From the NCBI RefSeq assembly GCF_000166415.1, contig NC_014654.1, forward strand, positions 1,798,001-1,862,000: a stretch of 64,000 bases of DNA. The letters are read 5' to 3'. The stretch comes from Halanaerobium hydrogeniformans. Lineage in GTDB: Bacteria > Bacillota > Halanaerobiia > Halanaerobiales > Halanaerobiaceae. The translations under genes were made by a program, and so were the position numbers. The notes beneath the pieces are model-generated. The model did not search any database. It was not told the DNA's origin and saw nothing but the letters and a program-made list of their open reading frames with translations. This document shows positions 1-64,000 of the stretch, in pieces (the first letter of the stretch is position 1; each line of letters starts with the position of its first letter).

Positions 1-159
1 AGTTTGAGAAATAAATAATATAATAGAAATGCTGATTAATAATAAAATTATTATGTAAAAAATACTAAAAGCCTGTTTTTTTAGATCAAAAATTCCATAA
101 GAAGAGCTGTCTAAATATTTATGCTGATAATTAAGATTATTATAACTTTTCTGATACAT
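1..159 (-). CDS. FtsL-like division protein, N-terminal part (runs off window)
   Basis: An open frame of 53 codons starts at ATG 157-159 and continues past the window edge. It has a strong Shine-Dalgarno (GAGGAGGT) and begins 19 nt after the rsmH stop. The visible protein is a short polar N-terminus (MYQKSYNN...) followed by one hydrophobic segment at about residues 32-51. A small bitopic protein directly after mraZ-rsmH is normally FtsL, a divisome subunit with a cytoplasmic tail, one membrane helix and an extracytoplasmic coiled coil. The coiled coil lies outside the window, so the call rests on position and topology, not on sequence similarity. Confidence 0.65.
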   Translation of the reverse strand, partial: MYQKSYNNLNYQHKYLDSSSYGIFDLKKQAFSIFYIIILLLISISIILFISQT

Positions 160-178
160 AATTTTACCTCCTCAAAAC

Positions 179-1111
179 TCAAATTTTCTCTGCAGCTCTT
201 AACTTAGCACTCCTCGCCCTTGGGTTACTATCTACTTCATTCTTTTTGGCTTCAATTGGACTTCTAGTAATTACTTTAACATGAGAAACCTTATCACACA
301 CACAGATTGGAAAGTCAGGTGGACAGGTACAATCTTTTGCTAATTCTCTAAAGCTATGTTTAACAATTCTATCTTCTAATGAATGAAAACTTATGATTAC
401 AATTCTTCCACCTTTATTTAAAAACGAAACACTTTTTTTAATTAATTTTTGCAGTTGGTTTAGTTCATCATTGGTTGCAATTCTTAGAGCTTGAAAAGTC
501 CGTCTTGCAGGATGACCTCCACCCCTTCTAGCTCCTTTTGGAACTGCTGCTTTTATTATTTCAACAAGTTCAGAAGTTCTTTCTATTTCTTCTTTTTTTC
601 TTGCTTCAACAATGAACTCAGCAATTCTAACTGCCCAATTTTCTTCACCATAATCACTAATAATCTTAATTAGTTCTTTCTGACTGTAATTATTAACAAT
701 ATCTGCTGCTGTTAGAGCTTGATTTTGATTCATCCTCATATCAAGTGGACCATCTTTTTGGTAACTAAAACCACGTTCTGCATTATCAAGCTGTGGAGAA
801 GAAACACCAAGATCAAACAACATACCATCTACTTTAGAAATTGAATGTTTATTTAATACTTTATCAAAGTCCAAAAAATTAGCATGTTCTAAAATTAGGG
901 AAGAATTTTCTGGTTGTTTTTCCCGCACAGCTTTAATTGCTTCTATATCCCGGTCAATAGCAATTAATTTACCATGCTCTGATAATTTTTTTAAAATTTC
1001 AAAACTGTGACCCCCCCGGCCAAGTGTTCCATCAAGATAAACTCCGTCTTCTTTTATATTCAAATATTTTATTGCCTCATTTAATAAAACTGCTTTGTGT
1101 TCAAAACTCAT
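179..1111 (-). CDS. rsmH: 16S rRNA m4C1402 methyltransferase RsmH
   Basis: RsmH (MraW) N4-methylates C1402 in the decoding centre of 16S rRNA using S-adenosylmethionine. The 310-aa protein has the normal family length. It shows the SAM-binding GTLGRGGHS loop near residue 28, the FDLGVSSPQLD motif near 100, and the conserved GGGHPARRTFQALRI block near 197. The start ATG is preceded by GAAGGGA. It sits 12 nt downstream of mraZ and upstream of the ftsL-like gene, the standard mraZ-rsmH-ftsL order that opens the division and cell-wall cluster, so it should be co-transcribed from the mraZ promoter. Confidence 0.97.
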   Translation of the reverse strand: MSFEHKAVLLNEAIKYLNIKEDGVYLDGTLGRGGHSFEILKKLSEHGKLIAIDRDIEAIKAVREKQPENSSLILEHANFLDFDKVLNKHSISKVDGMLFDLGVSSPQLDNAERGFSYQKDGPLDMRMNQNQALTAADIVNNYSQKELIKIISDYGEENWAVRIAEFIVEARKKEEIERTSELVEIIKAAVPKGARRGGGHPARRTFQALRIATNDELNQLQKLIKKSVSFLNKGGRIVIISFHSLEDRIVKHSFRELAKDCTCPPDFPICVCDKVSHVKVITRSPIEAKKNEVDSNPRARSAKLRAAEKI

Positions 1112-1123
1112 ATCTAATCCCTT

Positions 1124-1555
1124 CTAGATTCCTAGTTCTTCCATTGCATCTGCTATATCTTCATAAGAATCTTCTACATCTTCCATATATTTGTCCCATT
1201 TCTCTTTTGCCCAGAGTTCAATTCTGTTAGCTAAACCTATAATAACAATTTCGTGTTCAAAATCTGCATAATCTCTTAAATTTACAGGCAGCGATACTCT
1301 ACCCTGTTTATCTAGATTACATTCATTTGCGCCAGAAAAGAAAAAGCGGACAAAATTTCTAGCATTTTTACTTGTCATAGGCAAAGAAGTGAGTTTTTCT
1401 TCTAATATTTTCCATTCATCCATAGGATAGAGAAAGAGACAATTATCCAGGCCACGAGTTATTACAAATTCCTCACTCAGCTCTTCTCTAAGCTTAGAAG
1501 GAATGATTAATCGGCCTTTATTATCCATATTATGTGTAAATTCTCCCATAAACAT
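1124..1555 (-). CDS. mraZ: MraZ transcriptional regulator of the division cluster
   Basis: MraZ is a ring-forming DNA-binding protein with two AbrB-like SpoVT half-domains. It represses its own dcw operon. Both repeats are visible: [18 protein letters not shown] near residue 9 and [18 protein letters not shown] near residue 79. The longer open frame would add 15 residues, but those codons overlap the operator repeats and the ribosome-binding site. The start chosen is the ATG at 1553-1555, giving MFMGEF..., the usual MraZ N-terminus, and a normal protein of 143 aa. The gene heads the mraZ-rsmH-ftsL transcript. Confidence 0.96.
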
Positions 1556-1560
1556 AATAT

Positions 1561-1602
1561 CACTTCCCACTTTCCACCCTTTTACTCCACTTCTTACCAC
1601 TT
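1561..1602 (-). promoter_or_regulatory. MraZ operator repeats overlapping the mraZ leader
   Basis: Read on the minus strand, the motif AGTGG occurs exactly at 1597-1601, 1587-1591 and 1567-1571. A degenerate copy fills the slot between (1577-1581), so the spacing is 10 bp per repeat. MraZ proteins are known to bind direct GTGG-type repeats at about 10-bp spacing upstream of mraZ, so this is the expected autoregulatory operator. It lies between a TATAAT -10 box (1604-1609) and the start codon, and also covers the Shine-Dalgarno region. Confidence 0.85.
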
Positions 1603-1630
1603 AATTATATCATTCTTCATAAAAGAAAAA

Positions 1631-1682
1631 AATCCTTTATAAATCCAAAATTATTTTAAAAATAATTGGATTTAAAAGGATT
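1631..1682 (-). terminator. Terminator after dinB
   Basis: A long A+T-rich inverted repeat is built from AATCCTTT/AAAGGATT outer arms and AAATCCAA/TTGGATTT inner arms. On the minus strand it is followed by a run of T. It lies between the dinB stop and the mraZ promoter, so it separates the trpS-ddl-dinB transcript from the division cluster. The arms are nearly symmetrical and could work in both directions. Confidence 0.75.
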
Positions 1683-1747
1683 TTTATAATAAATAAGACT
1701 ATTTTTATTATTTTCGTTATGATTTTAGCATAAATTGAGCAAAAAGC

Positions 1748-2917
1748 TTATTCATCATTTTTTAAATATAATTTTCTAGCTCGTGATATTTTATCAAAAC
1801 CAAATTTTCTTTTTATATCATCTATGGTATCATCCAGATTATCATTTTCTTTTTCGAAAAGATTTAGTTGCTTTTGTTGAGAATCATGCAAATTGCTTAC
1901 TCCAATTCCAAGTAATCGTACCGGTTTATCAAATAAATCATCTTTATCAATCAATTCTTGTGCAATTTTATAAATATTTTTTGTACTATCAAGAGAAAAT
2001 TTAAATGATTTTTGTCTGTTTAAAGTTTTAAAATCGGCATATCTGACCTTGATGAAAACAGTATTACCACTTAAAGAATTGCTGTGCAAACGAAAAGATA
2101 TTTTTTCACTCATTTTTAAAAGATAGGCCAATAATTGCTCGGAATCTTCAATGTTTTCAGCAAAAGTCTCTTCATGGCTAATAGATTTAATCTCGCTTTG
2201 ACTTTCTACTTCTCGATTATCTATTCCTCTAGAAAGGTAAAATATTTTTACTCCAGCTTTCCCGAATCTATTTTTTAATTCTTCAAGCGAATAAGGCCAA
2301 ATATCTTTAACCTTTTTAATTCCAAGCTCATTTAATTTTTTAGCAAAACTATCTCCAATCCCCCAGATCTTTTTAATATCAAGTCCTGCCATAATTTTTT
2401 TTATCTCAGCTGCTTCAATTACCGTCAACCCATCTGGCTTTTCAAAATCTGAAGCAAGTTTGGCCAAAAATTTATTAACTGAAAGCCCAATCGAAATTGT
2501 TAAGTCAGTAGTATCTTTTACATCTTTTTTTATTGTTTTAGCAATTTTTAAAGGACTTCCATATAGGCGCTGACAGCCTTTTATATCTAAAAAAGCCTCA
2601 TCAATAGAAATTTTTTCGATCAAAGGCGTATATTTGTTTAAAATAAAAAATACTTCTTTAGAAACCTGTTTATATAATGTGTGGCGGGCTGGCAGATAAA
2701 TACCATCTGGACATAACTTTTTCGCCTGAGCAATTGGCATTGCAGAGTGTATCCCATATTCTCTTGCTTTATAAGATGCGGTTGAAACCACACCTCTATT
2801 GCTTAAACTCTTACCTCCAATAATAACTGCTTTTCCCTTCATATCAGGATTTTCTCTCATTTCTACTGCAGCAAAAAAAGCATCCATATCTGCATGAATA
2901 ACCCTTAGCTCATCCAT
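1748..2917 (-). CDS. dinB: DNA polymerase IV (Y-family)
   Basis: This is an error-prone translesion polymerase. The 389-aa protein has the catalytic palm motifs ADMDAFFAAVE (residues 9-19) and SIDEAFLDI (about 104-112), the acidic residues that bind Mg2+. Fingers, thumb and a little-finger domain follow in the usual order. Near the C-terminus QLNLF (residues 350-354) matches the beta-clamp binding consensus QLxLF, so it should be recruited to the sliding clamp. It starts one base after the ddl stop and is almost certainly co-transcribed with ddl and trpS. A terminator follows the gene. No LexA box was recognised. Confidence 0.96.
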   Translation of the reverse strand: MDELRVIHADMDAFFAAVEMRENPDMKGKAVIIGGKSLSNRGVVSTASYKAREYGIHSAMPIAQAKKLCPDGIYLPARHTLYKQVSKEVFFILNKYTPLIEKISIDEAFLDIKGCQRLYGSPLKIAKTIKKDVKDTTDLTISIGLSVNKFLAKLASDFEKPDGLTVIEAAEIKKIMAGLDIKKIWGIGDSFAKKLNELGIKKVKDIWPYSLEELKNRFGKAGVKIFYLSRGIDNREVESQSEIKSISHEETFAENIEDSEQLLAYLLKMSEKISFRLHSNSLSGNTVFIKVRYADFKTLNRQKSFKFSLDSTKNIYKIAQELIDKDDLFDKPVRLLGIGVSNLHDSQQKQLNLFEKENDNLDDTIDDIKRKFGFDKISRARKLYLKNDE

Positions 2918-2918
2918 T

Positions 2919-3968
2919 TTATATATCTCTATTCAAAGCTTGTTCTATCATTTGATCTAAAAGCTTTTGATAGGGAAAACCACTTTCTTTAAAAAGAAGA
3001 GGATACATACTAAATTGAGTAAATCCAGGCATGGTATTAATTTCATTAACTAAAAGATCATTGTTTTCGGTTAGAAAAAAATCAATTCTTGCCAGTGCAT
3101 CTCCACCTACTGCATTAAAAGCTTTAACCGCCAGGAGTTTTATTTCTTTTTTTATTTTATCATCTATCTCAGCTGGAATAACCAACCTGGTCTTTGAATC
3201 TTGATATTTAGCTTTATAATCATAAAAATCATGTTGTGCAATAATTTCTCCAGGTATAGATACCCTGATTTCATTATCTAATGATATTATAGAGGCTTCT
3301 ATTTCTCTTGCTTTGACGAAGTTTTCTATTATAATTTTATTGTCATGTTCAAATGCAGAATTTATTGCTTCAGCAAAGTTTTTTTTCTCATTCACTTTAG
3401 TTATCCCAATACTTGAACCCATATTTGCTGGCTTTACAAAAAAAGGAAGACCGAGTTTCTTTGTTAATTCTTCATAAAATTCTTTTTTTCTTTTTACTTT
3501 ATATTGAGATTTTTTAAGTACCTGAAATTTAGTCTGAGGGATATCATGATAAGCAAATAATTTTTTCATAAGTTCTTTATCCATAGAAACAGCTGAAGAA
3601 CTCAAATTGCAACCAACATAAGGTATATCTAATATTTCGAAAAAACCCTGTATTTTACCATCTTCACCATAAGGACCATGTAAAACAGGAAATGCTAAAT
3701 CTATGTTTTTCTGCAAAAAATCAATAACTTCTAAAGGAAACAACTTCCTATCTGCTTGATCAGGAATACTATTTGTTTCACTATTTAAATATTCTAGAGA
3801 TTTTTCAGTTTCAAACCATCTCCCTGTTTTAGATATTGCAATGGGAAAAATATTATATTTGCTTTTATCTAAATTATTATATATTGAGCGGGTAGAAAGA
3901 ATTGAAACTTCATGTTCAGCTGATCTTCCCCCATAAATTAAAGCAATATTAATTTTAGAACTAGACAA
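2919..3968 (-). CDS. ddl: D-alanine--D-alanine ligase
   Basis: This ATP-grasp enzyme joins two D-alanines for peptidoglycan precursors in the cytoplasm. Visible features are the N-terminal YGGRSAEHEVS motif, HGPYGEDGKIQG near residue 96, the ATP-grasp core KPANMGSSIGI near 182, and the metal-binding end LVNEINTMPGFT near 310. The omega-loop sequence FYDYKAKY carries the tyrosine found in D-Ala-D-Ala ligases rather than the D-lactate-type ligases linked to vancomycin resistance. At 349 aa it is typical in length. It lies 38 nt after trpS and directly abuts dinB, suggesting one transcript. Confidence 0.96.
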   Translation of the reverse strand: MSSSKINIALIYGGRSAEHEVSILSTRSIYNNLDKSKYNIFPIAISKTGRWFETEKSLEYLNSETNSIPDQADRKLFPLEVIDFLQKNIDLAFPVLHGPYGEDGKIQGFFEILDIPYVGCNLSSSAVSMDKELMKKLFAYHDIPQTKFQVLKKSQYKVKRKKEFYEELTKKLGLPFFVKPANMGSSIGITKVNEKKNFAEAINSAFEHDNKIIIENFVKAREIEASIISLDNEIRVSIPGEIIAQHDFYDYKAKYQDSKTRLVIPAEIDDKIKKEIKLLAVKAFNAVGGDALARIDFFLTENNDLLVNEINTMPGFTQFSMYPLLFKESGFPYQKLLDQMIEQALNRDI

Positions 3969-4006
3969 TATAATTCTCCTTTCTAAAAAATCTGCTTATA
4001 AATACT

Positions 4007-5020
4007 TTAATTATTAAAATAATCTATTTTCATAACTTCTCGAACCTTTTTTAAAGTTATGGCTGCTTCTTTTCTAGCTCTTTTAGTGCCTTTTTGAATG
4101 ATTTCTTCAATTAGCTCTGGATTTTCTAAATATTTTTTTCTTCTTTCTCTCATTGGATCTAAAAATTCATTTAATTTTTTAGCCATTCTTTTTTTGCAAG
4201 CAACACAACCGATGGTTCCAGCCCTACATCTACTTGCAATTTCACCTGATTCTTCTTTATTAAAAGCCTCATGATAATGGAATACTGTACAGACTTCTGG
4301 ATGGCCTGGATCATCTTTATGTATTCTAGCTGGATCAGTTTTTGCTTGCATTATTTTTTTATTAACTTCTTCAACAGAATCAGATAAATAAATAGCATTA
4401 TTTAAACTTTTACTCATCTTGCTTTTTCCATCTAGCCCCATCAGACGAGGAAAATCACTTATTAGTGCTTTAGGTTCTGGAAATACTTCACCATATAAAT
4501 TATTAAATTTACGCACAATTTTTCTTGTTTGTTCAATATGAGGTATTTGATCTTCACCGACAGGTACTAAATTAGCTCTGCAAAAAGAAATGTCTGCTGC
4601 CTGACTAACAGGATAACCCAAAAATCCATAACTCATTTCTTTATAACCATACTGATCTGCCTCAGACTTTATAGTCGGATTATGACGAAGTTGATTTACA
4701 GTAACCAGCATTGAGAAAAATATTGTAAGCTCAGCAATTTCTGGTACCATTGACTGAACAAAAATAGTTGTTTTTTCTGGATCGATTCCTGCTGCTAGAT
4801 AATCTCTAGCAACCTGTCTAACATCCTCACCTAATTTTTCAGGTTGCTCAAAGTTTGTTGTCAAAGCCTGAACATCGGCAATAATTAAAAAGGTATCATA
4901 TTCTTCCTGCAGCTCAACTCTATTTTGTAGACTCCCTACATAGTGACCCAAATGGAGCTTACCAGTTGGTCTATCTCCGGTTAAAATTCTTTCTTTTTCT
5001 TTATTTGACAATTTAATCAC
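4007..5020 (-). CDS. trpS: Tryptophanyl-tRNA synthetase, predicted iron-sulfur type
   Basis: This class I synthetase charges tRNA-Trp. The ATP-binding signatures are HLGH (residues 23-26) and KMSKS (201-205). The 337-aa protein has four cysteines, C244, C265, C272 and C275, in the arrangement C-x20-C-x6-C-x2-C. Thermotoga maritima TrpRS carries a [4Fe-4S] cluster on a very similar C-x22-C-x6-C-x2-C motif next to the anticodon-binding region, so a cluster is predicted here. The gene diverges from the perR-like gene, with about 100 bp between the two starts. No T-box element is visible in that space. Confidence 0.96.
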   Translation of the reverse strand: MIKLSNKEKERILTGDRPTGKLHLGHYVGSLQNRVELQEEYDTFLIIADVQALTTNFEQPEKLGEDVRQVARDYLAAGIDPEKTTIFVQSMVPEIAELTIFFSMLVTVNQLRHNPTIKSEADQYGYKEMSYGFLGYPVSQAADISFCRANLVPVGEDQIPHIEQTRKIVRKFNNLYGEVFPEPKALISDFPRLMGLDGKSKMSKSLNNAIYLSDSVEEVNKKIMQAKTDPARIHKDDPGHPEVCTVFHYHEAFNKEESGEIASRCRAGTIGCVACKKRMAKKLNEFLDPMRERRKKYLENPELIEEIIQKGTKRARKEAAITLKKVREVMKIDYFNN

Positions 5021-5042
5021 CCTTTGTTTTTGTTAAATTTAC

Positions 5043-5071
5043 TTGAATTAAAAAATAAATTCTGTTAAAAT
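5043..5071 (+). promoter_or_regulatory. Promoter of the perR-like gene
   Basis: TTGAAT (5043-5048) and TAAAAT (5066-5071) are separated by 17 bp, a good sigma-A promoter about 50 bp before the perR-like start. The sequence after the -10 box is an A+T-rich partial dyad (about 5083-5097) where an autoregulatory site could lie. It does not match the Per-box consensus well. Confidence 0.65.
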
Positions 5072-5119
5072 ATAATTAACAGTATTAATAATTATTATTT
5101 GTTTCAAAAGGAGGTTATT

Positions 5120-5512
5120 ATGGCTAAACAAACAAGAATGACAAAACAGCGTAAAGCCATTTTGAGAATTCTAAAAAACACAGACTCCCATCCAACTGCT
5201 GACTGGATATATGAAAGGGTCAGAGAAGAAATCCCAAATATTAGCCTGGGAACAGTATACAGAAACTTAAATGTTCTTGCTGAACTGGGGAAAATAAATG
5301 TGCTAGATTATGGCAGTAATCAAAGTCGTTATGATGGTAAGTCTGGTCATCACTATCATTTCCACTGTGAAAAATGTGGTAATGTTTATGATTTAGAAAT
5401 TGACTTAGATACTGATTTAAATAATAAGATAAATGAAGAAACCCAATTTATTGCGGAAAACCACCGTCTCGAATTCAGTGGTATCTGCCATGAATGTCAA
5501 CAAAAAAACTAA
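5120..5512 (+). CDS. perR: PerR-type peroxide-sensing Fur-family repressor
   Basis: The start ATG at 5120 follows a strong AAAGGAGG; an earlier TTG frame start is less likely. The 130-aa protein aligns without gaps to Bacillus subtilis PerR at a constant offset of 13. H24, D72, H78, H80 and D91 correspond to its regulatory-metal ligands H37, D85, H91, H93 and D104. C83, C86, C123 and C126 correspond to the structural zinc cysteines. The aspartate at D91 favours PerR over Fur. PerR represses oxidative-stress genes until iron-catalysed histidine oxidation releases it. The gene ends convergently with the RNase HI fusion, their stop codons overlapping by 4 bp. Confidence 0.85.
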   Translation: MAKQTRMTKQRKAILRILKNTDSHPTADWIYERVREEIPNISLGTVYRNLNVLAELGKINVLDYGSNQSRYDGKSGHHYHFHCEKCGNVYDLEIDLDTDLNNKINEETQFIAENHRLEFSGICHECQQKN

Positions 5513-6333
5513 TCTTTTTTAATTTCCTTTTTAGCTAAAGAATCAACTTTTTCGTTATATTCATCACCACTATGACCTTTCACTTTTTGAAATTCAAGTT
5601 TATAATCAGAAATTAATTTATCAAGGTGTTGCCATAGATCTTTATTGGCAACATTTTTTTTTGAAGCAGTTTTCCAACCATTAGACTTCCAGGTTTTAAT
5701 CCACTTACTCAACCCTTTTAAAACATAAGTTGAGTCACTAAAAAGTTCTACACTACTTCCTTTAGGAACTCTTTTTAAACCTTCAATAACAGCTTTTAAT
5801 TCCATTCTATTATTGGTTGTATCTTCTTCTGACCCACTTATTTCCTCTAATTCTTGATTATCATTTTCTAAAATTAAGGCTGCATATCCACCTGGCCCCG
5901 GATTGCCAGAACATGCTCCATCTGTATATAATTGATATTTTTTTACTTCTGTAAGTTTATTATTCGAGTTCTTTGTTTCTGTTTTAAATTCACTATTAAA
6001 ATCAAATTTTTCCAGTATTTCTGCAGCCCTTCTGAGATGAGGGATTACTATCGAACCTCCTACAATTAAACCTACATTCAGTGCTTCGTATATTTCTTTT
6101 TTAGTCCACCCTGCTTCAGCTGCATTAATTAAGTGATATCTAATACAATCATCACATCTTAAAACTAAAGATGCAGTTAAACCCAATAATTCTTTGTATT
6201 TTGAAGAAAGCTCTCCAGTTTGATAAACGCTATTATCCAAATTAAAGAATCGCCTGGTATTTAAATCTCCCTCTTCTAAAATGATTTTATCCATTTTCTC
6301 TCTAAATTGATTGAATTCTTCCTGTTCTTTCAT
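5509..6333 (-). CDS. Carboxymuconolactone decarboxylase-like / RNase HI fusion
   Basis: This 274-aa protein has two domains. Residues about 25-110 resemble the CMD/AhpD family, with the CxxCxxxH redox motif C60-D-D-C63...H67. Residues about 132-270 are a complete RNase HI with D138, E178, D200 and D264 plus H254, so it should cleave RNA in RNA-DNA hybrids. The linker (about 111-131) is polar and low in complexity. AhpD-type CMD domains act as thiol oxidoreductases, so one protein combines a redox-type domain with a nucleic-acid enzyme. It precedes a membrane-protein gene with a 9-nt gap and lies opposite perR. The RNase HI part is certain; the job of the N-terminal domain is not. Confidence 0.85.
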   Translation of the reverse strand: MKEQEEFNQFREKMDKIILEEGDLNTRRFFNLDNSVYQTGELSSKYKELLGLTASLVLRCDDCIRYHLINAAEAGWTKKEIYEALNVGLIVGGSIVIPHLRRAAEILEKFDFNSEFKTETKNSNNKLTEVKKYQLYTDGACSGNPGPGGYAALILENDNQELEEISGSEEDTTNNRMELKAVIEGLKRVPKGSSVELFSDSTYVLKGLSKWIKTWKSNGWKTASKKNVANKDLWQHLDKLISDYKLEFQKVKGHSGDEYNEKVDSLAKKEIKKD

Positions 6334-6342
6334 TATCTCACC

Positions 6343-7215
6343 TCAAATTGATGTAATATAATCTAATATAAGCAGGGTTATTAATAAAATTGTAGAGTAA
6401 TAATATAACTTGCGAGAAAAAGAAACTATTTTATATTTTTTATTGTATGACAAGAGATTTTCCTTGTTTTTTATTTTAGTCATTACAAATGGTAATGATA
6501 TGTATAATAATAAAAAGAGTACATTATTATAATATGAGAATATTAAAGCAAAAGAAGCATAAATTAAAAGCAGTAAAACTTTAAAGCCTTTAAATGAATA
6601 TTTGTTATTATGCTGGCTGACCCACCTTAAGTTAATTATAAATAAAGCTATAGGTAGAGAAAGTAAAATAACAGCAAGATTAAACTCACCACTGTGAATA
6701 ATATATGAAATAGAAATTAACATTGGGCCACCCAGTAAACCAATTATGAATTCATCAAAATAACTATCGATAATTTTTACCTGAAGAAAAATATAAAGAA
6801 AAAATAATAGCAAAGATGAAATAATTAATATAAATAAAATATTAGATATGTTTATAGTAAAAAAAATTAAAGTTATAGTCAATAAAGTGAAAATAATAGC
6901 GATTAAAAATAGTTCTTTTTTTTCGATTTCAAAATATTTTGCAGTTGATTTTTTTTTGTTTTTCAAAAAGTGAAGCTGATAAATAAATTGATAAAGGTTG
7001 GCCTTATCAAAAAAATATTGAATCCAGCTGTTAGCTGCTATTATAAAAACTAAAAGTGTAAATAAAGTAATTAATAAATAAATAATATTAAATTGTGAAC
7101 TTAAATTCAAGGCTAAAGCTGCTCCAAGTAAAATAGGCAATAAAATATCCAGCCAGATATCTTTTAAACTTAAATAATATAATTTATAAATTAAAGTATT
7201 TTCTTTAATAGACAT
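6343..7215 (-). CDS. UbiA/MenA-like polytopic membrane protein, catalytic motifs degenerate
   Basis: A 290-aa protein with about eight or nine hydrophobic segments. Its layout resembles UbiA/MenA prenyltransferases, including a GLLGGPMLISISYIIHSGEF stretch (about 160-180) similar to MenA's GP...G.Y...G region. The first aspartate-rich motif, normally NDxxDxxxD, reads N62-S63-x2-Q66-x3-D70, so two of three aspartates are gone. The second motif (NNxRDxxxD in MenA) is replaced by INLRWVSQHNNKY. An active prenyltransferase is therefore unlikely. It may be a non-enzymatic paralogue, or a family with different chemistry. It probably shares a transcript with the downstream CMD-RNase HI gene. Confidence 0.6.
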   Translation of the reverse strand: MSIKENTLIYKLYYLSLKDIWLDILLPILLGAALALNLSSQFNIIYLLITLFTLLVFIIAANSWIQYFFDKANLYQFIYQLHFLKNKKKSTAKYFEIEKKELFLIAIIFTLLTITLIFFTINISNILFILIISSLLLFFLYIFLQVKIIDSYFDEFIIGLLGGPMLISISYIIHSGEFNLAVILLSLPIALFIINLRWVSQHNNKYSFKGFKVLLLLIYASFALIFSYYNNVLFLLLYISLPFVMTKIKNKENLLSYNKKYKIVSFSRKLYYYSTILLITLLILDYITSI

Positions 7216-7253
7216 TTATTCAATTATCTCCTATTATTTTATATTATGATTAG

Positions 7254-7281
7254 AATCCGGACAGCCTATGCTATCCGGATT
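7254..7281. repeat. Inverted repeat between ptsI and the UbiA-like gene
   Basis: AATCCGGA and TCCGGATT arms with inner AGC/GCT pairing form a stable hairpin 36 nt after the ptsI stop. The T-rich side lies on the plus strand, whereas the local genes are on the minus strand. It is therefore not an ideal terminator for ptsHI, though it may still stabilise or end that transcript. Confidence 0.55.
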
Positions 7282-7316
7282 ATTTTTTAAAATATTTTTT
7301 TTTCTTAAATAAATAG

Positions 7317-9026
7317 TTATTTTTGAATGCTTTTTAAATAATCTTTAACCTCATCAACAGATTTAAGCTCTAATACTTTTTCTGCTTTTTGAGCTGCTTC
7401 ACTGATCGTCCACTGTGAAAGCAGTTCTTTGATCTTTAAAATAGACACAGCACTCATACTGAACTCATCCAGTCCTGCTCCCAGCAAAAATGGTAAGAGC
7501 AGTTCATTACCGGCTGCTTCTCCACACATTCCTACCCAGATATTTTCCTGGTGGGCACTCTCAATCGTCTTTTTTACCATCCTTAATACTGCTGGATGAT
7601 AAGGATTGTGCATCTGAGCAATCTTCTCATTCATCCTATCTACTGCCACTGTATACTGGATTAAATCGTTTGTTCCTATACTGAAAAAATCAACCTCTTT
7701 AGCCAGCTGATCTGCTGTCATCACTGCTGCTGGTATTTCTATCATCATCCCGATTTCTAGATCTTTATTATAATCTTTGTCTTCACTTTCTAACTCTGCT
7801 TTGACTTCTGCCACCTTTGCTTTGGCTGCTAATAGCTCATCCATTGTCGCTATCATCGGAAACATTATCTTTAGATTACCAAAGGCACTTGCCCTTAATA
7901 GTGCTCTGAGCTGTGGCTTAAAGATATCATCTCTTTCTAAACAAATTCTGATCGCTCTGTAACCTAAAAATGGGTTCATCTCTTTTGGAAAATCTAAATA
8001 TGGTAAATCCTTGTCTCCCCCAACATCTAATGTTCTGATTACTACTGGCCTATCACCCATTGTTTCTGCTGCTTTTTTATAAACCTCAAATTGTTCTTCT
8101 TCTGTTGGTAATTCACTGCGATCCATATATAAGAATTCGGTGCGGAAAAGGCCTACTCCTTCTCCCCCTTTTTCTAAAATGGGCGCTATATCATTTAAAT
8201 TACCCATATTACCTACTACTTCTATATCTACCCCATCTTTGGTCTGGGCTTTTTTGTCCTTATAAAATTCTAAACGCTTCTGCTCTGTTTTATATTCTTC
8301 AAGCTTGGCTTGATACTCTTCTTTTGTTGCCTTATCAGGTGAAAAATACACCTTACCACTGCTGCCATCTACTATTACTTCCTCATCATTTTCGGCGGCT
8401 GTTAAAAGCTCTTCACCTAAACCTACTACTGCTGGTATACCAAGCGTTCTTGCCATTATCGCAGTATGAGATGTTCTTGAGCCATCTTTGGTTAAAAAGG
8501 CCAGTACTTTTTCTGTATCAAGCTGAGCTGTGTCTGAAGGGGTTAAGTCCTCGGCTATTATTACTACCTCTTCTTCCATCTTTTCTGCTATATCTTCTAC
8601 CCCAAGCAGAATCTTAATTACCCTCATTCCTACATCTTTAATATCTGCTCCTCTTTCTTTTAAGTACTCGTCTTCCATTGCCGAAAACATCGCAGCATAC
8701 TCATCTACTACTTCTTTAACCGCTGCTGCTGCATTTAACTTTTCTTCTTTAATCTTATTTTCAAAAGCTGGAATAACTTCTGGATCATCTAAAATCATCA
8801 GATGGGCTCCGAATATTTCTGCTTTTTCTTTTCCCATCTTTTCAGCAGTACTCTCTTTTAACTCTTTAAGAGATTTTTTTGCTTTTTCAAGTGCACTGTG
8901 AAGTTTGGCTATTTCTTTTTCGACCGCTGAATCTGTTATGTTCTCATAATCAATTTCTACTTTTTTATCTTTTTTGATTAATACCTTACCAACTGCAATT
9001 CCTGGTGATGCTCCGATTCCCTGCAT
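7317..9026 (-). CDS. ptsI: PTS enzyme I (phosphoenolpyruvate-protein phosphotransferase)
   Basis: Enzyme I takes phosphate from phosphoenolpyruvate and passes it to HPr, driving PTS sugar uptake in the cytoplasm. The histidine phospho-domain contains GSRTSHTAIMAR with the active-site histidine (near residue 185). The C-terminal PEP-binding barrel has LFRTEFLYMDR, GNMGN and FFSIGTNDLIQY. The ATG at 9024-9026 (MQGIGASPG) is used because the upstream in-frame ATG sits inside the Shine-Dalgarno GAGGGGTG. This gives 569 aa, normal for the family. The gene starts 4 nt after the ptsH stop, so ptsHI are coupled. Confidence 0.96.
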   Translation of the reverse strand: MQGIGASPGIAVGKVLIKKDKKVEIDYENITDSAVEKEIAKLHSALEKAKKSLKELKESTAEKMGKEKAEIFGAHLMILDDPEVIPAFENKIKEEKLNAAAAVKEVVDEYAAMFSAMEDEYLKERGADIKDVGMRVIKILLGVEDIAEKMEEEVVIIAEDLTPSDTAQLDTEKVLAFLTKDGSRTSHTAIMARTLGIPAVVGLGEELLTAAENDEEVIVDGSSGKVYFSPDKATKEEYQAKLEEYKTEQKRLEFYKDKKAQTKDGVDIEVVGNMGNLNDIAPILEKGGEGVGLFRTEFLYMDRSELPTEEEQFEVYKKAAETMGDRPVVIRTLDVGGDKDLPYLDFPKEMNPFLGYRAIRICLERDDIFKPQLRALLRASAFGNLKIMFPMIATMDELLAAKAKVAEVKAELESEDKDYNKDLEIGMMIEIPAAVMTADQLAKEVDFFSIGTNDLIQYTVAVDRMNEKIAQMHNPYHPAVLRMVKKTIESAHQENIWVGMCGEAAGNELLLPFLLGAGLDEFSMSAVSILKIKELLSQWTISEAAQKAEKVLELKSVDEVKDYLKSIQK

Positions 9027-9030
9027 CAAA

Positions 9031-9309
9031 TCACCCCTCATCTTCTTTCAACATCTCAACTTCAACAAAATCAACCAATTCTTTTACTGCCTGCTCAGAG
9101 TCTTCACCCTCAGCTTTAATTGTAATTGTATTCCCTTTACCTGCTCCGAGACTCATAACACCCATGATACTTTTAGCATTAACTTCTTTACCTTCATGAA
9201 TAATGTTAATTTTAGATTCAAATTGACCAGCTTTTTGTACAAACTGAGCTGCCGGTCTAGCATGTAAACCGGTTCTATTTTTGATTTCTACAGATTTTTC
9301 AATTGACAA
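9031..9309 (-). CDS. ptsH: HPr phosphocarrier protein
   Basis: HPr relays phosphate between enzyme I and the sugar-specific EII proteins. The TGLHARPAA motif holds the phosphorylated histidine, and KSIMGVMSLG holds the regulatory serine targeted by HPr kinase in Firmicutes. The most upstream ATG touches the AGAAAGG ribosome-binding site with no spacing. The TTG three codons later (9307-9309) has 9-nt spacing and puts the histidine at 16 and the serine at 47, close to the usual 15 and 46. I therefore prefer the TTG start. The retained serine site suggests HPr kinase/CcpA-type control. Confidence 0.93.
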   Translation of the reverse strand: MSIEKSVEIKNRTGLHARPAAQFVQKAGQFESKINIIHEGKEVNAKSIMGVMSLGAGKGNTITIKAEGEDSEQAVKELVDFVEVEMLKEDEG

Positions 9310-9371
9310 TTCAATCATCCTTTCTAAAAATATTTTAATTGTTTCATCTATTTATATATCTTATCATAAAG

Positions 9372-9393
9372 AAAGGGATGATTTCATCCCTTT
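9372..9393. terminator. Hairpin between glpP and ptsH
   Basis: AAAGGGATGA and TCATCCCTTT make a 10-bp stem with a tiny loop, located 37 nt after the glpP stop and followed on the minus strand by TTTCTTT. It is a moderate terminator for glpP and could also work on the plus strand, where five T follow. Confidence 0.6.
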
Positions 9394-9429
9394 TTATAAA
9401 AAAATTAAATTAAATTTGTTTTATAATGA

Positions 9430-10005
9430 TTAATAATTCCAAAGTTCCTGTCTACTGGTAGAAATTGCAAAAACTCCTTTATCCACCAGATATTCTATTT
9501 CTTTTTTTTCTTCTACTAATCCTCCAGCAATAATTTGATAATTATTATTTTTATCCTGTTGAGATTTTTTTATAAAATGTGGAGCTGCAATAGCAGGTAA
9601 AATTTCAACCGCATCAACTGAACGATCTCCTAACATTTTTTTAGCACTTGTTAAAGAACCAGAATCTAAAAGAAATATTCTTTGAATTGTCATCAAACCA
9701 TTTTTATGAGCAATTTTTATTAAATAACTTTTAGTTGAAATAATTCCATCACATAAATTGTTTTCTGCTAAATACTCAATCCCCTTTTTGTCATGGGCAA
9801 TTCCTTTTAAAAGATCTATATTTATCATTAAGATTTTATCATTTTTATGGGCAAGCTCCATTGCTTCTTTTAAATCAAAAATAGATCCAGCAAGTAAAAA
9901 TATAATTACCGCCTCTTTTTTCCCCATTGCCTGTTCTAATAGCTTCATATCTCTTACTGCAGGAATTACCGGATATTTTTTAAAATAACTTGCTAAATGT
10001 CTCAA
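9430..10005 (-). CDS. glpP: Glycerol-3-phosphate responsive antiterminator GlpP
   Basis: GlpP is an RNA-binding regulator. With glycerol-3-phosphate it lets transcription pass leader terminators of glp genes and stabilises their mRNA, as known for Bacillus subtilis glpD and glpFK. The 191-aa protein shows the family pattern, with PVIPAVRDM near residue 12, a FLLAGSIFDL segment, INIDLLKGIAHD, and the C-terminal GGLVEEKKEI...GVFAISTSRQELW. The start is a TTG after GGGGGTG. It has its own promoter and lies just downstream of the glycerol-3-phosphate oxidation operon. That operon's leader contains a matching terminator, so the likely target is next door. Confidence 0.92.
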   Translation of the reverse strand: MRHLASYFKKYPVIPAVRDMKLLEQAMGKKEAVIIFLLAGSIFDLKEAMELAHKNDKILMINIDLLKGIAHDKKGIEYLAENNLCDGIISTKSYLIKIAHKNGLMTIQRIFLLDSGSLTSAKKMLGDRSVDAVEILPAIAAPHFIKKSQQDKNNNYQIIAGGLVEEKKEIEYLVDKGVFAISTSRQELWNY

Positions 10006-10040
10006 TTTTACACCCCCAATGTAATCTACTAATTTCCATT

Positions 10041-10069
10041 ACTATATATACTTTTATCTAGCATAGCAA
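10041..10069 (-). promoter_or_regulatory. Promoter of glpP
   Basis: On the minus strand TTGCTA (10064-10069) and TATAGT (10041-10046) have a 17-bp spacer, about 35 bp before the glpP start. This fits glpP being transcribed separately from the operon that ends at the terminator at 10124-10149. Confidence 0.65.
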
Positions 10070-10123
10070 ATTCCTTCTTTTTAATTAACATTTTAAGCAA
10101 AAAACATATTTTAAATTTAAAAA

Positions 10124-10149
10124 CCCCAGGAACTTTTAAGTCCCTGGGG
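10124..10149 (-). terminator. Terminator of the glycerol-3-phosphate operon
   Basis: The arms CCCCAGG and CCTGGGG continue into ACT/AGT pairing with a short loop, and TTTTT follows on the minus strand. It starts 10 nt after the stop of the DUF1667 gene and is a strong intrinsic terminator. Confidence 0.88.
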
Positions 10150-10158
10150 AAAACAAAC

Positions 10159-10530
10159 TTATAAATTTCTAGCTAAATTTCTTGTAGCAACTATGTCTGC
10201 TCCAGTGTCTAAGATGTTTTCGATTAAAACATCTCCCATTTTGATTGGAGCTTCAACTTCTAGGCTACCAATAATTGACATTGCATCATGTATAACTTCA
10301 AGCGGAATTGCTTTGGTTGTCTTAACTGGTACTAAAGGAAGGGAACCATTTTTTACAACAGCAGTGGTTGGTAAAATTCTTGTTGGTGCAACTACCTCTT
10401 CTTTAGCATAATCTTCTCCCTGAGGACAAGCATGTCCATCAATTGAGATGATCTCATTACCTTCAAATTCAACTGCTACCTCACAGCCTTTAGGGCAGGC
10501 AACACAGGTTAATTGTTTTTTCTCTATCAT
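10159..10530 (-). CDS. DUF1667 iron-sulfur protein of the glycerol-3-phosphate operon
   Basis: A 123-aa protein of the DUF1667 family. Its N-terminus holds C9-x2-C12-x3-C16-x18-C35, a spacing like the [4Fe-4S] motif of molybdopterin oxidoreductases, so it probably carries one cluster. The remainder includes PTRILPTTAVVKNG and PVKTTKAIPLEVI, conserved in this family. In many anaerobes it is encoded third after a GlpA-type dehydrogenase and a pyridine-nucleotide-disulfide-type flavoprotein, as here. An electron-transfer role between these subunits and an acceptor is the usual inference. The start follows directly after the preceding stop (TAAATG), suggesting translational coupling. Confidence 0.85.
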   Translation of the reverse strand: MIEKKQLTCVACPKGCEVAVEFEGNEIISIDGHACPQGEDYAKEEVVAPTRILPTTAVVKNGSLPLVPVKTTKAIPLEVIHDAMSIIGSLEVEAPIKMGDVLIENILDTGADIVATRNLARNL

Positions 10531-11811
10531 TTAATTTCCCTCCTTTTCTATAATATCTACTCTTATTTCTGATAAGTCATCTAGACCATCTAAGGTTTTT
10601 TGGGCTAAAGGAACACTTATCATTTCACCAGGTTTAGCAAATGGTTCTGAGAAAGAATATAGTTTTTTACCATCTGCATATAGGTTAATGTCCACAGCAG
10701 TTAATGGAGTTGAAACTCTCATATAAAGAGGAATTCTTTTTCTATCTTCTGACTCCAGCTCTATTTTTTGAGGTATAACATAGCTTACATTTTCCCCTGC
10801 TTTTACATCTACTTCAGCATCTGTTCTTTTGTAGTCACCTTTAATATACTTAGCTGCCCAATCTCCGGCAATCTCTGACTCCTGGGTTACCCAGTCTACA
10901 AGGTCATGTACATGTAATACATTACCACAGGCAAAAATACCTTCTATATTAGTTTCACGACCTTCATTAACAATCGGGCCACTAGTTCTATCATCAAGTA
11001 CTACATCAGCTTTTTTAGAAAGTTCGTTTTCAGGAATTAATCCAACAGATAATAGCAAAGTATCTGCCTTGATAATTTTTGCAGTCTCAGGAATAGGGTT
11101 AAGATTTTCATCAACCTCGGATATCTCAACTGCCTCTAATTTACCATTACCTATTATTTCTGTAACTGTGTGGTTCAGCATAAGGGGTATATCATAGTCC
11201 TCTAAACACTGAACTACATTTCTGGTTAATCCACCAGTATAAGGTAGAAGTTCACAAACAGCTTTTACATCTGCACCTTCTAATCTCATTCTTCTAGCCA
11301 TTATTAAACCAATGTCTCCTGAACCAAGTACAACTACTTCATCTCCAGGAACATATCCTTCTATATTTGTATACCTTTGAGCAGTACCTGCAGTAATAAC
11401 TCCAGCTGGTCTTGTACCTGGAATTCCAATTGCACCAGCTGTTCTTTCTCTACATCCCATAGCTAAAATTACTGCTTCAGCCTGGATTTCTGAAAATCCT
11501 TCATCTTTATTAACCGCATATACTTTTTTATCTTTGCATACATCTAAAACCATTGTATTTAACTTAACTTCAATATTTCTCTCAGCAACATCGTCAATAA
11601 AGCGCTGAGCATATTCAGGGCCAGTTAATTCTTCTTTAAAGTGATGAACACCAAAACCATTATGAATACATTGAGGAAGAATACCTCCCAATTCCATATC
11701 TCTTTCAATTACCATTATATCTTTTATACCTTTATCAAATGCTTCTTTGGCAGCTGCTAATCCGGCTGGTCCTCCACCTATTACTACAAGTTCTTTGTTT
11801 ATTTTATGCAT
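10531..11811 (-). CDS. FAD/NAD-dependent oxidoreductase partner of GlpA
   Basis: A 426-aa flavoprotein with two dinucleotide folds. The FAD-binding VIGGGPAGLAAAKEAFDKG is near residue 9, the second site VVLGSGDIGLIMARRM near 170, and EGIFACGNVLHVHDLVD near 305 is the C-terminal FAD motif. ELGGILPQCIHNGFG (about 41-55) is typical of the subfamily encoded with GlpA and DUF1667. It overlaps the end of glpA by 8 nt. The likely role is passing electrons from the glycerol-3-phosphate dehydrogenase toward NAD or a quinone/ferredoxin partner. The true acceptor cannot be read from sequence. GlpB is a functional analogue, but this is a different kind of flavoprotein. Confidence 0.85.
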   Translation of the reverse strand: MHKINKELVVIGGGPAGLAAAKEAFDKGIKDIMVIERDMELGGILPQCIHNGFGVHHFKEELTGPEYAQRFIDDVAERNIEVKLNTMVLDVCKDKKVYAVNKDEGFSEIQAEAVILAMGCRERTAGAIGIPGTRPAGVITAGTAQRYTNIEGYVPGDEVVVLGSGDIGLIMARRMRLEGADVKAVCELLPYTGGLTRNVVQCLEDYDIPLMLNHTVTEIIGNGKLEAVEISEVDENLNPIPETAKIIKADTLLLSVGLIPENELSKKADVVLDDRTSGPIVNEGRETNIEGIFACGNVLHVHDLVDWVTQESEIAGDWAAKYIKGDYKRTDAEVDVKAGENVSYVIPQKIELESEDRKRIPLYMRVSTPLTAVDINLYADGKKLYSFSEPFAKPGEMISVPLAQKTLDGLDDLSEIRVDIIEKEGN

Positions 11812-13279
11812 TAACGCTCACCTTGCTTTCAAGTAATTCTTTTATTTTATAATCAAGAATTTTTGAATTGTCTTCTTCCTGCTTAATCTCAGTTGGATCA
11901 AGTCCAAGTTCATCTGCTAATATTTCTACTACTTTTGGTCCACAGAAACCACCCTGACATCTTCCTGCTCCTGCTCTAGTTCTTCTTTTTACTGCATTAA
12001 CAGTTCTTGCACCTACAGGTCCATGAATTGCATCTACAATTTCTTTGTAGGATACTGTTTCACAGCGGCAAATGATCTGACCATAATCTTTATCTTCATT
12101 TACATATTCTGCTCTCTCTTCATTTGTCATTTCATAAAATCTTACTGGTTCTTCCCGTGTCTCAATAATATTATCTTTTTCAGAAAGTTTTAAGCCCTCT
12201 TCCTCTAATATCTCTGCTGTAAGATCTGCAATTGCTGGAGCAGATGATAGTCCCGGTGACTGAATACCTGCTACGTTAACGAATCCTTTAACATTTTCCG
12301 CTGCTTCAATAACAAAATCTTCACTCTGGTCAGCAGCTCTTAAACCTGCAAAAACACGAATTGTATCTCTTAAATCTAATTCAGGGAATAATTTCTTCGC
12401 ACCAGTATAAACTTCTTTTAACCCTTCTGGGGTAGTTGACAGATCTTCTTTACTGTCTACTGTTTCTGAAGTTGGTCCAATTAAAATATTATGTTCTACT
12501 GTAGGTGCTACTACTATCCCTTTACTAATTGGGGTAGGGATTGGGAAAACTACATGATTTAATTCATAATCTTTAGCATGATCATAAATATAGTATTCTC
12601 CCTTACGAGGAGTAATATCTACTTTCTCTACACCAGCCATTTTAGAAATTTCATCTGCATAAACTCCTGCAGCATTAATTACATAATCAGCTTCAAATTC
12701 ACCCTGGTTAGTTTTTACACCAACAACCCTATCATCTTCAATTATAATATCTTCTACTTTAGTTTCTAATTGAACTTCAGCACCATTTACTACAGCATTT
12801 TCAGCCATTGCAAGAGCAAACTCCCAAGGTGTTATAATACCTGCTGTAGGTGCCCAAAGCGCTGCAACTGCATTTTCAGCTATATTAGGCTCATTCTCAC
12901 GCAGCCACTCTTTATCAACTATTTTTAGCCCCTCTACGCCATTCTCTTTACCTTTTTCTAATAAATCATCTAATACACTTAAATCATCACCTTCTACTCC
13001 AACTACTAATGAACCAATTTCTTCAAAGGGTATATTTAAATCTTTAACAATTTCTTTTATTTGAATATTACCTTTATTATTTAACCTACCTTTAAGCTTT
13101 TTAGGATCTGCATTATATCCAGCATGGATTATTGCAGTATTAGCTTTAGTAGTACCTGTAGCAATATCAGCTTCTTTATCTAATAATAAAATATCTAGAT
13201 CATAACGTGCAATCCTCCAAGCAACTGCACATCCGGAAATACCTGCACCAATTATAATTACATCATATTTTTTTGACAA
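11804..13279 (-). CDS. glpA: Anaerobic glycerol-3-phosphate dehydrogenase (GlpA-type) with C-terminal BFD [2Fe-2S] domain
   Basis: This flavoprotein oxidises glycerol-3-phosphate to dihydroxyacetone phosphate. The 491-aa protein begins with a DAO-type FAD fold (VIIIGAGISGCAVAWRIARY) and ends with a BFD-like [2Fe-2S] domain. The latter is visible as CRC (C-x-C) at about residue 402 and CQGGFC (C-x4-C) about 37 residues later. The start is TTG with a strong GGAGGG 5 nt upstream. It heads a tightly packed operon with the flavoprotein and DUF1667 genes. No glpC gene is adjacent, so the E. coli GlpABC complex is not reproduced. Expression is probably controlled by the leader terminator at 13443-13502 and GlpP. 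Confidence 0.9.
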   Translation of the reverse strand: MSKKYDVIIIGAGISGCAVAWRIARYDLDILLLDKEADIATGTTKANTAIIHAGYNADPKKLKGRLNNKGNIQIKEIVKDLNIPFEEIGSLVVGVEGDDLSVLDDLLEKGKENGVEGLKIVDKEWLRENEPNIAENAVAALWAPTAGIITPWEFALAMAENAVVNGAEVQLETKVEDIIIEDDRVVGVKTNQGEFEADYVINAAGVYADEISKMAGVEKVDITPRKGEYYIYDHAKDYELNHVVFPIPTPISKGIVVAPTVEHNILIGPTSETVDSKEDLSTTPEGLKEVYTGAKKLFPELDLRDTIRVFAGLRAADQSEDFVIEAAENVKGFVNVAGIQSPGLSSAPAIADLTAEILEEEGLKLSEKDNIIETREEPVRFYEMTNEERAEYVNEDKDYGQIICRCETVSYKEIVDAIHGPVGARTVNAVKRRTRAGAGRCQGGFCGPKVVEILADELGLDPTEIKQEEDNSKILDYKIKELLESKVSVNA

Positions 13280-13442
13280 TTAGTTCCCTCCTAATTATTG
13301 TTAATTCCTTTTAACACGATTTAAAATGATTTTAAAGTTAAATAAATTTATTTGTTTTTTTTAGTTTATAAGATCCTCCTTTCATTAAAATTTAAGGTAG
13401 ATAGACTTTTCTTGACTCAAAAATAAATTTTAAAAACAAAAA

Positions 13443-13502
13443 AACCTTATTGAAATCAAGTGATTACCGTTGACATAGTAATCCCCAGGTTTCAATAAGG
13501 TT
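13443..13502 (-). terminator. Leader terminator (attenuator) upstream of glpA
   Basis: Perfect 13-bp arms (13490-13502 and 13443-13455) close a 34-nt loop holding a second small hairpin (GATTAC/GTAATC, 13462-13467 with 13478-13483). TTTTTTT follows on the minus strand. It lies between a strong promoter (13544-13572) and glpA, so transcripts would stop here unless antitermination occurs. It could also end the upstream dpp transcript. The sequence TAAGGTAGA at 13514-13522 (minus) can pair perfectly with TCTACCTTA at 13393-13401, enclosing the whole terminator. A GlpP-responsive switch is inferred from the neighbouring glpP gene. Confidence 0.82.
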
Positions 13503-13543
13503 ATCTTTTCGACTCTACCTTATAAAATATTTAATTTGAAATA

Positions 13544-13572
13544 AGTATACCATTGAATTTTAACTTTGTCAA
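13544..13572 (-). promoter_or_regulatory. Promoter of the glpA operon leader
   Basis: On the minus strand a perfect TTGACA (13567-13572) and TATACT (13544-13549) are spaced 17 bp apart, just after the dppC stop. Transcription would begin near 13537, run through the hairpin at 13443-13502, and reach glpA about 260 nt downstream. Confidence 0.85.
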
Positions 13573-13588
13573 ATACTTTACAAAATTT

Positions 13589-14431
13589 TTAATTTCTCAT
13601 TTTTGGATCCAGGGCATCTCTTAAGCCATCTCCAAGCAAATTAAAGCCAAGTACTGTTAACATAATTGCAATTCCAGGAAAAGTAGTAACATGATGAGCA
13701 GTTCTTATATAACCACGCCCTTGACTTAAAATAGCTCCCCATTCTGGTGTTGGAGCTTGAGCACCTAAGCCAAGAAATCCAAGTCCTGCTGCCCATAAAA
13801 TTGCAACACCTATTTGAAGTGAAGACTGAACAATAATTGGCGCAAGACAGTGTGGTAAAATATGCTTAAATATAATTACCGATTCTCTAACACCAATGGC
13901 CTTAGCAGCTTGAACGAATTCTTTGTTTTTTATAGATAATACCGATCCTCTAACAAGCCTAATATAGGTTGGTATAGAGACAATCCCTACTGCAATCATA
14001 GCATTTACAAGCCCAACCCCCATCACAGCAACAATAATTATTGCCAGCAGCATACCAGGGAATGCCATCATAATATCAACGAATCTTTGCGTGATAATAT
14101 CTATTTTACCGCCATAAAAACCTGATATAGCACCAACAGGAACACCAACAATCAAACCTATCGCAACAGATATAAATCCGATGGTCAAAGAAATTCTAGC
14201 CCCATAAATAAGACGGCTCAAAACATCTCTACCTAAATCATCAGTGCCTAATAAATATTCTCTAGATGGTCCCTGTAATGTATTAAAAAAGTCAGTTTGA
14301 TATGGATCATGAGGGGCAATATAGGGGGCAAATAAAGCTATAATAAATAAAGAAATTATGAATACTATTCCAATAATAGCTAACTTATTTCTTTTTAGTT
14401 GTCTTAAAGCTTTTTGATCTATTAAACGCAT
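13589..14431 (-). CDS. dppC: Peptide/nickel-type ABC transporter permease, DppC-like
   Basis: An inner-membrane permease of the oligopeptide/dipeptide ABC family, 280 aa. It starts with a membrane helix near residues 17-36 and contains the family's PYQTDFFNTLQGPSREYLLGTDDLGRDVLSRLIYG-type insertion (split here only for reference) followed by five more helices. The EAA-like loop VQAAKAIGVRESVIIFKHIL (about 173-192) contacts the ATPase. The C-terminus GFNLLGDGLRDALDPKMR is typical of DppC/GsiD. Shine-Dalgarno GAGGAGGGG. It is the last gene of a binding protein-permease-permease operon. No ATPase genes (dppD/dppF) follow, so ATPases must come from elsewhere. The exact substrate is unknown. Confidence 0.9.
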   Translation of the reverse strand: MRLIDQKALRQLKRNKLAIIGIVFIISLFIIALFAPYIAPHDPYQTDFFNTLQGPSREYLLGTDDLGRDVLSRLIYGARISLTIGFISVAIGLIVGVPVGAISGFYGGKIDIITQRFVDIMMAFPGMLLAIIIVAVMGVGLVNAMIAVGIVSIPTYIRLVRGSVLSIKNKEFVQAAKAIGVRESVIIFKHILPHCLAPIIVQSSLQIGVAILWAAGLGFLGLGAQAPTPEWGAILSQGRGYIRTAHHVTTFPGIAIMLTVLGFNLLGDGLRDALDPKMRN

Positions 14432-14443
14432 ATTTCCCCTCCT

Positions 14444-15364
14444 CTAACTATAACTAATTTGTGGATCTAAAAATGCATACAAAATATCTACAAATAAATT
14501 GATTATAACAAACATTAATGCTAAAAGTAAAACAGAACCCTGAACTACCGGATAATCTCTAGCAAGTATGGAATCAACCATCAAACGTCCAACTCCTGGC
14601 CAGGAAAAAACAGTTTCTGTTAAAACTGCTCCACCTAAAAGCATCCCAAATCTTAATCCCAGGATTGTTGTAATAGGAATTAATGCATTTCTTAAAGCAT
14701 GTTTAATTATAATAGCTTTTTCTTTTAATCCCTTCGCCCTTGCTGTAGTAATATAATCGTTTTTCAATACTTCCAGCATGCTTGACCTTGTCATCCTAGC
14801 AATTAAAGCTGTTGAATTAGCAGCAAGTGTAAGGGAAGGCAACACAAAATGAAGAGGTGTTCCCATTCCAGACGAAGGAAACCAGCCTAAATTAACCGAG
14901 AAAATAAGCATTAAAATCAATCCTAACCAGAATACAGGAGCTGCAACCCCAAATAATGAAAACATCATTACAACTTGATCATAAATTGAATAGGGTTTTA
15001 CCGATGAAATAACTCCAGCCGTTATCCCAACCAAACTAGCAATAAAAAGCGCAATTGCTGTTAAATATACCGTGTTTTTAAATCTAGGCCATATTTCTTG
15101 AGCAGCCGGCCGCCTGGTTCGAGTAGAAACACCTAAATCACCTTCAAATAATCTATTAACAAAAACTCCAAACTGAACATGGATTGGCTCATCTAAACCC
15201 AATTCCGCTCTTACCTGTGATATATATTGTGGAGTTGCGTGTACTCCTGCCATTGCTACAGCAGGATCACCTGGTAACAACCTTACTATCCCAAAAACAA
15301 TAATAGCAACTCCAATTAAAACAGGTATTAATAATAATAATCTTCTTAAAATATACGAAGACAT
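14444..15364 (-). CDS. dppB: Peptide/nickel-type ABC transporter permease, DppB-like
   Basis: The second inner-membrane permease of the transporter, 306 aa, with about six membrane segments. The first is near residues 9-27, followed by RLLPGDPAVAMAG, typical of DppB/GsiC. The cytoplasmic EAA motif is visible as YITTARAKGLKEKAIIIKHA (about 203-222). The C-terminus DILYAFLDPQISYS is also typical. It pairs with DppC to form the channel. It is separated from dppC by 12 nt and from the binding-protein gene by an intercistronic hairpin that probably lowers permease expression relative to the binding protein. Confidence 0.9.
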   Translation of the reverse strand: MSSYILRRLLLLIPVLIGVAIIVFGIVRLLPGDPAVAMAGVHATPQYISQVRAELGLDEPIHVQFGVFVNRLFEGDLGVSTRTRRPAAQEIWPRFKNTVYLTAIALFIASLVGITAGVISSVKPYSIYDQVVMMFSLFGVAAPVFWLGLILMLIFSVNLGWFPSSGMGTPLHFVLPSLTLAANSTALIARMTRSSMLEVLKNDYITTARAKGLKEKAIIIKHALRNALIPITTILGLRFGMLLGGAVLTETVFSWPGVGRLMVDSILARDYPVVQGSVLLLALMFVIINLFVDILYAFLDPQISYS

Positions 15365-15403
15365 ATTAATCCCTCCAAGTAAATAAATTTACATAAAATA
15401 AGA

Positions 15404-15427
15404 CCCTGCCTTTGCCTTGATGCAGGG
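15404..15427 (-). terminator. Intercistronic hairpin between dppA and dppB
   Basis: CCCTGC/GCAGGG arms with a 12-nt loop lie about 50 nt after the dppA stop, with only TCTTATTTTA after them on the minus strand. Such weak terminators or mRNA-stabilising stems after a binding-protein gene commonly keep binding protein in excess over permeases. Confidence 0.6.
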
Positions 15428-15477
15428 CCCATTTAATTTTAATGATTAAACTAAATAAAGTCTAATTTCAGCCAATT

Positions 15478-17013
15478 CTATTCTACAAAATAAGCATCCA
15501 TTACTTCGATGTGTTCTCTTGGATGATGAACTAAACCTTCAACTTCATTCCTAACCCCATTCAATTGAGAAATACTGTGTAAGAAAAGCCACTGAGCATC
15601 GTCCCAAATTAGTTCAATTGCTTCAGCATATAATTCTTCTCTTGCTTCAGGATCAGTATTAACTCTAGCTTCATCAAGCAATCTGTCAATCTCTGGATTA
15701 TCAGCAAAGTGCCAGTTGTTGCCTTTAGGAGCGATTTCATCTGAATGGAATAATGCATATAAACCATAATCTGCATCACCAGTTACTGTACCCCAACCAA
15801 GGAAATACATATCATGTTCTACTTCTTCGGGAGCTCTTCCAACTAATTCAAGATAAGTAGCCCATTCCATAGTAGTCATTTTAGCATTGATACCAACTGC
15901 AGCCAACTGACTCTGAACTGCCTGAGATATAGTTGAATCCATTGGATATCTTCCAGTAGGATAATAAAATTCTACATCTAAACCATCTTCATAACCTGCT
16001 TCTGCAAGTAATTCTCTTGCCCTTTCTGGGTTATACTGATAAATTTCCTGAGCAGAGTAGCCGAAGATATCTGGAGAAATTGGAGCATCTGAAGGACGCC
16101 CAGCACCAGCTAAAATATTATCAACAATTGCTTCACTATCTACTGCATAATTTACAGCTTTTCTGACTCTAACATCGTCAAAAGGTTCTCTTTGATTATG
16201 AAGACCAATATATAGAGTTCTTAAGCTTGGAACACTTTCTACAGTGACTTCAGGATTTTCATTTAACCTTGGCACATCTCTTGATGGAACATTCATAATA
16301 GCATGTGCTTCTCCAGTTTCAAGCATAACTACCCGTGTAGCTTCTTCAGGTACAACTAAAACTTTAAAAGTTTCGATATTAGCATTTTCTCCCCAATAAT
16401 CTTCATTTCTGGTCATAACAATTTCTTCTCCCCGTGACCATTCCTGGAAGATATAAGGACCTGTTCCAACAGGATTACTTCCAACATCATCACCATATTC
16501 TTCTACAGCTGCTGGACTAATCATTGAAATAAAATCATGAGATAAATGAGCTAAAATCGGAGCAAAAGGCTCATCAGTTTTTAATCTAACAGTATATTCA
16601 TCAATTACTTCTATTGTAGTAATTCGATCAATTAGAAAAGAATAAACTGCTCCACCCTCTATTAAACGATCTAAATTAAACTTAACAGCTTCTGCATTAA
16701 AAGGTGTACCGTCATGAAATTCTACATCTTCACGTAGATATAGGTCATAAGTCAACCCATCTTCAGAAACATCATAATCTTCAGCTAATAAAGGAACAAT
16801 ATCTCCATTAGGCTTCATCTCAAACAATGTTTCCATCATATGAACCATAACCATAGCTGCTGGAGATGATTGAGCATAGAATGGATCCAGAGATTCCGGA
16901 TCAGCACCGAAGGCAACTCTAATTTCATCACCTTCCTGGGCAGCAGCAGCAAAAGGTAATAACAAACTTACTGCCAATAAAAATATTAACATAGATAAGA
17001 TCTTTTTCTTCAT
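15478..17013 (-). CDS. dppA: Periplasmic peptide-type substrate-binding protein (SBP family 5)
   Basis: An extracytoplasmic binding protein that delivers substrate to DppBC, 511 aa. Residues 1-26 form a classic signal peptide (MKKK, hydrophobic core, AAAA before cleavage). There is no lipobox cysteine, so it is probably a soluble periplasmic protein, fitting a diderm envelope. Family 5 signatures include SLDPFYAQSSPAAMVMVHMM near residue 39, EDVEFHDGTPFNAEAVKFNL near 94, and VRKAVNYAVD near 272. Peptides are the default substrate, but this family also binds glutathione, nickel and sugars. No clean promoter was seen before it; an IS605 end begins about 90 bp upstream. Confidence 0.9.
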   Translation of the reverse strand: MKKKILSMLIFLLAVSLLLPFAAAAQEGDEIRVAFGADPESLDPFYAQSSPAAMVMVHMMETLFEMKPNGDIVPLLAEDYDVSEDGLTYDLYLREDVEFHDGTPFNAEAVKFNLDRLIEGGAVYSFLIDRITTIEVIDEYTVRLKTDEPFAPILAHLSHDFISMISPAAVEEYGDDVGSNPVGTGPYIFQEWSRGEEIVMTRNEDYWGENANIETFKVLVVPEEATRVVMLETGEAHAIMNVPSRDVPRLNENPEVTVESVPSLRTLYIGLHNQREPFDDVRVRKAVNYAVDSEAIVDNILAGAGRPSDAPISPDIFGYSAQEIYQYNPERARELLAEAGYEDGLDVEFYYPTGRYPMDSTISQAVQSQLAAVGINAKMTTMEWATYLELVGRAPEEVEHDMYFLGWGTVTGDADYGLYALFHSDEIAPKGNNWHFADNPEIDRLLDEARVNTDPEAREELYAEAIELIWDDAQWLFLHSISQLNGVRNEVEGLVHHPREHIEVMDAYFVE

Positions 17014-17116
17014 TAAAAATTCTCCTTTCTAATTTTTAAATATTGTATACTCTAATTTTATATATTAGATATAAATGTCTAAATTCCTCTTTTTTTATCT
17101 AAAATTGCCAAGAAAA

Positions 17117-17144
17117 CTCCATCCAAGCTATGCATTGGCTGGAG
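17117..17144. repeat. Subterminal hairpin of the IS605 left end
   Basis: CTCCA/TGGAG and CCAA/TTGG pairs with one mismatch and an 8-nt loop form an imperfect hairpin of the kind Y1 transposases recognise at left ends of IS200/IS605 elements. It lies just downstream of the tnpA remnant. Confidence 0.6.
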
Positions 17145-17153
17145 ATGAATTGG

Positions 17154-17274
17154 CTATTTATTCTGATTTTCAATATACTTTTTAATTGTCTCAATAGTAG
17201 CACCACCAGAAGATACAATAATGATATTGTAGACTATAAACAGAATGATAATTGTTATTTAAGTCTCTATTCAT
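17154..17274 (-). pseudogene. tnpA: tnpA (Y1 HUH transposase) remnant with internal deletion
   Basis: A start ATG (17272-17274) with GGAGG upstream encodes MNRDLNNNYHSVYSLQYH, a normal TnpA N-terminus. Immediately afterwards, in another frame, come VSSGGATIETIKKYIENQNK and a stop, the normal TnpA C-terminus. The central roughly 100 residues, including the HUH motif and the catalytic tyrosine, are missing. Both ends survive, so this is an internal deletion rather than truncation from one side. The product cannot be active. The orientation, divergent from tnpB, matches IS605. Confidence 0.8.
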
Positions 17275-17298
17275 AAAAATCAAACCTCCATGTTTTCT

Positions 17299-17327
17299 TT
17301 TACAAGCAAACATATGTATGATATAAT
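17299..17327 (+). promoter_or_regulatory. Promoter of tnpB
   Basis: TTTACA (17299-17304) and a perfect TATAAT (17322-17327) with a 17-bp spacer stand 26 bp before the tnpB start, which also has GGATGGAGGTG as ribosome-binding site. Transcription of the broken tnpB may still occur. Confidence 0.75.
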
Positions 17328-17784
17328 TATAGTAGGATGGAGGTGAAAAATCAATGCGATTATCATTTAAATTCAAGCCTAAATTAAGCCATAAGCAATT
17401 AGTAATAATTAATGAATTAGCCTGGCATTGCTCTAAATTATATAATACAGTCAATTATCAGATTAAAAATAATAAAGATGTAAAAGCTGTCTATACTGAA
17501 TTAGAAACTAGATATAAAAATAACTGGCATAATGACTACCTTCACTCCCATAACAGACAACAGGCATTAAAGCAGTTAGCTAAGGACTGGAAAAGTTTTT
17601 TTAATTCTCTCAAAGATTATAAAAAGAATCCTCAAAAATATAAGGGGCAGCCAGAGTCACCTAATTTTAAACATATGAACAGTAATCCCTGTGAAATAAT
17701 TTTTACCAATTTAGCTGTTAGAATTAAAGATAACAAATTACTCTTATCCTTATCTAAAAAGATACAATCTAAATATAATGTGAA

Positions 17785-17835
17785 GGTCACTAAAGCTTTT
17801 AATTTATAATACGCAAGGAAAGCTTTAGTATGACC
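17785..17835. repeat. Palindromic insert inside tnpB
   Basis: The left arm GGTCACTAAAGCTTT (17785-17799) is the reverse complement of the right arm (17819-17835), apart from two extra bases. The loop is about 19 nt. The hairpin lies in the 66-bp segment 17786-17851 that breaks tnpB between codons for ...YNVK and LNFELP... . Without it the frame is continuous and resembles other TnpB proteins. It looks like a very small inserted mobile repeat. Confidence 0.65.
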
Positions 17836-18349
17836 GTATTCGATTTGGCCTCTTAATTTTGAGCTGCCTGAAGCAGTTCAAAGCATTATAGATTTAGATG
17901 CTGTCCAGCAGATAAAGATTAAGCAGGACCGTATTTCTAAAAGATGGTATCTCTTAATTATCTACAAAGTTAAAGAGGCAAAAGAAAGTAAGAAATCTAA
18001 CATAATGGCAGTTGATCTAGGTCTTGATAATTTGGCTACTTTAACATTTAAAAACAATTCTGATTGTTATATTATCAATGGTAAAACTATTAAATCCAAA
18101 AATTCTTATTTTAATAAAGAAATTGCCAGACTACAAAGCATTAGAATGAGGCAGTTAGCTACCAGTAAAATTAGAGATACTAAACGAATAAAATATCTGA
18201 GATTAAAGAGAAAAAATTATATTAGAGATTATCTCCATAAAGCTAGTTGCAAAATAGTTGATTTAGCAATTGAAAATCAAGTAGAAACTATTGTAATTGG
18301 AGATATAAAAAATATTAAACAATGCAGCAAACTTAAATCTTTTGTCCAA

Positions 18350-18357
18350 ATACCGAT
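18350..18357. repeat. Target-site duplication, left copy (IS21-family)
   Basis: ATACCGAT directly before the element is repeated at 20858-20865 directly after it. Deleting the element and one copy rejoins the tnpB codons for IPIQ in frame. Eight base pairs is within the range for IS21-family duplications. Confidence 0.9.
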
Positions 18358-18457
18358 GTATATGATAATCTAAAAGTGACCCAGGATAATAATTTAAAAT
18401 TGACCCGTTTAAATAGATAATATAAACTGTCCATAATAAAATAAAAATTATGGGCAG

Positions 18458-20045
18458 GTGAAAAAGGTGATAAAATTGAATGAAAAAGCCGATATTCTAA
18501 TTAAACATTTTGTCGAGGGTCAATCAATTAGAAAAATAGCTAGAGAGTCAGAATTTTCAAGAAATACTATCCGCAAATATATCCGAGATCATGAAGAAAA
18601 ACTTCAGAATCTGGATAAAGCAAAATCCAGAGATGAAATATTAACCTTAATTGAATCTCTAGTAGAAACTCCTGAGTATGACAGCTCTAACCGTAATAAA
18701 TATAAAATGAATGAAGCTATCAAAAAAGATATTGATTACTGCATTAAAGAAAACAAAAAACGGCGAGCAACAGGTATGCGTAAGCTGCAGCGTAAAAAGA
18801 TTGATATTCATGAATATCTGCTCGGTAAAGGTCATGATATTAGTTACTCAACAGTCTGCAACTACATCAGAAACACCTATGAAAATGCAGCCAAAGAAGC
18901 ATATATAAAACAGCTCTATCATGAAGGAGAATCCCTTCAGTTCGACTATGGTGAAGCCAATTTAGAAATTGCAGGTAAAAACAAAACCCTTAATATGGCT
19001 CTATTCACAACTGGTTTTGGTTTTCATCACTATGGTAAATTTTATGCTAATAAAAAGATGACTTCATTTTTAGATGCTCATGTTAAAGCATTTAAGAACT
19101 TCAATGGAGTATATCATGAAGTAGTTTATGATAATTTAAAACAGGCTGTAAAAAGATTCGTTGGTCCTTCTGAAAAAGAAGCTACTGAGGATCTAGTTAA
19201 GCTTTCCCTCTACTATGGCTTTAAATACCGCTTTTGTAACGCATATCGCGGGAACGAAAAAGGCAAAAGTTGAGAAAGGCGTTGATTTCGTCAGGCGGCG
19301 GATCTTCTCCCAGAAAACAAGTTTTGAATCCATAGAAGAAGCAAATGAGTATCTTGCTGCAGGACTAAAAAGGCTTAACTCAATGAAAAAAAGCTGAATT
19401 AGATAACAGATCACCATATGAGCTCTGGCAGCAGGAAATACCATATCTACTGCCTTTAAAACCTCCATATGAGGCCTGCAGAGAAAAAGAATGTAGAGTC
19501 AATAAATACAGCTTTGTAACCTTTGAGCAGAATAAATATTCTGTACCTGATCATCTTGTTGGAAGATTTGTTAACAGCAGAATTTACTCAGATTATATAA
19601 AAATATACTACAACGATGAGCTGGTAGCAAAGCATCAGAGAATATATGAAGTTCATAAATGCAGTATTGAAATAGAACATTATCTTCTAACTCTAAAAAG
19701 AAAGCCTGGTGCATTGAAAAATCCCTAGCTTTTCATCAAATGGCACCAGACCTCAAAGAGATATATAAATTATACTACGATAATTATACCAGAAAAACTA
19801 AAGAATTCATAGAGCTTTTAGAACTGGTAAGTGAGAAAGGTCTGGATGAAATTAAGGGTGCTATAGAAACTCTTTCTAAAAACAAAAAGTCAATGGTAAC
19901 AACTGCTAATATCAAAGTGTTAGTTCAAAAGGAGAATACTCCTGATTTTACAATTTCCAGTGAAATAAATGAGAATTCTCTGGAACTATTAAAAAAATGG
20001 GATACTATGTTTAGTCTCCAAAATCATCAGGAGGTGATCCAGTAA
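18458..20045 (+). pseudogene. istA: istA transposase (IS21 family) with three frameshifts
   Basis: IstA is the DDE transposase. The N-terminal helix-turn-helix reads SIRKIARESEFSRNTIRKYI. The catalytic region shows FDYGEAN and VVYDNLKQAV (aspartates) and NEKGK-VEKGVDFVRR (glutamate). The frame is broken near 19270 (one extra base in CAAAAGTT), near 19390 (an extra A in a run of seven) and near 19724 (one base missing at AAAAATCCC). Joined across these, the protein is a normal IstA of about 525 aa ending at the TAA that overlaps the istB ATG. Start GTG 18458 is tentative; another GTG lies just downstream. Confidence 0.88.
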
Positions 20046-20784
20046 TGAATAAAGAAATAATACTGGAAACTAAAAATTACATCAAAGAACTAAAGATTGC
20101 TGGTATTAGAAACGACTTAAATCAAAAACTGGCTGAAGCTTATCGCAACAATACACCTTACGAAGAACTATTAAGAGATCTATTTCGAGATGCATATGAT
20201 ATGCGTAAAGAAAATGGCCGTAAAAATAGGATTAAAAATGCTAAATTCCCATACAAAAAATATTTGGATACCCTAATTGTAGACTATCTACCTGAGAGTG
20301 CTCAAGCTAAGTTTAAAGAGTTAAAGTCGCTTAAATTTATTGAAGAAAATAGAAACATAATTTTCTCAGGAAATCCTGGGACTGGAAAAAGTCATTTGTC
20401 TATAGGCCTTGGTATCAAGGCCTGTAACGAGGGCTATAAAGTCTTCTTTGCCACAGTACCACAGTTTATCAACCAATTGAAAGAAGATTAACTAATTTTG
20501 AATCTAAATTCCAAAAATATGACTTAATAATTTTAGATGAATTGGGCTACATCTCTTTTGACCAGAAAGGAAGCGAACTTTTATTCTCCTTTCTTTCACT
20601 AAGAGCAGAACGCAAATCTACTATCATAACTTCCAATCTCTCATTTGAGAGGTGGAATGAGGTGTTTAATGATCCAGCATTAACTGCAGCTATGGTAGAT
20701 AGATTGACCCACAAATCATATGTAATTAATATGAATGGTAATTCTTACCGAATGAAAGAAACTGAAGAGTGGCTGGGTCAATAA
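20045..20784 (+). pseudogene. istB: istB helper ATPase (IS21 family) with one frameshift
   Basis: IstB is the AAA+ helper that remodels DNA for IstA. GNPGTGKSHL (Walker A) lies in the first part. A base is missing near 20490, creating a stop after QLKED. The second part resumes with LTNFESKFQKYDLIILDELGY (Walker B) and ends ...WLGQ at 20784. The break separates the two Walker motifs, so neither piece can be a working ATPase. The ATG overlaps the istA stop by one base (TAATG), the normal coupling. Confidence 0.9.
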
Positions 20785-20857
20785 AATTAATATTATTTTT
20801 TGCTTACCCGGGTCAATTTTCAATTAATAAAAGGGTCAAATTTCACTTGACAAAAAC

Positions 20858-20865
20858 ATACCGAT
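20858..20865. repeat. Target-site duplication, right copy (IS21-family)
   Basis: Second copy of ATACCGAT, directly after the right inverted repeat. Together with 18350-18357 it fixes the element's borders to the base. Confidence 0.9.
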
Positions 20866-21178
20866 TCAGAGATTAAAAAAATTAATTGAATACAAAGCTA
20901 AACTAAAAGGTATCAAAGTTGTTGAAATTGATGAAAGCTATACTTCTGGGTGTAGTTCAGTAGATCTGGAAAAAATAAATAAAAGTAACTATGATAAATC
21001 CAGAAGAATTACTAGAGGTCTCTTTAAAACTAACGAGGGCCTATTAATTAATGCTGATCAGAATGGTAGTTTTAATATACTTCGTAAATACCATAACGAT
21101 AAATGTATTCTCAGACCTATCAAAGAGGCGAGAGATAATGGATTTGTGGACAATCCTTCAAGATTAAGGGTATCCTAA

Positions 21179-21310
21179 ACTATTAGGAGCAAAACTTAAA
21201 AGCCAAACATCTTGTAAACTGACCTAGTAATATAGGTTGAACTTTAATCTATATGAAGCAGTTAGAAGCTCCCTCTAAATCTTGGTTTTGATTTAGGTGG
21301 AGAGGTTCAC
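21179..21310 (+). ncRNA. Putative omega-RNA scaffold / IS605 right end
   Basis: Between the tnpB stop and the right tip lies a non-coding, structured stretch. It has a short ACCTA/TAGGT hairpin near 21218-21233 and a strong stem CTCC..CTAAATC / GATTTAG..GGAG (21269-21302), then GAGGTTCAC. TnpB guide RNAs are made from this part of IS605 elements. The bases just beyond 21310 would form the guide. The RNA is inferred from family knowledge and position only. Confidence 0.5.
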
Positions 21311-21399
21311 AAATATTTGTTACTTATTTAAAGTAAATTATGACAGCATAAAAGTATTTTTCCAATATTCAGACAAATTAAAAAGGCATAAAAAAAGAA

Positions 21400-21516
21400 T
21401 CCGGCAGAGACCTACTCTCCCACATCGTTACCAATGCAGTACCATAGGCGCTGGAGGACTTAACTTTTGTGTTCGAAATGGGAACAAGTGTTACCCCTCC
21501 GCAATTACCACCGGAA
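21400..21516 (-). rRNA. rrf: 5S ribosomal RNA
   Basis: Minus-strand sequence with paired ends TCCGG...CCGGA and the conserved loop-region sequences CCCATTTCGAACAC and GGAGAGTAGGTC. It is about 117 nt, 40 nt after the 23S 3' end, and followed by TTTTTTT, which probably terminates the operon. The ends are good to a few bases. Confidence 0.93.
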
Positions 21517-21535
21517 AGCTGTAAATTCAAAGATA

Positions 21536-21556
21536 CATATAGGAAATAAATATGAT

Positions 21557-21561
<5 letters not shown>
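21536..21561 (-). other. 23S processing stem, 3' strand
   Basis: This stretch is complementary, with few mismatches, to 24575-24600 on the other side of the 23S gene. Together they form the long helix cut by RNase III to release pre-23S rRNA. Confidence 0.7.
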
Positions 21562-24574
<3,013 letters not shown>

Positions 24575-24583
<9 letters not shown>

Positions 24584-24600
24584 ATATTATTTCCTATATG
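24575..24600 (-). other. 23S processing stem, 5' strand
   Basis: Complementary partner of 21536-21561 (shared core CATATAGGAAATAA / TTATTTCCTATATG). It begins right at the 23S 5' end. Confidence 0.7.
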
Positions 24601-24700
24601 CATTTTTCAATGTACAGTTTTTAAATGTTACAAATTAAAAGTTAGTTTTATTTTTTGCTTATATCCTAACTTCTGATTTCTAACATTCAAGGTGTTAAAT

Positions 24701-24776
24701 TGGTGGAGGTAAGCGGATTCGAACCGCTGACCTCCTGCTTGCAAGGCAGGCGCTCTCCCAGCTGAGCTATACCCCC
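24701..24776 (-). tRNA. tRNA-Ala (anticodon TGC)
   Basis: A full cloverleaf: GGGGGTA acceptor paired with TACCTCC (one G-U), D-stem with AGCTCAGCTGGGAGAGC, anticodon loop CTTGCAA with TGC, and T-loop GGTTCGAATCC. The CCA end is encoded. It lies in the 16S-23S spacer, 22 nt downstream of tRNA-Ile. Confidence 0.97.
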
Positions 24777-24801
24777 GTATAGTAGTTCTAAATTAGTGAA
24801 A

Positions 24802-24878
24802 TGGTGGGTCTAGGTAGATTTGAACTACCGACCTCACGCTTATCAGGCGTGCGCTCTGACCAACTGAGCTATAGACCC
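24802..24878 (-). tRNA. tRNA-Ile (anticodon GAT)
   Basis: A full cloverleaf with GGGTCTA/TAGACCC acceptor, anticodon loop CTGATAA with GAT, T-loop GTTCAAATC, and an encoded CCA. The Ile(GAT)-Ala(TGC) pair in the 16S-23S spacer is the classical arrangement. Confidence 0.97.
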
Positions 24879-24970
24879 ATTCTCTTTTTAAATTAATATA
24901 AATCCTCACATCTTTTATTGCAGGATTTATTTGTTTTTTCTATTTTTTATTTTTATTGAATGATTTTTGC

Positions 24971-25003
24971 AAACCTTCAAAATTAAACAGCAAGCTCACG
25001 TTC
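24971..25003 (-). other. 16S processing stem, 3' strand
   Basis: Reads GCTTGCTGTTTAATTTTGAA on the minus strand and pairs with 26645-26677 upstream of 16S. Together they form the RNase III stem around pre-16S rRNA. Confidence 0.75.
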
Positions 25004-25006
25004 TCT

Positions 25007-26568
<1,562 letters not shown>

Positions 26569-26644
26569 TTGATTTGGCTTCTATTATTTATATAAAAGCT
26601 TTGAACTAATAATTACTTTTAAGTTTTAACACTCAAAGTATATT

Positions 26645-26677
26645 AACGTTGGCTTGCTGTTTAATTTTCAAGGTTCA
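26645..26677 (-). other. 16S processing stem, 5' strand
   Basis: Reads AACCTTGAAAATTAAACAGC then AAGC on the minus strand and is nearly perfectly complementary to 24971-25003 beyond the 16S 3' end. Confidence 0.75.
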
Positions 26678-26818
26678 ACGCGCTTTCTTTTTTATACAAA
26701 AAGGTTAGCGCCTTGCTAGGTCATTGAGTCCGTCGCACTCTATCTTCTTTGATTGGTGCTTTGCTCGGGAAGTTTCGCCCCTCACAGATTGCTTTTGTTT
26801 TTAACAGCGACATTTAAT

Positions 26819-26847
26819 ATCTTATCAATACTGCTGTCGTTTGTCAA
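26819..26847 (-). promoter_or_regulatory. rRNA promoter P2
   Basis: TTGACA (26842-26847) and TAAGAT (26819-26824) with a 17-bp spacer on the minus strand. The -10 surroundings (AGTATTGATAAGATA) are the same as in P1, and both are followed by GTCGC shortly after the start region. Confidence 0.85.
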
Positions 26848-26927
26848 GAACTTTTTACAAAAAAATTGATTATTTTTTCTGCTCAAAAGAACTTGTTTTT
26901 TTGCTCTTTTTCTATGCGACGTTTATT

Positions 26928-26956
26928 ATCTTATCAATACTCTTTGACTTTGTCAA
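26928..26956 (-). promoter_or_regulatory. rRNA promoter P1
   Basis: TTGACA (26951-26956) and TAAGAT (26928-26933) with a 17-bp spacer, starting 9 bp beyond the mnmA stop. It shares AGTATTGATAAGATA with P2, 109 bp downstream. Confidence 0.85.
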
Positions 26957-26964
26957 GGAGTAAT

Positions 26965-28038
26965 TTAAAAACTTTCTTTAATTATTCCACCACCAAAAAC
27001 CAGATCATCAAGATAAAAAACTACAGACTGGCCTGGAGTTACAGCTCTTTGAGAGTCTTTAAACTCCACTTTTATTTTATCTTCTCCAATTTTTTCAATA
27101 ATTGCTGGAACAGGATAACTATTATAACGAATTTGAGCAGCAACTTCTATTTTACCATCTAAAGAAGAAAAAGGAATAATATTAATATCCTCTGCAAATA
27201 AACCCTTGCTAAAAACTTCTTCATCTTCGCCAAGAATAACAGCATTATTATCTGGATCAAGTTTGACTACATAAGCGGGATAGCCAAGAGCTACACCCAA
27301 TCCTCTTCTCTGGCCAATTGTATAATTAGAAATTCCATTATGTGTTCCAACCTTATTACCTTCACTATCTAAAATAGGGCCAGGTTTAGAAATCTCAGGA
27401 TAATTATTATCCAAAAACCTAACATAATCATCATCAGGCACAAAACAGATTTCCTGACTTTCAGCCTTATTGTGTATTTCAAAACCTAATTCTTTTGCTT
27501 TTTGTCTTATTTCCTGTTTTGTAAAGTCGCCTAAAGGAAAAAGAGCCCTACTTAATTGTTCCTGGTTAAGAACATAAAGCATATAACTTTGATCTTTACT
27601 TTCATCTCGACCTTTTTTCAAGAGATAACGACCATTATTTTTTTCTATTTTAGAATAATGACCAGTAGCAATATAATCACAACCAATTTCTCTTGCTTTT
27701 CTTAGCAAAGCATCAAATTTAATTTTTTTATTACACATAACACATGGATTAGGAGTTCTTGCTTTACTGTATTCATATACAAAGTAGTCTATGACTTTCT
27801 CCTGAAATTCATCTTTCAGATTAAAAACAAAATGAGGTATCTCCAGTTTTTGGGCAACTCTTTTAGCATCTCTAATTGCTGAATAAGAACAACAGTGATC
27901 TTCTCTATCGGTTGCTTCTTCATAATCAGGAAAGATATGCATTGTGCCACCAATAACCTCATAACCTTTTTCTTTTAATAATGCAGCAGCAACTGAACTA
28001 TCAACCCCACCACTCATTGCTATCATAACTTTCTTCAT
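26965..28038 (-). CDS. mnmA: tRNA 2-thiouridylase MnmA
   Basis: MnmA adds sulfur to U34 of tRNA-Lys, -Glu and -Gln using ATP and sulfur from a cysteine desulfurase. The 357-aa protein starts with the PP-loop AMSGGVDSSVAAALL. NPCVMCNKKIKF (near residue 98) and SQEICFVPD (near 200) carry the two catalytic cysteines. GHYSKIE, GQRRGLGVALG and AVTPGQSVVFY are further family signatures. It directly follows iscS, its probable sulfur donor, in an iscR-iscS-mnmA operon. Its stop codon is 9 bp from the -35 box of rRNA promoter P1. Confidence 0.97.
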   Translation of the reverse strand: MKKVMIAMSGGVDSSVAAALLKEKGYEVIGGTMHIFPDYEEATDREDHCCSYSAIRDAKRVAQKLEIPHFVFNLKDEFQEKVIDYFVYEYSKARTPNPCVMCNKKIKFDALLRKAREIGCDYIATGHYSKIEKNNGRYLLKKGRDESKDQSYMLYVLNQEQLSRALFPLGDFTKQEIRQKAKELGFEIHNKAESQEICFVPDDDYVRFLDNNYPEISKPGPILDSEGNKVGTHNGISNYTIGQRRGLGVALGYPAYVVKLDPDNNAVILGEDEEVFSKGLFAEDINIIPFSSLDGKIEVAAQIRYNSYPVPAIIEKIGEDKIKVEFKDSQRAVTPGQSVVFYLDDLVFGGGIIKESF

Positions 28039-28069
28039 TTAATAATTACACCCTCATCTATATAAATTG

Positions 28070-29236
28070 TTATTTTAATGATCTTAAATGCTTAACTGTA
28101 TCTTTCAAATTGTTTACAAGATAATCGATTTGAGATTTATTATTCTCCAGGCCAAAAGTAAATCTAACTGCACTTTTTGCTGTTTCTTTTTCGATAGAAA
28201 TCGCTTTTAAGACATGTGAAACACCAATTGAACCGGAAGCACAGGCTGAGCCTGTTGATACTGCAATATTTTTAAGGCTTAAATTATATAAAATTGTTTC
28301 TCCATCCAGTCCTTTAAATGACAGATTTGCATTATTAGCTAATCTATTTTTTCTATCAGCACCATTTAAAGTAATATTATTAATTTCTGAAAAAACTCGT
28401 TCAAGAAAATAATCCCTTAAATCTTTTATTTTTTCCACTTTGCTTTCTAACTCATTTCTGACAAGCTCTGATGCTTTAGCCATGCCAACAATCCCAGGGA
28501 CATTAACTGTTCCAGCCCGCCTTTTTCGCTCCTGACTACCACCTGATTGCTGAGGAATTACTTTTATTCCACTTTTTAGATAAAGAGCTCCAACACCTTT
28601 AGGTCCATTAAACTTATGGGCAGAAAGGGATAGTGCATCAACACCTATTTCTTGTACATCAAACTTCATTTGTGGTACTGCCTGTACAGCATCAGTATGA
28701 AAAAAAATATCATTTTTTGCTGCAATATTTGCTAATTTTTTGATGGCTTGAATAGTACCAATCTCATTATTTGCAGCCATAATTGAAATTAAAATTGTAT
28801 CATCTCTGATAGAACTTTTTAAAGCTTCAGGATTGACAAAACCATCCTGATCTACATCTAAATAACTAAGCTTAAAAGACAGATGTTTTTCTAAAAATCT
28901 GCAGCTCTCTAAAACCGCAGGATGTTCAATGCTTGAAGTAATTATATGTTTTCCCTGTTCAGCATAGGCCATTGCAATTCCTTTAATGACTAAATTATTT
29001 GCTTCTGTCCCACCTGAAGTAAAAATTATTTCTTCAGTATTATTTGCTCCAATTAATAAAGCCAGTTCTTCTCTGGCCTTTTCAATAGCTTTCTCTGATT
29101 GCTGACCCATACAATGCGAACTGGCAGCATTAGCATATTTCTTATTAAAAAATTCATGCATTACAGCTATTACTTCTTTTCTTAATGGGGTTGTCGAAGC
29201 ATGATCAAAATAATAAATATCTTTATTTTTTATCAT
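28070..29236 (-). CDS. iscS: Cysteine desulfurase (IscS/NifS family)
   Basis: A PLP enzyme that takes sulfur from cysteine for Fe-S clusters and tRNA thiolation. YYFDHASTTPL at the N-terminus, SSIEHPAVLE near residue 95, the PLP lysine in LSAHKFNGPKGVGALY (near 200), and the catalytic cysteine in STGSACASGSIGVSHVL (near 322) are all present. The start is uncertain. The open frame extends 12 residues upstream, but the ATG at 29234-29236 gives the usual short N-terminus and a 14-bp overlap with iscR. No iscU gene follows; mnmA does. Confidence 0.95.
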   Translation of the reverse strand: MIKNKDIYYFDHASTTPLRKEVIAVMHEFFNKKYANAASSHCMGQQSEKAIEKAREELALLIGANNTEEIIFTSGGTEANNLVIKGIAMAYAEQGKHIITSSIEHPAVLESCRFLEKHLSFKLSYLDVDQDGFVNPEALKSSIRDDTILISIMAANNEIGTIQAIKKLANIAAKNDIFFHTDAVQAVPQMKFDVQEIGVDALSLSAHKFNGPKGVGALYLKSGIKVIPQQSGGSQERKRRAGTVNVPGIVGMAKASELVRNELESKVEKIKDLRDYFLERVFSEINNITLNGADRKNRLANNANLSFKGLDGETILYNLSLKNIAVSTGSACASGSIGVSHVLKAISIEKETAKSAVRFTFGLENNKSQIDYLVNNLKDTVKHLRSLK

Positions 29237-29675
29237 CTGATTTTTGTCTTCTCTCATTTTTCTTTTCAGCAATAGCCCTTTCTAATAAATCAGCTAGAGT
29301 AGTGTTTTCAATTATCTCATTAATAGCATCAGCCATTTCTTCCCAAAGACCATGCATTACACACCTATCAACATAATTGCAAAAATTTTCTTCAACAACA
29401 CAATCTACAGGTACAAGTGGCCCTTCAAGGGCAGTTAATATCTCAGCAACACTAATATCTTCCGGTTCATGGTTTAACATATAGCCACCGTGTGCTCCAC
29501 GAACACTTTTGACTAGTTTTGCTTTACGCAAAGTAGCAAAAAGCTGTTCTAGATACTGTTCTGAAATGTCCTGCCTTTCAGAAATTTTTCTGATTGGAAT
29601 CGCTTTGCCTTCTTCATGTTCAGCAAGATCAACAAGAGCTCTCAATCCATATCTTCCTTTTGTAGAAATTTTCAT
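29223..29675 (-). CDS. iscR: Rrf2-family Fe-S regulator, IscR-like
   Basis: A winged-helix Rrf2 repressor of 150 aa. The start ATG (29673-29675) follows GAGGTG. The N-terminus MKISTKGRYGLRALVDLA and the recognition region SVRGAHGGYML are classic. C92, C99 and C105 match the three cluster cysteines of E. coli IscR (92, 98, 104), so it probably binds a [2Fe-2S] cluster and senses Fe-S status. Many Firmicute relatives such as CymR lack these cysteines. It overlaps iscS by 14 bp. The promoter at 29721-29749 is followed by an A+T-rich GTTAAAGTTGATAAC stretch that may be its own operator. Confidence 0.93.
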   Translation of the reverse strand: MKISTKGRYGLRALVDLAEHEEGKAIPIRKISERQDISEQYLEQLFATLRKAKLVKSVRGAHGGYMLNHEPEDISVAEILTALEGPLVPVDCVVEENFCNYVDRCVMHGLWEEMADAINEIIENTTLADLLERAIAEKKNERRQKSDDKK

Positions 29676-29720
29676 ATTTTCACCTCGTATAAACTTGACT
29701 TTAGTTATCAACTTTAACTT

Positions 29721-29749
29721 ATTTTAACATATGCCAAAAACACTGTCAA
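29721..29749 (-). promoter_or_regulatory. Promoter of iscR-iscS-mnmA
   Basis: TTGACA (29744-29749) and TAAAAT (29721-29726) with a 17-bp spacer on the minus strand. AAGTTAAAGTTGATAACT just downstream is a likely Rrf2-type operator, judged by position only. Confidence 0.8.
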
Positions 29750-29773
29750 TGTTGATTTTTTAAATCCAGTTAG

Positions 29774-30403
29774 TTATTTAAAAAAAGTGTTTACAATTGT
29801 AAGTTTATAGTCTCCAGCAGTCTTCTCTTTGAGCCTTTTTTTAATAGTATTTAATATATGAGCTTCTATTTCAGCAACAACTACAGCTCCTTGATTGCTG
29901 TATTTACTCTCTTTTATTTCTGCTTCTAATGCTTCAAGCTGGGCTAAAACAATCCCAATTTTTTTGAAACTTACTTCAACCTCAATTTTATGAAATTCAT
30001 TTAATTCTTCAATCCCAGCCTCTTTAATAGCCAGTTGAGCTGTATTACCATAAGCCCTTATTAAACCACCAATACCTAATTTTGTTCCTCCAAAATATCT
30101 AGTAACTATTATTACAGTATTTAATAAACCAGCACCCTTAATAGCTTCTAATACAGGTGGACCAGAAGAACCAGCTGGCTCTCCATCATCATCAAAATAT
30201 TCTAAAGCTTCGTTCCTACCGGCCTCAACTCTGTATGCTGAAACATTGTGAGTAGCATCATTATATTTCTCTTTGATTTCATTTATTCTCTTTTCAGCAT
30301 TTTTTCTAGAATTTACAGAAAAAATACTCCCAAAAAATTTGCTATCCTTAATATTTTGTCGAACTTCAATGTTTTGAGCAGGTCTTAATTTTTTTCTTGC
30401 CAT
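29774..30403 (-). CDS. yigZ: YigZ/IMPACT-family protein (UPF0029)
   Basis: A 209-aa member of the IMPACT/YigZ family. The N-terminal domain has IKDSKFFGSIFSV, the central signature DDGEPAGSSGPPVLEAI, and VTRYFGGTKLGIGGLIRAYG (about 105-125). A C-terminal DUF1949 ferredoxin-like domain follows. The eukaryotic relatives regulate translation through GCN1. The bacterial role is not established; RNA or elongation-factor binding has been suggested from structure. It starts 2 nt after rarA and is probably co-transcribed with it. Confidence 0.92.
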   Translation of the reverse strand: MARKKLRPAQNIEVRQNIKDSKFFGSIFSVNSRKNAEKRINEIKEKYNDATHNVSAYRVEAGRNEALEYFDDDGEPAGSSGPPVLEAIKGAGLLNTVIIVTRYFGGTKLGIGGLIRAYGNTAQLAIKEAGIEELNEFHKIEVEVSFKKIGIVLAQLEALEAEIKESKYSNQGAVVVAEIEAHILNTIKKRLKEKTAGDYKLTIVNTFFK

Positions 30404-30405
30404 AA

Positions 30406-31737
30406 TTAACTTTCAGCTCCAGTTTGATCTTGTCTTAAATAATTTAAAAAATCCTTGACCTTTTTTTCTCTACCAAGATTTCCGGGTTTGTAAAAATCTT
30501 TCTGGCTTAATTCATCTGGTAAATAATTTTGCTCCACATAATTATTATTAAAATTATGCGGATATTTATAATCTACTCCATGCCCTAAATCTTTAGCTCC
30601 ACTATAATGAGAATCTTTTAAATGGGCAGGTACTGAAGCAGCACCATGATTTTTAACATAGTTTACTGCTTCATCTATAGCATTAATTACAGAGTTACTT
30701 TTTGGAGCCGTTGCAATATAAATTACAGCTTCAGCAAGAGGTATCCTGGCTTCAGGAAAACCAATCTGTTCTACCGCTCTTGCAGCAGACTCTGCAATTA
30801 TTAATGCAGTTGGATCGGCCATTCCTACATCTTCAGCTGCATGGATAACAACCCTTCTTGCAATAAACTTAGGATCCTCTCCACTTACAATCATCCTGGC
30901 CAACCAATAAATAGCAGCATCTGGATCTGAACCTCGCATGCTTTTTATAAAAGCAGAGATAACATCATAATGGTTATCTCCTTTATTATCATAGTTTAAA
31001 ATTCTTTTCTGCATTGAATCTTCAATAATCTCTTTATCTAAATTAATCTGCCCATTTTTGTCATGAGGTGTTGTTAAGACTGCTAGTTCAAGTGTATTTA
31101 AAGCAACCCTGGCATCTCCATCAGCTAATTCAGCAATAAATCTAAGATCTTTTTCAGAAATATTAACCTCTAATTTTCCCAATCCCCGTTCTTTATTAAT
31201 TAAAGCTTTTTTTAAAATTTTATAAATTTGAGATGCTTCTAATTTTTCCAGTCTAAATATTCTCGACCGTGATAAAAGTGGTGAATTAACTTCAAAGTAA
31301 GGATTTTCCGTTGTTGCTCCAATCATTATCAAAGTTCCATTTTCAACTGAAGGCAATAAAGCATCCTGCTGTGATTTATTAAAACGATGAATTTCATCGA
31401 TAAATAAAATAGTTTTTGTATTATACAAACTTCGATTTGATTTTGCTTTTTTAATCACCTCTCGAATATCTTTAACACCAGATGTCACTGCATTTAATTT
31501 TATAAATTCTGCTTTTGTCTGATTGGCTATAACTTGAGCCAAACTTGTTTTACCTGTTCCAGGAGGCCCATAAAATATTAATGACCGCAGTCGATCAGCT
31601 TTAATTGCTCTACTAAGTAGTTTGTTTTCACCTACTATATCTTTTTGACCAAAAAATTCCTCTAAATTTCTGGGTCTCATTCTATAAGCTAGTGGTTGAT
31701 CTTTTTTTTCTTGATCAGAATTTTCAAATAGATTCAA
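30406..31737 (-). CDS. rarA: Replication-associated recombination ATPase RarA (MgsA)
   Basis: A 443-aa AAA+ clamp-loader-like ATPase acting at stalled forks. Walker A is GPPGTGKTSLAQVIA (near 58), Walker B is [20 protein letters not shown] (near 110), and sensor 1 is IGATTENPYFEVN (near 137). The C-terminal tetramerisation region with RGSDPDAAIYWLARM, PEARIPLAEAVIYIA and HYSGAKDLGHG is complete. In B. subtilis rarA also lies downstream of aspS. It is placed between fau and yigZ in a tight run. Confidence 0.96.
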   Translation of the reverse strand: MNLFENSDQEKKDQPLAYRMRPRNLEEFFGQKDIVGENKLLSRAIKADRLRSLIFYGPPGTGKTSLAQVIANQTKAEFIKLNAVTSGVKDIREVIKKAKSNRSLYNTKTILFIDEIHRFNKSQQDALLPSVENGTLIMIGATTENPYFEVNSPLLSRSRIFRLEKLEASQIYKILKKALINKERGLGKLEVNISEKDLRFIAELADGDARVALNTLELAVLTTPHDKNGQINLDKEIIEDSMQKRILNYDNKGDNHYDVISAFIKSMRGSDPDAAIYWLARMIVSGEDPKFIARRVVIHAAEDVGMADPTALIIAESAARAVEQIGFPEARIPLAEAVIYIATAPKSNSVINAIDEAVNYVKNHGAASVPAHLKDSHYSGAKDLGHGVDYKYPHNFNNNYVEQNYLPDELSQKDFYKPGNLGREKKVKDFLNYLRQDQTGAES

Positions 31738-31753
31738 TTAAAACACCTCAATT

Positions 31754-32326
31754 TCAAATCTTAATTATCTGATTTTCAGTAATTATTAAATCAACAGCTA
31801 TGTCATGGTCTTCAACTGGAAAATCATCAATAATAAAATAATCATAGCAAAAAGCAACTTTTAAAGCATTTTGACCATGCTCAGCTAAAAATTTATCATA
31901 ATATCCTCCACCATAACCAATTCTATAACCATCTTTAGTATATACTGCACCAGGTACAATTATTATATCCAGATCATCTGGAACCGCTTTGTTCCTTAAT
32001 TCTCTTTTAGGTTCTTGAACACCAAAAACTCCATCTTGAAGGTCTAAATCTAAATCATCGATTTGAGCAGCACCCAGGGTACCCTCTTTTTTTATTGTAT
32101 AAGGGGCATAAACTTTAAAACCTTTTTCAATTAATGATTCAAGTAGAGGATAAGTGTTCACTTCTTTACGCATTGATATATATGACATTATTTTTTGAAC
32201 ATTATTTAATTCATCTAAACTCAAAAATTTATCACAAATCTTTTTGCTCCATTTATTAATTTTCTCAAAAGTAATTTTGCTTCTCTTATCTAAATGATAT
32301 TTTCTTAATTTATCTTTAGTGAGCAA
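31754..32326 (-). CDS. fau: 5-formyltetrahydrofolate cyclo-ligase
   Basis: This enzyme converts 5-formyl-THF to 5,10-methenyl-THF with ATP. The 190-aa protein shows the basic N-terminus KLRKYHLDKRSKI, VYTKDGYRIGYGGGYYDKFL with the nucleotide-binding loop (about 130-150), and VAFCYDYFII. It follows the 6S RNA gene on the same strand. The 6S-5-FCL pairing is also known from E. coli (ssrS-ygfA), where the two are co-transcribed. Here a terminator hairpin lies between them. Confidence 0.95.
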   Translation of the reverse strand: MLTKDKLRKYHLDKRSKITFEKINKWSKKICDKFLSLDELNNVQKIMSYISMRKEVNTYPLLESLIEKGFKVYAPYTIKKEGTLGAAQIDDLDLDLQDGVFGVQEPKRELRNKAVPDDLDIIIVPGAVYTKDGYRIGYGGGYYDKFLAEHGQNALKVAFCYDYFIIDDFPVEDHDIAVDLIITENQIIKI

Positions 32327-32417
32327 CTATATCACCTCAAAATAATATAAAAATAAATACAAATTTACTGTCTAACACTAATAATAGCAGAATTTAATTG
32401 ATTCTGCAAAAAGAAAA

Positions 32418-32440
32418 AGCTAACCATTATTTGGTTAGCT
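32418..32440 (-). terminator. Terminator of the 6S RNA gene
   Basis: AGCTAACCA/TGGTTAGCT, a 9-bp perfect stem with a 5-nt loop, followed on the minus strand by TTTTTCTTTTT. It directly abuts the closing helix of the 6S RNA. Confidence 0.88.
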
Positions 32441-32624
32441 AAATAAAATAATCCGCCATGCCGGTTGATTATTAATTTTGATCCCTGTCTGCCAAGTGGG
32501 TGCCCTCCTCCCTGGTTTGTATGTCCATCTAAGGCTTATACGCTGCAGGTAGAGACCAGGCTCCCTATGTGTAAGTGTTGGTCAAAATTTTGTTAATCAT
32601 TATCGCACATAGCAGATTAATTTT
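32441..32624 (-). ncRNA. ssrS: 6S RNA
   Basis: A roughly 184-nt structured RNA with its own promoter and terminator. The ends pair (AAAATTAATCTGC with GCGGATTATTTT). A second helix, AATTTTGA with TCAAAATT, flanks an open region. An inner hairpin with CCTGGT/ACCAGG caps the structure. This long rod with a central bubble is the 6S shape, which binds sigma-A RNA polymerase in stationary phase. Position supports it: B. subtilis 6S-1 (bsrA) is just downstream of aspS, and in E. coli 6S precedes the 5-FCL gene; both neighbours are here. The ends are estimates. Confidence 0.78.
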
Positions 32625-32653
32625 CATTTTTTTATTATCTTTAACCTATAATA

Positions 32654-32682
32654 ATATTAACATAAATGTTCCTATTCTGCAA
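32654..32682 (-). promoter_or_regulatory. Promoter of 6S RNA
   Basis: TTGCAG (32677-32682) and TAATAT (32654-32659) with a 17-bp spacer, about 25 bp before the predicted 6S 5' end. The gap 32327-32741 therefore holds one complete RNA gene unit. Confidence 0.7.
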
Positions 32683-32741
32683 GCAATTATGAAAACATTT
32701 TATCCATATTTTGCTTTTGAATTTTATAGTAATATTGCTTT

Positions 32742-34517
32742 TTAAGAACGTAGAGAAAGCCCTAATTCTTTAAGCTGTTTTTTTGAAACTTTCGATGGTG
32801 CATTTGTTAAAAGAGAAGTTGCTCTCTGGGTTTTTGGAAAAGCAATTACATCCCTAATAGAATCAGTTCTGGCAGTTATCATCATCAGGCGATCCATTCC
32901 AAAAGCAATTCCACCATGTGGTGGTGTCCCATAATCAAATGCTTCTAGTAAAAAGCCGAATTTTTCTTGCTGTTCTTTCTCGCTCATAGAAAGCACTGAA
33001 AAGACTTTTTGCTGTAAAGGCCGATTATTAATCCTGATACTTCCACCACCAAGTTCTTCACCATTTAAAACAAGATCATAAGCATCAGCTCTAACTGAAG
33101 CGGGATCTTTTTCTAATTTATCAATATCCTCATCAACTGGTGCTGCAAAAGGATGATGTTTAGATTGAAAACAATCTTCTTCTTCATCATATTCAAATAA
33201 AGGAAAATCAATAATCCAAACAAATTTATATACTTCAGAAGGGATTAAATCGAAGTCTTTAGCTATTTTCAAACGCAGATTAGATAAAGCATTTGCAACA
33301 ATAGAAGCTTTATCAGCAACTATTAACAATAAATCTCCCTCTTCAGCATTCATTTTAGTTAAAATATTATCAAGCTCTTCCTTAGATAAGAATTTAGCAA
33401 TCGGAGATTTCAATTCACCATCACGAAGGGCAATCCAGGCCAGACCTTTTGCCTTAAAAAGTTTGACATGTTCTTCAAAATTATCAATTATACTCCTAGA
33501 AGAATCTGCTCCTCCTTTATAATTGATACCTTTGACCTGACCTCCAGATTTTACTGTACCACTAAATATATTAAAATTACTATTTTCGACGATTGGGGAA
33601 AGATCTTTTAATTCCATTCCAAATCGCAAGTCTGGTTTATCAGTTCCAAACCTTTCCATAGCTTCCTGATAAGACATTTTTTTGATTTTGTCAGGCACAT
33701 CAATATCAACTTCAGCAAATATTTTTTTCATTAAACCATTAGTTATCTCAAACACATCTTCTCTATTTACAAAAGACATTTCCATATCAATCTGGGTAAA
33801 TTCTGGCTGCCTATTTGCCCTTAAATCTTCATCTCTAAAACAGCGAGCTATTTGAAAATATCTTTCCATACCTGAAACCATTAATAACTGTTTAAAAATT
33901 TGTGGTGATTGTGGTAAAGCAAAAAATTGACCAGGATTTACTCTACTTGGAACAAGATAATCTCTTGCTCCTTCAGGAGTACTTTTAGTTAAAATAGGTG
34001 TTTCAATTTCCCAAAAACCATTTTGATCAAGATAATCTCTTGTCGCTTTTGTTATTTTGTGTCTTAAACCCACAATTTGAGTCATTTTAGGTCTTCTTAA
34101 ATCTAAATACCTATACTTTAATCTTATATCTTCTCCGGCATCAATATCATCTTCAACCTGAATAGGTGGTGTTTTAGCTTTATCAAGTATTCTTAGCTCT
34201 TGACATTTAATTTCAATTTCACCAGTATAAATATCTGGATTAATGTTACCTTCAGGTCTAAGTTCTACTTCACCTTTAACAGCGACCACATATTCTGACC
34301 GTAATTGATCAGCTTTTGAAAAAGATTCTTCACCGATATCTGGATTAAATACTACCTGAATAATACCTGATCTATCTCTTATATCAGCAAAAATCACTCC
34401 ACCATGATCTCGCCTTTTTTGAACCCAACCCATAATTATTATTTCCTGGCTTTCATTTTTTTTAGAAATTTCTCCACACAGGTGGGTCCTCTTAAAGTCC
34501 TTTATTGTCTCGCCCAT
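32742..34517 (-). CDS. aspS: Aspartyl-tRNA synthetase
   Basis: A class II synthetase, 591 aa, the bacterial-type length that includes the GAD insertion domain (about 280-420). The N-terminal OB-fold begins HLCGEI...IIMGWVQKRRDHGGVIFADIRDRSG. FALPQSPQIFKQLLM and RCFRDEDLRANRQPEFTQID are motif 2, and GIAFGMDRLMMI (near 535) is motif 3. It follows hisS by one base, the standard Firmicute hisS-aspS operon. Whether it also charges tRNA-Asn cannot be read here. Confidence 0.97.
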   Translation of the reverse strand: MGETIKDFKRTHLCGEISKKNESQEIIIMGWVQKRRDHGGVIFADIRDRSGIIQVVFNPDIGEESFSKADQLRSEYVVAVKGEVELRPEGNINPDIYTGEIEIKCQELRILDKAKTPPIQVEDDIDAGEDIRLKYRYLDLRRPKMTQIVGLRHKITKATRDYLDQNGFWEIETPILTKSTPEGARDYLVPSRVNPGQFFALPQSPQIFKQLLMVSGMERYFQIARCFRDEDLRANRQPEFTQIDMEMSFVNREDVFEITNGLMKKIFAEVDIDVPDKIKKMSYQEAMERFGTDKPDLRFGMELKDLSPIVENSNFNIFSGTVKSGGQVKGINYKGGADSSRSIIDNFEEHVKLFKAKGLAWIALRDGELKSPIAKFLSKEELDNILTKMNAEEGDLLLIVADKASIVANALSNLRLKIAKDFDLIPSEVYKFVWIIDFPLFEYDEEEDCFQSKHHPFAAPVDEDIDKLEKDPASVRADAYDLVLNGEELGGGSIRINNRPLQQKVFSVLSMSEKEQQEKFGFLLEAFDYGTPPHGGIAFGMDRLMMITARTDSIRDVIAFPKTQRATSLLTNAPSKVSKKQLKELGLSLRS

Positions 34518-34518
34518 C

Positions 34519-35793
34519 TTAAATTTCCTCCTTATCTACTAGCTGCTTCATTACTTCCAATAAATTCGATAGTTTTATTTCTTCTTCATTTCCACTCTTC
34601 ATGTTTCTGATTGTAGCAGAATTATTTTCAAGCTCATCTTCACCAATAATAATTGTATATTCAGCATTCATACGATCAGCAGATTTCATCTGTGAACCTA
34701 CACTTCTATCTAAATAATCAATTTCAGTTTTAAAATCTTCATTCCTTAAAATATCAAGGAGTCTAAAAGCTTCTCGTTTAGCTTTTTTCCCAATTACTGT
34801 AATGTAGAGGTCAATGCCGGCTTCTTCAGCTACCTCGATACCTTTAGCATCCAGAGATAATAGAAGTCTTTCTATACCAAGTGCAAAACCAATACCTGGT
34901 ATATCACGATTTCCAATCTCTTCAGCCAATCCATTATAACGCCCACCACCAAAAACAGTATTTTGAGCACCAAGAGCATTGTCTTTGATTTCAAAAGCTG
35001 TATTTGTATAATAATCCAAACCTCTAACTAATAATGGATTAATATTATATTCAATATTCAAGATATCCAAAAATGACTGAACTTCAGAAAAATGCTCATC
35101 ACATTCAGGACATAAATGCTCAGTAATTTTAGGAGCACCTTTAATTACAGACTGACAGCTCTGATTTTTACAGTCCAGAACTCTTAAAGGATTTCTTTCA
35201 ATTCTTTCTCGACATTTATCACAAAGATCCTCTTTGTTTTCGATTAAAAAAGATTTTAGTTTTTTCACATATTTAGGTCGACAGCTCTTACAGCCAACAC
35301 TATTTAAATGAAGTTCGAAATCTTCTAAGCCCAGCTCCTCCATTAAGCGAATACCCAGAGATATTATCTCTGCATCTAAAGCAGGATCATCTGAGGCAAT
35401 TGCTTCAACTCCTAATTGATGGAACTGCCTAAACCTTCCTGATTGAGGTCTTTCATAACGAAACATAGGTCCAATATAATAATATTTAGTTGGTTGTGCT
35501 TGACCATAAATTTTATTTTCTAAAAAAGAACGAATTACTGAAGCAGTTCCTTCCGGCCTTAAAGTTATACTTCTACCAGACTTGTCTTCAAAAGTATACA
35601 TTTCTTTTTCAACAATATCTGTAACTTCACCTATACCTCGCTGAAATAATTCTGTATATTCAAAGATCGGAGTTCTAATCTCTTGATAATTATAATTTGT
35701 AAAAAGCTTATGAGTTAAATCTTCTATGTACTGCCACTTCTTTATTTCTGGTGGAAGTATGTCATTTGTACCTCTTGGAGCATTAAATTTCAT
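34519..35793 (-). CDS. hisS: Histidyl-tRNA synthetase
   Basis: A class II synthetase of 424 aa. It starts MKFNAPRGTNDILPPE. RPEGTASVIRSF and YYIGPMFRYERPQSGRFRQFHQLGVE form motif 2. LVRGLDYYTNTAFEI and GGGRYNGLAEEIG are the histidine-specific motifs, and GIGFALGIERLLLSL is motif 3. It has extra cysteine pairs (CKSCRPKY, CDKCRERI, CPECDEHF) in the insertion domain, common in Firmicute HisRS and possibly zinc-binding. No T-box is visible upstream; a hairpin terminator stands 47 nt before the start instead. Confidence 0.96.
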   Translation of the reverse strand: MKFNAPRGTNDILPPEIKKWQYIEDLTHKLFTNYNYQEIRTPIFEYTELFQRGIGEVTDIVEKEMYTFEDKSGRSITLRPEGTASVIRSFLENKIYGQAQPTKYYYIGPMFRYERPQSGRFRQFHQLGVEAIASDDPALDAEIISLGIRLMEELGLEDFELHLNSVGCKSCRPKYVKKLKSFLIENKEDLCDKCRERIERNPLRVLDCKNQSCQSVIKGAPKITEHLCPECDEHFSEVQSFLDILNIEYNINPLLVRGLDYYTNTAFEIKDNALGAQNTVFGGGRYNGLAEEIGNRDIPGIGFALGIERLLLSLDAKGIEVAEEAGIDLYITVIGKKAKREAFRLLDILRNEDFKTEIDYLDRSVGSQMKSADRMNAEYTIIIGEDELENNSATIRNMKSGNEEEIKLSNLLEVMKQLVDKEEI

Positions 35794-35840
35794 TAATAAT
35801 TCACCTTCTGTTTTATTCTTTTTTTAAAAAATTTTAGAAA

Positions 35841-35890
35841 ATCTATCAGCAATTTTATCCAGCTTTAACGGATAAAAAGGCTGATAGATT
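35841..35890 (-). terminator. Strong hairpin before hisS
   Basis: AATCTATCAGC/GCTGATAGATT outer arms and TTTATCC/GGATAAA inner arms, followed on the minus strand by TTTTCTAAAATTTTTT. It ends the SurA-like gene's transcript. No promoter was seen between this hairpin and hisS, so hisS either uses read-through or a promoter that I missed. Confidence 0.88.
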
Positions 35891-35904
35891 GAAGTTTAAT
35901 ATAA

Positions 35905-37119
35905 TTAATTAATTGGATCTTCTACTGAAATATCTTCTTCTGTATCTTCTATTTCAATATCTTCCATTTCTTCTTCTAAAATATCTTCTTCTAGAGCTGG
36001 CATATCTTCCTCTTCTTCCATTTCCTCACTTAAACCTTGAATTGTTTCTAATTCATTATTTGCTTCTTCTTCTGCACCTAATTGACTAAACATAATAAAT
36101 AACTGATATCGGGTCATAAAATCATTTCCTGCTCTATCAGAAATATCATTTAATATTTCTATAGCTTCAGCTTCTTTATTCTGTTCAACTAAAAGCTGGG
36201 CATAATTAAAACCGATATCATTATCATTAGGAAATTCTGTGATAGCTTCTGAGAAAATTTCTTCAGCAGCCTCATAATTACCTAGCGCTGAGTGTGATAA
36301 AGCTAAATAATTATAAAAAACTGGGTTGCTTTCTAACTCAATAAAGGAAGAAAATTGTTCTACTGCTTCTTCATAATTTTCAGTTTGATATTCATGATAA
36401 GCACTTAAAACTGGTTCGTTAATTACAATCTCTGCCTCTGATTTAAGTCCTTCTAACCAATCTATAACAGCTTCATTTCTTTTACCTTCCCTTATTTCAT
36501 CTTCTAGCTCTGCTTCAACATCAGCTAGAGCTGTCTCTTCTTCTGGATAACGCTCTAAATAAAGTTCTTCTATTTCCGCTTCAGAAACCTCAATCTCCCC
36601 TATAGCTTCATCTATAGTCTGAGTCAATCTTTTTGAGCGTTCTAGATTTCTTCTAATATCATCTTTCAGATCACCTAAGGTAAAACCCTGTTCAGACAGG
36701 TTTTCAACCAACTCTTCTTCAGTTATTTCATTTTCCTCTAAAAGAGCATTGTAATTTTCTTCAACTTCTGCTTCTGCAACTTCTACTTCAACATTAATAT
36801 CATCAGCTTTTTCTAAAATTAAATGTCTTTCTATAATTGAATCAAGAATCTCATAGCGAAAACTAATTATCTCTGAGCTACTCAAAGCTCTTTGAGGAGC
36901 CTGCTGTTGTAAAACTGAAAAAAATTCTTCTTCTGATATTTCATGATTATTAACTTCAGCAATAACACCTGGATTTTCACTTGTTGGTGGCTGAGTACCT
37001 CCTCCTCCACCACCTCCATCAAAGTAAGCGCCATAACCCATAAAAGCACCAGTTACTACGAATGCAACAACAACTATATATACAACAATTCTACTATTAT
37101 TTCTTAAAGTACTAAACAA
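35905..37119 (-). CDS. Membrane-anchored SurA-N-like protein with TPR repeats and acidic tail
   Basis: A 404-aa protein starting with TTG after GGAGAG. Residues 11-32 form one membrane helix with a short cytoplasmic N-terminus, then a glycine-rich linker (GGGGGGG). Residues about 50-220 resemble the SurA/PrsA chaperone N-terminal helical domain (EVNNHEISEEEFFSVL, LDSIIERHLILEKAD). No parvulin isomerase domain follows. Instead about 235-360 contain TPR-like repeats (YEEAVEQFSSFIEL..., YEAAEEIFSEAI..., EAIEILNDI). The last 45 residues are almost all E/D. It may be an envelope chaperone or scaffold. The function is inferred from architecture only. Confidence 0.75.
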   Translation of the reverse strand: MFSTLRNNSRIVVYIVVVAFVVTGAFMGYGAYFDGGGGGGGTQPPTSENPGVIAEVNNHEISEEEFFSVLQQQAPQRALSSSEIISFRYEILDSIIERHLILEKADDINVEVEVAEAEVEENYNALLEENEITEEELVENLSEQGFTLGDLKDDIRRNLERSKRLTQTIDEAIGEIEVSEAEIEELYLERYPEEETALADVEAELEDEIREGKRNEAVIDWLEGLKSEAEIVINEPVLSAYHEYQTENYEEAVEQFSSFIELESNPVFYNYLALSHSALGNYEAAEEIFSEAITEFPNDNDIGFNYAQLLVEQNKEAEAIEILNDISDRAGNDFMTRYQLFIMFSQLGAEEEANNELETIQGLSEEMEEEEDMPALEEDILEEEMEDIEIEDTEEDISVEDPIN

Positions 37120-37161
37120 CTATCTTCACTCTCCTTTCTTAATATTACTTTTTCCGGTTTA

Positions 37162-37190
37162 ATTTTAACTTATTAAACTTATCATGTCAA
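37162..37190 (-). promoter_or_regulatory. Promoter of the SurA-like gene
   Basis: TTGACA (37185-37190) and TAAAAT (37162-37167), 17-bp spacer, minus strand, 43 bp before the start codon. It begins just inside the space after the MBL hydrolase stop. Confidence 0.82.
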
Positions 37191-37195
37191 ACAAC

Positions 37196-37822
37196 TTAAA
37201 TCATCTTGGGCCAAACATTTTTCTTGAAATCTTTTATATATCCTCTTGAACCATGTCCAGGACAAAATTCTGTTTTATCTGGTAGATTTAATATTTTATT
37301 TTCTATAGTTTCTTTAAGAAGTTCAAAGTCGCTGTCGTTAATATCAGTTCTACCAATACCATTACTAAAAATAGTATCTCCAACAAAAACAATGTTTTCT
37401 TGTTCAAGATAAAGAGCTATTCCTCCACTACTGTGACCAGGAGTATGAATAACTTCAAATTTCATAGATTCAAAATCAATTATATCTCCCTCTTTTAAAA
37501 GTTTATCTGCAGGAGGTGAAATAATTTCATCTTTAGTAAAATAACCAGAAAGATTTTTTTCTGCTGAGACTAATTTATCAGCTTCATTTTGATGAATATA
37601 AATCTTAGCCTTGGTTTTTTCCTGTAAAAATTCATTAGCTCCTATATGATCAAAGTGAGCGTGAGTATTTACAATAATTTTTAAATTTAAGTGATTATCT
37701 TCAAGATGCTGATAAATTTTTTCTCCATCCCCGCCCGGGTCGATAATCAAAGCATTGTTATTTTCAGTTATTATATAACAGCGAGTTAAGAATTGTCCCA
37801 CAGTAAAGTGCTTGATTTGCAA
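37196..37822 (-). CDS. Metallo-beta-lactamase-fold hydrolase, glyoxalase II-like
   Basis: A 208-aa MBL-fold protein. THAHFDHIG (near residue 53) is the metal-binding HxHxDH motif. HTPGHSSGGI (near 130), the aspartate in FVGDTIFSNGIGR and CPGHGS (near 189) supply the other ligands. It is shorter than true glyoxalase II and resembles YcbL-type hydrolases that often lie beside dtd and rel in Clostridia. The substrate is unknown; a glutathione-like or other thioester is likely. It begins 18 nt after dtd. Confidence 0.9.
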   Translation of the reverse strand: MQIKHFTVGQFLTRCYIITENNNALIIDPGGDGEKIYQHLEDNHLNLKIIVNTHAHFDHIGANEFLQEKTKAKIYIHQNEADKLVSAEKNLSGYFTKDEIISPPADKLLKEGDIIDFESMKFEVIHTPGHSSGGIALYLEQENIVFVGDTIFSNGIGRTDINDSDFELLKETIENKILNLPDKTEFCPGHGSRGYIKDFKKNVWPKMI

Positions 37823-37840
37823 TTTTTACACCTTCTTTAT

Positions 37841-38290
37841 TTAAAAGTTTTTCTTACTGTCTATTAACATTGTTACCGGCCCATCATTAATTAAACTAAC
37901 ATCCATCATTGCTTGAAATTCACCTGTTGCAATATCCAAACTGCTTTTCTTAGCTTCTTGTACCATATAATCATATAATTTTTCAGCCTCATTCGGTGGG
38001 GCAGCAGAAAAAAAGCTGGGTCTTCTTCCCTTTCGACAGTCTCCATAAAGAGTAAACTGGGAAACCAGCATTATATCTTTGGATAAATCAAGCGCTGAAT
38101 TATTAAGCTTTTGTTCATCATCTTCAAAAATCCTTAAATTTATTATTTTATCCAACAAATAGTCTGCATCTTCTTGTTTATCATCTTTAGCAATCCCTAT
38201 AAACACCAATAAACCGGGGCCGATTTCCCCGGTTATTTTACCATCAACTTCTACTGTTGATTTTTTTACTCGTTGAACTACAGCTCTCAT
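37841..38290 (-). CDS. dtd: D-aminoacyl-tRNA deacylase
   Basis: Dtd removes D-amino acids from mischarged tRNA. From the ATG at 38288-38290 (MRAVVQRVKKSTV) the protein is 149 aa, normal for the family; the preceding TTG belongs to the spacer after GAGGAG. The two cross-subunit motifs are present: SQFTLYGD (near 78) and NDGPVTM (near 136). It sits between rel and the MBL hydrolase, the common Firmicute order. Confidence 0.95.
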   Translation of the reverse strand: MRAVVQRVKKSTVEVDGKITGEIGPGLLVFIGIAKDDKQEDADYLLDKIINLRIFEDDEQKLNNSALDLSKDIMLVSQFTLYGDCRKGRRPSFFSAAPPNEAEKLYDYMVQEAKKSSLDIATGEFQAMMDVSLINDGPVTMLIDSKKNF

Positions 38291-38307
38291 AAAAAACAAC
38301 TCCTCAA

Positions 38308-40455
38308 TTATGCAGGATTTGACCTGCTAACATTTAATACTCCAGATATAGTTTCTATTTTTTTCATTATATCATACATATGCTCAGTTGAACTCAATTC
38401 CAAAGAAAGATTAATAATGGCTTTACTGTTATCATTGGTCCGTGCCATAACAGATAAAAGATTTAATTTTTCTTCTTTTATAATATGAGTAATATCATTG
38501 AGAAGAGCACTTTTATCAACCGCATCAATTCTAAGATCAACTTGATATGATTCAGTTCTACCTCTTTCCCAACTAACTTCAATTATTCTTTCTGGCTCAC
38601 TTTCTTGAAGGCCTTTTAGATTCTTACAGTCAGTACGGTGAACTGAAACTCCTCTTCCCCTGGTAATATAACCAGTAATTTCATCACCCGGAACCGGATT
38701 ACAGCACCTTGCCATCCTTACTAACATATTTTCCATGCCCTTAACTGAAACACCCTTATCTACAGACGATTTTTTCTTTTTGCGTGGTAGATGTTTTTTT
38801 TCAATTTCTTTTTCAGGGTGATAACCACTAAATTTATTGATAACCTGTTTAGGGCTTATATTGCTATATCCTAATTCTTCCATTAAATCATCTACATCTT
38901 TTCGCCCTAATTCTTTTGCTATTTCTTTTAGCTCTTTTTCTTTTTGTTTTTCTGTGATCTCAATGTGATGTTTTTTTAACTGTTCATTAATAATGTTTCT
39001 ACCTTTTTCTATTATCTCGTCTTTACGCTGCTTTTTAAACCAGTGTTTTATTTTGCTCCTAGCTCGTGAGGTTTTAACAAAATTAAGCCAATCTCTAGTT
39101 GGTCCACTACTTTTTTTAGAAGTCAAAATTTCAACAATGTCACTGTTTTCCAGTTTATATTCAAGTGGAACTATCTTACCATTAACTTTTGCCCCAACAC
39201 AGCGATGGCCTACTTCTGTATGAATGTAATAAGCAAAATCTACTGGAGTACCACCCTTAGGTAGTGATACAACATCACCCTGTGGAGTAAAAACAAAAAC
39301 TTCATCCTCAAAAAGGTCGATTTTTAATGTTTCCATAAATTCTTGTGGTTCCTGTAAATCTTTCTGCCATTCTAAAAGTCTTCTCAGCCAGGAAAGTTTT
39401 TCCTCAAATTTCTCATCTCCAACTTTTCCTTCTTTGTATCTCCAGTGAGCAGCAATACCATATTCTGCAGTTTTATGCATATCATAGGTTCTAATTTGTA
39501 CTTCAAGCGGATCACCACTGGGAGCAATTACCGTAGTATGAAGTGACTGATACATATTTGACTTAGGCATTGCAATATAATCTTTAAATCTACCCGGCAT
39601 AGGTTTCCAGATCTCATGTATAATCCCTAAAACTTCATAGCACTCCTTAACATTTTCCACTAAAACTCTAACAGCTGTCAGATCATATATTTCATCAAAT
39701 TCTACCTCTTTGCGTTTCATTTTATTATATATACTGAATAAATGTTTTGGTCTACCATAAATTTCTGATTCTATATCATGTTTTTCTAAAGTTTCTTTTA
39801 ATTTTTCTATCGCTTCTTGAATACTTTTTTCTCTTTGTTCACGATTAGTCTGAACTTTATGAGAAACCTCATAATACATATCAGGTTTTAGATAACGAAA
39901 ACATAAATCTTCCAATTCCCACTTTAATTTTGACATCCCTAATCTATGAGCTAAAGGTGCATATATTTCTAGTGTTTCTCGGGACTTTTCCTTCCTTTTC
40001 TCTTTTTTTAGATAATTTAAAGTCCTCATATTATGAAGCCTGTCAGCCAATTTTATCAAAACAACTCTAATATCTTCAGCCATAGCAACAAACATTTTTC
40101 TTAAACTTTCCGCTTGCTGATCTTCTTTTGTTTTAAACTGCATTCTTGTAAGTTTAGTAACACCTTCAACAATATGAGCTACTTCATCACCAAATTCTTT
40201 TCTGATATCCTCACTTGTTATTTCTGTATCCTCTACAACATCATGCATCATCGAAGCTACAATAGAAATAATATCAAGTTCTAAATCAGCTAAGATCATG
40301 GCAACACCAAGTGGATGATCCACAAAAGGTTCACCAGATACCCTGTACTGACCTTCATGAGCTTTTTTGGCATAATTATATGCTTTAATAACTAAATCAA
40401 GATCAGGTTCATCCATATAACTTTTTATTTTATCTAATAATTTTTCCAGCTTCAT
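38308..40455 (-). CDS. rel: Bifunctional (p)ppGpp synthetase/hydrolase Rel
   Basis: This makes and degrades the stringent-response alarmone. The 715-aa protein has the HD hydrolase domain (SMMHDVVEDTE near residue 70), the synthetase domain (YDLTAVRVLVENVKECYEVL, then GRFKDYIAMPKSNMYQSLHT), a TGS domain (VFVFTPQGDVVSLPKGGTPV) and a C-terminal ACT domain. RFKD in the synthetase is the RxKD signature of bifunctional Rel enzymes, and HDxxED is intact, so both activities are expected. It follows apt by 41 nt. Confidence 0.96.
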   Translation of the reverse strand: MKLEKLLDKIKSYMDEPDLDLVIKAYNYAKKAHEGQYRVSGEPFVDHPLGVAMILADLELDIISIVASMMHDVVEDTEITSEDIRKEFGDEVAHIVEGVTKLTRMQFKTKEDQQAESLRKMFVAMAEDIRVVLIKLADRLHNMRTLNYLKKEKRKEKSRETLEIYAPLAHRLGMSKLKWELEDLCFRYLKPDMYYEVSHKVQTNREQREKSIQEAIEKLKETLEKHDIESEIYGRPKHLFSIYNKMKRKEVEFDEIYDLTAVRVLVENVKECYEVLGIIHEIWKPMPGRFKDYIAMPKSNMYQSLHTTVIAPSGDPLEVQIRTYDMHKTAEYGIAAHWRYKEGKVGDEKFEEKLSWLRRLLEWQKDLQEPQEFMETLKIDLFEDEVFVFTPQGDVVSLPKGGTPVDFAYYIHTEVGHRCVGAKVNGKIVPLEYKLENSDIVEILTSKKSSGPTRDWLNFVKTSRARSKIKHWFKKQRKDEIIEKGRNIINEQLKKHHIEITEKQKEKELKEIAKELGRKDVDDLMEELGYSNISPKQVINKFSGYHPEKEIEKKHLPRKKKKSSVDKGVSVKGMENMLVRMARCCNPVPGDEITGYITRGRGVSVHRTDCKNLKGLQESEPERIIEVSWERGRTESYQVDLRIDAVDKSALLNDITHIIKEEKLNLLSVMARTNDNSKAIINLSLELSSTEHMYDIMKKIETISGVLNVSRSNPA

Positions 40456-40496
40456 ATATATATAAATACCCCTTTAGTTTTTCTCGATAAACAAAA

Positions 40497-41009
40497 TCAG
40501 TCAATTAATAATGATCGAACCTCATAATCTTTTAATATTTCTCTGCCATTAAGGGCATCAAGTTCTAATAAAAACCCACATGCTACTACTTCTCCCCCAA
40601 GCTCTTCTACCATCTTATTTGCAGCATATGTAGTACCACCAGTAGCTAAAAGATCATCAATTATTAAAATTTTATCTCCATCACTAATTGCATCTTTATG
40701 TATTTCTAAAACGTTTTTACCATATTCTAATTCATATTCCTTTTTTAAAACCTCATGTGGTAATTTCCCAGGTTTTCTAATTGGAATAAAACCTTTATCT
40801 AGTTCTAAAGCAAGTGGAGTTCCAATTAAAAATCCTCTGGCCTCTATGCCAACCACATAATCAATTTCGTAATCCCTAAAAAAATCAGCTAATTTAACAA
40901 TAGCTTCTTTTAAGGCTTCACTATCTTTTAAAAGTGGGGTTATGTCTTTAAACAAAATTCCCTTTTTGGGGAAATCAGGTATATTTCTTATTTTGTCTTT
41001 AAGATTCAT
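40497..41009 (-). CDS. apt: Adenine phosphoribosyltransferase
   Basis: Salvages adenine to AMP with PRPP. A 170-aa protein with IPDFPKKGILFKDITPLL at the start, GIEARGFLIG, and the PRPP-binding ILIIDDLLATGGTTYAA (near 118). Its start overlaps the recJ stop by 11 bp. The recJ-apt-rel order is conserved in Firmicutes. Confidence 0.96.
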   Translation of the reverse strand: MNLKDKIRNIPDFPKKGILFKDITPLLKDSEALKEAIVKLADFFRDYEIDYVVGIEARGFLIGTPLALELDKGFIPIRKPGKLPHEVLKKEYELEYGKNVLEIHKDAISDGDKILIIDDLLATGGTTYAANKMVEELGGEVVACGFLLELDALNGREILKDYEVRSLLID

Positions 41010-43416
41010 TTTTTTCCTCCTTATAATTACTGAGCTTTTCTATCAGTACAAATAGGTTCTCAGCAAAGATAATATCCTTGAAATGAGAAAATTTTTCTAT
41101 TTGCCTGGATAATTTATTATACCGTAAAGAAGCTTTAAAGTCCAATGCATTTTTCTTCTCAGGCCTGAATCTTAGGACTTGCTTCTCAACATCAAAAAGA
41201 TTAAGTTCAGAAACAATTTTAAACATCTCATTAAATAAAGTTCTGTTTTTTAAATTAAAACAATTTGCATGTTGATATTCTTTTTTTAGTTTATTTAATT
41301 TAATATCAGCTAGCTGCTGAGAATCAATTTTTTTTACTAAAAGAATAAATTTTTCTATCATCTCTTTTGTTGGACACTTGTATTTTATTAAACTTAAATT
41401 AAAAGAAATATCTTTTTTTGAAAAGAGTAGAATTATTTTTTTTTCTTTATAAATGAAATCTACAATCCTTTTATTAAAATGTTCTAATGAAAAAGGAAGA
41501 GAATAAAATATTAAATGAGAAAATTCTCCATCAAAGTTGTTTTCTTCACTAAAAAAATAATGGTCTTTATATTTTAACTGAAATTTGTTTTTAAGGTCTT
41601 TTTGATTTATATATACAGCAGCACGCTCGATAAAAGAATCTTTTAATAAATAATCAAGGGTTTGAAATTTATTTTTATTATTTCGGAAATCATAAATTTT
41701 ATAATCTTTTTTTTCAAAAATTATTGGTGGTATATTATCTCCTGCTTTTCTAAGATCAGATATTTTTAATTGAATATTTTCTCTACCTTTCCAGTAGTTA
41801 ATTTCCGGCTGAGCAATAACATCTATTTTTTTAGCTTCGAGTTCTGAAAAAAAGTCACCCATATTAAAACCAACCGCCGATAAATTAGATCCCAAATTTA
41901 TTTTTAAATGATTATTTTTTTTGCCCATTTTATAATAGCTCTCACTTTTTATATTTTTAAATAAAAATTTTGGTCTTGGATTTGCAACCCCAAAAGGGCT
42001 AAAAGCTTCTAATTTATTAACTAAAGTTTTGTTCAACTTATCAATATCTAAATTTACATCTATTTTTTTAATCTTAAAATAGTCTTCATCAGTTAAGTTT
42101 TGCTTTAAATATTTTACAAAAGCATCTTTGAAATCTGCTATTTTGTCTATTTTTATACTAAAACCAGCTGCAGCTTTATGCCCACCAAAATTGAGCAAAT
42201 AATTTTCTGTGGACTTAAGTGCTTGATAAATATTAAGTTTTGCTATACTTCTAGCTGACGCTTTTGCAAACTCATCATTTTCATCTAAAGCCATTAATAT
42301 AACAGGAAGATTATATTTTTCAACCAACTTTGAAGCAACAATACCAATAATACCCGAGTGCCACCTGCTATCAGCTAAAATAATTGATTTTTCTTCTTCA
42401 ATATTTAAATTATCAATTTTTTCTAATGCCTGTTTGTAAATTAATTCTTCTTCCCGTTGCCTCTCACTATTAATTTTAATTAAAGTATCAGCTATTTTTT
42501 CTGCTTTTTTTGCTTTATCTGTTATTAAAAGTTCTAAAGCTTTATTTGCATTATAAATTCTTCCCGCTGCATTGATTGGAGGAGCTATAATATAGCCCAT
42601 CTGACCTGAAGTAATCTTTTGACTGTCAAGATTCAATTTATTAATTAGAATTTTTAAGCCAAGATTTTTACCTTTATTAATAAGTCCTAATCCGTGTTTA
42701 ACAATAATCCGATTTTCTCCTTTTAAAGGAGCAACATCTGCTACTGTACCAAGGGCGACAATAGGCAAAAAATCTTGTGCTAAATTTTCTAAATCAAAAG
42801 ATTTATCTTTCTCTAAAGCCTGCACCAGTTTGAATGCAGTACCTACTCCAGCTATTTCTGATAAGACATGATTTTTTTCTTTAAGCAGGTGATGGTTTAT
42901 AACTGTGGCTGCATCTGGTAATTTTTCTGCAGGTGTGTGATGGTCTGTAATAATAACTTTCATCCCAAGTTCTTTTATTAATTCTACTTCTTTAAAGGCA
43001 GTAATCCCACAATCAACAGTTATTATTAAGTCAATACCTCTGGCTTTGATTTCATGAACCGCCTTTTTGCTTAAACCATAGCCATTTTCAATTCTATCAG
43101 GAATAAAATAATCTACTTCAATCTTAAAACGTTTTTTAAAATACTGATATAATAATGCAGTAGAAGTTATTCCATCAACATCATAATCACCATAAATCAA
43201 AATTTTTCCCTTACTATTTAATGATTCGTTTATCAGCTTTACAGCTTTATTCATCCCAGGCAGGAGAAAAGGGTCACTTAAATATTTAAGATCTGAACTT
43301 AAATATTTGCGCTTATCTTTTAAATTATCAAAGCCTCTTTCTTCTAATAAATCATCGATTAATTTTTCACCTTCAATATTATCTCTGTAACTTTTGATTT
43401 GCCAAAATTTATTCAT
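40999..43416 (-). CDS. recJ: Single-strand-specific exonuclease RecJ, long form
   Basis: A 5'-3' single-strand DNA exonuclease for recombination and repair. Catalytic DHH-family motifs are DYDVDGITST (near 77), TVDCGITA (near 130) and TDHHTPAEKL (near 155). The DHHA1 domain has NFGGHKAAAGFSI (near 400), and an OB-fold follows (about 455-565). At 805 aa it is longer than E. coli RecJ (577 aa). The extra roughly 230 C-terminal residues are lysine- and asparagine-rich with no motif I recognise; similar tails occur in other Firmicute RecJ proteins. Confidence 0.95.
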   Translation of the reverse strand: MNKFWQIKSYRDNIEGEKLIDDLLEERGFDNLKDKRKYLSSDLKYLSDPFLLPGMNKAVKLINESLNSKGKILIYGDYDVDGITSTALLYQYFKKRFKIEVDYFIPDRIENGYGLSKKAVHEIKARGIDLIITVDCGITAFKEVELIKELGMKVIITDHHTPAEKLPDAATVINHHLLKEKNHVLSEIAGVGTAFKLVQALEKDKSFDLENLAQDFLPIVALGTVADVAPLKGENRIIVKHGLGLINKGKNLGLKILINKLNLDSQKITSGQMGYIIAPPINAAGRIYNANKALELLITDKAKKAEKIADTLIKINSERQREEELIYKQALEKIDNLNIEEEKSIILADSRWHSGIIGIVASKLVEKYNLPVILMALDENDEFAKASARSIAKLNIYQALKSTENYLLNFGGHKAAAGFSIKIDKIADFKDAFVKYLKQNLTDEDYFKIKKIDVNLDIDKLNKTLVNKLEAFSPFGVANPRPKFLFKNIKSESYYKMGKKNNHLKINLGSNLSAVGFNMGDFFSELEAKKIDVIAQPEINYWKGRENIQLKISDLRKAGDNIPPIIFEKKDYKIYDFRNNKNKFQTLDYLLKDSFIERAAVYINQKDLKNKFQLKYKDHYFFSEENNFDGEFSHLIFYSLPFSLEHFNKRIVDFIYKEKKIILLFSKKDISFNLSLIKYKCPTKEMIEKFILLVKKIDSQQLADIKLNKLKKEYQHANCFNLKNRTLFNEMFKIVSELNLFDVEKQVLRFRPEKKNALDFKASLRYNKLSRQIEKFSHFKDIIFAENLFVLIEKLSNYKEEKNES

Positions 43417-43440
43417 TCAATCACACCAGTATAATTTATT

Positions 43441-45105
43441 TTAATATTTACCCGAACGAAAAATAGAAATAATCAGTAAAAAGCCTAAAAACCCTGCAAA
43501 AATATAACCTATAAAACCTAATACCGGTATATTAAAAATCATTGGCTCCATTTCACTTTGAATCAGTAAGGTTGAACCAATTATTATAGATGAAATAATC
43601 ATACTCATCGATAAACGATTTGAAACAATATCAAGTCTAGCAATAAAATTTTCTAAATTTGTATGACGAAAATTGATTGTAAAATCATCTTCATTTAATT
43701 TAGTTAGGATATTTTTTAGTTTTGAGTTAATCTCATATTTTTTGCGGCCAAATTTCCAGACTTCTGAACCAATTCTATTCATAATCTTTTTGGGATTCAT
43801 TCTATCTTCAATAATTTCATTTAAAAAATCCTTGCTTACTTCTATAACATTAAACTCTGGATCTAAAGCCTGTCCAACTCCCTCACTAACAGCTATAGCT
43901 CGAAATAACAAAAAGAAATCCTGAGGCATGCGAATCTTATGCTCATAAATAAAGCTCTGTAAATCTTCAAAAACAGCTTTAATTTCAATCTCAGCAAGAT
44001 CACTACCATAATACCTATCAAGCAGTTTCTCCATATCTAACTGAAAACGCCTTCTGTTAAAATCATCAGGCTTTTTCCCAAGCATTAAGATTACATCCAT
44101 TAAGATATTAATGTTTTTATTAATCAAAGCATAAAATAATAAAGCCATTAAATCCTTATCTTCTTGAGTGATTCTGCCCATCATTCCAAAATCTACGTAA
44201 GCAATAGTTTTTTCACCAGTAATAAAAATATTACCTGGATGAGGGTCAGCATGAAAAAATCCATTGATCAAAACCTGTCTCATTAAAGCAGTTGCTCCCA
44301 GCTTTGCAATAAATTTATTGTGGGGATGATTTTGATCAACTTCTCTTAATTTGCTGCCAATAATCTCTTCCATTATAATTAAGTTCATAGTTGATAATTC
44401 TGAATATACTGCTGGAGCAGTTATATATGGATTATCAGCAAAGTCACTTCTAAAACGCAGAATATTGGCGATTTCTCCCTTGAAATTCAACTCATCTTTA
44501 ATAGTTCTTTTAAATTCTTCAATTATATTTATAGGACTTATCATCAAATTAAATAATTCTCTTTCCTCAGCTATTCTGGCCAGATTTTGCATTATTTCTA
44601 TATCAACATTTATCTTTTTTTCGATCCCAGGCCTCTTTACTTTCATAATAGCCTTTTTCTTTCCTTTTAAAATAACTCTGTGTGTTTGAGCAATTGAAGC
44701 AGCAGCACTTGCTTCTTCTTCTATTTTTAGAATTTCTGTTTCATAAAGTTCACCCAGCTCATCTTTTAAATAATTTTCAATATCTTCAAAATCCTCTGCT
44801 GGCACTTCATCCTGCAAATTTCTCATTTCTTGAATAAAAACAGGAGGAAATACATCTGCTCTGGTACTTAAAAGCTGGCCTAATTTTATATAGGCAGGAC
44901 CAAGCTCCTGCAGCACCTCTCTAATTCTAACTGCAAGCATTTTACCTGTCGGACGCTCTGTTTTACTGACTCTCTCTTTAAAAGGTAAATATCTGTTTAA
45001 ATCCAGCTTTGCAATGAGAAAACCAAGACCATTTTTTACAAAAATCTGAGCTATCTCACTATATCGTTGAAAATGCCGATAATGTTTCGGAAAGTTAATA
45101 TCCAT
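43441..45105 (-). CDS. ubiB: UbiB/ABC1-family atypical kinase
   Basis: A member of the ABC1/ADCK/UbiB family. KxGQ-type YIKLGQLLSTRADVFP (near 80), the alanine-rich loop SAAASIAQTH, HADPHPGNIFI (near 275) and VDFGMMG are the family's hallmarks. Two membrane segments occupy the C-terminus (about 495-550). The longer open frame starts inside a GC-rich hairpin, so the ATG at 45103-45105 (MDINFPKHYRHF) is preferred, giving 554 aa. UbiB proteins support isoprenoid-quinone or lipid metabolism. The role in an anaerobe is not known. Confidence 0.9.
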   Translation of the reverse strand: MDINFPKHYRHFQRYSEIAQIFVKNGLGFLIAKLDLNRYLPFKERVSKTERPTGKMLAVRIREVLQELGPAYIKLGQLLSTRADVFPPVFIQEMRNLQDEVPAEDFEDIENYLKDELGELYETEILKIEEEASAAASIAQTHRVILKGKKKAIMKVKRPGIEKKINVDIEIMQNLARIAEERELFNLMISPINIIEEFKRTIKDELNFKGEIANILRFRSDFADNPYITAPAVYSELSTMNLIIMEEIIGSKLREVDQNHPHNKFIAKLGATALMRQVLINGFFHADPHPGNIFITGEKTIAYVDFGMMGRITQEDKDLMALLFYALINKNINILMDVILMLGKKPDDFNRRRFQLDMEKLLDRYYGSDLAEIEIKAVFEDLQSFIYEHKIRMPQDFFLLFRAIAVSEGVGQALDPEFNVIEVSKDFLNEIIEDRMNPKKIMNRIGSEVWKFGRKKYEINSKLKNILTKLNEDDFTINFRHTNLENFIARLDIVSNRLSMSMIISSIIIGSTLLIQSEMEPMIFNIPVLGFIGYIFAGFLGFLLIISIFRSGKY

Positions 45106-45133
45106 TTTAATCACAGCCTTTTTTAAAGTTAGA

Positions 45134-45163
45134 AACCCCTCCAAATTTTACTCGGGAGGGGTT
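45134..45163. terminator. Hairpin between secF and ubiB
   Basis: AACCCCTCC/GGAGGGGTT, a 9-bp perfect stem, 36 nt after the secF stop. On the minus strand only TTTCTAACTTT follows, so termination may be partial, and recJ-apt-rel expression could include read-through from the sec operon. Confidence 0.6.
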
Positions 45164-45198
45164 ATTATTACATACTAAGTGATCTGTTATTAAAAAGA

Positions 45199-46059
45199 TT
45201 ATTTACTAATCCTATTTTGCCAGGTAACTAATAATGGACTAGCTATGAAAACAGAAGAATAAGTACCGCTAAACATACCAATAAATAATGCCAACATAAA
45301 GGTCTGTAACGATGCTCCACCGAAAAAGTAAATAGCAAGTATAGCAACTAAAGTTGTTATAGATGTATTAATAGACCTTGGTAGAGTATCAACAACAGCA
45401 GTATTTGCCTGTTCAATAAAAGGAACCTTATGCATTAGTTTCATGTTTTCTCTTATTCTATCAAATATTACAATTGTATCATTTATTGAATAACCAACAA
45501 TTGTTAATAATGCCGCAACAAAAGGAGTGTTTACTTCTCTCCCGAGCATAGCAAATATACCAATTGTTATCAGCACATCATGCATAAGAGTAATAATTGA
45601 TACAGCTGCAAATCTAAATTCAAATCTAAAACTGATATAAGCAACTATAGCAATTGAAGCCACCAGCATTGCCAGCAGGGCATTAATTCTTAACTCCTGG
45701 CCGATTGTTGGACCAACCATATCAGTTCTTAGCATTTCTACATTTTCAAACTCATCATTAATTGCTTGCTCAACAGCAAGAATTTGATCTGAATCTAATG
45801 CCTGACCCCTGATCATAATACCTCTCAAACCATCTTGGTCGGTCTCCTGAATAGTAGCATCTTCAGCAATTCCAATTTGCTGCAATACAGCTCTTACATC
45901 TTCAGTTCCTACATTTTCTTCCACACTAAACTCCATTATAGTTCCACCAAGAAAATCTATACCTAAATTTAAACCATTAATTAATAAAAAGACTAAACCA
46001 ATTCCGATTAAAATTGATGATATTATATACCATATTTTTCTTTTACCTAAAATATCCAC
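45199..46059 (-). CDS. secF: Protein translocase subunit SecF
   Basis: SecF works with SecD in the inner membrane to drive late steps of Sec export using the ion gradient. The 286-aa protein has the first helix (about 9-28), GIDLGGTIMEF at the start of the periplasmic domain, and then five helices with VGYSINDTIVIFDRIREN (about 185-202) and FGGASLQTFMLALFIGMFSGTYSS. Normal length, 5 nt after secD. Confidence 0.96.
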   Translation of the reverse strand: MDILGKRKIWYIISSILIGIGLVFLLINGLNLGIDFLGGTIMEFSVEENVGTEDVRAVLQQIGIAEDATIQETDQDGLRGIMIRGQALDSDQILAVEQAINDEFENVEMLRTDMVGPTIGQELRINALLAMLVASIAIVAYISFRFEFRFAAVSIITLMHDVLITIGIFAMLGREVNTPFVAALLTIVGYSINDTIVIFDRIRENMKLMHKVPFIEQANTAVVDTLPRSINTSITTLVAILAIYFFGGASLQTFMLALFIGMFSGTYSSVFIASPLLVTWQNRISK

Positions 46060-46064
46060 TTAAA

Positions 46065-47273
46065 TTACCCCTTTCTGACCCCGAAGGCTTTTTCTGCCTG
46101 CATTAGTTTACTGCCTGAGAAAATATCGATAACATTTCTTGTAACAAAAAAGGCAGTAAACATACTAACAACAATACCTATACCAAGCGTTATAGCAAAA
46201 CCTCTAACTGTTCCACTTGTAAAATAGGCCAGAATAAGAGCGGTTATTATTGTGGTTACATTAGCATCTAAAATAGTGATATAAGCTCTTTTAAATCCTG
46301 AATCTACAGCGGCTCTCAATGTTTTACCACTTTTCATTTCATCTTTAATCCTCTCGAAGATAATAATATTAGCATCAACTGCCATACCTATCGAAAGTAT
46401 CAAACCAGCTATACCTGGTAGTGTCAACACAGCCTGTAGTCCTGCAAGAGTTCCCATTAAAATCAACCCATAAATTGCAAGAATACCTGCAGCTAAAACA
46501 CCAGGAAAACGATAGTAATAAATCATATACATAGCTACCAGTAATAAACCAATTAAACCAGCAGTTATACTTCTCTGAATAGCGATTGAACCCAAAGTTG
46601 GTCCAACTGTTCTAGTTTCGATTACCTCAACTGGAACGGGTAAAGCACCCTCTCTAATTAAAATTGCATGTTCTTCTGCTGCCTGAACAGAATCATAACC
46701 TGTTATCTGTCCTCTTTCTTCAATAACAGCCTGAACAGTAGGGTTAGTAAGTTGCTCATCATCTAAATAAATTCCAATTCTTCTTCCCATATATTCTCGA
46801 GTTATATTTGCAAATCTATCTGAACCTTCAGAAGTAAGGGTAAAAGAAACAACAGCTCTTCCATATTGATCATGATCTGCTCTGGCATCTCTAACAGCCT
46901 CACCAGTCATTAAAACATCCCCATCTTCATTTCTAAAAGTTAGCATAGCCGTTCTTCCAATGGTTTCGATTGCTTGATTTGGATTATCAACAGCAGGAAG
47001 CTCAACTATAATTCTATCACTACCTTCCCTTTGAATCAAAGGCTCAGATAAACCAAGTTGATTAACCCTTCTTTCAATTACCCCAACTATACCTGCCATT
47101 ACAGTATCATCAATTTCTCGATCTTCAGTAGGTTGAGCCTGCAGTGAAATATGGGCTCCCCCTTGTAAATCCAGACCTAAATTAATACCATAATGAGAAA
47201 ATAAAAAATAAGAAAAGGCAATTATAGCTATAATAATTATAAATTTAATTCTTCTTTTCTGTTTATACCTCAT
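46065..47273 (-). CDS. secD: Protein translocase subunit SecD
   Basis: A 402-aa SecD with one N-terminal helix, GLDLQGGAHISLQA (the D1 motif), a periplasmic base and head, and five C-terminal helices including LPGIAGLILSIGMAVDANII and FERIKDEMKSGKTLRAA (about 300-330). The protein is shorter than E. coli SecD (615 aa), as usual in Firmicutes. It is followed closely by secF and preceded, unusually, by lepB between it and yajC. Confidence 0.96.
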   Translation of the reverse strand: MRYKQKRRIKFIIIIAIIAFSYFLFSHYGINLGLDLQGGAHISLQAQPTEDREIDDTVMAGIVGVIERRVNQLGLSEPLIQREGSDRIIVELPAVDNPNQAIETIGRTAMLTFRNEDGDVLMTGEAVRDARADHDQYGRAVVSFTLTSEGSDRFANITREYMGRRIGIYLDDEQLTNPTVQAVIEERGQITGYDSVQAAEEHAILIREGALPVPVEVIETRTVGPTLGSIAIQRSITAGLIGLLLVAMYMIYYYRFPGVLAAGILAIYGLILMGTLAGLQAVLTLPGIAGLILSIGMAVDANIIIFERIKDEMKSGKTLRAAVDSGFKRAYITILDANVTTIITALILAYFTSGTVRGFAITLGIGIVVSMFTAFFVTRNVIDIFSGSKLMQAEKAFGVRKG

Positions 47274-47302
47274 TAACTAAAAATCCTCCTAACAATAAAT
47301 AT

Positions 47303-47848
47303 CTAATTTTCAAATGATAAATCATAATCATGATGCTCAATTAACCTCATTTCGCTCAGAGGCCAGTATACCCAAAAAGCTTTTCCTGAAATTGAATCAT
47401 AATCAACATAGCCAACAATGCTTTCAAATCGACTATCTGCACTGTGATTACGATTGTCACCTAAAACAAAAACACTTTCTTCTGGAACTTCATAGGGACC
47501 AAAGTCTCCGACTGTTTTATCTTTAATATAATCTTCTTCTATTGCTTCACCATTTACATAAGTAACACCGTCTTTAATATAGACGGTATCACTTGGAAGA
47601 CCTATCACCCTTTTGATGTATTTTTGTGCAGGAGCTCCCCGGGGACTAAAAACAATTATATCTCCTCTTTCAGGAGGATTTATTCTATAAATAAACTTAT
47701 TTACAAAAAGCCTTTCTCCATCCTGAAGTGTTTCTGCCATAGATCCTCCGTCAACAACAAAAGACTGGGCAACAAAGGTAATTATAAAAAAAGCTAAAAT
47801 ACCTGCTATTACCAATGACTGCAAAAACTCTTTTATCGCACCCTTCAC
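47303..47848 (-). CDS. lepB: Signal peptidase I
   Basis: Cleaves signal peptides of exported proteins at the outer face of the membrane. The 181-aa protein has one N-terminal membrane helix (about 11-30), the catalytic serine S36 in GGSMAETL, the catalytic lysine K79 in KRVIGLPSD, and the GDNRNHSADSR box (near 130). It lies between yajC and secD, so export machinery and leader peptidase are made together. Confidence 0.95.
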   Translation of the reverse strand: MKGAIKEFLQSLVIAGILAFFIITFVAQSFVVDGGSMAETLQDGERLFVNKFIYRINPPERGDIIVFSPRGAPAQKYIKRVIGLPSDTVYIKDGVTYVNGEAIEEDYIKDKTVGDFGPYEVPEESVFVLGDNRNHSADSRFESIVGYVDYDSISGKAFWVYWPLSEMRLIEHHDYDLSFEN

Positions 47849-47880
47849 ATTATATCCCCCAGTTCATTTTAGTACATAAA

Positions 47881-48177
47881 TTAGTCTTCTTTTTCTGAAT
47901 TATCTTGACTGTCTTTTGATTTTTCTTTGACTTTAGAAATTGCACTTTTAATAAAATCAATATCAACATTTGAGCTAACTCTAATTCTTACATTATTGTC
48001 TCTGATCTTAACTACCTTACCTTTAATACCACCTATTGTAACAATCTGATCACCTACAGAAAGTTTGTCCAGCATATCTTGATGCTCTTTTTTCTGCTTT
48101 TGTTGTGGCCTGATAAGAAAAAACCAAAAAATACCAAAAATTAATATCCAGGGTAAAATCGCGTATAAATATTCCAT
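47881..48177 (-). CDS. yajC: Preprotein translocase subunit YajC
   Basis: A small membrane protein associated with SecDF. 98 aa, with one N-terminal helix (about 8-24) ending in FLIRPQQKQKKEH, the family signature, then LSVGDQIVTIGGIKGKVVKI and an acidic C-terminal tail. It follows tgt by 124 nt and precedes lepB. Confidence 0.94.
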   Translation of the reverse strand: MEYLYAILPWILIFGIFWFFLIRPQQKQKKEHQDMLDKLSVGDQIVTIGGIKGKVVKIRDNNVRIRVSSNVDIDFIKSAISKVKEKSKDSQDNSEKED

Positions 48178-48301
48178 TTAATATCCTCTCCTAATTAATT
48201 ATTATCTCTCATAACTATTTCAACAATTAAAATAATATTCCTGCTAAATAAAAGATTTATTTAAAAGAATAATATCATCAATGCCTTTAATTTTCAACAA
48301 C

Positions 48302-50457
<2,156 letters not shown>

Positions 50458-50475
50458 TTAATAATACCTCCAAAA

Positions 50476-51510
50476 CTAATCTGAAAACAAATCTAAATTG
50501 CGTTTTTTAACATCTTCGTTAATCTTTAAATGCTGATATGCTTTTAAAGATGCAACTCTACCCCGAGGAGTTCTTTCTAAAAAACCAAGTTGAAGTAAAT
50601 ATGGTTCATAAACATCTTCAATCGTTTCCGTTTCTTCACTAATAGAGGCGGCTAGAGTATTTAACCCTACCGGACCTCCTCCAAATTTTAAGATAATTGT
50701 TTTTAATAGTTTATGATCGATCCTGTCTAAACCAAGCTCATCAATTTCCAGTAGTTTTAGAGCAGAATCTACTACTTTTTGATTGATAATACCATCTGCT
50801 TTAACCTGGGCAAAGTCTCTTACCCTTTTTAAAAGACGGTTAGCTATACGGGGAGTTCCTCTAGAGCGACGGGCAATTTCTAAAGCTCCATGAGATTCGA
50901 TATCAACATTTAAGATCTCTGCAGACCTAAGTATGATTTCTTGAAGTTCATCTTTATTATAAAATTCAAGTCTGTTGATAACACCAAATCTATCTCTTAA
51001 TGGTGAACTAAGTCTACCTGCTTTAGTCGTAGCTCCAACAAGTGTAAAAGGAGCTAAGTCTAATCTAACCGACCTTGCACTTGGACCTTTTCCAATTATA
51101 ATATCTAAACAGTAATCCTCCATTGCAGGGTAAAGAACTTCTTCAACCATTTTATTTAAACGATGTATTTCATCAATAAAAAGAACATCTTTACTCTGTA
51201 AATTAGTTAGAATGGAAGCTAAATCCCCTGGTCTTTCAATTGCAGGGCCAGAGGTCTGATGAATATTAACATTTAACTCATTTGCAATTATAGCTGCTAA
51301 AGTAGTTTTCCCAAGCCCTGGAGGACCATAGAGCATAACATGATCAAGGGCTTCCTCTCTATTACAGGCAGCCTCAATAAATATCTTTAGTTTTTCCTTA
51401 GATTTACTCTGCCCAATATACTCTGCTAAAGTCTGAGGACGCAGCCCTTTATCAACTTTTATGTCATCTTTTTTCTTTTTAGGAGAAACAACTCTTCTTT
51501 CATTTTCCAT
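50476..51510 (-). CDS. ruvB: Holliday junction branch migration helicase RuvB
   Basis: The hexameric AAA+ motor of RuvAB. 344 aa. [15 protein letters not shown] (Walker A, near 62), [16 protein letters not shown] (Walker B, near 109), [20 protein letters not shown] (sensor 1 and arginine finger) and the C-terminal winged helix with [26 protein letters not shown]. It follows ruvA by 2 nt. Confidence 0.97.
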
Positions 51511-51512
51511 CT

Positions 51513-52115
51513 TTATCTCTCCTTACCGAGATAACTTAATACCTGTCTAATCTTTTCAGAAACGGCTATTCCATCTTCAAAAGATATTTTCCTTAAAGCT
51601 TTATTAATCTCCGAAATTTTATATCCCAGAGCAGTTAAAGCATCAACAACATCCTGTCTATCTTCATTTTCAATTTTTGATGTAGTTGAACTTTTTTGGC
51701 CAGACTTTAAATAGACAAAATCTTCTAGTTTCCCCTGTAGTTCAAGTATTAATCGTTGAGCAGTTTTTGGTCCAATACCAGATATCTTTTTAAGAACAAG
51801 TTCATTTTCCTGCATTATAGCAGAAATAAAACGATCAGCAGGCATCGTATTTATTATATTTAAACCAGCTTTAGGCCCAATACCATTGACCGTTATTAAT
51901 ATTTCAAATAATTCTTTATCTTTTCTGCTTGGAAATGCAAATAATTTTAAAGCATCTTCTCTAACATAAGTATAAATATACAACTCTATATCATCACCAA
52001 CAGTTGGTAAATCATCAAAACCAGCCAGTTCTGTTTCATAACCTACGCCATTGACATCTATTATAGCCTGTCCAGCTTCTAAATAAATCAGTTCTCCTTC
52101 TAAAAATCCTATCAT
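51513..52115 (-). CDS. ruvA: Holliday junction DNA-binding protein RuvA
   Basis: RuvA tetramers hold the four-way junction for RuvB. The longer open frame starts inside ruvC. The ATG at 52113-52115 ([12 protein letters not shown]) overlaps the ruvC stop as ATGA, the usual coupling, and gives 200 aa. Domain I is an OB-fold. Domain II has two helix-hairpin-helix motifs ([16 protein letters not shown] and [18 protein letters not shown]). Domain III (about 150-200) binds RuvB. Confidence 0.96.
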
Positions 52116-52609
52116 AATCTTTCCTCCCATCCAGCATGGGCACTGTAAACATGACCATGACAAATAGATATTGCCAGTGCATCAGCAGCATCATCAGGTT
52201 TTGGCAGCTCAACTAAATTCAAAAGAGATTTAACCATCTCTTGAACCTGTCTCTTATCAGCCCTACCATAACCAACAACTGCCTGTTTTATCTGAAGTGG
52301 AGTATATTCGGCAACTTTTATTCCAGCTTGAGCACCAGCTAAAAGTATCACACCTCTAGCCTGCCCAACTTTAATTGCAGTTTTTACATTTTTATTAAAA
52401 AATAGTTCTTCTACAGCCATCTGTTCTGGTTTAAATTCTTTAATTAATTCCTGGATATTCCTGTGGATAATTTCCAGTCTTTTAATATTCGTTTTATCTG
52501 CTGAAGTTTTAATTACTCCATACTCTAAAACTTTAAAATTGTTGTTTTCTTTATCAACCAGAGCATATCCAATAGTAGCAAGGCCTGGATCTATTCCTAA
52601 AATCCTCAA
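52112..52609 (-). CDS. ruvC: Holliday junction resolvase RuvC
   Basis: The endonuclease that cuts Holliday junctions. 165 aa. Acidic catalytic residues are visible: D7 in ILGIDPGLATIGYA, the glutamates E67/E68 in MAVEELFF, and D140/D143 in KPDDAADALAI. It heads ruvC-ruvA-ruvB-queA-tgt-yajC-lepB-secD-secF. Upstream a terminator separates it from the YebC-family gene. Confidence 0.97.
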   Translation of the reverse strand: MRILGIDPGLATIGYALVDKENNNFKVLEYGVIKTSADKTNIKRLEIIHRNIQELIKEFKPEQMAVEELFFNKNVKTAIKVGQARGVILLAGAQAGIKVAEYTPLQIKQAVVGYGRADKRQVQEMVKSLLNLVELPKPDDAADALAISICHGHVYSAHAGWEERL

Positions 52610-52721
52610 TTATAACACCCACCATTCAAACATAAGTTTGAAATAATTATATCATAAAATAACTAAGGCGACAATCTGAAACCCTATATTTTAATCTAAA
52701 ATTAATTTACAAAAAAATAAA

Positions 52722-52739
52722 GACACTTTTTACAGTGTC
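52722..52739 (-). terminator. Terminator after the YebC-family gene
   Basis: GACACT/AGTGTC arms with a 6-nt loop, followed on the minus strand by TTTATTTTTTT. It lies 52 nt after the YebC stop. Confidence 0.82.
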
Positions 52740-52791
52740 CTCTTATTAAGACAAAAAGTCATTTTAAAACCAAGAACAAATATTAGCCAAT

Positions 52792-53556
52792 TTAATCTTC
52801 CTCTGCTTCAATCTCTTCTCTAATTTCTTCATCAATTTCAAAATTAGAATAAACATCCTGTATATCATCATGATCTTCTAATTTTTCTATTAATCGAAGC
52901 ATCTTTTTTGCATTACTTTTATCAAGTGATACCATATTATCAGGTATCATCGCTAAATCAGCAGAAGCAAACTCATAACCGTTCTCTTCCATAAGCTTTC
53001 TGGTTGATTCAAAATTTCCAGGCTCAGTATAAATATAAGCCTCTTCTTCCTCAATTTCTAAGTCTTCTGCCCCAGCCTCCAGGGCTTCTAAAAGAAGTTC
53101 ATCTTCATCAATTTTAAATTCATTAAGATCGATTATCAGTTCACCTTTGCGTTGAAACATCCAGGATACACAACCATTTTCACCTAGATTACCTCCATTT
53201 TTATCTAGAACATGTCTTATTTCAGCAGCAGTTCTATTTCTATTATCGGTCATAATATCCATATATATCGCAACTCCACCTGGACCATATCCCTCATAAA
53301 CAAAAGATTCATAACTCATACCTTCAAGGTTTCCAGTTCCTCTTTTAATAGCTCGTTCTATATTATCATTGGGCATATTATTATCTTTCGCCTTTTGAAT
53401 AGCCATTCTGAGATCTGCATTCATTTCTGGATCTCCACCGCCCTCACGAGCAGCTACTGCAATTTTACGGCTCAATTTGGAAAACAATTTACCGCGTCTT
53501 TTATCTTCTTTTTTCTTTTTATGCTTTATATTTGCCCATTTAGAATGTCCAGCCAT
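52792..53556 (-). CDS. YebC/PmpR-family transcriptional or translational regulator
   Basis: A 254-aa YebC family protein: MAGHSKWANIKHKKKKEDKRRGKLFSKL at the N-terminus (listed as two blocks in the family model), AAREGGGDPEMNADLR, NMPNDNIERAIKRGTG, YEGYGPGGVAIY, LTDNRNRTAAEIRH-like sequence (here MTDNRNRTAAEIRH) and HVLDKNGGNLGENGCVSWMF. Members act as DNA-binding regulators. Some relatives are linked to translation of proline-rich stretches. It is commonly found just before ruvC. The C-terminal 15 residues are nearly all acidic. Confidence 0.95.
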   Translation of the reverse strand: MAGHSKWANIKHKKKKEDKRRGKLFSKLSRKIAVAAREGGGDPEMNADLRMAIQKAKDNNMPNDNIERAIKRGTGNLEGMSYESFVYEGYGPGGVAIYMDIMTDNRNRTAAEIRHVLDKNGGNLGENGCVSWMFQRKGELIIDLNEFKIDEDELLLEALEAGAEDLEIEEEEAYIYTEPGNFESTRKLMEENGYEFASADLAMIPDNMVSLDKSNAKKMLRLIEKLEDHDDIQDVYSNFEIDEEIREEIEAEED

Positions 53557-53676
53557 AATTAAACCTCCTTATAAATCAGTTTGCAGTTAATTGTAACATA
53601 ATTACTGCTTTTTTTCAATATTTCCTAACCCATTTTACTAACCTTGCTTATATTAACAAAAAAAATTAGTTAAAGA

Positions 53677-53700
53677 AACCATGACTGTTAAGCCATGGTT
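53677..53700 (-). terminator. Terminator after the small ORF pair
   Basis: AACCATG/CATGGTT, a 7-bp stem, followed on the minus strand by TTTCTTTAACTAATTTTTTTT. It starts 13 nt beyond the stop of the second small ORF. Confidence 0.75.
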
Positions 53701-53713
53701 AATTTATGAAAAA

Positions 53714-53923
53714 CTATTTAGATTGTCGTAAATTGTTAACCAGATCTTGTAGTTCTTTTTTTCCATTTTCAGACCAATGAGAAATAAATGCCTCTATTTT
53801 TTCTTTATCATACTCGGTTAAATTTTCGGCAATTTCATTAATGTTTTTTTTATCTATTACTTTCATCATATCAATTGATTTTTTTAGTGGGTACTGTATT
53901 TTATAGTATATTTGATCAACCAT
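53714..53923 (-). CDS. Small protein of unknown function (second of a coupled pair)
   Basis: I do not recognise this 69-aa protein. The ATG at 53921-53923 (MVDQIYYKIQYPLKK) has GAGGTT 4 nt upstream, better than the upstream in-frame start. It overlaps the end of the first small ORF by 8 nt. The sequence is hydrophilic and probably helical, with NINEIAENLTEYDKEKIEAF and a C-terminal KKELQDLVNNLRQ. It has no cysteines or membrane segment. The tight overlap suggests a complex with the partner; an antitoxin-toxin or phage-related pair cannot be excluded, but nothing specific points there. Confidence 0.7.
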   Translation of the reverse strand: MVDQIYYKIQYPLKKSIDMMKVIDKKNINEIAENLTEYDKEKIEAFISHWSENGKKELQDLVNNLRQSK

Positions 53924-54125
53924 TATTAACCTCCTCAAATTGATTTATCAATTTTTCTAAAGTAGGCATTGTTTCTCTTTCGATAAATCTTAAATATCCT
54001 TCAAGTGTAATTATTCTATTATCTAACACTCTTTCACTCATTTCAGGAGAATAATTATCGAATTGATTTGTTTTGTTGATTGCTGAGTCGATATAGTTGA
54101 TTAATTCTAGAACATCTTTTGGCAT
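53916..54125 (-). CDS. Small protein of unknown function (first of a coupled pair)
   Basis: A 69-aa protein, starting MPKDVLELINYIDSAINKTN, with AAGGGGTG upstream of the ATG. It is soluble, acidic and likely all-helical, and contains YLRFIERETMPTLEKLINQF. I recognise no domain. It begins 68 nt after the RNase P RNA 3' end and is translationally coupled to the next ORF. The pair ends at a clear terminator, supporting a real transcript. Confidence 0.7.
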   Translation of the reverse strand: MPKDVLELINYIDSAINKTNQFDNYSPEMSERVLDNRIITLEGYLRFIERETMPTLEKLINQFEEVNNG

Positions 54126-54192
54126 CTTAACACCCCTTGTTTGAGTTTTTTAAAAATTACAAAAATAAAAGCCTTCAAAAAAATATAAAATA

Positions 54193-54523
54193 AGTCGACC
54201 GGTAAGCCGAGTTCTGTCGTGGATGATCATCTATCTAAATAAACAGTTACCTGTTTATTTTAGCGTCCTTACCCGGAGAAGAGCGGATCACTCTTAATTT
54301 CTCCCTATTTGGACTTACTCCAGATGGGGTTTACCTGGCATTCCAGTTACCTGAAATCCGGTAAGCTCTTACCTTACCTTTTCACCCTTACCTTAAATAA
54401 TTAAGGCGGTATATTTCTGTGGCACTAGCCTGGGAGTTACCTCCACCGGGTATTACCCGGCATCCTATCCTATGGAGCCCGGACTTTCCTCATCTCATTG
54501 AGATGCGATCATCTGGTCGACTT
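54193..54523 (-). ncRNA. rnpB: RNase P RNA (bacterial)
   Basis: The catalytic RNA that matures tRNA 5' ends. About 331 nt with paired ends AAGTCGACC/GGTCGACTT. The universally conserved GAGGAAAGTCCGGGCTCC region is near the 5' end and ACAGAACTCGGCTTACCGG is near the 3' end. CAGTGCCACAG-type (here TAGTGCCACAGAAATATACC) and AAGGGTGAAAAGGT elements lie between. Its own promoter is at 54540-54568. The ends come from the closing helix. Confidence 0.95.
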
Positions 54524-54539
54524 ATTTTTTTCCATTTAA

Positions 54540-54568
54540 AGTATATCACCAGTCTTATAATATGTCAA
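54540..54568 (-). promoter_or_regulatory. Promoter of rnpB
   Basis: Perfect TTGACA (54563-54568) and TATACT (54540-54545) with a 17-bp spacer, 17 bp before the RNA 5' end. This is among the strongest promoters in the window. Confidence 0.88.
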
Positions 54569-54587
54569 GTAATTTACTCAACTTAAA

Positions 54588-55709
54588 TTATTGCCATAGT
54601 TTCCAAGGGTTTGTAATTTCTTCAGACTGTATAAATTTAATATCTTGCATTGATTTTTTTTCTGCTTTTTCAGTTAATTTTTCAAATAATAATTCTTTAA
54701 CAAATTTCTCGCTGCCATAATGGCCAAAATCTATTAAAGCCATATTTAATTCTTCTGCAAGCTGAGCTTCATGATATTTTAAATCACCTGTGAGATATAA
54801 ATCTGCACCATTAAAAGCGGCATCTTTTATAAAATCAGCTCCACTACCACTACAGATTGCAATTTTTTTAATTGTCTTATCTTTACTACCTACATATTTA
54901 AAACTCTCTAATGATAATTTATTTTTTACTATAATTATAAATTCTTCTAAAGTAAGAGGAGCATCTAAATAGGCAATTCTTCCGATTCCTTTAGATTCTT
55001 TGATATTTTCCAGTTTATATAAATCCCAGGCAGGTTCTTCATAAGGATGTGCTTTAATCATTTTCTTGGTTATTTTACTAATATCTTCTGCTTTGATAAT
55101 AGTTTCAAGCCTATATTCTTCAACATTATTTACTTTATTTTTTTCACCTATAAAGGGTTCTGATTCTGCTAAAGGCTTAAAGCTTCCTGTACCACTAACA
55201 ACAAAACCACTGTGGCTGTAATTACCGATTCTTCCAGCCCCGTTTTCATAAAGCGAATCTTTTAAATCCTGTAGGTGAGACTCAGGAACAAAAACAACTA
55301 ATTTATAATAATTTTCTTCCCTGCTGACATTTAAAATTTCAACATTGATTAAATCTAGTTTATCAGTTAAATGATCGTTTAATCCACCTGCGGCAATATC
55401 CAAATTAGTGTGTGCTGAAAACAAGGCAATCTCATTTTTAATTAAATCCATGATCAAACGTCCTGTTTCACTTTGAGAATTAACAGAATTAATGGCTTTA
55501 AAGATTAGAGGATGATGAGTAATAATTAAACCACAATTTTTAGCTTTAGCTTCTTTTAAAACTGCAGCATTTAAATCTAAAGAAATTAAAACATTATTGA
55601 TTTTCAAACTAGAGTCTCCAACCTGTAGGCCTACATTATCCCAATCTTCTGCCAGTCTAACTGGAGCTATTTCTCCCATTAATTGAATTATTTCTTCTAT
55701 TTTAGCCAT
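54588..55709 (-). CDS. Nif3-family (DUF34) dinuclear-metal protein
   Basis: A 373-aa Nif3/YqfO protein. The N-terminal half has APVRLAEDWDNVGLQVGD and the metal-binding GLIITHHPLIF (near 58) and SAHTNLDIAAGGLND (near 97). The C-terminal half has AICSGSGADFIKDA, ADLYLTGDLKYHEA and LIDFGHYGSEKF. Between them (about 130-245) is the YqfO/CutA-like insertion found in the longer Firmicute form. Members may act as GTP cyclohydrolase-like or metal-homeostasis proteins; the function is unsettled. In B. subtilis yqfO lies near sigA, as here. Confidence 0.93.
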   Translation of the reverse strand: MAKIEEIIQLMGEIAPVRLAEDWDNVGLQVGDSSLKINNVLISLDLNAAVLKEAKAKNCGLIITHHPLIFKAINSVNSQSETGRLIMDLIKNEIALFSAHTNLDIAAGGLNDHLTDKLDLINVEILNVSREENYYKLVVFVPESHLQDLKDSLYENGAGRIGNYSHSGFVVSGTGSFKPLAESEPFIGEKNKVNNVEEYRLETIIKAEDISKITKKMIKAHPYEEPAWDLYKLENIKESKGIGRIAYLDAPLTLEEFIIIVKNKLSLESFKYVGSKDKTIKKIAICSGSGADFIKDAAFNGADLYLTGDLKYHEAQLAEELNMALIDFGHYGSEKFVKELLFEKLTEKAEKKSMQDIKFIQSEEITNPWKLWQ

Positions 55710-55774
55710 TAAAACTTCCTCCTTTAAAATATTCCAAAGTCCACCTCAAACAAAAATGTTTATTAACACAAGAA

Positions 55775-55802
55775 AACCCCGCTCTAATATCAGAACAGGG
55801 TT
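55775..55802 (-). terminator. Terminator after the CAU-anticodon tRNA
   Basis: AACCCTGTTCT/AGAGCGGGGTT arms (one mismatch) with a 6-nt loop, followed by TTCTT on the minus strand. It starts 7 nt after the encoded CCA. Confidence 0.78.
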
Positions 55803-55809
55803 GATTTAC

Positions 55810-55886
55810 TGGTGGGCCCACCAGGATTTGAACCTGGGACTAACCGGTTATGAGCCGGTTGCTCTGACCAGCTGAGCTATGGGCCC
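55810..55886 (-). tRNA. tRNA with anticodon CAT (probably tRNA-Ile2, possibly elongator tRNA-Met)
   Basis: A 77-nt cloverleaf with GGGCCCA/TGGGCCC acceptor, D-arm AGCTCAGCTGGTCAGAGC, anticodon stem-loop CCGGCTCATAACCGG, T-loop GGTTCAAATCC, and an encoded CCA. CAT may read AUG, or AUA after TilS modification. The C4-G69 and C5-G68 pairs and the CTCATAA loop favour Ile2. The D-arm is not the initiator type. Identity remains inferred. Confidence 0.9.
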
Positions 55887-55939
55887 AGTAAACAATATTT
55901 TATTTATTTAACAGCCTTTAATTTGCGACGACAAGATTA

Positions 55940-55968
55940 ATTATATGATATAAAAGCCAATAGGTCAA
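55940..55968 (-). promoter_or_regulatory. Promoter of the CAU-anticodon tRNA
   Basis: TTGACC (55963-55968) and a perfect TATAAT (55940-55945) with a 17-bp spacer, minus strand, 53 bp before the tRNA. With the terminator after it, the tRNA is a stand-alone unit. Confidence 0.85.
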
Positions 55969-56053
55969 GACCTTTTAAGCTTTTTTTTCAACTTTTAATG
56001 ACAATAAAGTAATAAGAGCTATAAAAAGCTTATAATAACGCATTTTTTCAAGG

Positions 56054-57136
56054 TTATTCTAAATAATCCTTGAGTTTTTTGCTTCGACTAGGATGACGAA
56101 GTTTGCGCAATGCTTTTGCTTCAATCTGTCTAATTCTTTCTCTGGTTACTCCAAATTCTTTACCTACTTCTTCTAATGTTCTTGGTCTACCATCTTCTAT
56201 ACCAAATCTGAGTTCTAAGACCCTTTTTTCTCTCTCGGTTAAAGTATCAAGTACTCCATCAAGCTGTTCTTTTAAGAGTATATAAGAAGCAGCAGAAGCT
56301 GGTGCAGGAGAATCTTCGTCTTCTATAAAATCACCAAGGTGACTGTCTTCTTCCTCACCAATAGGTGTTTCAAGTGAAACTGGCTCCTGAGCAATTTTCA
56401 TAATCTCTCTAACTTTCTCAGCAGAAATATCCATTTCTTCACCAATTTCTTCCGGCTTAGGCTCTCTACCTTTTTCCTGTAATAACTGACGCGAAACTCT
56501 AATCAGTTTGTTAATGGTTTCAACCATATGAACAGGAACACGAATAGTTCTTGCCTGATCAGCAATTGAACGCGTTATTGCCTGTCTAATCCACCAGGTA
56601 GCATAGGTACTAAACTTATAACCTTTAGTATAATCAAACTTTTCTACAGCCTTCATTAGTCCCATATTACCTTCCTGAATTAGATCAAGAAAAAGCATTC
56701 CTCGACCTACATATTTTTTGGCAATACTTACTACCAAACGTAAATTCGCCTCAACAAGCTGCTGTTTGGCCCACTCGTCACCCTGTTCCATTCTTTTAGC
56801 GAGCATAACCTCTTCATCAGCTGTTAAAAGATCTACTTTACCTATTTCTTTTAAATACATCCGAACGGGATCATCAATGCCAACACCTTTTGGTACACTG
56901 AGGTCTAGACCACTGTCATCTTCCTCTTCTTCATCTTGCTGAAGCTTTTCATTGACAATATTTATATTCTTTTCATTGAAAAGATCATAAATTTGCTCTA
57001 TATCTTCAGAATCAAGATCTATGTCCTCAAGAGCATCCATTATTTCCTCATATGTCAGCTCCCCTTCTTTTTTACCTCGGCTAATAAGAGCCTGAACTTC
57101 ATCTATTTTAGCAGGACTTATATCTTTTTCAGCCAC
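56054..57136 (-). CDS. rpoD: Primary sigma factor RpoD/SigA
   Basis: The housekeeping sigma factor. Start GTG (57134-57136) follows AAAGGAGGGA; an upstream TTG lies inside that ribosome-binding site. This gives 360 aa, typical of Firmicute SigA. Region 1.1 is at the N-terminus. [11 protein letters not shown] opens region 1.2. Region 2 has [37 protein letters not shown] and [13 protein letters not shown]. Region 3 and region 4.2 ([23 protein letters not shown]) complete it. The dnaG stop lies one base upstream. Confidence 0.97.
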
Positions 57137-57137
57137 T

Positions 57138-58946
57138 TTAGTCCCTCCTTTCAATATTATAATTCATTTTTTGAAATGTAGTTAATATAGTGTTTAATTT
57201 ATCAAGGTCAAAATTTTTGTTTGCTAAATAACTACATATCTTTTCTTTGCTTTTTGAAATTTTATATGAACTGATATATTCTGCCAGTTCTAAAATTCTT
57301 TCTTCACTTAAACCACTTTTTTGTTTGACAATAATTTCTGTCCAATAAGAAAAAAGCTCATCATCCAGTTCATCTTTTATACTTTCATTTTTAACTGAAG
57401 CACTGATTACCTTGCCTTGAAAAAGCAGATCTGCCAACTGAGCTGCTCTACCTGTGAAATCATCAGGAGTTAATATTTCTGATATTTCCTCCCGCAGTTC
57501 AGCCTGGGTTATATAATATGCTAAAATCTGTTCTTCAATTTTTTGATAATAAGAAATTTGAGTATTTAAATCTACTTTTTTAGAGGCACTATTAATTTTT
57601 TCTATATCCCTACGATAATTCCTGCTTTTATTTTTTTTAACTTCTTTCTTTACCTCTTTTGACAAAACTTCGGTTTTAAAAGAAGTTTTTTCAGCAGCTC
57701 TCTCTAAATATATCTCCCGCTTTAGTTCATCATCAATCTCAGCAATTAATTTTATAATCGATTTCAAAACCTTAAGCCTAACCCCTGGTTCATCAAGGTC
57801 TTTGTCCTGAATTATCATTTCAATCTTAAAATCAACCAGGCTTAAAGCACTATCCAGGTGATCAAAAAAAATCTCAGCTCCTTCTTCTCTTAACAAATCA
57901 TCAGGATCATTTCCCTCATCAAGCTGAATTACTTTTACATCAATACCAGCATCACTTAATATATCCAGACCTCTTAGAGTCGCCATATTACCTGCTGTAT
58001 CAGCATCATAAGCTATATAAGCTTTTTCTGCATATCTTTTTATCAGTTTTGCCTGTTCTTCTGTAAAAGCTGTACCTAAGGAAGCAATAGAATTTTTAAA
58101 GCCATTTTTATGAGCCTGAATGATATCAGTATATCCCTCCATTATAATGCAACTATTCTTTTTTCGGATTGAATCTTTAGCAAGATGCAGACCATAAAGA
58201 TTCTTCTTTTTACTAAAAATTGCTGTTTCCGGCGAGTTTAAATATTTTGGCCCATATTCAGCAGCCTCTGTTTCTAAAATCCTGCCCCCAAATGCTATCA
58301 CTTCACCCCTATTGTTGTAAATAGGGAAAATAACTCTATTTCTAAATTTATCATAATAAGAATTATTTTTACCTTTTGTGATTAAACCTGCTTTATAAAT
58401 TAAATCAAGACTAAAATTTCTTTTCTTCAAAAAATTTAAAAGCAGCTGCCACTCATCAGCAGCATAACCGATTTGGAATTGCTTAATATCACTTTCGTTA
58501 ATATCTCTATTTTTAAGATATTCTAAAGCTTTTTTTCCTATTTCTTTTTCAAGAAGAATATAATTATAAAATTTGGCTGCTAAGTTATTTAAGGCAAATA
58601 ATTTTTCGCGTTCTTTGTACCTCTGCCTTTGTGCATCACTAAGATCCGGTAATTCCATCCCACTTCTTTCTGCTAAAACTTTTATCGTCTCTGCAAAAGT
58701 AAGGTTTTCAATCTCCATCACAAAATTTATTAAATCTCCGCCAGCTCCACAGCCAAAACAATGATAGAAATTATTATCAGGATTAACAAAAAAAGATGGA
58801 GTTTTTTCGCTGTGAAAAGGACAAAGCCCTTTATATCTATTACCTGACTTCTGCAGTTCAACATAATCAGAAACAAGATCAACTATATCTGCATTAGTCT
58901 TTAATTCATCTATAAAATCATCTGAATATCTGGTCAATTTATCCAC
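57138..58946 (-). CDS. dnaG: DNA primase
   Basis: Makes RNA primers for replication. The open frame extends 21 residues upstream, but GTG 58944-58946, preceded by AAAGG, gives [15 protein letters not shown]..., the usual DnaG N-terminus, and 602 aa. The zinc-binding [13 protein letters not shown] ... [11 protein letters not shown]-type site (here [11 protein letters not shown]) is near residue 40. The Toprim domain has [10 protein letters not shown] (near 265) and [14 protein letters not shown] (near 309). The C-terminal helicase-binding region is present. The final codons GAAAGGAGGGAC also provide the ribosome-binding site for rpoD, coupling the two genes. Confidence 0.96.
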
Positions 58947-59082
58947 CCTGACCTTTAAATTAACTTCTGTTGTAATTATATTTCTCTGAAAAATAAATTT
59001 ATCCTGCATGTAAATAAATATCTTTTTATAAAACAGCTCTTTGAAATTTATTCACTAATTAATTTAATATTCCTGCAAAAAA

Positions 59083-60096
59083 TCAATTATTTTTTTCCAA
59101 CCAGGGAGTAGGAATAAATAATTCTCTGCCAAGATTGATTGCATAGCGATCTGTCATTCCTGCAATATAATCAATAATTGCAATTTTTTTGTTATCCTCA
59201 AAATCTAAATATTCTTTAGGTAAAAGATCAATATTATCCAGAAAATGATTATAAAGCATTTTAATCAAGCGCTTTGCTTTAGCTACTTCATCTTTACCTT
59301 TTGAATCTATATATACATTGGCAAATAAAAATTCTCTTAAATCATTACTTGCTTTTTCTATCTTTTTAGATCGCTTTATTTCTGGCTGCTGCCAGCTTTC
59401 TTTTATTATATCCCTGACCATTACATTGATTCTTTTAGAATGAGTATCACCAAGTATCTCCATAGTTTTCTGAGGAAGATCATCTACTGAAATCAAAGCT
59501 GCTCTTAAAGCATCATCAATATCATGATTTATATAGGCAATCCTATCAGCGATCTTAACAATTTGTCCCTCTAATGTAAAGGGCTTGTTATCACCTGTAT
59601 GATTTACAATACCATCTCTGACCTCTATACTTAAATTTAAACCTCTTCTACCATTACTTCTTTTTTCTAAAAGATCTACAACCCTTAAACTCTGTTTATT
59701 ATGCTGAAATTCTTTATCACTTATTTCAGAAAGAACACTTTCTCCAGCATGACCAAAAGGAGTATGCCCTAAATCATGGCCTAAAGCAACTGCTTCTACT
59801 AGATCTTCATTCAATTTTAGAGCTCTAGCAATTGTCCTGGCAATCTGGGCAACCTCTAGTGTATGGGTTAACCTGGTTCTATAATGGTCACCTTCTGGAG
59901 CAATAAAAACCTGTGTTTTATGCTTTAACCTTCTAAAAGCCTTTGAATGAAGTATCCTGTCACGATCATGCTGAAAAATTGTTCTTATATCACATTTTTT
60001 ATCTTTTTTTAAACGACCTTTGCTTTCAGAACTTAATGCAGCAGTCGATAAAAGTTTTTCTTTTTCCCATTTTTCCTGTTCTATTCTGGAAAACAT
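59083..60096 (-). CDS. dgt: dGTPase-like HD-domain triphosphohydrolase
   Basis: A 337-aa deoxynucleoside triphosphohydrolase of the Dgt family. HDRDRILHSKAFRRLKHKTQVF is the N-terminal signature (about 43-64). RLTHTLEVAQIARTIARAL and the HD pair GHDLGHTPFGHAGE (near 110) bind the metal. DIVNHTGDN-type (here DGIVNHTGDNKP), EGQIVKIADRIAYINHDIDD continue the fold. It hydrolyses dNTPs to nucleoside and triphosphate; the exact dNTP is unknown. It lies between ppsR and dnaG in the replication/transcription operon. Confidence 0.94.
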   Translation of the reverse strand: MFSRIEQEKWEKEKLLSTAALSSESKGRLKKDKKCDIRTIFQHDRDRILHSKAFRRLKHKTQVFIAPEGDHYRTRLTHTLEVAQIARTIARALKLNEDLVEAVALGHDLGHTPFGHAGESVLSEISDKEFQHNKQSLRVVDLLEKRSNGRRGLNLSIEVRDGIVNHTGDNKPFTLEGQIVKIADRIAYINHDIDDALRAALISVDDLPQKTMEILGDTHSKRINVMVRDIIKESWQQPEIKRSKKIEKASNDLREFLFANVYIDSKGKDEVAKAKRLIKMLYNHFLDNIDLLPKEYLDFEDNKKIAIIDYIAGMTDRYAINLGRELFIPTPWLEKNN

Positions 60097-60107
60097 AAAA
60101 TCAACTC

Positions 60108-60914
60108 CTAGCCGTTAAAATAGGCTAATACCTCCACAGCAGTTTCTTCTATATTATTATCTGTCACATCTATAACAGGGCATCCTATTTCTTCCATTAT
60201 AGAATCAGCATATTCAAATTCTTGCTTTATTCGTTCCTTGGCAGCATAGGTCGCATCATCACCTAAACCCATTTTTTTGAGTCTTTCTATTCTAATATCA
60301 TTTAAAAGCTCAGGATCAATTGTTAAACCGATTACTTTATTATCTTTGTTTTCCATTACTGCTGGGTGAACATCCACCTCTGGAACCAGTGGTACATTCG
60401 CAGTTTTATAACCCAGATAAGAAAGGTGGATAGATAAGGGGGTTTTAGATGTACGGGAAACTCCTACTAAAACAATATCTGCTTCAGCAATCCCTTTTTC
60501 TTCATTTAAATCATCAAATTGCAAAGTAAATTCCATTGCTTCAATTCTTTTAAAATAAGCCTCATCCAATTTATATTTCAGAGCAAATTCTTCTTTAGGA
60601 TCTACTCCCAGTCTCTTAGTAATAATTTCTAATGGTTTAGTCATCATGTCCACATATTCCAGCCCATTTTTTTCAGATTTATCAATGATATATTTTCTAA
60701 GTTTTTCTTTTACAGTTGTAAAAACAATTACTGCATCTTCTTTTACAGCCTGCTCAATAATTTCATCGATCTTTTCAGTAGAACGGACAAAGGGAAAATT
60801 TTTCTTTTCAATTTTTTGTTCAGGATATTGACCAGAAGCAGATTCAACTAAATTTTTAGCAGTCTTACCAGTACAATCTGAAACAACATAGAATAAAACT
60901 TGTTTTTCACTCAT
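60108..60914 (-). CDS. ppsR: PEP synthase / pyruvate phosphate dikinase regulatory protein (DUF299)
   Basis: A bifunctional ADP-dependent kinase and Pi-dependent phosphorylase that switches pyruvate phosphate dikinase or PEP synthase off and on. 268 aa. SDCTGKTAKNLVESA at the N-terminus, the P-loop LVGVSRTSKTPLSIHLSYLG (about 150-169) and the downstream NVPLVPEV are the family markers. The homologue YqfL lies in the glyQS-dnaG-sigA region of B. subtilis too. Its target gene is not in the window. Confidence 0.94.
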   Translation of the reverse strand: MSEKQVLFYVVSDCTGKTAKNLVESASGQYPEQKIEKKNFPFVRSTEKIDEIIEQAVKEDAVIVFTTVKEKLRKYIIDKSEKNGLEYVDMMTKPLEIITKRLGVDPKEEFALKYKLDEAYFKRIEAMEFTLQFDDLNEEKGIAEADIVLVGVSRTSKTPLSIHLSYLGYKTANVPLVPEVDVHPAVMENKDNKVIGLTIDPELLNDIRIERLKKMGLGDDATYAAKERIKQEFEYADSIMEEIGCPVIDVTDNNIEETAVEVLAYFNG

Positions 60915-60940
60915 CTTTTACACCCCTTTGAATAAATTTA

Positions 60941-63001
60941 TTAATCAAGAGCTATTTCTTCAATATTAATTACCTCTCTCATCAAATCAGAAATCTCAGA
61001 AAGTATTGAAAGCCGATTCTTTTTAAGTTCTTCATCTTCCACCATTACCATAACATTGTCTAAAAACTTGTCTATGTCTTCTTTTAACTCAACCAATAAA
61101 TAAAAGCCCTTCTTATATTCTTTTTTGGCAAAATGGTCTTTAATTAATGGTTGATTTTTTTGATAAACCTCATATAACTGTTTTTCTTCATCTTTAGTTA
61201 ATAATCCTGCATTGATCTCTGATTTTGAATCTAAATTTTCAGATATATTTTTTGCTCTCACTAAACCTCTTACTAAATCTACAAATAACTGAGGATTTTG
61301 AGACCTAAATTCCATCAACTTTTCAGCTCTTTGATAAATATCAACAAAGTCATTATCATTAACATCTATAACTGCATTAATAATATCATAGCGAATTTCT
61401 AAATCTGAAAGGAGATTTTCAAGCCGCTGTTTAATAAATTCTTTTAGTTTTAGAGACACTTCATTTACTGTAGATTTATTAATATCCACAATTTTCATGC
61501 TCATTTTTATTATTTCTAAAATGTTAATCGAAAGTTCTTCTGCTAAAATTATTCGCAAAAGTCCTGTTGCCTGTCTGCGTAGAGCAAAAGGATCTTGAGA
61601 GCCACTGGGTATATTGCCAAGTAAAAAATGACTGCTTAAATTAAATAGCTTTTCAGCCATCGCTAAAAGCTTTCCAGAATCAGTTTTAGGTAAACTGTCT
61701 CCTGCATATCGGGGTAAATAATGCTCATAGATAGCCTCTGCAGTTTCTTCTGCTTCTCCAGCTAATAAAGCATATTCTCTACCCATAATACCCTGGAGAT
61801 TGGCGAATTCATTTACCATTTCTGTTGCCAGATCATTTTTAGATAATTCAGCAGCTCTAACAGCCTTCTCTTTTTTATCTGCCCTATAATTTAATTTATC
61901 TGCCAGTTCAGAAGTTATTTCCTCAAGTTTTTGAACTTTATCATTAACACTACCCAAATCCTGTTGGAAAACAATATCTTTAATATCTTCACTTCTATTG
62001 ATAAACCCATATTTTTGATCTTCCGCAAAGAAAAATTGGGCATCATCTAATCTTCCTTTTAAAACCATTTCATTACCGGCAATTACTTCAGCTAAATAAT
62101 CGCTGCCTCCATCTCTGACACCAATAAATTCTGCCTTTAATTCTCCATTAGCTTTAACCGGAAAATAGCGCTGATGCTTTTCCATAGCAGTAATTAATAC
62201 TTCATCTGGAAGTTCTAGGTATTCTTCTGAAAACTGACCTTTAAAAGCTGTAGGATATTCAACTAAATCTACAACTTCATCTAAAAGGCTTTCTTTAATA
62301 ACTGCTTTACCACTTAAATTTAGTTTTTCGATCTGATCTTTGATAATTTTTCTCCTGGTGCCTTCTTTAACAATAATATAATTGTCCTGGAGAATATTGA
62401 AATAGGTATCAGCATGTTTTATCTTTACCTTACCCTCACTTAAAAAGCGGTGGCCAAGACTAAAGACTTCAGAATTAACATCTGCAATTTCTAAATCTAT
62501 TTTTTCTTCTCCAAATAGGGCAAGTAACCATTTAATAGGGCGAATAAATTCCATTTTTACACTTCCCCAGCGCATTGCTTTAGGTAAGGGAACTTTTTTT
62601 ACAATACTTTTTAAAATATCAGCTAAAATATCTTTGCTGGCTTTTCCTTTTTCAACTTTTTCAGCATATAGGTAACCATCTTTTTCAACCAGATCGGCTA
62701 CTTCTACTCCCTGCCCTCTGGCGAAACCCTGACCGGCTTTGGTAGCTTCACCATTTTCATCATAAGCAATATTAACTGCTGGTCCTCGAACACTTTCTCT
62801 CTTATCTTTTTGCTTTTCTGCTAGATTTTTGATTGATAATACTAATCTGCGGGGAGTTGAATAAACATTAATTGCTTCATACTCTAAATTATTATTAGCA
62901 AAAATTTCTTTTGCGCATTCTAAATAATCTATTCTAAATTTTTTCATTGATTCTGCTGGCATTTCTTCAGTTCCAATTTCAAATATTAAATTCTTGGCCA
63001 T
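60941..63001 (-). CDS. glyS: Glycyl-tRNA synthetase beta subunit
   Basis: The tRNA-binding beta subunit of the alpha2-beta2 enzyme. Start ATG 62999-63001 (MAKNLIFEIGTEEMPAES) with TCAGGAGTG upstream; the longer frame overlaps glyQ. 686 aa, typical. TPRRLVLSI, SVRGPAVNIAYDENG, MRWGSVKMEFIRPIKWLLALFG-type and EKHQRYFPVKANGEL segments are conserved. The C-terminal DALR-like anticodon domain ends the protein. It starts 5 nt after glyQ. Confidence 0.96.
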   Translation of the reverse strand: MAKNLIFEIGTEEMPAESMKKFRIDYLECAKEIFANNNLEYEAINVYSTPRRLVLSIKNLAEKQKDKRESVRGPAVNIAYDENGEATKAGQGFARGQGVEVADLVEKDGYLYAEKVEKGKASKDILADILKSIVKKVPLPKAMRWGSVKMEFIRPIKWLLALFGEEKIDLEIADVNSEVFSLGHRFLSEGKVKIKHADTYFNILQDNYIIVKEGTRRKIIKDQIEKLNLSGKAVIKESLLDEVVDLVEYPTAFKGQFSEEYLELPDEVLITAMEKHQRYFPVKANGELKAEFIGVRDGGSDYLAEVIAGNEMVLKGRLDDAQFFFAEDQKYGFINRSEDIKDIVFQQDLGSVNDKVQKLEEITSELADKLNYRADKKEKAVRAAELSKNDLATEMVNEFANLQGIMGREYALLAGEAEETAEAIYEHYLPRYAGDSLPKTDSGKLLAMAEKLFNLSSHFLLGNIPSGSQDPFALRRQATGLLRIILAEELSINILEIIKMSMKIVDINKSTVNEVSLKLKEFIKQRLENLLSDLEIRYDIINAVIDVNDNDFVDIYQRAEKLMEFRSQNPQLFVDLVRGLVRAKNISENLDSKSEINAGLLTKDEEKQLYEVYQKNQPLIKDHFAKKEYKKGFYLLVELKEDIDKFLDNVMVMVEDEELKKNRLSILSEISDLMREVINIEEIALD

Positions 63002-63006
63002 TTCTA

Positions 63007-63855
63007 TCACTCCTGATCTCCTGAGTCCAAATATCTGGCTGCACATTTGTGGGCCAGTTTTCGAACTCTTTTAATAAATCTTGTTCTTTCAGTAACACTA
63101 ATAGCTCCTCTTGCATCTAATAAATTAAAATTATGAGAACACTTGAGTGTATAATCATAAGCTGCAAGTGTTAAATCAGCTTCAAGACAATTTTCTGCCT
63201 CTGCTTCATAAATATCAAAAAGTTTAAATAATCTATCGATATCTGCTATTTCAAAATTATAGGCTGATTGTTCAACTTCATTTTGATGATAAATATCTCT
63301 ATATTTTACTCCTTCTACCCAGGTTAAATCATATACATTGTTTACTTCCTGTAAATACATGGCAATTCTTTCTAATCCATAGGTGATTTCTACTGTTACA
63401 GGATCTGCTTTAAAACCTCCAACCTGTTGAAAATAGGTAAATTGTGTTATTTCCATACCATCAAGCCAGACTTCCCAGCCAAGTCCCCAGGCTCCAAGGG
63501 TTGGTGATTCCCAGTTATCCTCAACAAAACGTATATCATGTTTTTTAGCGTCTATTCCTAATGCACCCAAACTGGCTAAATATATTTCCTGTATATCATC
63601 AGGAGAAGGTTTCATAATTACCTGATATTGAAAATATCTCTGTAGACGATAGGGATTATCACCATAACGTCCATCAGTTGGACGTCTACAGGGTTGTACA
63701 TAAGCAGTATCCCATCCTTCCGGGCCAAGTGATCTTAAAAAAGTTGAAGGACTCATCGTCCCTGCTCCAACTTCAATATCATAAGGCTGTTCTATCACAC
63801 AACCCTGATCACTCCAAAATTTATCCAGAGCAAAAATTATTTCCTGGAAATTCAT
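63007..63855 (-). CDS. glyQ: Glycyl-tRNA synthetase alpha subunit
   Basis: The catalytic alpha subunit. 282 aa. [39 protein letters not shown], the [20 protein letters not shown] motif and [19 protein letters not shown] are diagnostic. The ATG follows AGAGGAAGTG. It heads glyQ-glyS-ppsR-dgt-dnaG-rpoD, linking translation, replication and transcription functions. The leader is short and shows no T-box. Confidence 0.97.
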
Positions 63856-63886
63856 AAATACACTTCCTCTCTTTTAACATTTTTCT

Positions 63887-63915
63887 ATTTAAAATTAATT
63901 AAAATCATTTCTCAA
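63887..63915 (-). promoter_or_regulatory. Candidate promoter of glyQ operon
   Basis: TTGAGA (63910-63915) and TTAAAT (63887-63892), 17-bp spacer, minus strand, about 30 bp before glyQ. The -35 box is next to the T tract of the upstream terminator. The -10 match is moderate. Confidence 0.55.
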
Positions 63916-63922
63916 AACAAAA

Positions 63923-63942
63923 CCTTATCCTTTAGGACAAGG
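63923..63942 (-). terminator. Terminator of the gene upstream of glyQ
   Basis: CCTTGTCC/GGATAAGG arms (one mismatch), 4-nt loop, then TTTTGTTTTG on the minus strand. It ends a transcript arriving from beyond the window edge. Confidence 0.75.
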
Positions 63943-63953
63943 CCAAAGTTTAG

Positions 63954-64000
63954 CTATTCATATTCCTTAGGGTATATAGAAAAGATAAAGACTTTGGATT
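63954..64000 (-). CDS. Possible 3' end of an upstream gene (partial)
   Basis: On the minus strand an open frame enters the window and ends at a TAG (63954-63956) with ...KVFIFSIYPKEYE, 12 nt before the terminator. Another frame is also open here, so this is only a plausible gene end. No family can be assigned from about 15 residues. Confidence 0.3.
   Translation of the reverse strand, partial: SKVFIFSIYPKEYE

Follow-up and report, generated by a model that had tools for sequence, protein, structure and literature searches.

The glpA-like gene of Halanaerobium hydrogeniformans is preceded by a leader in which a promoter is followed by an intrinsic terminator, and a gene for the antiterminator GlpP lies downstream on the same strand. 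This arrangement raises the question of what lets transcription pass the terminator. An earlier note on the window (the whole stretch of 64,000 nucleotides analysed here) had read the leader as a GlpP-controlled switch, in which a 9-bp helix enclosing the terminator would be the antiterminated form or a platform for GlpP. Comparison with relatives (Halanaerobium species and other Halanaerobiales) and with other phyla argues for control by GlpP and places the alternative fold in a different hairpin.

The leader and the operon behind it

The features are as follows, in positions of the window.

13544-13572, minus strand: promoter TTGACA-17-TATACT with extended -10 TG; same layout in nearly all Halanaerobium copies
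13517-13523, minus strand: arm a, ATAAGGT, 5' strand of the predicted antiterminator hairpin; pairs with b, and a and b co-vary between lineages
13502-13516, minus strand: purine-rich loop AGAGTCGAAAAGATA, local form of (G)GAGA-N-RGAGA (43 aligned elements), putative GlpP contact
13495-13501, minus strand: arm b, ACCTTAT, shared strand, predicted to pair with a (read-through) or with c (termination)
13490-13502, minus strand: 5' arm of the terminator, 13 bp, AACCTTATTGAAA; compensatory changes in relatives
13462-13486, minus strand: apical part of the terminator, with GGGG, a GATTAC/GTAATC hairpin and CTATGTC (13478-13472)
13443-13455, minus strand: 3' arm of the terminator, TTTCAATAAGGTT, including arm c, ATAAGGT (13450-13444)
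13438-13444, minus strand: T-run (7 T) of the intrinsic terminator
13393-13401, minus strand: arm d, TCTACCTTA, 3' strand of the outer helix; conserved only in the sister species
13375-13383, minus strand: Shine-Dalgarno-like GAAAGGAGG without a nearby start codon; similar decoys in many long Halanaerobium leaders
11804-13279, minus strand: glpA-like FAD-dependent glycerol-3-phosphate dehydrogenase, first gene of the controlled operon
10531-11811, minus strand: glpB-like pyridine-nucleotide/FAD oxidoreductase
10159-10530, minus strand: DUF1667 protein, in a GlpC-like position
9430-10005, minus strand: glpP, glycerol-3-phosphate-responsive antiterminator (Pfam PF04309, G3P_antiterm, E = 6e-57; PDB relatives 3kts and 1vkf)

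The promoter (13572-13544) has 11 of 12 consensus matches besides the extended -10 TG, and TTGACA-N-TG-N-TATAMT recurs upstream of nearly all Halanaerobium copies of the leader; it is by prediction a strong and conserved promoter of the sigma-70 type. Between this promoter and the glycerol gene sits the intrinsic terminator, whose arms (13502-13490 and 13455-13443) form 13 perfect pairs. The longest perfect inverted repeat reached at least 13 bp in 2 of 1000 dinucleotide shuffles, and the fold energy of the leader has a z of -4.9, with none of 200 shuffles equally stable; the hairpin is therefore not a product of chance. In the aligned relatives, 6 of the 22 predicted pairs of the terminator show compensatory changes (G-C to A-T, A-T to T-A, and others), and the stem is, as far as these changes indicate, under selection. 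The earlier note had described the promoter, the perfect 13-bp stem with seven T, and a distance of about 160 nt from terminator to glpA; each of these readings is borne out (T-run at 13444-13438, glpA start at 13279). Shine-Dalgarno-like sequences (AAAGGAGG) without a start codon lie about 55-140 nt 5' of the gene in many Halanaerobium leaders, including the one at 13375-13383; these decoys may resemble STAB-SD stabilisers.

The earlier note also had glpP ending this operon. The gene is present at 9430-10005, but a further intrinsic terminator (10149-10124; 11 bp, 7 of them G-C) stands between the DUF1667 gene and glpP, which makes co-transcription uncertain, and expression of glpP may in part be independent of the operon. 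Genes resembling ptsH and ptsI directly follow glpP (7317-9318), and a short ORF like the start of a TnpB-type transposase, apparently truncated, is found at 17354-17809. The genome, a single contig of 2,613,117 bases, encodes three GlpP (PF04309) proteins.

Distribution of the leader and of GlpP

A search with the leader recovered one more copy from this genome (G000:C1:15100-15206); the operon behind it comprises the gene of a 291-aa membrane protein, then glpK, another glpA, glpB, DUF1667, and a PfpI-like gene. With blastn, matches were found in 13 of the 14 genomes of the family, some of the weakest being matches to the T-run; the short matches L018-L020, L023, and L025-L035, which are mostly T-run or A-run, were dropped. 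In the family, the clear copies stand in front of glpA-like genes, of glpF or glpK, or of genes for small membrane proteins. The covariance model R1, built from 14 copies with the terminator as its only structure, matched in 20 of the 38 genomes of the order Halanaerobiales; antisense matches, which arise from the near-symmetry of the stem, were excluded. The copies from family and order mostly lie upstream of glpF, glpK, glpA-like, permease, DUF6905, or GDPD genes; L053, upstream of an aminotransferase-like gene, is perhaps a spurious match.

The membrane proteins encoded between leader and glpK (L036:840-1715, L024:1707-2063, and L168:8681-9414) are either the 291-aa protein or a DUF6905 pair. 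All are candidate glycerol transporters. The 291-aa protein had no match in Pfam or NCBIfam, and the NCBIfam search gave the permeases no name.

Within the order, the leader occurs only together with GlpP: it is present in 20 of the 28 genomes that have GlpP above the Pfam cut-off versus none of the 10 genomes that do not (Fisher's test, about 1e-4, a value that overstates independence since the genomes are related). Eight GlpP-bearing genomes had no R1 match; in several of them, a descriptor scan found elements with the three arms a, b, and c.

A three-arm element across phyla

In the clear copies, arm a repeats the downstream 3' arm of the terminator and can thus pair with arm b, which (13501-13495) is also part of the terminator 5' arm. 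Here a and c read ATAAGGT and b reads ACCTTAT. The arms change jointly in relatives (ATGGT/ACCAT, AGTCA/TGGCT, GATGGT/ACCATC, and AATAGG/CCCTATT; further examples for a and b are GGTC/GACC and TTGTG/CACAA), and the co-variation of a, b, and c extends over Halanaerobiales, Paenibacillus, Clostridia, Thermotogota, and Atribacteria.

Because registers drift by 0-2 nt, counts for a x b from columns of the R1 alignment are too low, and we instead compared the pairing of each arm a with its own and with swapped arms b. The R1 hits give a fair test, since the R1 model omits a x b. Among 18 leaders with distinct arm b, own arms form 6.17 pairs on average, a value reached in none of 5000 permutations, versus 4.41 +/- 0.33 for swapped arms. 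For 129 motif hits across phyla, which were chosen by motif and terminator and not by a x b, the values are 4.33 and 3.34 +/- 0.12, in a test that is weakened because many of the regular-expression matches are coding sequence, not elements, and were kept. The conserved alternative pairing, which shares a strand with the terminator and is kept by co-variation, is on these comparisons a x b (ATAAGGT with ACCTTAT), and the earlier note had overlooked it.

In the 43 aligned elements, which come from several phyla, the GAG/GA positions of the enclosed loop are near-invariant, and the common core is a stem of 3-8 bp closing (G)GAGA, 2-6 nt, and RGAGA. The second purine block of the present leader deviates, with AAGAT in place of GAGA; this counts against a GlpP model, as do the eight GlpP-bearing genomes without an R1 match and the presence in the genome of three GlpP paralogues, any of which may act on this leader. 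Until arm c is synthesised, the fold of minimum energy includes a x b together with the apical hairpin. Once arm c is present, the terminated form is the more stable one by about 5.6 kcal/mol (-24.9 kcal/mol, versus -19.3 kcal/mol with a x b), an energy order that fits a default stop which a bound protein must prevent.

The second small hairpin that the earlier note saw inside the terminator loop is present (GATTAC, 13483-13478, with GTAATC, 13467-13462), and the loop carries a clade-conserved CTATGYC. The pattern [CT]T[AG]TG[TC]C occurs in the loop of 20 of the 34 halanaerobial leaders, whereas 0.5 would be expected and none of 2000 shuffles gave more than 4; the fraction leans high since R1, which itself models the loop, supplied some of the 34 leaders. 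Outside the halanaerobial leaders, a CTATGYC-type motif was present in 1 of 21. The glpF leaders of Halonatronum and Orenia have CTATGYC twice in one terminator loop (L130:8631-8730 and L139:8643-8744).

A scan of genome contigs with a GlpP alignment yielded 80 loci. Three-arm elements were found near glpP in Paenibacillus, Aneurinibacillus, Fictibacillus, Tepidibacillus, Clostridia, a Thermotogota MAG, and an Atribacteria MAG; at 35 glpP loci, mostly a Bacilli sample, the element was in sense orientation in 21 cases and in antisense in 1. The gene order in Fictibacillus is glpP - element - glpF - glpK - element - glpD (L185, elements at 8609 and 11323). In B. subtilis, the glpD, glpFK, and glpT leaders are under GlpP, and each 5' UTR has a GlpP binding site and a terminator (PMC9604022). 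The positions of the two Fictibacillus elements, ahead of glpFK and of glpD, correspond to known GlpP-controlled leaders of B. subtilis; these two and the Bacilli sample put the shared RNA core at leaders of this type.

A second GlpP paralogue (L004:5598-6215) is directly followed by a three-arm element (L004:6270-6379, AATAGG..CCCTATT) that precedes a glycerophosphodiester phosphodiesterase gene and TRAP-transporter-like genes; the same is seen in G003 and G004 (L107 and L105). A third, divergent paralogue (L005:5774-6361; also L104) precedes an operon of short-chain dehydrogenase, sugar kinase, and aldolase, with an element GGGT..GAAGAGAA..ACCC at about L005:6510-6590; this paralogue may be a regulator of the GlpP type that serves a different sugar phosphate. 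Elements also lie upstream of genes for a UgpB-like ABC transporter binding protein and of HAD phosphatase genes (L052, L097, L111, and L187), which suggests that GlpP regulons are wider than the glycerol genes.

Mechanism, rival readings, and known systems

The leader is very probably a GlpP-dependent conditional terminator. The claim of a GlpP-controlled switch in the earlier note is well supported by the glycerol gene context, the co-occurrence with GlpP, and the core shared at the two Fictibacillus positions, glpFK and glpD. Transcription would start near 13537, and arm a, the purine-rich loop, and arm b would be made first, with a and b folding as a 7-bp hairpin. Without inducer, arm c would displace a to give the stronger b x c terminator, and transcription would stop at the T-run. 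With glycerol-3-phosphate, GlpP would hold a x b, probably via the GAGA-type loop, leaving b occupied and no terminator; read-through would then allow expression of glpA-glpB-DUF1667 and perhaps of glpP. Observed within this model are how the leader is built, the joint change of its three arms, the genes that it precedes, and its occurrence together with GlpP. GlpP would be the protein that binds the leader, at the purine loop, and glycerol-3-phosphate the signal, by analogy with GlpP of B. subtilis, which responds to this metabolite.

The outer helix would instead have TAAGGTAGA (13522-13514) and TCTACCTTA (13401-13393) form the antiterminated state or a GlpP platform. This pairing is indeed perfect over 9 bp, it belongs to the minimum-energy fold of the full leader, and it is unchanged in the sister species (L009) despite drifted surroundings. 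However, shuffling the flanks yields a 9-bp repeat around the terminator in 5.6% of cases, so the pairing alone is weak evidence, and conservation is confined to the sister species, the helix being missing in most other Halanaerobium leaders. Its 3' strand lies 37-45 nt past the T-run and is transcribed too late to influence the decision to stop; only after read-through is arm d available for pairing, with arm a over 9 bp or with arm c over 6 bp. In four other leaders, the downstream copy, AAACCTT, would pair with arm c (8 bp) and not with a. The order of synthesis and the poor conservation led us to reject the outer helix as the switch, a role in which we consider it highly improbable and for which a x b is the real alternative; it may play a part in how the read-through mRNA folds or in how stable it is.

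Two further readings do without regulated antitermination by a protein. In a riboswitch, the leader RNA itself would bind glycerol-3-phosphate or another metabolite, and the purine loop and the CTATGYC hairpin could make a ligand pocket. The co-occurrence with GlpP, the adjacency to glpP across phyla, and the very small conserved core (about 30 nt) make this scarcely probable. There was also no riboswitch match in Rfam: the covariance models of Rfam 15 gave no matching family for the leader, nothing but chance matches at a permissive threshold, and nothing above gathering over the element in L185, L187, and L139. A constitutive attenuator or 5' stability element, giving fixed expression or protection of the mRNA end, would suit the decoy Shine-Dalgarno sequences 3' of the hairpin in many leaders, and GlpP is reported to affect the stability of glpD mRNA besides termination in B. 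subtilis, going by the title of Glatz 1996 as cited in PMC9604022 and PMC3997798. We regard it as very unlikely, as it leaves unexplained both why arm a tracks arm b across lineages and why the element is associated with GlpP.

GlpP antitermination has been studied mainly in Bacillus; the GlpP-dependent conditional terminator is now recognisable from sequence in several phyla. With a code that can be read in different phyla, the GlpP regulon can be predicted from genome sequence, and the unnamed permeases become likely transporters of glycerol or phosphodiesters; the code also allows the action of GlpP to be tested exactly by mutation. A broader reading, which we find possible if rather doubtful, is that a single GlpP RNA code (a short stem closing (G)GAGA-N-RGAGA) is used in all GlpP-carrying phyla, that Halanaerobiia have placed a second recognition element, the CTATGYC hairpin (present twice in Halonatronum and Orenia), within the terminator loop to give a two-site leader, and that GlpP paralogues apply the design to other operons, possibly with other sugar phosphates. 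The mechanism itself is of a known kind, of which the halanaerobial leader is a well-supported variant; what is added to it is a code shared between phyla, a loop motif in the halanaerobial leaders, and the fact that GlpP paralogues employ the design as well. The original papers on the B. subtilis leaders may already describe some of this code.

With the B. subtilis glpD, glpFK, and glpT leaders, the halanaerobial leader has in common the promoter, an intrinsic terminator in the 5' UTR, glycerol genes, and a glycerol-3-phosphate-responsive GlpP. Unlike those leaders, it carries the CTATGYC hairpin in the terminator loop, and the halanaerobial targets include the glpA/glpB/DUF1667-type dehydrogenase and unnamed permeases. 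In the BglG/LicT/SacY systems, the protein stabilises an RAT hairpin that overlaps the terminator 5' arm. The action is alike, whereas the protein families are unrelated (GlpP belongs to PF04309), and the loop here, unlike that of the BglG/LicT RAT hairpin, is the (G)GAGA-N-RGAGA purine motif. TRAP, in the trp leader of Bacillus, binds many GAG-type repeats in an RNA with alternative terminator and antiterminator folds, and termination is favoured. The GAG-type repeats in a leader with alternative folds are similar; in contrast, two purine blocks are present here, and binding should favour read-through.
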